Virus record (IMG/VR): IMGVR_UViG_3300034375_008445 | Span: 1-22,888 of that record | Origin: a virus | DNA length: 22,888 nt | Strand: one strand, 5' to 3' | Shown here: positions 1 through 22,888 of the stretch, piece after piece | Layout: every line of letters starts with the position of its first letter | Numbering within the stretch: the first letter of the stretch is position 1 | Notes under the pieces: model-generated | What the model was told of the DNA's origin: nothing | The model's database searches: none | The model's input: only the letters and a program-made list of their open reading frames with translations | Program-made: the position numbers and the translations under genes

Positions 1-587
1 ACTCCCCAATCATTAGCCATTCCATTACCAGCAGAAATCTCAATACACTCTTGGCCAAGTGAAGGGTTAATATATTGATATTTTATTGGAGTATTATTGG
101 TCTTTATTGATAGTGACATAGTTTCTTTGTCACTCAGTGACATAGTTTTAATGTCACCCTGCGACATATCTTTAATGTCACCCTGTGACATAGTTTTAAT
201 GTCTTCAACCTTAAAGCTCGGTTTAGATTTAGCTTTGCTCTTATATCGTTTGATCTTAGTTGGCTGATATTCTTGAATGATCTTAATGTTCACTTTGACC
301 GGTGGCGCTGTTCTCTTGGTCGCTTTAAAAACATCTCGCTCAATAAGATTAAGTTTCTCAAGTTGAGCAATGGCTTTTGTCACTGTTGCCTGAGTTGTTC
401 CGCAAAGATCAGCAAGATCTCTCTGTGAAACAACCTTAAAACCGGTTGAGCTTTTCCAAGTCGACCAATCAACTCGGCTCAAGATGCCAATCAAGACAAG
501 CTTTGCTGAAGCTGTTAAATCTCTTCTTCTCATTACTTGCTGGCTTAACTCATCCTTTAGAGCAAGGCCATTCTTCTGTGTAGTCAT
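1..587 (-). CDS. Replication initiator, lambda O-like winged-helix protein (partial, runs off left edge)
   Basis: The frame is open from an ATG at 587 to the window edge, giving 195 codons. AGGGAG at 595-600 (minus strand) lies 7 nt upstream of the ATG. Residues about 22-85 read as a winged helix-turn-helix: LTASAKLVLIGILSRV, then SQRDLADLCGTTQATVTKAI as the recognition part, then QLEKLNLIERDVF as the wing. This is the N-terminal DNA-binding fold of phage replication initiators such as lambda O and of RepA-like plasmid proteins. A basic stretch (IKRYKSKAKSK) follows, then a four-fold 8-residue repeat (DIKTMSQG-like) encoded by the iteron array. The C-terminal part, expected to contact a helicase or its loader, lies outside the window. 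The role as initiator is inferred from the fold plus the embedded repeats; a plain transcription regulator is the alternative. It is divergent from the early operon. Confidence 0.75.
   Translation of the reverse strand, partial: MTTQKNGLALKDELSQQVMRRRDLTASAKLVLIGILSRVDWSTWKSSTGFKVVSQRDLADLCGTTQATVTKAIAQLEKLNLIERDVFKATKRTAPPVKVNIKIIQEYQPTKIKRYKSKAKSKPSFKVEDIKTMSQGDIKDMSQGDIKTMSLSDKETMSLSIKTNNTPIKYQYINPSLGQECIEISAGNGMANDWG
61..205. other. Candidate phage replication origin (iterons plus AT-rich element)
   Basis: The iteron array at 113-205 is directly followed, in the sense of the initiator gene, by an AT-rich stretch at about 61-112 (roughly three quarters A+T, with runs such as TTAATATATTGATATTTTATT). 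Lambda ori has the same order: iterons within O, then an AT-rich unwinding element further along the gene. That this is an origin is an inference from layout; nothing in the sequence alone proves replication starts here. Confidence 0.55.
113..205 (-). repeat. Four tandem 24-bp palindromic iterons inside the initiator gene
   Basis: Four units start at 113, 137, 161 and 185, an exact 24-bp period. Each 21-bp core reads GTGACAT, seven bases, ATGTCAC, an inverted repeat. Units 2 and 4 are nearly identical; unit 1 has TTGTCAC in the right arm, unit 3 begins GCGACAT, and unit 4 ends ATGTCTT. Three-base gaps (tca, cct, cct) separate the cores. Because 24 is a multiple of 3, the array stays in frame as an 8-residue peptide repeat. 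The arrangement resembles the four iterons of lambda ori within gene O, so I infer binding sites for the initiator. Confidence 0.85.
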
Positions 588-646
588 GTCAGTTCTCCCT
601 TGTTGGATATATAGGTTAAAACAGTATCTAACATATTTTTTCTAAT

Positions 647-688
647 TTGACATCAATTTTATTTGACATCAAGTTTTTTTGACATTAA
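647..688 (+). repeat. Three spaced TTTGACATYAA repeats, likely operators
   Basis: TTTGACATCAA occurs at 647-657 and 662-672, and TTTGACATTAA at 678-688, with starts 15 and 16 bp apart. Each contains TTGA-CA-TCAA, a short imperfect palindrome suited to a dimeric repressor. They sit between two divergent genes, and the third overlaps the -35 box of the plus-strand promoter. They share TGACAT with the iterons at 113-205, so the initiator could bind here too. The three-site arrangement recalls lambda-type operators. Confidence 0.6.
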
Positions 689-706
689 GTTGATGAAGTG
701 TTAAAT
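679..706 (+). promoter_or_regulatory. Sigma-70-type promoter of the early operon
   Basis: A perfect -35 hexamer TTGACA lies at 679-684. Sixteen bases later is TTAAAT at 701-706, which matches TATAAT at 4 of 6 positions. Transcription would start near 712-714, leaving a leader of about 20 nt before the ATG at 734, with AAGGAG at 723-728. The third TTTGACATYAA repeat covers the -35 box, so binding there should repress transcription. No equally convincing promoter was found for the divergent minus-strand gene. Confidence 0.6.
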
Positions 707-733
707 AATTAACCTGTTAGACAAGGAGACAAT

Positions 734-934
734 ATGAAGTCAACAGCAAGAACAAGGTTGAAAGAATCAATCAAGTTAAAGGCACTCGCTGAGAGAGCTG
801 ACATTGATCCAGCATCTTTATCTCGTATCATTCACAATCGACAAAACTTAAGTCCTGAACTTGCTCAGAAGCTTGCTGATTGCGCTAATCAGCTAACAGG
901 CAGTGAACAATTTAAACCAACTGATTTTCTATAA
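734..934 (+). CDS. Cro/YdaS-like helix-turn-helix repressor, 66 aa
   Basis: This is a small basic protein. An HTH is visible at about residues 16-48: LKALAERADI, a turn, DPASLSRIIHNR as the recognition helix, then a supporting helix SPELAQKLADCAN. The size and the C-terminal tail (GSEQFKPTDFL) resemble phage Cro and YdaS-type regulators. AAGGAG at 723-728 supports the ATG at 734. It is the first gene of the early operon, directly behind three operator-like repeats, so autoregulation and control of the divergent initiator gene are the likely jobs. The fold is clear; the binding site is inferred. The next gene starts 12 nt after the stop. Confidence 0.8.
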   Translation: MKSTARTRLKESIKLKALAERADIDPASLSRIIHNRQNLSPELAQKLADCANQLTGSEQFKPTDFL

Positions 935-946
935 GGACCAACTGAC

Positions 947-1123
947 ATGGATACTAAGACACTATCAATCGCAATGCGAATCGAATTACACCGCGCCAAG
1001 TTTGCTGACATCTATAACGCTGAGAATGACGACCAAGAGCAAGAGCAAGATGACGTTGCTCAATACGAAGAAGAACTCAATGCAGAACTCGACAAAGAAG
1101 CTGCTCAATCACTAAACAACTAA
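947..1123 (+). CDS. Small acidic protein, 58 aa, unknown function
   Basis: It begins MDTKTLSIAMRIELHRAKF and is followed by a very acidic, Gln- and Glu-rich stretch (NDDQEQEQDDVAQYEEELN). It looks wholly helical, with a basic amphipathic first third and an acidic second part. AAGGA at 933-937 lies 9 nt upstream of the ATG. The gene is 12 nt behind the repressor and 16 nt before the next gene, so it belongs to the early operon. I do not recognise it. Its size, charge and position fit the small accessory proteins of early phage operons, but no function can be read from it. An overlapping frame from 903 has no comparable start signal and was not called. Confidence 0.65.
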   Translation: MDTKTLSIAMRIELHRAKFADIYNAENDDQEQEQDDVAQYEEELNAELDKEAAQSLNN

Positions 1124-1343
1124 TCAAAGGAATACTGACATGACTCCAGACAAAAAACTCGCTCTAATTTGTGCCCTTCTTAATGATGAAAAGCTTAATA
1201 AAATCCAAAACAAGCTTTGGACTAAGCTTTGGGAAGCTCCACACAATTTTTGTTCTGACGAATGGAAACTTTTAACAGCTATTAAAAACGAAATCTTAAG
1301 AAGAAACTAATCAAAGGAAACACTGACATGACTCCAGACAAAA
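1118..1343 (+). repeat. Direct repeat of a translation-start region (1118-1155 and 1305-1343)
   Basis: The two copies, 187-188 bp apart, each run from the stop codon of one gene into the first codons of the next: AACTAATCAAAGGAA, a short variable part (TA or ACA), then CTGACATGACTCCAGACAAA. They differ by about one indel and one or two substitutions over some 38 bp. Each carries a stop, an SD (AAAGGA) and ATG ACT CCA GAC AAA. This suggests a duplicated cassette whose downstream coding part was later replaced or diverged. Confidence 0.85.
1140..1310 (+). CDS. Small hypothetical protein, 56 aa
   Basis: It begins MTPDKKLALICALLNDEKL and ends EILRRN, and appears helical throughout. Two Trp (LWTKLWEAP) and two Cys are present. 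AAAGGA at 1126-1131 provides a ribosome site. The first five residues (MTPDK) and the whole upstream leader are duplicated in front of the next gene (1328), so the two genes share a copied translation start, although the proteins diverge afterwards. It is part of the early operon. The function is unknown; the open frame, spacing and SD are the only support. Confidence 0.6.
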   Translation: MTPDKKLALICALLNDEKLNKIQNKLWTKLWEAPHNFCSDEWKLLTAIKNEILRRN

Positions 1344-1627
1344 CAATCAAAGACGATCTAATCGTTGGATGCTTCGCTTTACTTTTAATCATTCCGGTCA
1401 TTTGGGTGGCAATCTCTCATGGTCAATTTGGATATGCTCCAGCTGATGAGTGTGCCAACATTATCAAGGATGGCATGAGCTACACTAAGAAAAAATACTT
1501 AATTAATGCCAAGCCAACCTATCCAAACATTCGTTCTTGGTGTGAGAAGAACCTTGATGATTGGAGACCAAAGGTAAGAAAAGCAATAAACTACAAAGAA
1601 CCACCACATCAAAACTATCACTACTAA
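1328..1627 (+). CDS. Single-span membrane protein, 99 aa, unknown function
   Basis: A charged N-terminus (MTPDKTIKDD) precedes one strong hydrophobic segment at about residues 11-29 (LIVGCFALLLIIPVIWVAI). A polar tail of about 70 residues follows, with two Cys (DECANI and RSWCEKN) and many Lys and Tyr. The expected topology is a short cytoplasmic end, one inner-membrane span, and a periplasmic or outer tail that could form a disulfide. AAAGGAAA at 1313-1320 is the SD. It is in the early operon, ahead of the recT-like gene. Early phage membrane proteins of this kind can act in superinfection exclusion or other host takeover, but that is speculation here; no family is recognised. Confidence 0.7.
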   Translation: MTPDKTIKDDLIVGCFALLLIIPVIWVAISHGQFGYAPADECANIIKDGMSYTKKKYLINAKPTYPNIRSWCEKNLDDWRPKVRKAINYKEPPHQNYHY

Positions 1628-1653
1628 TCAAAACAACTCAGGGAGAAAACACT

Positions 1654-2751
1654 ATGTATAAATCAATCTATATTCCAAAAGACATCAACGAAGCCATTCA
1701 AATCGCTCAACTACTCGACAACAACAGCGCTCAAGATCTTGTCCGTTGTCATGCTGCCTTTGGTCATCACTTCAATGGCGATATTGGTCTTGTTCAAACT
1801 CAAAGCTTTTGTCTGCGCGGTAAGCCCTCACTTAATGCTGATGCTATGGCAGGTATTTGTCGCAACTCTGGCTTGGTCCGCTTCATGCGAATCTCATCTT
1901 GGACCGCTCAACAATGTACGATGGAGTTTGCTCGCACAGATGAACCGGCTGACATTGTCCATACTTTCGTTTATACAATCGAGATGGCTCAAGCTCAAGG
2001 ACTTACAAACAATCGAAATTGGCGACAAATGCCCTTGCAGATGTTGCGCTCTCGTGTCTTGACTATGGGCCTTCGTGCTGTGTTCCCGGATGCTGTTAGC
2101 GGTATTTACTCAGCGGATGAGATTGCAGACAACACAAAGATGAGTGATGATGAACGAGCACAGATCAGCGCTGACTCACTCGGTGAAGAGATTCGTCCAC
2201 CAGCACCACAACAGCAAGCGCCACAACGACAAGCGCCAAAGCAAGCTCCAAAGCAACCAGCACCAAAGCAAGAAGCACCAAAAAAAACTGAAGTGAAAAC
2301 AGTTTGGTCCTTTGGGAGTGAGCAAGAGTTTTGGGAAGTGATTGACGAGCACAACATTTCAAGAGAGGAAGCTCAAGGTCGCTTGAATCGTCAAAAGCTT
2401 GATCCTGCTGACATGAATCCTGAAGAGTTGGAAGATGCTTTCTACAGCTTTATCAAACATGATGTCTTGAGACGAGCTTGGACTGATCTTCAAGATTGGT
2501 GGAAGCATGACAATGATGAAGCTGTTCAAGGTGTTCATGCTGGCTTTGTTGCTCAATATCCTGTACTTGCTGATTGTCCGCCAAACATCTATGGCCCGCG
2601 AATTAATGAGCCTGCTTATGCTGAGCTAGTCACTGAATTGAATCGAGTACCGGAGCAATACATGAATGAAGCAAAGAAGCTTCTCACCTATATGAAGAAG
2701 AATGATTGGAGCAAGGTCAATGAGTTCTTTGATCTATGCTTCAATGACTAA
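1654..2751 (+). CDS. RecT-type single-strand annealing protein, 365 aa
   Basis: Residues about 1-165 follow the RecT pattern. There is a segment of the type GKPSLNADAMAGICRNSGL, where RecT proteins have G-x-P-x-L-x-x-x-x-M and a following SG. Then come EMAQAQGL, where the family has a mid-domain acidic/AGL segment, and QMPLQMLRSRVLTMGLRAVF with PDAVSGIYSADE, matching the P-x-x-M-L-R-x-R ... FPD ... G-x-Y-x-x-E signature. Such proteins anneal complementary strands in phage recombination and replication. A Pro/Gln/Lys-rich linker spans about 180-213. A helical C-terminal part of about 150 residues (SREEAQGRLNRQ, LRRAWTDLQDWW) follows, which I do not recognise. GGGAGA at 1641-1646 supports the ATG at 1654 over an in-frame TTG at 1561 inside the previous gene. 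No partner exonuclease is in the window. The 3' end overlaps the convergent deaminase gene by 18 bp. Confidence 0.75.
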   Translation: MYKSIYIPKDINEAIQIAQLLDNNSAQDLVRCHAAFGHHFNGDIGLVQTQSFCLRGKPSLNADAMAGICRNSGLVRFMRISSWTAQQCTMEFARTDEPADIVHTFVYTIEMAQAQGLTNNRNWRQMPLQMLRSRVLTMGLRAVFPDAVSGIYSADEIADNTKMSDDERAQISADSLGEEIRPPAPQQQAPQRQAPKQAPKQPAPKQEAPKKTEVKTVWSFGSEQEFWEVIDEHNISREEAQGRLNRQKLDPADMNPEELEDAFYSFIKHDVLRRAWTDLQDWWKHDNDEAVQGVHAGFVAQYPVLADCPPNIYGPRINEPAYAELVTELNRVPEQYMNEAKKLLTYMKKNDWSKVNEFFDLCFND

Positions 2752-3180
2752 AGTCTCAACTTGATTCTCTTTGAGATAGTGAAGACCAGCGCCACCTATA
2801 TTTGGTGAATATACTCTGACTATTCCGCTGTGATGAATGGCCTTTGCACACATAAGGCAAGGATCACAGTTTACAATGAGCCACTTCCCAAGAGTAGAAT
2901 TGCCGGTCCTTGTAGCGTTGAGGATAGCGTTCATTTCAGCATGGTGGCATCCAATATCGTTTTGAGTTCCGCTGACAATGTGATCAGTGATTCGCTTGCA
3001 AGTTGAGCCACCACAAAGCGCCTTAGTCGATCCTCTTGGTGTTCCATTGTAGCCTTCGCTTATGATCACGTTTGTTGAAGGATCAACGATTACAGCGCCC
3101 ACTTTCCTTCTTGGACAAGGAGAGCTTGACGCTATGAGGTCACATTGCTTGATTCTTACTTGAAGGTGTTTAGCCTTCAT
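2734..3180 (-). CDS. Deoxycytidylate (dCMP) deaminase, 148 aa
   Basis: It would convert dCMP to dUMP in the cytoplasm, feeding thymidylate synthesis for phage DNA. The zinc-dependent cytidine deaminase signature is complete. HAEMNAI at residues 80-86 supplies the zinc His and the proton-shuttle Glu, and CDPCLMC at 105-111 supplies the two Cys of P-C-x-x-C. A CGGSTCKR motif upstream (56-63) with a following His matches the extra metal site usual in dCMP deaminases. Length is normal for the family. The ATG at 3180 is chosen over a TTG at 3195, as both lie within the upstream gene, which ends at 3170; the SD is weak, suggesting coupling. It is the last gene of the late operon, an unusual place for a nucleotide enzyme. 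Confidence 0.92.
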   Translation of the reverse strand: MKAKHLQVRIKQCDLIASSSPCPRRKVGAVIVDPSTNVIISEGYNGTPRGSTKALCGGSTCKRITDHIVSGTQNDIGCHHAEMNAILNATRTGNSTLGKWLIVNCDPCLMCAKAIHHSGIVRVYSPNIGGAGLHYLKENQVETLVIEA

Positions 3181-3472
3181 AAGTACCACTAGCAAAGCTC
3201 ATGGGAGTGTCGACAAACTTAAGGTTTTTTTTTCCAAGGAGCAATCTCATTTGAGCTTCAAGCCTAGCATTTGACTCCATGAGTTGATTGAGCTTGGTAT
3301 TAATATCATTCAACTGACTATCCACTTGAACACTCTTTGTTTCAAGCGTTGCGATCTGTTGCTTCATCCGACCAAGCTCTTCTGACTTTTGAGCCTTGTC
3401 TTTGGTGGTCGAGTACCAAAAAGCAGCTAAGGCTAAGAGTTGACCAACATCTATCGGATTCATGCTGTCCAT
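3170..3472 (-). CDS. N-terminally anchored coiled-coil protein, 100 aa
   Basis: A short hydrophobic segment (VGQLLALAAFWYS, about residues 9-21) is followed by a long polar helix at about 25-80 with heptad-like spacing (ELGRMKQQIATLETK, LNDINTKLNQLMESNARLEA). It should be a membrane-attached coiled coil. GGAAG lies just before the ATG at 3472, which starts 2 nt after the preceding stop; the end overlaps the deaminase start. It is one of three small membrane or coiled-coil genes behind the fibre module. A lysis-related role (spanin or holin accessory, by analogy with XhlA or Rz) is possible but rests on topology only. A run of nine A on the coding strand near 3224-3232 is a potential slippage spot, but both alternative frames close quickly. 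Confidence 0.65.
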   Translation of the reverse strand: MDSMNPIDVGQLLALAAFWYSTTKDKAQKSEELGRMKQQIATLETKSVQVDSQLNDINTKLNQLMESNARLEAQMRLLLGKKNLKFVDTPMSFASGTYEG

Positions 3473-3474
3473 AA

Positions 3475-3927
3475 TTACTTCCCTATGAAAAAGAGTGTTG
3501 TTGCTGAAGCTGACACAATAGCAAGACCACCGGCAACATATAAAAGTATTTTATTATACTTTTCCGCTTCGCTCAATGCTGTTTCAGTTTGCTTCAATCT
3601 GTGCTCATAAGCTTGGATCAATTCAACCTGACTAGACTCACGATTTATCGCAATGTCCAACTGAGTCTTCATTCCATGCATACACTCTTTGACAGACTCT
3701 TCAATCGCCCATTGACAAAGATCTGTTGAGCTTTCAAGCGCTCCCTTAAGTCTCACAAAGTCATAAACTGACAAGGCCATCTTGATCGTTTTGATCTCAT
3801 CACCTGGCTTCAGCTTCTCACCTTGAATGATCGGAATACCTTTTCCAAGCCAAATTGAAGTTGGTGGTATATCACTTAACGGAGCGATTGGAGTGAGGAA
3901 GACAATTATGCTTAAAAAAAAACTCAT
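3475..3927 (-). CDS. Small exported or membrane protein with terminal hydrophobic segments, 150 aa
   Basis: The N-terminus (MSFFLSIIVFLTPIAPLS) looks like a signal peptide or anchor. The middle, about residues 85-125, is a charged helix (QVELIQAYEHRLKQTETALS). The C-terminus is a clear membrane span (ILLYVAGGLAIVSASATTLFFI) ending in GK. An exported, C-terminally anchored coiled coil resembles a unimolecular spanin, but the N-terminal lipobox Cys expected of one is absent, so the assignment stays open. GAGGAT at 3934-3939 is the SD, and the gap from the previous stop is 3 nt. Nine consecutive T follow ATGAG at the start of the coding strand, a possible slippage site for polymerase or sequencing. 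The function is unproven. Confidence 0.65.
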   Translation of the reverse strand: MSFFLSIIVFLTPIAPLSDIPPTSIWLGKGIPIIQGEKLKPGDEIKTIKMALSVYDFVRLKGALESSTDLCQWAIEESVKECMHGMKTQLDIAINRESSQVELIQAYEHRLKQTETALSEAEKYNKILLYVAGGLAIVSASATTLFFIGK

Positions 3928-3930
3928 CGC

Positions 3931-4227
3931 TTAATCCTCACAAGTGATCGCTTTGAAGTTCTCAAGCGCTTTCCTTGTCTGATCATCACAGACTTTTTGA
4001 CAATCAATAACAGCATCCCCAACTTTGGTGATCTTGCACTCGGTAAGCTTTTGATTCAGCTTCAGCGCTTTCTCTGTCGCTTCATGCTCTTTGACAATAT
4101 AGTCAGCACAAACGACCGCTGGATCTTGGTGGCCAAACATATAGCCAACGACCAAAGCCAAGACGATACAAGCGCAAGCGATGACATAGGGAATTTGATC
4201 TCGGTTTGTTAATAGTTGTTCAATCAT
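3931..4227 (-). CDS. Rz-like single-span membrane protein, 98 aa
   Basis: From ATG 4227 the protein starts MIEQLLTNRDQ, then one strong span at about 12-32 (IPYVIACACIVLALVVGYMF), then a periplasm-facing helical tail rich in Lys, Glu and Cys (EHEATEKALKLNQKLTEC, DCQKVCDDQTRKALENF). This N-in, C-out topology with a helical tail is that of an inner-membrane spanin (Rz) or a small holin-accessory protein. Five Cys in the tail could form disulfides. The start is uncertain: ATGs at 4260 and 4287 lie inside the upstream gene and would put a charged stretch before the span; none has a good SD. The 4227 start is 4 nt after the previous stop, so coupling is plausible. Confidence 0.6.
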   Translation of the reverse strand: MIEQLLTNRDQIPYVIACACIVLALVVGYMFGHQDPAVVCADYIVKEHEATEKALKLNQKLTECKITKVGDAVIDCQKVCDDQTRKALENFKAITCED

Positions 4228-4231
4228 TATT

Positions 4232-4687
4232 TTAATTCGGTATTTCGTAGATTCTGACATGAGGTAAGGGAGTATAAGTACCATCATAATTAGGAGAGCC
4301 GGATAAATTACTAATTCTAGGATAAATTGTGATTGTATTAGTAATGTCCGAAGATCTTAATAAAAGAGAACAAGAACCGCGACTCAGTTGTGTATTACTT
4401 GCATTGCTCATCCTTCCGCGATTCCCTAAATTGTTTGTTCCATCATACCACCACCAGATCGCTTCATAGCTTGCGCTTGTGGTCGAGTATTGACACATAC
4501 AATTAGCTTCTAATCTCCAACTCGATTGATCATGCAAAACAATATGACCCGACGCATTTATCACGGCAGTTGTATTTTTGGGAGTGTCATTAACTGTAAA
4601 AATTGTACCCACTGAAACGCTAGATAGTCCATTGAATACAAGCAAATCAACTCTCACATTTGACTTTGGTTTTGCTAAATATGTCAT
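4232..4687 (-). CDS. Fibre-associated beta-rich protein, 151 aa, paralogue of the 5108-5581 product
   Basis: This looks like a compact beta protein with many Ser, Thr, Asn and Trp. Its layout follows the 5108-5581 product: N-terminal MTYLAKPKSNVRVDLLVFNG against MSYRCKNPKSTVLIQLSADG, a central Trp-rich strand (YEAIWWWYDGTNNLG against ISAEWWNDTTSTKLG), and a C-terminal strand (HVRIYEIPN against FHLYIIEIDD). The start overlaps the previous stop as ATGA (4684-4687). Its position behind the tail fibre suggests a receptor-binding tip, chaperone or head/tail decoration protein, possibly a jelly roll. No family is recognised with certainty. Confidence 0.7.
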   Translation of the reverse strand: MTYLAKPKSNVRVDLLVFNGLSSVSVGTIFTVNDTPKNTTAVINASGHIVLHDQSSWRLEANCMCQYSTTSASYEAIWWWYDGTNNLGNRGRMSNASNTQLSRGSCSLLLRSSDITNTITIYPRISNLSGSPNYDGTYTPLPHVRIYEIPN

Positions 4688-5097
4688 ATTATCACTCCAG
4701 CAAATTGATCTAATCCGTTGATATTTCGAAAGCCGTTCAGGTGATAAATTACTTTTGTGTCAGTGACTAGCTCGTTAGTATCTCGATGCACTCCCCAAGC
4801 ATTATCGTCACCTTTTGCATATGCATTGTATAAATGACTGCCTGTGTATTCAGAGTACTTATAACCATACGCAAAAGCGTTAATTGTCGGAGTTGCATTT
4901 GTTGCTAAATCACAAGTTGCAGTTGATGCATAATGATTACAAACGACAGTATTATTAACAATAGAGCAAGCTTGATTCGCACTGTCCCACGAAAAAGTAT
5001 AGCTCCCACCGGTAGTTATGTAAGGAAGAGCTGTTGAAGCTGTGGCTAAATATGCGCTAAAAACTACCCCCCCTCCTTCGCTCGGATCATAACTCAT
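4684..5097 (-). CDS. Fibre-associated protein, C1q-like start, 137 aa
   Basis: The ATG at 5097 follows a perfect AGGAGG (5104-5109 region, overlapping the TAG of the upstream gene), so it is preferred over an upstream in-frame start at 5124. The protein begins MSYDPSEGGGVVFSAYLATA; VVFSAYL resembles the first strand of C1q-like jelly rolls (V-x-F-S-A). It then has a Cys-containing beta region (ACSIVNNTVVCNHYASTATC) and an aromatic, Gly-rich second half (YGYKYSEYTGSHLYNAYAKG). It lies between two paralogous genes of the fibre module. A role at the tip of a tail fibre in host binding is plausible. The C1q comparison is weak beyond the first strand. Confidence 0.65.
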   Translation of the reverse strand: MSYDPSEGGGVVFSAYLATASTALPYITTGGSYTFSWDSANQACSIVNNTVVCNHYASTATCDLATNATPTINAFAYGYKYSEYTGSHLYNAYAKGDDNAWGVHRDTNELVTDTKVIYHLNGFRNINGLDQFAGVII

Positions 5098-5107
5098 AAA
5101 GCGCCTC

Positions 5108-5581
5108 CTAATCGTCGATTTCAATTATGTATAAATGAAAGTATTCACTGATGTTTAGTGTATTACCGCTTCCCAATTGATTAATTCTAACACTAATATC
5201 ATGGTTTGGATGCACTAACGTTAACTGTCCAAGCGTAGACCCGTTATAATATGGAGCACCTCCGCTGGGATTACCAGGCAACCATCGAGCTTCAAAAGCT
5301 CCATCACTCGGGCCTAGCTTTGTTGATGTTGTATCATTCCACCATTCCGCGCTTATATCACTACTTGAAGATGGCCTATTAGCATCTACATGAACACTCA
5401 TGTAGTAAGACCTTGAACTATCAAGTGAGATTACACCGGCAGAAACACTGACTCCATCGCTTCCGGTTGTGAGTTTTGTTGGAAATAATACTTTATCACC
5501 ATCGGAAGCCGCTGTTTGTGTTCCATCTGCGCTTAACTGAATCAGCACTGTAGACTTAGGGTTTTTGCAACGATAGCTCAT
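5108..5581 (-). CDS. Fibre-associated beta-rich protein, 157 aa, paralogue of the 4232-4687 product
   Basis: Beta-rich, with alternating hydrophobic strands (KSTVLIQLSADGT, SYYMSVHVDANRP, HLYIIEIDD). The sequence RSYYMSVHVDANRPSSSS matches the type of strand seen in small trimeric jelly-roll head and tail fibres. The N-terminus and the Trp pair (AEWWNDTTS) align with the 4232-4687 product, implying duplication with the 137-residue gene now between them. GGAGT about 9 nt upstream supports the ATG at 5581, 11 nt after the fibre gene stop. Its stop overlaps the SD of the next gene. The likely role is in the distal fibre or as its receptor-binding partner; no known family is claimed. Confidence 0.7.
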   Translation of the reverse strand: MSYRCKNPKSTVLIQLSADGTQTAASDGDKVLFPTKLTTGSDGVSVSAGVISLDSSRSYYMSVHVDANRPSSSSDISAEWWNDTTSTKLGPSDGAFEARWLPGNPSGGAPYYNGSTLGQLTLVHPNHDISVRINQLGSGNTLNISEYFHLYIIEIDD

Positions 5582-5592
5582 GCTTTAAACTC

Positions 5593-7614
5593 CTAGATAA
5601 TATACCAGCTAGATGTACCATCGCTAACAATAGTCAAAGCTTGGTATTGTACATTAAGCTGATATGTTAAACTAGCATCTATAGTTTCAGTTGAATTCGC
5701 ATCTACTGTTAAAGTATATGAGCTAGATAGATTTTTAATAACATACTTATATCCCGATCCAACAGTACTTGCGCTCGGAAGATTCACATTAATAGATGCA
5801 CCAGAATCAATTAAAAATATTTCTTCTATTCCGGTGTTTGTTGATATTGTATAGTCAGTAGTTTGAGACGTGCTTACTGATGTTATATTAGGCTTTGCAC
5901 CGCTTGCGGGTGCTACCGCTTGCCATTCACTAGCAGTGTTATCATAAGTAAGCACATGACCATCAATACCAGCGCCTGCTGTGAAACTTACATCGCTCAG
6001 ATCGTTCAAGCTTTCGCTTGTGATGTTTGAGATAAAAGCGCTTGTTGTGTTATTCATCGCTGACAAATCGAGTGAACTGATATTGCTTGGGACCAAAGCT
6101 TTGTCTGTTGCTGTTCCTGCACCCGCTTCCGCATTGGTCGCAATTTCAATTATACCAGCTGTTGTCTCGCTTGCAGGACTTGCGCTTGGTACTGCTTCGG
6201 CTCCCCAAGATGTCGTTGCATGATCATAGGTCAGAACATAGTTGTCAATTCCGGCTCCGGCTGTGAATGATACATCACTTAGATCATTAAGGCTTTCGCT
6301 TGTGATGTCACTAATGAAAGCGCTTGTGGTGTTGTCCATTGCTGACAAATCGAGTGATGAAACGTTGCTTGGAACTAGCGCCTTATCTGTTGCTGTTCCT
6401 GCTGTCGCTTCCGCGTTCGTAGCAATCTCGATGATGCCTGCTGTTGTCTCGCTTGCTGGACTTCCACCGGGAACCGCTTCCGCGCCCCAAGAGCTAGTTC
6501 CGTTGTCATAAGTCAGAACATAGTTGTCAATCCCTGCGCCTGCTGTGAAGCTCACATCACTCAGATCATTAAGGCTCTCGTTTGTGATGTTTGAAATGAA
6601 TCCTGAATCATTGTCAAAGGTGCTTAGATCAATATGGCTAAGATTGGCAGGAGTCAGAATCTTATCATTAGCAGTCGCGCTTGTTGCTTCTGCATTTGTA
6701 GCAGTCTCTAAAATACCTGCTGTGCTGTGGCTTGCTGTTGGGATGTCACCGACAGTGATGAAAGCGCTTGTTGTGTTGTCCATTGCTGACAAATCGAGAG
6801 AACTGATATTGCTAGGAACCAAAGCTTTATCGGTCGCTGTACCTGCTCCGGCTTCTGCGTTCGTAGCAATCTCAATCACTCCAGCCACTGTTTCACTTGC
6901 CGGTGTTGCGCTTGGTACTGCTTCAGCTCCCCAAGTTGATGTTCCGTTGTCATAGGTCAGAACATAGTTGTCAATACCTGCTCCGGCTGTGAAGCTTACA
7001 TCACTCAGATCATTAAGGCTCTCACCTGTGATGTCTGAAATAAAAGCGCTTGTTGTATTGTCCATCGCTGACAAGTCAAGTGAACTGATATTGCTTGGAA
7101 CCAAAGCTTTGTCGGTCGCTGTGCCTGCTGTCGCTTCGGCATTGGTCGCGATCTCAATGACTCCAGCCACTGTCTCGCTTGCCGGTGTATCTGTATTATC
7201 AATCTTGTCGATCTTGCTATTGGTGATTGTGCCACCCATGTCTTCATTGATGAGCAAGTGATCACCGACAGCCCAAGTCTGCCCATAAATTGTGCCTGCT
7301 GTGTCGATGATATAGAAGTCACCTTTTTCGGCATTGAGAAGGCTTGGAGTTCCTGCTGTTGCATTGAAAGCGCCTTTGTATTCAAGGCCACCTGTGAAGT
7401 CTAAAGTTGCAAAGCTTAGAGTCCCGGTTCCGTTAGTTTGGAGAACTTGATTTTCTGAACCATCGAGAGTTGGAAGACTGTACTCGGTTCCAATAGTGAC
7501 TCCACCAACTGTGATGGCGTTTGTGGTTGTGGCTCCTCTTGAAGTGACATCATCAAGATTGTCAGTTCCTGCGCCACCGCCTGCGCTTGCGAATCCAAAA
7601 GATTTAATTGCCAT
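5593..7614 (-). CDS. Repeat-containing tail fibre protein, 673 aa
   Basis: AAGGAG upstream supports the ATG at 7614. Residues 75-130 (EYKGAFNATAGTPSLLNAEK, then GDFYIIDTAGTI, then WAVGDHLLINED) match the small domain common near the N-terminus of phage fibres. Residues 143-568 are five repeat units beginning (S/T)PASET-AGIIEIATNAEA, followed by ATDKALVP. This is the phage tail-fibre repeat type (Pfam Phage_fiber_2 pattern: G-hydrophobic-I-x-L/I-A-T-x-x-E ... D-x-x-A-V/L-x-P). Four units add the linker SLNDLSDVSFTAGAGID-x-x-VLTYD. The C-terminal 600-673 (IEEIFLIDSGASINVNLPSA, then GYKYVIKNLSSS, then SSWYII) is a typical fibre end domain. It is the adsorption fibre, probably a trimer, and is followed by its likely accessory proteins. 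Confidence 0.88.
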   Translation of the reverse strand: MAIKSFGFASAGGGAGTDNLDDVTSRGATTTNAITVGGVTIGTEYSLPTLDGSENQVLQTNGTGTLSFATLDFTGGLEYKGAFNATAGTPSLLNAEKGDFYIIDTAGTIYGQTWAVGDHLLINEDMGGTITNSKIDKIDNTDTPASETVAGVIEIATNAEATAGTATDKALVPSNISSLDLSAMDNTTSAFISDITGESLNDLSDVSFTAGAGIDNYVLTYDNGTSTWGAEAVPSATPASETVAGVIEIATNAEAGAGTATDKALVPSNISSLDLSAMDNTTSAFITVGDIPTASHSTAGILETATNAEATSATANDKILTPANLSHIDLSTFDNDSGFISNITNESLNDLSDVSFTAGAGIDNYVLTYDNGTSSWGAEAVPGGSPASETTAGIIEIATNAEATAGTATDKALVPSNVSSLDLSAMDNTTSAFISDITSESLNDLSDVSFTAGAGIDNYVLTYDHATTSWGAEAVPSASPASETTAGIIEIATNAEAGAGTATDKALVPSNISSLDLSAMNNTTSAFISNITSESLNDLSDVSFTAGAGIDGHVLTYDNTASEWQAVAPASGAKPNITSVSTSQTTDYTISTNTGIEEIFLIDSGASINVNLPSASTVGSGYKYVIKNLSSSYTLTVDANSTETIDASLTYQLNVQYQALTIVSDGTSSWYII
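5911..7188 (-). repeat. Five tandem repeat units within the tail fibre gene (about 282 bp each, one short)
   Basis: Units start at fibre residues 143, 237, 295, 385 and 479, with spacings of 94, 58, 90 and 94 residues. Long units are two parts: an EIATNAEA-type fibre repeat ending in SAMDNTTSAFIS, and a SLNDLSDVSFTAGAGID linker. Unit 2 lacks the second part and passes through ITVGDIPTA into the divergent unit 3. Similarity holds at the DNA level, so homologous exchange could change the unit count. Confidence 0.9.
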
Positions 7615-7624
7615 GATTCACTCC

Positions 7625-8011
7625 TTATTTATTGAAGCCAGCTGTGATTGTGAAGGTATCACCAGCGGCCGCTTTAGCATAAGCGATTGATGTGACCAAG
7701 TTCCCATCAGCAAGGCCTTGAATATCAGCCGAACCGCCACCTTGAATCGGAATAACTCCATCAGTATTGGTCTTTCCATCCGTTGGAGCATCGGCAGCTC
7801 TAAGCTTATAATGTGCTTCGAGTGTTGTGCTTCCGTTGCGGATTTCTAAAAAGGCAAACTTAAGACCATCAGCAAAAGCTGTTTGAGTAATCGGACAAAC
7901 AAAGTCGCTTGATGTTAATGTGTGCCAATTTGTGTCTGCCACTGCTGTTGCTGAATAACCGCCCATGTATTGACCGGCTGAAATAGGATTCTGAACTCCA
8001 AGTTTACTCAT
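7625..8011 (-). CDS. Small virion-like protein, 128 aa, unknown function
   Basis: AGGGGA about 7 nt upstream fixes the ATG at 8011; a longer in-frame reading from 8095 would run through the holin gene. The product begins MSKLGVQNPISAGQYMGGYS, is rich in Ala, Gly and Thr, and shows alternating beta strands (GLKFAFLEIRNGSTTLEAHY, GDTFTITAGF). It has no signal peptide or span. It overlaps the holin stop by 8 bp and is 10 nt before the fibre gene. Composition and place suggest a small structural or fibre-base protein. I do not recognise the family. Confidence 0.7.
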   Translation of the reverse strand: MSKLGVQNPISAGQYMGGYSATAVADTNWHTLTSSDFVCPITQTAFADGLKFAFLEIRNGSTTLEAHYKLRAADAPTDGKTNTDGVIPIQGGGSADIQGLADGNLVTSIAYAKAAAGDTFTITAGFNK

Positions 8012-8219
8012 CTGTTTTCCCCTTTGTTTCTGTGGTTTGTGGTTGACGCTTGGCCATGACATTCGCGCCGGCATAGATAAAGAATAACGTATCAATCAAT
8101 CCTAGAACTTCAGTATGTGCTTTGTCTAGCAAAGCGAGAGTGAAGCAACAGGCAAGAGCAGCATAAAAAGCTAAAGCTTTTCGACCGCCGGCTTTATCGG
8201 TCATCGTTTGATTATTCAT
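8004..8219 (-). CDS. Holin candidate, two membrane segments, 71 aa
   Basis: GTGAGGA directly before the ATG at 8219 makes it the best start; a GTG 12 nt upstream is the alternative. Two hydrophobic segments are visible: ALAFYAALACCFTLALL and VLGLIDTLFFIYAGANVMA, joined by a short charged loop (DKAHTE), with a polar basic C-terminus (KRQPQTTETKGKTDE). This is the size and topology of a small class II-type holin. It overlaps the end of the CHAP lysin gene, the usual holin-endolysin pairing, although here the lysin comes first. The role as holin is inferred from topology and neighbours. Confidence 0.72.
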   Translation of the reverse strand: MNNQTMTDKAGGRKALAFYAALACCFTLALLDKAHTEVLGLIDTLFFIYAGANVMAKRQPQTTETKGKTDE

Positions 8220-8877
8220 CGAAGTCCTCACCTAGAAGTCTATAGACATGAGCGAACTCAGAGAACTTACGCTGGCGCTTGATTACACCTTCGCCATATT
8301 CACCATTCCCAAGAGTCCCATGAGCATTTCCTTCAATGGTCGTGATGTACCCTTCATTAACAGTTGAGTTGTCAATGCAAAGAGTAATGTGATCGCCTTG
8401 AAGCGCTCGCTTACTACTATACACAACGACAATATCACCGGGAGCAACCTTACCATGCTCTATTGATCGCGATGTCTTAGACCAATTTTTATAAAGTCGA
8501 TAACAGCTAGGCATAACTTTTTGGCGAATTGGGAACTTGACAGCTGTATGACAGAAAGCAGCAAAGAATCCACACCAAGCATATTGGCCGTTCTTTGTAT
8601 AGTCAGCTTGCCAAGACCATCCAGCGCCCTCTCTACTCTTGCAATAAGTATCAACTCTTGCATCAGGATCAACGACAACGCGCTCCCACTCAGCATAGGC
8701 ACGATCAAGAGCTTGTCTTGTCTGTGGAGACAAAGCTGGAGTTGTATGACTCTGAGTGTAAGCATTTGTGTCGAGTTGCTCTAAATCGAGTCTAGCTTGA
8801 TTCAATGCTCGCTCACTGCGTCTAAGATCATGTTTTAGATCGTCAAGTTGTTGCTCAAGTTCTGCTTTAGTTGGCAT
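8212..8877 (-). CDS. CHAP/NlpC-P60-type peptidoglycan hydrolase (endolysin), 221 aa
   Basis: It probably cleaves peptidoglycan amide bonds. The N-terminal 40 residues are a charged coiled coil (LEQQLDDLKHDLRRSERALN). The Cys-peptidase part covers about 70-215: YAWCGFF with catalytic Cys102, KVAPGDIVVVY typical of the central strand, GDHITLCI with catalytic His163, and TIEGNA with Glu182/Asn184 as the third polar residue. No signal peptide is present, so a holin would be needed, and one overlaps downstream. AGGAG about 9 nt upstream of the ATG lies in the end of the hub gene (TAATG overlap). The position directly behind the tail hub means a virion-associated entry lysin is an alternative. Confidence 0.82.
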   Translation of the reverse strand: MPTKAELEQQLDDLKHDLRRSERALNQARLDLEQLDTNAYTQSHTTPALSPQTRQALDRAYAEWERVVVDPDARVDTYCKSREGAGWSWQADYTKNGQYAWCGFFAAFCHTAVKFPIRQKVMPSCYRLYKNWSKTSRSIEHGKVAPGDIVVVYSSKRALQGDHITLCIDNSTVNEGYITTIEGNAHGTLGNGEYGEGVIKRQRKFSEFAHVYRLLGEDFDE

Positions 8878-11800
8878 TAAGAAAACTCCTGTGCTTCGGT
8901 CGTTGTGTTGATCACGTTGCTAGCATTTGCCAAGTAAGCATCTGCTTGATGATCTGCGCTAGCGTTCGCATATGTTGTTGGCTCTAAAGTTCCTTTAACT
9001 GTAGAAATACCATGAGAGCTTGTAAAAGTGATAGTGTTTGAAGATATACTTTGAATCTCAAGTCCTGTGATTGCGTTGTCATGATCTCCTTGTGGAAGGT
9101 AGTCAACAACATCACCAACTTTGAAGAAGCTGACATCATCGACATCACTTCTACTAAAAGAATCTGTTTCAACAAGAACACTTGTAGTTGTTGGGATAAA
9201 GCTGACTTGTGCTGTAGCGTTCCAAGCAACAGGAGCAAGGCCGGTTGTTAAAAGTTCAATCTCACAACCTTCACTCATAAGCTCTTGATTGATCGAGCGA
9301 ACCATACCAACACCATTGGTCACTCCATATGAGTCGCTATATCCTCGCAAGTGTGGAGAGCTAACTGTCACATAAGAGCCAACATCTAAGAAAGCGCTTG
9401 AACCTGTACCGATGGACCCTCTCCAAACTCTTAATGGATTAGAGAGTATATTGAAGATTCTTGATGAGCTTGGAAGAAAGAAATTAAAGTTATCGCCAGC
9501 ATTGCGCCCAAAGTCTCTTGAGCTTACTCCCGGAAGACTAAGAGTGATCTTACTGCGCTCTCCGCCATATCGATTGATTGCTTCTTGATTGTTGAAGATG
9601 ACTTCGCTTAGGTAGCTGTCTTCCTCCGCTGAATAATCAAACTCATATTTGATTTGAGTGACTATATCTTCATAGATGTCCCAATGTGGAGGCTGATCAG
9701 CTAGCCAATCACCGGCTTCAATGGTCAATGAAGAATCGGCTGTTCTCTCTGCTCCCAAAGGCTGAAGGCTTAATCTGCTTTTCCCTGTGGCTTCTTCTCG
9801 CTTCATAACAAGACAAGCGCCCATGAGCTTTAGCAAGCTGTCAAAGATGTCTCTTAAGCTTGAGCCATCACCGGCAAACTGATCAGTGAAAACAAAAGGA
9901 CAAGAAGCACCGACAGCCAAGAAGCTGTCTTCATCAATGTCAGTGCTTGATATATTTAAACCAAGCCCAAGAAGATCATAGTCTCCATTGATTTCATTTC
10001 CGCCGCCACTCTCTAAGAGCTTAAGCATGATTTGGCCAGCGTTGTCTTCAATGACTTGGCTACCTCTAAAGATCAGAACTCTTTCTGAGTCTTGCCAATC
10101 TGCAAAGCTGACATTATTGGAGAAGCTGTTTGAATCAGCAATGTGTAAGATTCGGCCAACTGTCGAACCACCAAAGGAAACAGTAGATTCATGGGTCACT
10201 TGGAAAGTTTGGCGCTTTGTGCTTTCGCTTTGTCGATCATAATATAAGACAGTGACATCATAAGTTTCACCGGCTGTGGCTGTCGTTGGGAGTCCAAGAG
10301 AGCCTTCAACTAAGATCTTTGATTCATAGTTTTGATAATAAGCTTTAGCAAGATCACGAAGACCAAAGAAACCGGTTCTTGGTTGTGTTGATGCTGTCAC
10401 TTCAATAAACTTGTCACCTTGATCGGGATAAAATGGATCTTCTTGTTCTCCAAGATCAAGAGGATAATATAAACCAATACCTGGTGGATAATTGATATTT
10501 GTTCCATTGGCTGTGAAAGCTCTTGGAGTAGCTGAGCCATATTGGTTTTCAATATGCTCTTTGAACTTTACAAAACCATTGTAGCCATTCCAAAGAACGA
10601 CCTTTCCAGCAAAAGGTGAGTTGCTTAATTTACTTGCTCGGATGATATTATCAGCATTTAATCTCCATTGAGCAAAGCCACCACTAAAGCCTTGAGTTGA
10701 GCTTGGTCCATCACTAGCTAAAACATCATTGATCACCTTTGGCCATTGCTTGACTTCTTGGTTTCCAAGTTCATGCTGCTTTAGTTCATATCTGTTTACA
10801 GTGATTTTGAAGAAGCCTGCATTTGTGATTTCTCCAGCTGTGAAGGCTGAGCTTGGAGAGCTGTCAGCATTGATCACATAACCATTCAAGCTCAATGAAT
10901 AAGCTGTTGCTGTTGGGTAGACTCCATCTGTCGCCAAGTTTGCAGTAACAAACTTTTTTAATTTAGGGTAGCGCGGATGGCTTCCAATATATTCATCACG
11001 ATCAGGACCACTTGGAAGAGAAGTGTCAAAGTCAGCAAGATAATCTTCGGAGCCATAGTTTGAAAGTATGACAGCATTGAAAGTATTTGCTGTGATTGTT
11101 GAGCTTGTATCTGGATAAAGAACAGGCTCTTGATTAATAGGATCATAACTGAGTCCAAGCGCGTACTCTATAGCGCTTCCATAATTACCATCATAATAAT
11201 GATAACCTTGAAGGAGTCGAGTCTGATTGATCTTGTCAGCGAGTTCAGTATCAATCAAAGCTGTCAACGGAACAATTGACAAGGCTATTGAATCACCGGC
11301 TTCAATGATCGGACTTTGCTCAATAAAGCCATTAATGATCTCCACATAATCACTCACTGTTCCATCAGGATATTGATGAGCCATAAAAAGCTTGGCTCTT
11401 CTCCCTCTAAAAGTCGTGAGCTCTGTCGTAACTTCTGGAACAAAAGAGCCCTCAAGACTCACAGTATGGAACTGTGGTGTAGTGTTGCCTTGTGCTCTAG
11501 TTGCTGTGATTGTTGAACTTGTGGCGCTACTAGCTCGGATAGTCTCAGAACCAATATGCAAAAGTCTAGGATAGGTCAAGCCGGTCAGATCAGTACCAAC
11601 TTTGATCAATGTATCTTGTCTTGTTATATCGTCTATGATTTGAGCTCTTTTGGAAGCGCTTCGAGCGCCACACCTTCCAAAGATTACTCCGGGATCTCCA
11701 AGTCCACCTTTACGATCTATTTGGAGAGTGACAGAAACCGGAGAGTATTGACCTATTCCACCACTTGGATCAACCGAAGCGCTAAAGGCCCCAACTGTCG

Positions 11801-11951
11801 AGATACCTTCTTGATCTATATATGGAATACTTGTGGCTATATTAGCATCAAGGCTCGTTGTGTTTGGTGGTGTGGTGCTGTGATAACGATATTCAAGGCC
11901 ACTGACTTGAAGAGCAAAGATTCTCCGACCATGTTCTTTTGTTATTGTCAT
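8877..11951 (-). CDS. Large tail-tip or baseplate hub-like protein, 1024 aa
   Basis: This is the largest gene of the window, sitting where lambda-type phages have the host-specificity J protein or a tail hub. It begins MTITKEHGRRIFALQVSGLE. The C-terminal third has features of hub proteins, such as ITLSLPGVSSRD, then GSYVTVSSPHLRGYS, then INQELMSEGCEIELL, a strand pattern like the domain that closes the hub ring. The rest is beta-rich with few Cys. AGAGGTGAC precedes the ATG, which overlaps the upstream stop as ATGA. Central tail tip/hub carrying the fibre is the inferred role; sequence similarity to a specific family cannot be shown here. No hydrolase motif was noticed. Confidence 0.65.
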   Translation of the reverse strand: MTITKEHGRRIFALQVSGLEYRYHSTTPPNTTSLDANIATSIPYIDQEGISTVGAFSASVDPSGGIGQYSPVSVTLQIDRKGGLGDPGVIFGRCGARSASKRAQIIDDITRQDTLIKVGTDLTGLTYPRLLHIGSETIRASSATSSTITATRAQGNTTPQFHTVSLEGSFVPEVTTELTTFRGRRAKLFMAHQYPDGTVSDYVEIINGFIEQSPIIEAGDSIALSIVPLTALIDTELADKINQTRLLQGYHYYDGNYGSAIEYALGLSYDPINQEPVLYPDTSSTITANTFNAVILSNYGSEDYLADFDTSLPSGPDRDEYIGSHPRYPKLKKFVTANLATDGVYPTATAYSLSLNGYVINADSSPSSAFTAGEITNAGFFKITVNRYELKQHELGNQEVKQWPKVINDVLASDGPSSTQGFSGGFAQWRLNADNIIRASKLSNSPFAGKVVLWNGYNGFVKFKEHIENQYGSATPRAFTANGTNINYPPGIGLYYPLDLGEQEDPFYPDQGDKFIEVTASTQPRTGFFGLRDLAKAYYQNYESKILVEGSLGLPTTATAGETYDVTVLYYDRQSESTKRQTFQVTHESTVSFGGSTVGRILHIADSNSFSNNVSFADWQDSERVLIFRGSQVIEDNAGQIMLKLLESGGGNEINGDYDLLGLGLNISSTDIDEDSFLAVGASCPFVFTDQFAGDGSSLRDIFDSLLKLMGACLVMKREEATGKSRLSLQPLGAERTADSSLTIEAGDWLADQPPHWDIYEDIVTQIKYEFDYSAEEDSYLSEVIFNNQEAINRYGGERSKITLSLPGVSSRDFGRNAGDNFNFFLPSSSRIFNILSNPLRVWRGSIGTGSSAFLDVGSYVTVSSPHLRGYSDSYGVTNGVGMVRSINQELMSEGCEIELLTTGLAPVAWNATAQVSFIPTTTSVLVETDSFSRSDVDDVSFFKVGDVVDYLPQGDHDNAITGLEIQSISSNTITFTSSHGISTVKGTLEPTTYANASADHQADAYLANASNVINTTTEAQEFS

Positions 11952-12556
11952 GGAGTCACCTCTGGAATTAACAAGTCATATATATGAATAGTAAAGGCTT
12001 CAACATAATTAAAGTCAAATCTCAGATTTAACAGTTGGCCACGATTAGCGCTTGGCACAAACAAAGGTCTTGGAAAGTCTGGTGTTGTATTCGTTGGCGC
12101 TTCAATCAACTCGCTACCTGTAAAAGCTGTAAAGGTTTCGAAGGATCCACCGGTCAAGTCTGATCCTTGTTGGAATCTGATTCCATAATCTAAAACAGTT
12201 CCTGAGTAGCTGTTGCTTGTCGTGTTCCTCAACTCAACATCAAAGTAGCTGCTCACATTGGGATCTCCCCAAGATCTACATTGAACAATTAAGGCTAAGT
12301 GACTGCTTAAAGGTGTTGTCTGATACATGAGATTATATTGACTAACATCTTTATATAGTGTGCTTGCTCCTTGTCTTCCACCAATAGCAGTGAAGCAAGG
12401 CTGACCAATATGATAATGAGCTTGAGCTAAGAACTTACAGTGAGTCAGTTGAGCTAAAGCGCTAGCCATTTGGCTGACAGTTGAACCAAAAAGAACTTGG
12501 TTATTGTAGCAACCTTGCTCATTTGGAAGGCTTTTATATCCTGTTGGAATTAACAC
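11948..12556 (-). CDS. Tail-tip module protein, 202 aa, unknown
   Basis: The start is GTG at 12556 (protein MLIPTGYKSLPNEQ), with AGGAG 7-8 nt upstream spanning the end of the previous gene; no ATG fits. The N-terminal half is Ala- and Cys-containing (VSQMASALAQLTHCKFLAQA), and the rest is beta-rich (SYFDVELRNTTSNSYSG, NLRFDFNYVEAFTIHIYDLL). It lies between two larger tail-tip genes and overlaps the hub gene by 4 bp. A structural role at the tail tip is inferred from position only. It loosely resembles the start of the 12558-13625 product in strand order, which is too weak to call homology. Confidence 0.65.
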   Translation of the reverse strand: MLIPTGYKSLPNEQGCYNNQVLFGSTVSQMASALAQLTHCKFLAQAHYHIGQPCFTAIGGRQGASTLYKDVSQYNLMYQTTPLSSHLALIVQCRSWGDPNVSSYFDVELRNTTSNSYSGTVLDYGIRFQQGSDLTGGSFETFTAFTGSELIEAPTNTTPDFPRPLFVPSANRGQLLNLRFDFNYVEAFTIHIYDLLIPEVTP

Positions 12557-12557
12557 T

Positions 12558-13625
12558 TTAAACTCCTATGATCGACAGGCCCTTGATATAAACCGGACTT
12601 GAAGTGATTCGGTTATCATCACCAAGTAAGATCTCTTGATTTCTTGCTGTTGGCATCAAGCCGACTTGATACATAGAGAGTCTAAAGTCTCGGCTGTATC
12701 TCTCTAATTCACTTAGCCTCAAGCTTAGGCCATATCTATTCCAGCCATTCTGAACAATGGCTAATCTATACCCAAAGATTTCAACCTCAAAAGTACCGCT
12801 GACATAATTCTCAACATTGATGAAGACATCCACATCAAGATCCTCCTGTTGGTTCATTCCGCCAAACAAGGAGACAATAGAAAACATCAAGTCAGATTCG
12901 AAAGTTCCTAAACCTTTAGCCGGTCCGGTGCTTCCAGACACAAAGTCAAAAGCTCCCGACCAATTTAAAAGAGTTCTTCCTCTCTTCCTCAATGTAGTGA
13001 TGTTGCTCAATGTCTCTACACCAAAGCGAGCGCTCAATGGTCGATCAGCGCCAAGTCGGTTGATTCCCTGTGGTATAAATGTGTTCGAACCTTGCTGAAG
13101 AACTCCGGTTGATAAAGGTGAACTGATATAAGTCCAACTGCCATTGATATTGGATATTTCAACATACCCACTGACACATTCGACAAACAAAGTCAGCTTA
13201 CAAAAAAGCTCATTCTCTGAAGCTGTCACTGAGATACTTAATTCTTCAAAGGCTGAACTGTATCTTGTTGAATCCGTTATGGCTATATCTGCATCATAAC
13301 TATTGGCAGATAAAGGAAAGGTAATTCTTCCGCCTATCTTGTTTCCTGAAGCTGTTCGGTGACAAGCTATTCTAAGCTTGAACACATTGTGATGATTGCT
13401 TGGTCTTGGGATATACCACTCACAGACATCTGTTGGACTTGTTGCATCTACTCTAAAGACAGCAGGCCCCCAAGCTTGAGCCACTGCATCCACACAACCA
13501 CCATGAGCAAAAGCATAATTTTGAAGCTCTCCAAGTTTGGAGATTTCTGTGGTCCTCAATGTCAATCCAGCTGTCACTCTACTTGGATCAACCAAAGTCG
13601 GTGGTGTTGTATATGAGTTGCTCAT
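12558..13625 (-). CDS. Tail-tip module protein, 355 aa, unknown
   Basis: A beta-rich protein that may have two similar halves: about 40-165 (ELQNYAFAHGG, VFRVDATSP, NVFKLRIACHR, CKLTLFVECVSGYVEI) and about 190-355 (SARFGVETLSNITTL, DVFINVENYVSGTFEVEIFG, RLAIVQNGWNRYGLSLRL). The pattern suggests jelly-roll or carbohydrate-binding-like sandwiches. The start overlaps the previous stop (ATGA, 13622-13625), with GGAG about 12 nt upstream. Given its place between tape measure and hub, a distal-tail or tail-tip role is likely. No catalytic motif or known family is recognised. Confidence 0.68.
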   Translation of the reverse strand: MSNSYTTPPTLVDPSRVTAGLTLRTTEISKLGELQNYAFAHGGCVDAVAQAWGPAVFRVDATSPTDVCEWYIPRPSNHHNVFKLRIACHRTASGNKIGGRITFPLSANSYDADIAITDSTRYSSAFEELSISVTASENELFCKLTLFVECVSGYVEISNINGSWTYISSPLSTGVLQQGSNTFIPQGINRLGADRPLSARFGVETLSNITTLRKRGRTLLNWSGAFDFVSGSTGPAKGLGTFESDLMFSIVSLFGGMNQQEDLDVDVFINVENYVSGTFEVEIFGYRLAIVQNGWNRYGLSLRLSELERYSRDFRLSMYQVGLMPTARNQEILLGDDNRITSSPVYIKGLSIIGV

Positions 13626-14821
13626 AGGTGTTCAATCTCCATGTTCACCGGTACTCTTCTTTTTAATCGAGTTGGATAGGCCAAATCGAAGTCGGAAGTT
13701 GTCAAGCTTCCTCTCACTCGACCAAGAGCGCCATTATCTTCTGAAGTATATAAAAGATCATAGCTTGGTTGACTCGAATTAACTTGGCTAGATGTCAAGG
13801 CTCTCCGGGAGTCCCCCCAAGATTGATAAAAGTTGATACGCTCGCCACTCCCCACCAATGGCAAGAAGTTATTTATAAAGTGTTTATAGTCGTCAACTTG
13901 ATCAAGCAAAGCATCAAGATCGAATCTTAGAATGGATGTGACATAAGAGCCGATGAAGTTTGAGACATAACCGCCACCGATCTTTCTCCGGCTTTGGCTC
14001 ATGTTCTCCGCTTTTAGGTGGTGATTCTGATAAGGTCTTGAGGGAAGTAATACCCCATGACTCTTGTGGGTTGATGTGATTCGGGAGTGTGTACCATCGG
14101 TGACCGGTGATTCTTCCCCTGTGAATCCTAGCAAGTTTCTGATCGTTGTGTTGCTCCATGTTATATCACCTAAGCTAGTCCTATAATGACATTGAACATA
14201 ACCTTGATCGGTTAAAGTCCAAGTGATGTCAGTTGAGCTTTGAGCAGTATTATCAAGCGCTTGAAGTGAGCTTAATCCAAAGCTGTCTGAGTCGCTTTCA
14301 TCATAACCGCGAATAAAGCAAGTCACATCTTGAACATCGCTTTTAATGCTTGGGATATTAAAAGTATTTGATCCGCCTGACTCATCAATGCGATAGCTGA
14401 CATCATCAAGATCAATCAAGCCCCTAGCCCAATCATTGGGAGCGCTCAACACATAGTCAGAACCAACCAAGCTGGCCACAAGTGTTGAAGTGCCAAAACC
14501 AAAAGGATCATCACTTCCGGTTGATGTCACTTTGAATTGAACATCCGAAGTGATAGTCACCTTGTCGTCTTCGTTGATAGTCATCGCCCAAGATGTTCCA
14601 AAGGTGGCAAGGCTAAGTTGATAATCAGCTTTGAAGCTTGCATCAACTCCCCGACCATTCAAGAAGAAAAGCATATCCTCATAATAGCCTTGACCGCTTG
14701 CATAGTTTGGAAGGTCCACATCACTGCCACCGGAGCGAGTGAAGATAGTCTCCCCACTTTGGCCGGTCATATCAATGGAAGTTAAAAGCCCAAAGTTTGG
14801 CGCTGGATTATTTAATGGCAT
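13622..14821 (-). CDS. Distal-tail-like protein directly after the tape measure, 399 aa
   Basis: The ATG at 14821 shares its A with the TAA stop of the tape measure gene (TAATG), so coupling is expected; a G-rich stretch lies upstream. The protein begins MPLNNPAPNFGLLTSIDMTG. The middle is beta-rich (KVTITSDVQFKVTSTG), and the C-terminal part (SNFIGSYVTSILRFDLDALL, INFYQSW, GRVRGSLTTSDFDLAYPTRL) ends in a strand (VPVNMEIEHL). In siphoviruses the gene after the tape measure usually encodes the distal tail or minor tail protein that caps the tube. That role is inferred from order alone. Confidence 0.65.
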   Translation of the reverse strand: MPLNNPAPNFGLLTSIDMTGQSGETIFTRSGGSDVDLPNYASGQGYYEDMLFFLNGRGVDASFKADYQLSLATFGTSWAMTINEDDKVTITSDVQFKVTSTGSDDPFGFGTSTLVASLVGSDYVLSAPNDWARGLIDLDDVSYRIDESGGSNTFNIPSIKSDVQDVTCFIRGYDESDSDSFGLSSLQALDNTAQSSTDITWTLTDQGYVQCHYRTSLGDITWSNTTIRNLLGFTGEESPVTDGTHSRITSTHKSHGVLLPSRPYQNHHLKAENMSQSRRKIGGGYVSNFIGSYVTSILRFDLDALLDQVDDYKHFINNFLPLVGSGERINFYQSWGDSRRALTSSQVNSSQPSYDLLYTSEDNGALGRVRGSLTTSDFDLAYPTRLKRRVPVNMEIEHL

Positions 14822-16962
14822 TACATGGCCCCCCTTCTTGGCGCTCCACGTCTTCGAGTATTCTGAAGGTTAGTGATTCGATCCGCAAGAGCTTGTTCAG
14901 CTGCTCTTTGAGTATCATAGATGACAGCGCCACCAAAGTTGATGTTAAACACCATGCTTGATGTTTCCGCTTGCTCTCGCTGTGGTGTGGTCGCTGTCTG
15001 TGGTGTGCCTGTTGGAGAAGTTGCACCGGCTGAAGCTGTGGCCATTGAACCACCGCCACCACCGCCCATTGCTTTACCTGCTATACCAGCCGAAGCTGCT
15101 GCACCTGCGAATAAACCAGCCGCAACAAAGTGATTTGAAGCTGTTGCAGGATTGAGAATTAAAGCTGCTGTTCCTTTTGCTGTCTCCATTAGACTTTGAA
15201 CCGCTGCTTGTTGACCAAGTGAGATCAATATATTTCCAACGGATTCTTTGAAGTTCTCACCAAATAAAAGTGAAGCATAAGCAGCTTCTACAAGACCAGC
15301 GCCATATTGACTAGCGAACTCTCCCACTTTTTCAATTTGAGCATTGATTGATTGATTAACTATTTTTTGACGCTCTATTGTTTGTCTACGTTGAAGCTCT
15401 GTAATCTCTTCTTGAGTATGCTTATTAAGCTCAATCTCTCTTTTATATTTTAAATCAAGTAAAGCAATCTCTCGTTGTGTTTGGTCTTTAATCTGTTGAG
15501 CATTAAACTCTTCAGTATCAAACATGAAAGCTTTCATTTGCTCTTGTCTGATTCTTAAACTTTCTTGCTCGGCTTTTTGCCTTGCTTCTAATTCAGACTT
15601 TTCTTTTTTGCGCCTATCAAGTTCAAGCTGAGTGATTGCATTATTGTATCTTAATTGAGCAATAATCTTTTTTCTATCATTATCTCCAGCTAGCTTTAGT
15701 TCTTGCTCATATTGAAGTTTTAAGATTGTTTCTTTTTCAACACCAACGATTTGAAGACGAGCAATTTCAAGATTTCTAATTTGAGCTTGTTCAGCTTCGG
15801 CTTGTCTCTCTTCTGCTAATCGTTTAGCTCTATAAGCTGCCGCCATTGCTCTTCGTTTTGCTTGTTCTTGTTGCGCTTTAACTTGAGCATCTTTTTGAAT
15901 CTGAGCAAGTTCAAGCATCAAGCGCTCTTCTTCGGACTTGATAGCTTTTGCTCTGATTTCTTGGCTAAGTGTTTCCTGTGCTCTTATCTCTCTGATTCTG
16001 CGATTAGATTGAATAACTGCAATGTTTGTCAGATTTTGTTCTGTTTTCTCTCTGAGCTTTAATTGTTCAAGCGCTGCATCTTCGAGAAGTTTAGCTTCAG
16101 CATTAAGTTGCTCACCTCTCAGCTTTGGAGATCGTTTTAAAAGTCTCTCTTTTTCAGCTTCAAACTTAGCAAAGTTGTTTGCACCTTTTTGACCAAGTTC
16201 GATTGCTTCTTGTTCTTTACGCTTTAGCTTCTCACTTAAATACAATCTAGTCTGTTCTTTTTTCTCAATCTCAGCTTGTGCCTGAGCTAAAGATAAAGCA
16301 GCTTGTTCAATCATTCTTGAAGATGCTATTGAACCTTTTTGACTAGTTAGTAATTCTTTATTTATTTTCAATCGTTCTTTAGCTTGTTTAATCTCTATAT
16401 CAAGTCTAAAGATTCGCTTATCTATAGCAGCATTCCGTTCTCTTATTTCTTGAGCTGATTCAATATCAAGTTTCGCTTGCATACTTAAGTTTTGCAATCG
16501 TTCAACTTCAGCTTTATTAAGCTTGACTTGATAGGTGGCCAACTCTTCAAGCGCTGAAGTTAATTCGCTAACCGAAGCAATGTAAGCATCATGACGAACA
16601 TTAACTCCATTGACTTCATCTTGGTATTCTCTCCAAGCTTTAGCCACTTGAAAAACTGCAACACCAACTAAGCCAATAGGACCAAGCAAAGCGCTAAAGC
16701 TTGTTCCGGCAGTTTGAGCAGATTGACCGAGCGCAACAAGTGAACTAATAGCACCTTGAGCTGTTTGACCAACAGCACCAAGCTTTTGAGTTGCATTATC
16801 ACCCATGCTAGTTATTGCACCACTAACACCGGTAAAAGTCTCACCAACACCGGTGAAAGTCTTGCCAAGATCTTTTCCGCCTTGCTCAATCTCTTGGAAG
16901 CCTTGATCAACTTGCTCAGTATTTAAAACAACATCAATCTCAATTCTTCTATTTGTTGCCAT
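14821..16962 (-). CDS. Tail tape measure protein, 713 aa
   Basis: It spans the tail lumen during assembly and sets tail length. The N-terminus (MATNRRIEIDVVLNTEQVDQ) is followed by Gly/Ala-rich helices. A hydrophobic segment lies at about 88-107 (LLGPIGLVGVAVFQVAKAW), then a very long charged coiled coil at about 130-560 rich in Lys, Glu, Gln and Arg. A second hydrophobic zone lies at about 565-655 (YASLLFGENFKESVGN, AALILNPATASNHFVAAG, GLFAGAAASAGIAG), followed by a Gly-run linker and a tail-tip end (FNINFGGAVIYD). This order is diagnostic. With lambda gpH as a yardstick, 713 residues imply a tail of very roughly 105-125 nm. The start lies 14 bp inside the end of the GT frame; the SD is weak. 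Confidence 0.93.
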   Translation of the reverse strand: MATNRRIEIDVVLNTEQVDQGFQEIEQGGKDLGKTFTGVGETFTGVSGAITSMGDNATQKLGAVGQTAQGAISSLVALGQSAQTAGTSFSALLGPIGLVGVAVFQVAKAWREYQDEVNGVNVRHDAYIASVSELTSALEELATYQVKLNKAEVERLQNLSMQAKLDIESAQEIRERNAAIDKRIFRLDIEIKQAKERLKINKELLTSQKGSIASSRMIEQAALSLAQAQAEIEKKEQTRLYLSEKLKRKEQEAIELGQKGANNFAKFEAEKERLLKRSPKLRGEQLNAEAKLLEDAALEQLKLREKTEQNLTNIAVIQSNRRIREIRAQETLSQEIRAKAIKSEEERLMLELAQIQKDAQVKAQQEQAKRRAMAAAYRAKRLAEERQAEAEQAQIRNLEIARLQIVGVEKETILKLQYEQELKLAGDNDRKKIIAQLRYNNAITQLELDRRKKEKSELEARQKAEQESLRIRQEQMKAFMFDTEEFNAQQIKDQTQREIALLDLKYKREIELNKHTQEEITELQRRQTIERQKIVNQSINAQIEKVGEFASQYGAGLVEAAYASLLFGENFKESVGNILISLGQQAAVQSLMETAKGTAALILNPATASNHFVAAGLFAGAAASAGIAGKAMGGGGGGSMATASAGATSPTGTPQTATTPQREQAETSSMVFNINFGGAVIYDTQRAAEQALADRITNLQNTRRRGAPRRGAM

Positions 16963-17380
16963 TGTGAGCTTCTTTCATCATGCGTTCTTGTGTTCTATAA
17001 TGCGCTTCTTCTGTGTTTGAGTGTAGCACGTCAACGGCTTCAAGTAGAGCGCAAGTTGGATTTGGATATGTATGTGTTATCTCAGCAAGTCCGGCTCTGT
17101 GTCTATGATAAGCTTGAATAATTGAAGCAAGCTTATTTGATGAAGCGACCGGACAAGATCGAATCTTTAAATCTGAATAGTCTTCACCACAATCGGGAGC
17201 CACTCGATAACCTGGCAAGTAATACCCTTCTTCATCTGTCTGAAGCATAGGCAAGCCTTTTTTAAAAGCTCCACCACAGTTCCCACGAAGCTTCCTTAAT
17301 CCTTGCTTGGCTTGGCATTGTTCACATGACCAAGCTCGCCCCTTCGAATGACTAAGCCAAACCGAAGAGGCCAGCGCTAT
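16949..17380 (-). CDS. Tail chaperone T domain, made as G-T fusion by -1 frameshift (143 aa added)
   Basis: This frame is open from 17386 to a TAG at 16949 but has no usable start near its beginning. It is reached from the upstream G gene through the GGGAAAA slip site, adding 143 residues after G residue 170 for a 313-residue G-T product. In lambda, gpG-T binds the tape measure and recruits tail tube subunits. The added part begins IALASSVWLSHSKGRAWSC and holds CEQC at fusion residues 189-192, Cys205 (RGNCGG), Cys234 (APDCGED) and Cys246 (RSCPVA), a possible zinc site. A TTG at 17254 or ATG at 17248 would allow separate expression but would cut off the first three Cys. It ends inside the tape measure start, as expected of T. 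Confidence 0.8.
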   Translation of the reverse strand: MALASSVWLSHSKGRAWSCEQCQAKQGLRKLRGNCGGAFKKGLPMLQTDEEGYYLPGYRVAPDCGEDYSDLKIRSCPVASSNKLASIIQAYHRHRAGLAEITHTYPNPTCALLEAVDVLHSNTEEAHYRTQERMMKEAHNGNK

Positions 17381-17889
17381 TTTCCCTCAATGCCTAACAG
17401 GCTGATTCTTTGGATATGTGCGACAAGTTCAGAGATTGCCTTGATCCTTGCGGACTCTGGTCGAATCAGTTGGACTTTGTCAATGCTCGCTTCCTCATTG
17501 TCAATGTGAGTCAATGAAGATATGATCATTTCATTATAAACTCGGTTCAAGTAGGCTTCATAATTGGCCATTGCTTCACGTTCATCATCTGTTAGATTGT
17601 GATGCCAGACAGCCCTTGCTTTTGAATCGCTTGGCGCTTCCACCCAAAGCATCCGCCCCAACTCGCTTCGAGTGTACGCGCCTGCTCTGACTTCAGCTTC
17701 TTCACGTTCGCTTGGTGACAATGCTTTGATTGTGAATCGAGTTGCATCCTCACTCACAGACTCCAAGTCATTCAAGTCACCGCTTTGAATATACTTTGCT
17801 TTTTGTTCGTCTGTTGCCTTCACACCGGAATCACTAGTAATAACGATCTCAAGTGTTTGATCCGCGCTAGTTAAGAAGCTTAAAGCCAT
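17377..17889 (-). CDS. Tail assembly chaperone G, 170 aa
   Basis: Located between major tail and tape measure genes and followed by an overlapping -1 frame, which together define the G chaperone. The protein is helical and acidic (DLNDLESVSEDATRFTIKAL, SPSEREEAEVRAGAYTRSEL, NLTDDEREAMANYEAYLNRV), begins MALSFLTSADQTLEIVITSD, and ends ISLLGIEGK at the slip site. GGTGA about 6 nt upstream supports the ATG at 17889 over a TTG at 17901; the ATG is one base after the major tail stop. G keeps the tape measure soluble and sets the ratio of G to G-T. Sequence similarity to named G families was not recognised; the call rests on order and frameshift architecture. Confidence 0.82.
   Translation of the reverse strand: MALSFLTSADQTLEIVITSDSGVKATDEQKAKYIQSGDLNDLESVSEDATRFTIKALSPSEREEAEVRAGAYTRSELGRMLWVEAPSDSKARAVWHHNLTDDEREAMANYEAYLNRVYNEMIISSLTHIDNEEASIDKVQLIRPESARIKAISELVAHIQRISLLGIEGK
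17380..17386 (-). promoter_or_regulatory. Programmed -1 ribosomal frameshift site GGGAAAA
   Basis: On the minus strand the G gene ends GAG GGA AAA TAG, so the heptamer G GGA AAA has the canonical X XXY YYZ phase and abuts the stop. Lambda G/T uses GGGAAAG. A -1 slip continues ATA GCG CTG in the T frame, open for 143 codons. I see no strong hairpin within 10 nt downstream; a 6-bp stem (GCTTGG/CCAAGC, 14-nt loop) lies roughly 45 nt on, too far to be the usual stimulator. Confidence 0.82.
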
Positions 17890-17890
17890 T

Positions 17891-19195
17891 TTAGTCACCA
17901 ATTCCTAAACCAAGTCTAAATGGAGAGTTCCCTGCGTTTGCTTCATAAGCAGTTGTGGAGAAGTCACCAGCATATCTTGATTGAACATAATTAAGCTGTT
18001 GTCTCACAATGTCATTCCCTGAAACATCATAAACCGATGGATCACTTGTGAGCATTGCAGCAGGAAGCATGATTGCACAACCTTGACCGGTTCCTTGTGG
18101 GCCTGTACCAACTAAGACTTGGCGAACTGTTCTATTGAAGAAGTCATTTGCAATAGTTGTATTCACTGTTGACAAAGTCAGAGATAGCTCAACTTGAACA
18201 TCGCTGATCTCCATGTCAGACATTGCCAAGATACTGTTGCTGTGGCCCATAGGTGTCAAAGTGTTTGTGTAGGTCAAGCTGAAGTCCTCACAATCAAGCG
18301 CTGTTCTTCCAAGCTTGTCTCCGCTTGTTGCGTTTGTGAGTGAGCTAGGAGCGCTTGAAGATACCACAACATAAGCACCTCTAAATAAAGGAGCTGCGCC
18401 TGTGTTGTAGCTTGGCTCAACAGGACCGGTGGCACTTGCATGATCATCGGTGATGTATGCTGCTTGGAAAGTGAACTCAGCCATTAAGCGACCGTTATCA
18501 AGAGTGATGTTCAAGCTCTCCATCACACAGCCATATGCGTATGATAAGAAGTTGACACCTTCGATCTTGAATGAAACAGAGCTTTCATAGTCTCCGGTAT
18601 TGGTTCGGCTTGGAGTGTACCAAGTTTGAAGGCCACGAACCGAAGTGTAAGAGCTTGAAGATAAAGCAGGTGAGATTGTCACGTCACTGCTTGCATCTGC
18701 ATTATCTGTAATTGCAGAGTATTCAGCACGACCATTGATTGAAGTGCTGATCAAAGTTCCAATATCAGTGATGGCTGGAGCGCTTGTTGGTGTGTATGTG
18801 TTAGCGTCAACAGCTGTCACTGTGTCGCTCTGAACACTTGGAAGCTTGGTCTTGAAACCTGCACCTAATAGATAGCCAAGATAGTTTGCTGTGTAGTCAT
18901 CATCAGCACTGCCAACAGTTGTCAGATCAACTCGACAAACGATTGAGCCTGTACGTCTTCTTACTCGACTTCCACCGCTCCAAACTGTGTCCGGCTCACT
19001 CGGTACATTATAAGAACCATCACGAGCATCATTTCGCTCTGAGACAATCGCTTCACCTGCAATCACAATCGGATCACGTTCGCAAGGGATTGAGATATAA
19101 GTAAGGCCCGAAGATGTAGGAAGGCCTGTTGATGCATCAAGTGAACCAAAGCTTGATTCAACTGCAATGCTTAGACTTCTGTGTGTCACTGCCAT
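17891..19195 (-). CDS. Major tail (tube) protein, 434 aa
   Basis: It should form the tail tube. It lies directly upstream of the chaperone pair and downstream of terminator- and neck-like genes, the standard place. TTGGAGT about 8 nt upstream supports ATG 19195 (MAVTHRSLSIAVESSFGSLD) over an upstream in-frame start at 19222. Strand-rich segments include VRRRTGSIVCRVDLTTV, YESSVSFKIEGVNFLSYAYG and MESLNITLDNGRLMAEFTF, with DMEISDVQVELSLTLSTVN near the end. At 434 residues it is larger than lambda gpV, suggesting an inserted or added surface domain, possibly within the Ser/Thr/Ala-rich middle (TDNADASSDVTISPALSSSS). No sheath gene follows, which favours a siphovirus tail. Confidence 0.8.
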   Translation of the reverse strand: MAVTHRSLSIAVESSFGSLDASTGLPTSSGLTYISIPCERDPIVIAGEAIVSERNDARDGSYNVPSEPDTVWSGGSRVRRRTGSIVCRVDLTTVGSADDDYTANYLGYLLGAGFKTKLPSVQSDTVTAVDANTYTPTSAPAITDIGTLISTSINGRAEYSAITDNADASSDVTISPALSSSSYTSVRGLQTWYTPSRTNTGDYESSVSFKIEGVNFLSYAYGCVMESLNITLDNGRLMAEFTFQAAYITDDHASATGPVEPSYNTGAAPLFRGAYVVVSSSAPSSLTNATSGDKLGRTALDCEDFSLTYTNTLTPMGHSNSILAMSDMEISDVQVELSLTLSTVNTTIANDFFNRTVRQVLVGTGPQGTGQGCAIMLPAAMLTSDPSVYDVSGNDIVRQQLNYVQSRYAGDFSTTAYEANAGNSPFRLGLGIGD

Positions 19196-19196
19196 T

Positions 19197-19661
19197 TTAA
19201 GACTCCAAATAGAGAAGATCAAAAGGAAGAATCAAGAGATAAGCAAAGACTTCACCCCTATCATCAAGTATAGTTTCAAGTGTAGCTTGCAAAGGAATCA
19301 AGCTTATTATGCCTGTTGTTGCTAGTTGGTATTGTGGACCTTTAAGCTTGTCGATTAAGTCAGCAACATCTTCATTGATTTGTCGAGTCAAGAAGCCTGA
19401 GTCATGAGGGATGTCATATCTCACTCGGCATTGAATCCTTGACCGCTTTCGACCACTAAGACCGGCTTGACCATCATCAATGGCAAGGCCTTCAATGGCA
19501 AGCTCAAAGTACCTTGTTGAGTTAGGCCTATCTTCTAAGCTGGCAGTAAAGCCACCACCGCGATTGATTGCAACAAAGCCATGATGAGAATCTGTTTTTG
19601 GACTGATCGCTTCAATGGAGTTTTCCAGATATTCAAGCGCTGAGAAGATGCCTTGACTCAT
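19197..19661 (-). CDS. Tail terminator/completion protein candidate, 154 aa
   Basis: It begins MSQGIFSALEYLENSIEAIS and has an alpha-beta pattern: N-terminal helix, strands (TRYFELAIEGLAI, SRIQCRVRYDIP), a helix carrying INEDVADLIDKLKG, and strands with IISLIPLQATLETI and LILPFDLLYLES. This order (helix, antiparallel sheet, central helix, return strands) suits tail-terminator proteins such as lambda gpU. AAGGAG precedes the ATG, which overlaps the previous stop as ATGA (19658-19661). The stop is 1 base from the major tail start. Identification is by length, secondary-structure impression and gene order. Confidence 0.68.
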   Translation of the reverse strand: MSQGIFSALEYLENSIEAISPKTDSHHGFVAINRGGGFTASLEDRPNSTRYFELAIEGLAIDDGQAGLSGRKRSRIQCRVRYDIPHDSGFLTRQINEDVADLIDKLKGPQYQLATTGIISLIPLQATLETILDDRGEVFAYLLILPFDLLYLES

Positions 19662-20161
19662 TGTAGTTTTCTCCTTAAATCAAACTCAACAGCGCGGACA
19701 AGAATATCAACTTCTTGATCTGTTAGTCCTATAAACTCACGATCCATGTTCACACTATACCCATAATTAGCCTGTTGAGTTAAGCCCAATTTAAACCCAT
19801 TGACAGTCGCTTGCTTTACAACAAAGTTGTTCATCATATTTCCAGAAAGAACCAAATCAACTTCAGCGCTTTCTCCTGGTGTTCCACGTCTTCGACTTTC
19901 ATGCTTATATTGTTTATAACCATTTTGATAAAAGACGCTTCGACCGGTTCGAGATAAACGACCGCCTTTTGGCTTGAGTCTAGCACCACGCTTTAAAACA
20001 TATAAAGGCCTTGTTGAATAGCCTTTAAATTGATTACCTGTTGCATCAATGCCCTTGCTTGTCCTCATCTTAATTGATGCAAGAGTATTTGAAGCAAGGA
20101 CTAAACTATCTCTTTGAGTCCAAAGCGATCTTGGAAGATTTAAATCAATTCTTGCTTGCAT
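19658..20161 (-). CDS. HK97 gp10-like neck or head-tail joining protein, 167 aa
   Basis: The pattern fits the HK97 gp10/neck family: an N-terminal helix, then IDATGNQFKGYSTRPLYVLK as the family's G-x-x-F/W-x-x-Y-S ... L region. A basic Gly-rich stretch, a LVLSGNMMNNFVVKQA segment like the conserved D-L-x-x-S/T-G-x-M-x-x-x-hydrophobic, a strand pair (GFKLGLTQQANYGYSVNMDR), and EFIGLTDQEVDILVRAV follow, the last like the F-x-G-L/I-x-x-x-E ending. These proteins join the head and tail. The start codon overlaps the stop of the upstream gene by one base (TGATG). It is strongly basic in the middle (GYKQYKHESRRRG). Confidence 0.75.
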   Translation of the reverse strand: MQARIDLNLPRSLWTQRDSLVLASNTLASIKMRTSKGIDATGNQFKGYSTRPLYVLKRGARLKPKGGRLSRTGRSVFYQNGYKQYKHESRRRGTPGESAEVDLVLSGNMMNNFVVKQATVNGFKLGLTQQANYGYSVNMDREFIGLTDQEVDILVRAVEFDLRRKLQ

Positions 20162-21117
20162 CAGTGTTTCATCCCTCTCTTTGGAGTGAAGAAAGAATCA
20201 GCTGATGTCTTTGAGTACCAGCGCCAAGAAGCACGAAAGTCGGAAGCGCTTCCACCTTTTCTTGGTAGGACTTCCTCACCACTGTCAACAACTCCATCAC
20301 CATCCAAGTCAAGCGAGATAGTTGAGAGCGCTTTATCCATGAGTTCTTCACAACGTGTTCTCATTGCTTGAGCTGCGTCAAGTTGGAGAGCTTGTTCATA
20401 AACTCTTGCGGATGCACAATAAGCATGAGCAAGCTTGAAGCTTTCAGGATTAAAGACTTCATCTTCTGTGATGTCGTCTGCTGATAAAGCGTTTCTAATG
20501 GTCAAGATAATCTCGTCTAAGCTTGCCTTGATTTGTGGCTCAAAACTTGATTGTCGTCTTGGAACCATGTCCGCAAGATTAGCGAAAGTGTTGACCAATT
20601 CATCATGATCAAGACCGGTGTCAAAAGGTCTATTAGTGACCTTGATCAAGCCCTTCTCGCTTCGAGATTGATTCTGACTTCCCATGTCCGCTGTATAGCT
20701 GACAGTATAAGGATAATAGCCAGAAGTATCTGTGACTTGTGCTGTGGTCACTGTTCCATAATACATAGCGAATTGAAGACTTGCGCTTGTGCTTAGGTCG
20801 ATCTCTCTTGGCAATGGTTCAGCCAAGATCGCTGTGGTGTCTACGATTCGAGTGACTTTTACAGCAAAGTGAGAATCACCATTGGTGATGATGAAGGCTT
20901 TGACTTGATCAGCCTGTAAAGCTGTTGCGCTTGCGCTTAGTGTCAATGTTCGTCTGTCATTGGCTAGCGCTGTGATTGATAAGTCAGACCGGCTTTGAGT
21001 GAGTGTGATGCTGACTTCAGCATCAGCGCCAAAGACTTCAAGAGTGACATCACCTGTGATTGGTGTTGGTGCGTTCCATTCGAAAAGCAAATTGTCGTTT
21101 GTTGCTACCTTGATCAT
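20161..21117 (-). CDS. Head-tail connector-like protein with an EF-hand loop, 318 aa
   Basis: Two parts are visible. Residues 1-140 are beta-rich (NLLFEWNAPTPITGDVTLEV, VKAFIITNGDSHFAVKVTRI, LQFAMYYGTVTTAQV), like small adaptor folds. Residues about 165-270 are helical (HDELVNTFANLADMVPRR, SLDEIILTIRNALSADD, LAHAYCASARVYEQALQLDA), resembling head-tail connector helices of the gp6/gp15 type. Residues 270-281 read DLDGDGVVDSGE, an exact EF-hand loop with acidic residues at 1, 3, 5, 9 and 12 and Gly at 6. AGAGG 5 nt upstream favours ATG 21117 over GTG 21123. Position between minor head and neck genes supports the connector call; the EF-hand is clear, the rest is inference. Confidence 0.68.
   Translation of the reverse strand: MIKVATNDNLLFEWNAPTPITGDVTLEVFGADAEVSITLTQSRSDLSITALANDRRTLTLSASATALQADQVKAFIITNGDSHFAVKVTRIVDTTAILAEPLPREIDLSTSASLQFAMYYGTVTTAQVTDTSGYYPYTVSYTADMGSQNQSRSEKGLIKVTNRPFDTGLDHDELVNTFANLADMVPRRQSSFEPQIKASLDEIILTIRNALSADDITEDEVFNPESFKLAHAYCASARVYEQALQLDAAQAMRTRCEELMDKALSTISLDLDGDGVVDSGEEVLPRKGGSASDFRASWRWYSKTSADSFFTPKRGMKH
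20275..20310 (-). other. EF-hand calcium-binding loop in the connector-like protein
   Basis: The encoded 12-residue loop DLDGDGVVDSGE matches the D-x-D-x-D-G-x-x-D-x-x-E consensus at every ligand position. It is preceded by a helix (LMDKALSTIS) but followed by a Pro-Arg-Lys-Gly segment rather than a clear second helix, as in dockerin-like calcium loops. Only one loop is present. Confidence 0.8.
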
Positions 21118-21119
21118 GA

Positions 21120-22031
21120 TCACCTCTTTGCTTTTGCGTTTGCTTTGGATATGTCGCTGGAACTTGCTTTGGTTAAATTGGCCGCTTCAATGAAGCCTTC
21201 ACTGACAGGACTCCAACTATGCCGGCAGTTATAGCCACCGCCACTGATGAGAACGGACATACCTTGACCATTATTGAGTCTGTTCATCTGTTGTTTAGAT
21301 ACAACAAGATTGATCAGCTGTCGACAGAAGGGCCTTGTGATTCCATCTTTTGGGCCTGTGTATAAATAATAATCAAGACCAGCTGTTTCGGCTGCCACTG
21401 CTGTGATTCCCCGACCATATTGACTAATTCTTGTCTTGACCTCTGTGAGTTGTGTTCCTTCTGACCTTTTGAGCCTTGCTTCAAGATTGCTCATCACAAT
21501 GCTTGGAGGAACATCAACCAATAAATCTCTTAGAGATTCATTTATGCTTGTTTTAAATGAAGGAAGAATCACTTCATCAAATACCGCTTGCGCTGTTGCA
21601 ACTTGAATACTCTCAAGCTGTGGCGCTATTGAGTCAAACCCAAAGTTGGGCTGAACTGCTTTGAGCGCTGTTTCAACAGTTTGTTTGATAGCTTCTTGCT
21701 GTTCAATGAACTCATCAACTGCAAGCCCAAGTCCACCTTGTAAGATGAAATCAAGAAGCTGTTCATCAGTAAGATTTAGGAGAGTCAATGGATTGCTCGC
21801 TGTGATAGCGCTCTCCACTGTCTCCAATAGTTGTGCTCTTGCTGTCCTAAGTGTGGAAGCAAAAGACCTCTCCGCTGAAATCTCAGCTTTGAGTTGATCG
21901 CGTCTTGCTCTTGTTAATGTGGCCAACGGACCAGATTGACTCTTGGCCTGTCTAGTCAAGTCTTCAACTGCTAACTTATCAGCATCTTCCTTCTCCGCAA
22001 GGAGGATAGGTTGACCACAAGAACAAAACAT
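21120..22031 (-). CDS. Minor head protein, Mu F/SPP1 gp7-like, 303 aa
   Basis: The C-terminal region shows the conserved head-morphogenesis motif: YTGPKDGITRPFCRQLINLV, then LNNGQG, then GGYNCRHSWSPVS. This matches the D-x-x-T-R-x-x-C ... L-x-N-G ... G-x-N-C-R-H-x-W-x-P signature of Mu gpF and SPP1 gp7 relatives, which are packaged minor head proteins needed for head assembly. The N-terminal 200 residues are helical. The first residues (MFCSCGQP) include a C-x-C pair. ATG 22031 starts 3 nt after the capsid gene stop; the SD is weak. In most relatives this gene precedes the capsid gene; here it follows it. Confidence 0.88.
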   Translation of the reverse strand: MFCSCGQPILLAEKEDADKLAVEDLTRQAKSQSGPLATLTRARRDQLKAEISAERSFASTLRTARAQLLETVESAITASNPLTLLNLTDEQLLDFILQGGLGLAVDEFIEQQEAIKQTVETALKAVQPNFGFDSIAPQLESIQVATAQAVFDEVILPSFKTSINESLRDLLVDVPPSIVMSNLEARLKRSEGTQLTEVKTRISQYGRGITAVAAETAGLDYYLYTGPKDGITRPFCRQLINLVVSKQQMNRLNNGQGMSVLISGGGYNCRHSWSPVSEGFIEAANLTKASSSDISKANAKAKR

Positions 22032-22034
22032 ATC

Positions 22035-22888
22035 TTAGAGACAATCAGTGATGATACGACCAAGAGTTGAATCAACAGCGTGGAAGGTGTTGACTTCTTC
22101 ACCCCAAACATAACGGCGAGTCTTGTCTAGGCTGTCATACTGACCGCTTACCATATCGTTAAATGATAGGTTAAGAGCAGCAACAGGCATACCCTTCACA
22201 TTACCGCTCTTTTGAACGATAGCATCAGAACCGCGAAGAATACCCATGAACAAGCTGTCACCTGTCCAAATATAAGACTCTGAGCTAGTAGCACCAGGAA
22301 CAGCAGTGTCTTGACGAGCTTGGCCAACAAAGATGTTAGGGATACCAAGAACATCACGAAGAACAGCAAGAACAGCTTCATCGTTTAAGATGCGCTCACC
22401 GCTTGCGATACCATTGGCGCTAGTTCCAACATAACCACGAACTTCAGGATTACGCGCTAACTCGCGGAATAATTGACGACCAAAGATCAAGGTGTCTGGA
22501 TTGATACCATGAGCAGCTTCAAATACAGTGTCCTTCAACTCATGAAGGTAGCTAAGAGCTTCCGCGCCAACAGCGTTGAACTTACCGCCGAACTCATTGG
22601 TCGCGCTGTCGTTGTTAAAGTTAGCTGTACCGAAAAGAAGATCAGCAGCACGCTTCTCGCGAGCAAGCTTCATAACGCGAGCAACCTTCTTTGCAATGCG
22701 AGCTTCTTCACTGCCGGGATATTGGCTGTCAAAGATGTCTTCCATTGCGATTGAATCGCTTGCGCTGTAGATCTTAGCTTTGAAAGTTTGGCTTGAACGA
22801 TCGAAACCACCGATTGAAGCACGACTTGAACCGGGAGCGCGCTCAAGGTCAAGGCCTGCACCTGCGCCCATGAAATTACGAGTGTTTT
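22035..22888 (-). CDS. Major capsid protein (5' end outside the window)
   Basis: The frame stays open to the right edge, so an ATG at 22871 is internal or at least not assured; about 284 codons are visible. Segments include SSQTFKAKIYSASDSIAMED, then IAKKVARVMKLAREKRAADL followed by LFGTANF. Later come NPDTLIFGRQLFRELARNP, then VLRDVLGIPNIFVGQA, then SYIWTGDSLFMGILRG and VNTFHAVDSTLGRIITDCL. The series of a long helix, a peptide inspecting array such as NPDTLIFG, and terminal strands is typical of coat proteins related to the major capsid families of Mu-like and other phages. It is the first visible gene of the late operon. Codon choice here (GCG, CGC, AAG) looks somewhat more biased than in the neighbours, as expected of the most abundant product. 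Confidence 0.85.
   Translation of the reverse strand, partial: NTRNFMGAGAGLDLERAPGSSRASIGGFDRSSQTFKAKIYSASDSIAMEDIFDSQYPGSEEARIAKKVARVMKLAREKRAADLLFGTANFNNDSATNEFGGKFNAVGAEALSYLHELKDTVFEAAHGINPDTLIFGRQLFRELARNPEVRGYVGTSANGIASGERILNDEAVLAVLRDVLGIPNIFVGQARQDTAVPGATSSESYIWTGDSLFMGILRGSDAIVQKSGNVKGMPVAALNLSFNDMVSGQYDSLDKTRRYVWGEEVNTFHAVDSTLGRIITDCL

Follow-up and report, generated by a model that had tools for sequence, protein, structure and literature searches.

We propose that the initiator gene at the left end of this environmental phage DNA contains a replication origin of the lambda design, in which the gene product would use its N-terminal winged helix to bind iterons lying in its own gene and would recruit a helicase loader. 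We put the probability of this reading at roughly 85%. The window, which means the whole stretch of DNA analysed here, is the complete IMG/VR virus record IMGVR_UViG_3300034375_008445 of 22,888 bp. The proposed origin is well supported and of a known kind, and the new part is the set of iteron specificities. An earlier note on this DNA had suggested that it may be a new type of origin built to the lambda design, which is fair if what is new is the sequence specificities and the design is lambda-like.

The iteron array is located on the minus strand, which is the coding strand of the gene. The upstream-most iteron 1 is AAGACATTAAAACTATGTCAC (185-205, two mismatches to GTGACAT-N7-ATGTCAC), followed by iteron 2, GTGACATTAAAGATATGTCGC (161-181, one mismatch), iteron 3, GTGACATTAAAACTATGTCAC (137-157, perfect), and iteron 4, GTGACAAAGAAACTATGTCAC (113-133, one mismatch), which adjoins an AT-rich element. 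These 21-bp sites follow each other at an exact 24-bp step, equal to eight codons each. The four copies and the exact period given in the earlier note were found again, but its statement that each copy has the full pattern was slightly too strong, because only one unit is perfect and the others carry 1, 1 and 2 mismatches. At up to three mismatches the pattern matched seven times in the window against 1.16 expected, a number reached by 0 of 100 dinucleotide shuffles, and at up to two mismatches all four matches were inside the array. The four-unit array is real and chance is ruled out. In each genome checked, iterons with at most two arm mismatches were confined to the initiator gene, except for one stray two-mismatch site apiece in contigs G003 and G007.

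The AT-rich element (54-113, minus strand) is the proposed unwinding region, with 72% A+T over 60 bp and a nearly invariant CTATCAATA at the iteron side. Direct counting gave 77% A+T for the 52 bp at 61-112, matched with the stretch of about 75% described before. By nearest-neighbour energies, 54-113 belongs to the least stable 0.7% of the 60-bp windows in this DNA, and in 10 contigs the element ranks in the least stable 0.04-1.9%. Cumulative GC skew of the relatives of 35-36.5 kb was monotone and tracked gene orientation, with no origin signal, so it speaks neither for nor against an origin at the array. The junction ACTATCAATAAAG (95-112) resembles, by eye, ACTATTACAAAAG of the lambda AT-rich region (L060:628-650).

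The replication initiator gene (3-587, minus strand) was assigned by PHROG profile matches. It is cut by the contig end, with 195 amino acids present and about 38 C-terminal residues outside the contig edge; the end of the gene and the loader-gene side are both off the contig. Profile search matched the protein with the replication initiation families PHROG 428 (E 5e-10) and 270 (E 1e-9), and also with the O-like PHROG 345 (E 2.5e-6). Among 16 family members, PHROG 270 was matched in 15, 428 in 13, and of the O-like families 678 in 10 and 345 in nine at E<=0.001. Pfam models matched helix-turn-helix families in the window initiator. Phage_rep_O (PF04492) scored 20.4 bits on it and did not reach the curated cutoff of 28.7, and this model matched five of the 16 family members at E<=0.01.

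The winged-helix DNA-binding domain covers residues 8-105 (273-566, minus strand), according to the helix-turn-helix Pfam matches and to an AlphaFold2 model for which the near-identical complete protein of L005 was the query, with a 16-sequence alignment. Most 10-residue blocks in residues 11-110 of the model had pLDDT of 82-92 and one block had 66, and the chain was disordered past about residue 128. The repeats are in frame within a winged-helix gene as noted earlier, with the winged helix confidently modelled in the N-terminus. The putative recognition-helix segment is GTTQATVTK, residues 63-71 (375-401, minus strand; modelled helix 66-78), placed by the model and by its divergence together with the iterons. 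Among viral models (BFVD), Foldseek matches included one annotated "Putative replication protein O" from a lambdoid phage (E 4e-5) and another named "Bacteriophage lambda, GpO, N-terminal" (E 1.7e-4). Whole-chain TM was low, as order is confined to the winged helix. Against solved structures, Foldseek gave weak matches with CodY and MarR-type winged helices, and looking by sequence for solved structures, of either the initiator or lambda O, gave nothing useful. No relationship with lambda O was visible by profile comparison (hhalign probability 0.9%).

Scans of IMG/VR viral contigs identified 15 complete relatives, 13 clear and two distant (L029 and L047). The 13 closer relatives have at least 40% identity by the alignment's own count, most of them above 50%. 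Their complete initiators are 200-234 amino acids long, and those of the two distant ones 279-284. In the closer 13, the gene that directly follows codes for a DnaC-like helicase loader of the AAA+ type, which has a zinc-finger-like set of cysteines. The earlier note had left room for an unrelated regulator, an alternative which fails, since profiles of phage replication initiators match the complete protein and the DnaC-like loader gene stands next. Further relative scans returned the known contigs again and just two distant ones (L045 and L047), so the collected family is nearly complete for these contigs. The species genomes of bacteria and archaea, 84,980 in total, were scanned with the loader alignment and gave neither a relative nor a host. 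Known phages gave one weak initiator match, one weak capsid match and loader matches at 25-30% identity. The same phage group has DNA methyltransferase, thymidylate synthase and dCMP deaminase genes (L067:691-1416; L068:15678-16538; window 2734-3195). The window also has a large predicted tail-fibre-like gene (5593-7614) with several long near-identical internal repeats and self-similar blocks of 78-87%.

Inverted repeats are present in the same initiator linker in all 15 complete relatives. In the closer 13 they are 24-bp units with a step mostly of 24 bp and with different sequences, and L005 has one unit more than the window. The iteron classes are GTGACAT..ATGTCAC (window, L005), GTGATAG..CATCAC (L006, L007), GTGATAA..TATCA (L008, L024), GTGATAA..TATATCAC (L022), GTGACAA..GGTCAC (L020, L023), GTGACAT..GGTCAC (L021), GTGCTAA..TTAGCAC (L018, L025), GTGACAA..GGTCAG (L027) and GTGATAT..ATATCAC (L028). 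In the distant L029 and L047, inspection by eye showed other inverted repeats at the equivalent linker place. In L047 (1595-2446 of a 36,498 bp contig) the linker contains many CTGTCA-N4-TGACAG-like repeats at irregular spacing ahead of an AT-rich stretch, which looks like the same design built from a different unit. Most relatives also have a second inverted repeat, AGATCATTTACATAATGATCT, near the initiator 3' end, in codons for DHLHNDL (L006:3609-3629), a place beyond the left edge of the window. It shows both-sided changes in L006 and L021, its covariation score was attained in 7 of 500 shuffles, and it could be a regulatory hairpin or an additional binding site.

Binding of a winged helix to inverted repeats is also the mode of repressors, and the initiator fold is close to MarR-type regulators. 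The array might then be an operator, through which the protein represses or silences its own gene or handcuffs copies while replication starts elsewhere, and half-site-like TTGACAT repeats in the promoter region agree with this. We consider such a reading improbable, as the sites are deep in the coding region beside a conserved AT-rich element, the profile matches are with replication initiators and a helicase loader gene is next. Autoregulation by the array could occur as well, being compatible with origin function.

The recognition helix and the iterons co-diversify amid conserved surroundings. Between the window and L006, four of nine helix-segment residues differ, against 4 of 97 elsewhere in the domain (Fisher p 0.0015), and between L021 and L022 the differences are 5/9 against 9/97 (p 0.0018). 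In each of these pairs the two genes have iterons of different classes. In the control pair L020/L021, which shares the class GTGACA..GGTCAC, differences were not concentrated in the helix (p 0.37). DNA identity along the initiator gene dips at exactly two segments, the helix and the iterons; for window/L006 the successive values are 0.98, 0.97, 0.75 (helix), 0.82, 0.87, 0.64 (iterons) and 0.96. At helix position 66, genes of the main clade have Tyr where the sites read GTGAT (five genes) and Gln or Leu where they read GTGAC (five genes), and the chance of such a perfect split is 0.05 when it is collapsed to six lineages. L028 has 52% identity with the window outside the helix, yet carries a similar helix (TTQSTVCK) and similar GTGA(T/C)AT sites. 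A partial Mantel test of helix and iterons in 11 genes gave r 0.33 (p 0.04) with last units and r 0.19 (p 0.12) with typical units. As this correlation is modest at n=11, we rely on the symmetry and on the contrasts within pairs, and take the residue-base rule as a lead.

This joint shift also bears on whether the inverted repeats could work at the RNA level, forming hairpins or terminators either in the mRNA of the initiator or in an antisense transcript. There are two terminator-like matches on the plus strand within the array, and RNA stems would covary as well. However, the stems are short and broken by 5-7 nt, they recur at the exact 24-bp step, and an RNA role does not predict that the repeat sequence shifts along with a DNA-recognition helix. 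We regard the RNA explanation as very improbable, more so than an operator.

The conserved entity is the DNA site rather than the encoded peptide. The peptides encoded by the units diverge as much as the sites, with GDIKTMSQ, GAKESLAG and TTECGQEV at the equivalent place, and two units in L027 and one in L028 have a shifted reading frame, by which the peptide is changed and the DNA site is retained. The check on DNA-level conservation proposed in the earlier note thus came out in favour of the site, as homologues alter the peptide and even the frame but keep the inverted repeats. In a register test of dyad symmetry, with synonymous recoding by family codon usage as the null, symmetry beat recoding in all 14 genes tested, the observed level being reached by 2-73 of 2000 recodings each. 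Half-site positions 5 and 17 were T-A in six and C-G in five of 11 distinct last units, with no exception, and 1 of 500 shuffles reached this covariation score; overall the two positions were symmetric in 34 of 37 units. The left member of this pair mostly falls at the third position of a codon for Asp, where the synonymous choice thus follows a base 12 bp distant. The central A11 A12 was invariant in the 11 distinct last units. At the junction of the iterons and the AT-rich element, CTA TCA ATA is written with a single codon each in every gene having those residues, while only 2 of 36 conserved degenerate codons in the DNA-binding domain were equally fixed. Codon invariance was found in 7 of 14 columns of the C-terminal part, but this may come from recombination and shared recent ancestry and was left out as evidence. 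Lag-24 identity was also above the null, possibly from recent duplication, and the conclusion was made independent of it. A peptide linker grown by tandem duplication, with incidental DNA symmetry, would agree with tandem eight-codon units of changing copy number, but we give it hardly any credence, and the peptide-only reading was dropped, as it is contradicted by the unlike peptides at one place, the frame-shifted units and the recoding test.

Positions 913-22888 of the window, a length of 21,976 bp, match contig G004 (IMGVR_UViG_3300025653_003531) at 99.94% identity. At 129-912 there is a sharply bounded segment that takes in the Cro-like gene and promoter region as well as the winged helix and iterons, with its counterpart at G004:C1:28972-29833. 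For this segment blastn gave no match with G004, and forced alignment gave diverged homologues only. Positions 1-128, the end of the initiator gene, match G004 at 77%. L055 independently has the arrangement of the window over 1-4228 at 96%, its initiator being identical with that of the window in the aligned part apart from one extra 24-bp unit, which argues against chimeric assembly of the window. These alignments show helix, iterons, promoter and Cro-like gene exchanged as a cassette between otherwise identical phages.

The Cro-like gene is divergent and encodes a Cro/C1-type helix-turn-helix protein (734-934, plus strand; Pfam HTH_3, E 1.4e-7), in place of which G004 has a different helix-turn-helix protein. 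The intergenic promoter/operator region (588-733) has three TTGACAT repeats 16 bp apart (647, 663 and 679). These direct repeats (645-690) include the iteron half-site letters TGACAT and are not present in G004; they may equally be operators of the Cro-like protein. Several early genes share a leader GGA..ACTGACATG up to and including the start codon (583-601, 933-949, 1126-1142 and 1314-1330).

The proposed lambda-design origin can be compared with well-described systems. In lambda, the iterons are within the O gene and separate the N-terminal DNA-binding domain from the C-terminal part (PMC7466680, PMC6022878). The family shares with it the in-gene iterons in the linker after the DNA-binding domain, the inverted repeat of every iteron about a central A-tract (AAAA/AAA in lambda, A11 A12 here), the readily melting AT-rich element immediately downstream of the iterons, and the loader gene adjoining the initiator gene, which is seen here in relatives. 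Iteron copy number also varies between relatives in both, with four in lambda and six in Stx phages (PMC7466680). Lambdoid phages have O/ori specificities of their own. The lambda iterons are different, being ATCCCTC..GAGGGA of 18 bp with 20/24/23-bp spacing, compared with mostly strict 24-bp, eight-codon units here. The lambda loader is P and the loader of this family is DnaC-like AAA+, and the window protein is under the Phage_rep_O cutoff. Bacillus phage Palmer and Lactobacillus phage phiLdb have a similar pairing of O-like/DnaD-like initiator and DnaC-like loader, with loader identity of just 25-30%.

By this model, winged-helix dimers would bind each inverted-repeat iteron in their own linker-coding DNA, and the bound array would form an O-some-like complex which strains the adjoining AT-rich element. 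The element would open under negative supercoiling, the C-terminal tail would recruit the DnaC-like loader, product of the gene that follows, and the loader would put the host DnaB helicase onto the opened site. The analysis itself establishes the layout, the DNA-level constraint, the covariation of symmetric bases, the parallel divergence of recognition helix and iterons, the exchange of the cassette and, in relatives, the adjoining loader gene. We infer binding, dimerisation, unwinding, loader recruitment and origin activity alike, and the steps follow the lambda model of O dimers, O-some, AT-rich opening and DnaB delivery (PMC7466680, PMC6022878, PMC3349717).

In the replicon of PLE satellites of Vibrio cholerae, the RepA_N DNA-binding domain and the ori iterons covary and are swapped as a module, with the C-terminal domain conserved (PMC8263062). 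The module swaps are shared with the present family. PLE has an intergenic origin, semi-palindromic iterons of about 30 bp and a RepA_N initiator (PMC8263062), whereas the origin proposed here is in-gene and the variation extends to single recognition-helix residues. The window/G004 exchange parallels the RepA_N/origin swapping of PLE and the O/ori exchange in lambda hybrids. Such type-specific O/ori exchange was reportedly described for lambda hybrids by Furth and Yates in 1978, a study cited in PMC6022878.

About nine natural iteron variants, each sharing a gene with its expected reader helix, make a data set for the recognition code of winged helices. The window and G004 together are a natural hybrid, with one phage backbone and two replication specificities. 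The question of origin specificity is known from lambda/phi80/82 hybrids and from PLE satellites, and to our knowledge clean natural pairs for it are few. Our explanation is tentative and somewhat short of an even chance: helix and in-gene iterons may form a self-contained, fast-diversifying specificity cassette, exchanged along with the Cro-like regulator because a new specificity would let the phage evade satellites, decoys of the origin, resident prophages or nucleases aimed at origins. The window/G004 pair lets one ask why origin specificity diversifies.

Follow-up and report, generated by a model that had tools for sequence, protein, structure and literature searches.

A Predicted Lambda-Type −1 Frameshift in a New Sequence Family of Putative Phage Tail Assembly Chaperones

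Results

Two overlapping frames beside a tape measure gene

We analyzed a whole virus record from IMG/VR (IMGVR_UViG_3300034375_008445; 22,888 bases, referred to here as the window) and found that two overlapping frames next to its tape measure gene, G and T, very probably (about 0.94) form a lambda-type G/GT programmed −1 frameshift of a new sequence family, complete with slip site, spacer, and hairpin. Such a frameshift had been proposed in a sequence-only reading of the window, and conservation among relatives lends it strong support. The kind of signal is well known but the family is new, and it stands out by an unusually complete slip site-spacer-hairpin arrangement and by an apparently selected stop codon adjacent to the slip site. 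The two frames, the heptamer, the hairpin, and the conservation of each are shown here. The features of the locus, all on the minus strand, are as follows.

17377..17889, minus: G gene, 170 aa, putative short tail assembly chaperone; ATG at 17889, stop TAG at 17379-17377, product ending ...GIEGK
17393..17395, minus: candidate weak Shine-Dalgarno-like element (AGG) 6 nt ahead of the heptamer, suggested by codon choice only
17380..17386, minus: slippery heptamer G_GGA_AAA, the same in 110/110 distinct junctions
17377..17379, minus: zero-frame stop TAG directly after the heptamer, seen in the sequence and in relatives
17334..17375, minus: predicted RNA hairpin 3′ of the slip site, from folding, synonymous controls, and compensatory pairs
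16949..17380, minus: T part, −1 frame, 143 codons plus stop TAG at 16951-16949, seen in the sequence and in relatives
16949..17889, minus: putative GT fusion by −1 shift, 313 aa (...GIEGK/IALASS...), deduced from the two frames, which are conserved together
14821..16962, minus: tape measure protein, 713 aa (PHROG 1538, tail length tape measure protein, E 7.8e-8)
22035-22871, minus: capsid protein (PHROG major head protein)

The minus-strand order is thus G, T, tape measure, with the start of the tape measure gene overlapping the end of T by 14 nt, and the junction reads ...ATT GAG GGA AAA TAG CGC.... Several minus-strand genes without assigned function separate the capsid gene from G; an ORF of 443 aa (17891-19222), which has no profile match, sits where the major tail protein would be expected. 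Elsewhere in the window, Pfam matches identify a RecT-family recombinase (1561-2751, plus strand) and a deoxycytidylate deaminase-like protein (2734-3195, minus strand), and a match below the Pfam cut-off points to a CHAP-like putative lysin (8212-8877, minus strand). A putative tail fibre gene (5593-7614) contains internal repeats with a 282-bp period (2.2 copies, TRF), and the motif SLNDLSDVSFTAGAGID recurs in it. Direct repeats of 24 bp (112-203, 3.8 copies) and 16 bp (645-691, 2.9 copies) lie upstream of a small HTH gene (734-934, plus strand) and are possible regulatory sites.

Relatives were gathered from the uncultured phage contigs of IMG/VR with G, T, and their alignments as queries; from one family search, the best 80 of 245 related contigs were taken. 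The resulting family set holds 110 distinct junctions, which fall into 47 clusters at 80% identity. Homologues of G of nearly equal length are present in more than 80 contigs of IMG/VR. When 50,697 phage records were searched, no relative of the GT protein was found, and the window's capsid protein gave a mere 26% match, to one Vibrio phage. Rfam gave no match. The sole match in a bacterial genome, a Sphingomonadales MAG (L065), was rejected as a clue to the host, since the match is short and lies at a contig edge, and the ORFs of this contig look chromosomal and not viral.

The slip site

As had been read from the window, G ends in GAG GGA AAA TAG, and its heptamer (17386-17380, minus strand) stands in the phase required for a −1 slip. 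In the relatives, GGGAAAA in this phase is present in 110 of 110 distinct junctions. The codon that precedes the heptamer encodes E, S, Q, R, or A, yet its third position is always G, and elsewhere these genes use GGA for just 18% of their Gly codons and AAA for 54% of their Lys codons. Around the junction, synonymous sites are most conserved precisely at codons −2 to +1, and, barring a few single codons, conservation is at background on both sides; a second strong peak coincides with the overlap of the T end and the tape measure start.

The position of the shift is confined by the frames themselves. In the window, the −1 frame carries a TGA right before GGG, and the two frames are jointly open over the heptamer alone, so a −1 shift joining G to T is possible only there. 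In 32 of the 47 clusters, no more than two or three codons of open −1 frame precede T, which forces the shift to lie at the heptamer or next to it.

The slip heptamer of phage lambda is GGGAAAG; the site described here differs from it in the last base, which is A instead of G. In E. coli, GGG_AAA_A has been reported to be inefficient, weak compared with GGG_AAA_G (PMC4066793), so the hairpin described below may be needed, although the host of the phages studied here may differ. A further element may lie upstream: the codon before the conserved Gly ends in A in 29 of 47 clusters, against a background of 30% (naive p 7e-6), and in most of those 29 this yields AGG 6 nt upstream of the heptamer. 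We regard this weak Shine-Dalgarno-like sequence as suggestive only.

The T frame

Read from ATA (17380-17378), the −1 frame reaches its stop at 16951-16949. It had been described as open for 143 codons without a nearby start of its own, and the relatives agree: no start codon is common to their T frames, and even the best position has ATG, GTG, or TTG in only 22 of 47 clusters. It had also been anticipated that gene callers would miss T or cut it at 17254; mechanical ORF calling does start T at TTG 17254 (16949-17254). T is open in the relatives and conserved from codon 1 onward, even where identity falls to about 45%. Stops in the stretch upstream of 17254 were looked for in these relatives and none was found; this stretch is among the most conserved of T, with W8, L9, R15, W17, C19, Q21, C22, R32, G33, and C35 invariant. 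Trypsin cuts at the junction Lys, and the tryptic peptide IALASSVWLSHSK would mark T read from its first codon.

A conserved hairpin downstream of the slip site

The sequence-only reading had seen no strong hairpin. This was mistaken, for a conserved, covarying hairpin is predicted 8 nt downstream of the heptamer. Its core (17338-17371) is a stem of 17371-17362 paired with 17347-17338, topped by an apical stem (17359-17356 with 17352-17349) and extended by an outer 3 bp (17375-17373 with 17336-17334). The spacer from heptamer to core stem is 8 nt, or 4 nt when the outer 3 bp are counted; the core stem thus lies within the ~5-8 nt expected of structures in bacterial −1 signals. In the window, the hairpin from 17375 to 17334 has a folding energy of −25.6 kcal/mol (z −5.0 versus dinucleotide shuffles). 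Across 39 clusters, 60-nt windows that start 5 or 8 nt past the heptamer have mean z of −2.7 and −3.0 versus shuffles, the remaining windows having mean z mostly between −0.3 and −1.1.

Synonymous codon redrawing was used to remove the effect of protein sequence on folding. T codons 3-17 gave a mean z of −3.05 versus such redraws, and 82% of clusters fell below −2; nine control windows elsewhere in T gave z of −0.04 to −0.62. For the window itself, none of 2000 synonymous redraws was as stable as the real sequence.

No pairs emerged when the 141-column alignment was folded to a consensus, likely because the 3′ arm of the hairpin occupies three registers across the family (pair sums 50, 51, and 53). 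Pairs were therefore counted per register. In the first register, position +10/+40 changes from CG to GC, +12/+38 is TG, TA, GC, or AT, +15/+35 is GC, AT, or GT, and +16/+34 is CG or GC, with pairing at these positions kept in 26-29 of 29. The hairpin is kept across the family, and these pair changes are compensatory. Absence of the hairpin in one lineage (L054-L059) was considered and rejected: a short window gives −3.8 kcal/mol (seen in L187), but a longer fold gives −17.7 to −22. This lineage has an extended, differently paired stem, whose loop is longer and whose 3′ arm lies downstream of its place in the other family members.

A stop codon beside the slip site

Right after the heptamer, 101 of the 110 junctions carry a zero-frame stop (95 TAG, 5 TGA, and 1 TAA). 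In the remaining 9, TAG follows exactly two codons on; this second form requires at least four label changes on the protein tree even when the count is limited to well-supported branches. Among the 43 clusters whose T codon 1 encodes Ile, 40 use ATA, compared with 20% ATA elsewhere (naive p 6e-25, which ignores relatedness). The ATA excess, the restriction of the stop to two positions, and the several label changes suggest that selection acts on the stop near the slip site itself, beyond what the protein demands.

Identity of the G and T proteins

Neither G nor T has a convincing match in Pfam or PHROGs. The AlphaFold2 model of G has a pLDDT of 87.7; that of T is poor (pLDDT 64). Against predicted viral proteins, the G fold gave weak matches, several of them named tail assembly chaperones, including 204- and 358-residue forms from Arthrobacter phage Molivia and others from Mycobacterium, Rheinheimera, Bacillus, and Gordonia phages; only one match, to an unnamed protein, had E below 1e-3. 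Foldseek comparison of G with the PDB gave nothing significant. The best solved structure for G is YqbN (3klu; Z 5.5 over 96 residues, a weak match), a protein of a Bacillus prophage-like element. The predicted fold of G thus weakly resembles tail assembly chaperones. In T, Cys 19, 22, 35, and 76 are invariant and Cys 110 is nearly so; this CxxC...C...C pattern may point to a metal-binding domain.

In two contigs, L015 (5001-5636) and L226 (IMGVR_UViG_3300025695_001160), G contains an in-frame tandem duplication of ~42 residues (EEAEVRAGAYTRSELGRMLW...), which could be real or an assembly artefact.

Discussion

How T is expressed can be read in ways other than by frameshifting. T might be made separately, by coupled re-initiation at the G stop, with GAGGGA as Shine-Dalgarno sequence and ATA or another weak codon as start. 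A purine-rich GAGGGA does stand just ahead of ATA, and some relatives have an ATG at or next to T codon 1, for example GGGAAAATGATG (L263, L266, L259, and L268; also L234). However, GAG varies (TCG, GCG, CGG, and CAG also occur) while GGGAAAA is invariant, T codon 1 may also be ATC, ATT, or ACA, with no start common across clusters, and re-initiation needs neither a heptamer in slip phase nor a covarying hairpin inside T; we consider it very improbable. Even less credence can be given to a start of T at TTG 17254, with the stretch upstream open by chance. This is what mechanical ORF calling delivers, but the 42 upstream codons are strongly conserved, with invariant residues, and codon 43, the TTG of the window, is start-type in only 17 of 47 clusters. 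Readthrough or recoding of TAG, without any frameshift, is equally remote: the stop is TAG in most relatives, but TGA or TAA in some, the zero frame beyond it is of scattered extent, from 0 to 82 codons with 7 and 26 frequent, and three other window ORFs that were counted also end in TAG. Transcriptional slippage was judged unlikely, given a run of only four A. The programmed −1 frameshift is left as the reading that we prefer. In the five relatives named above the junction reads GGGAAAATGA and the heptamer is kept, so T might be made both ways there.

Within the frameshift reading, the part played by the stop can be argued in two directions. A slow UAG in the A site could drive late slippage of Lys-tRNA, making the stop a helper; the sequence-only reading had suggested that stalling at the stop may help in place of a strong hairpin. 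Selection on the stop beyond the protein (the ATA excess), together with the occurrence of TAG two codons away in all 9 junctions that lack the adjacent one, speaks for a helper. Against it, tests of the HIV slip site in a bacterial reporter showed less frameshifting when a stop came immediately after the slip, and none when extra cognate release factor was supplied (PMC4373837). These results make the adjacent stop more likely to compete with slippage than to assist it. Moreover, the stop can be two codons on, and the conserved hairpin already provides a pause, which leaves stalling in place of a hairpin unsupported and a helper role rather doubtful. The stop more likely serves as a brake, or as a guard that prevents ribosomes still in the zero frame from entering the hairpin. 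A specific version, in which the stop is a selected governor and competition between release factor 1 and slippage at UAG, together with the hairpin pause, sets the G:GT ratio, is a tentative proposal, to which we give slightly more weight than to the helper.

The closest known system is G/GT of phage lambda (PMC5009743). Both have two overlapping frames beside the tape measure gene, a GGGAAA-type −1 heptamer at the end of G, a T without its own start, and an expected small share of fusion. Unlike in lambda, the proteins described here have no detectable similarity to any Pfam or PHROGs profile, a stop follows the heptamer directly, and a conserved hairpin lies 8 nt downstream. The tail chaperone cluster of HK97-like prophages found by GeneTack is likewise a bacterial tail chaperone −1 programmed frameshift, with 6-7% frameshifting measured at its sites (PMC3711429); it belongs to another protein family. 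The −1 signals of IS3/IS911 and dnaX (PMC4066793) share the heptamer, the short spacer, and the downstream structure, and an upstream Shine-Dalgarno-like element may exist here; they use A_AAA_AAG instead of G_GGA_AAA, and the product here is a putative tail chaperone. A stop codon right after the slippery heptamer also occurs in systems read by eukaryotic ribosomes; their genes are unrelated, in contrast to the bacterial virus with a simple hairpin considered here.

That slippage happens, how efficient it is, and what G, GT, and the stop do are our inferences, set out as follows. One mRNA would yield two tail assembly chaperones, G and GT. The majority of ribosomes would terminate at TAG and release G (170 aa). 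Some, with Gly-tRNA on GGA and Lys-tRNA on AAA, would slip back one base to GGG AAA and continue through T to make GT (313 aa). The stable hairpin 8 nt past the heptamer would keep the ribosome on the slip site, and the adjacent stop would end the zero frame before non-shifting ribosomes enter the hairpin; release factor 1 probably competes with late slippage, helping to set the G:GT ratio. As in phage lambda, G would coat the tape measure protein and T would recruit the major tail protein.

The analysis adds a large phage family, one without a match among the phage records searched, to the G/GT frameshift kind, and indicates that the default gene models of the family are wrong, with T dropped or truncated. 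With its invariant heptamer, covarying hairpin, and selected stop at only two positions, the natural alignment is of unusual clarity, and the family lends itself to asking how a stop codon beside a slip site acts in bacteria. If the stop does act as a governor, a phage could read the termination capacity of its host when building tails.
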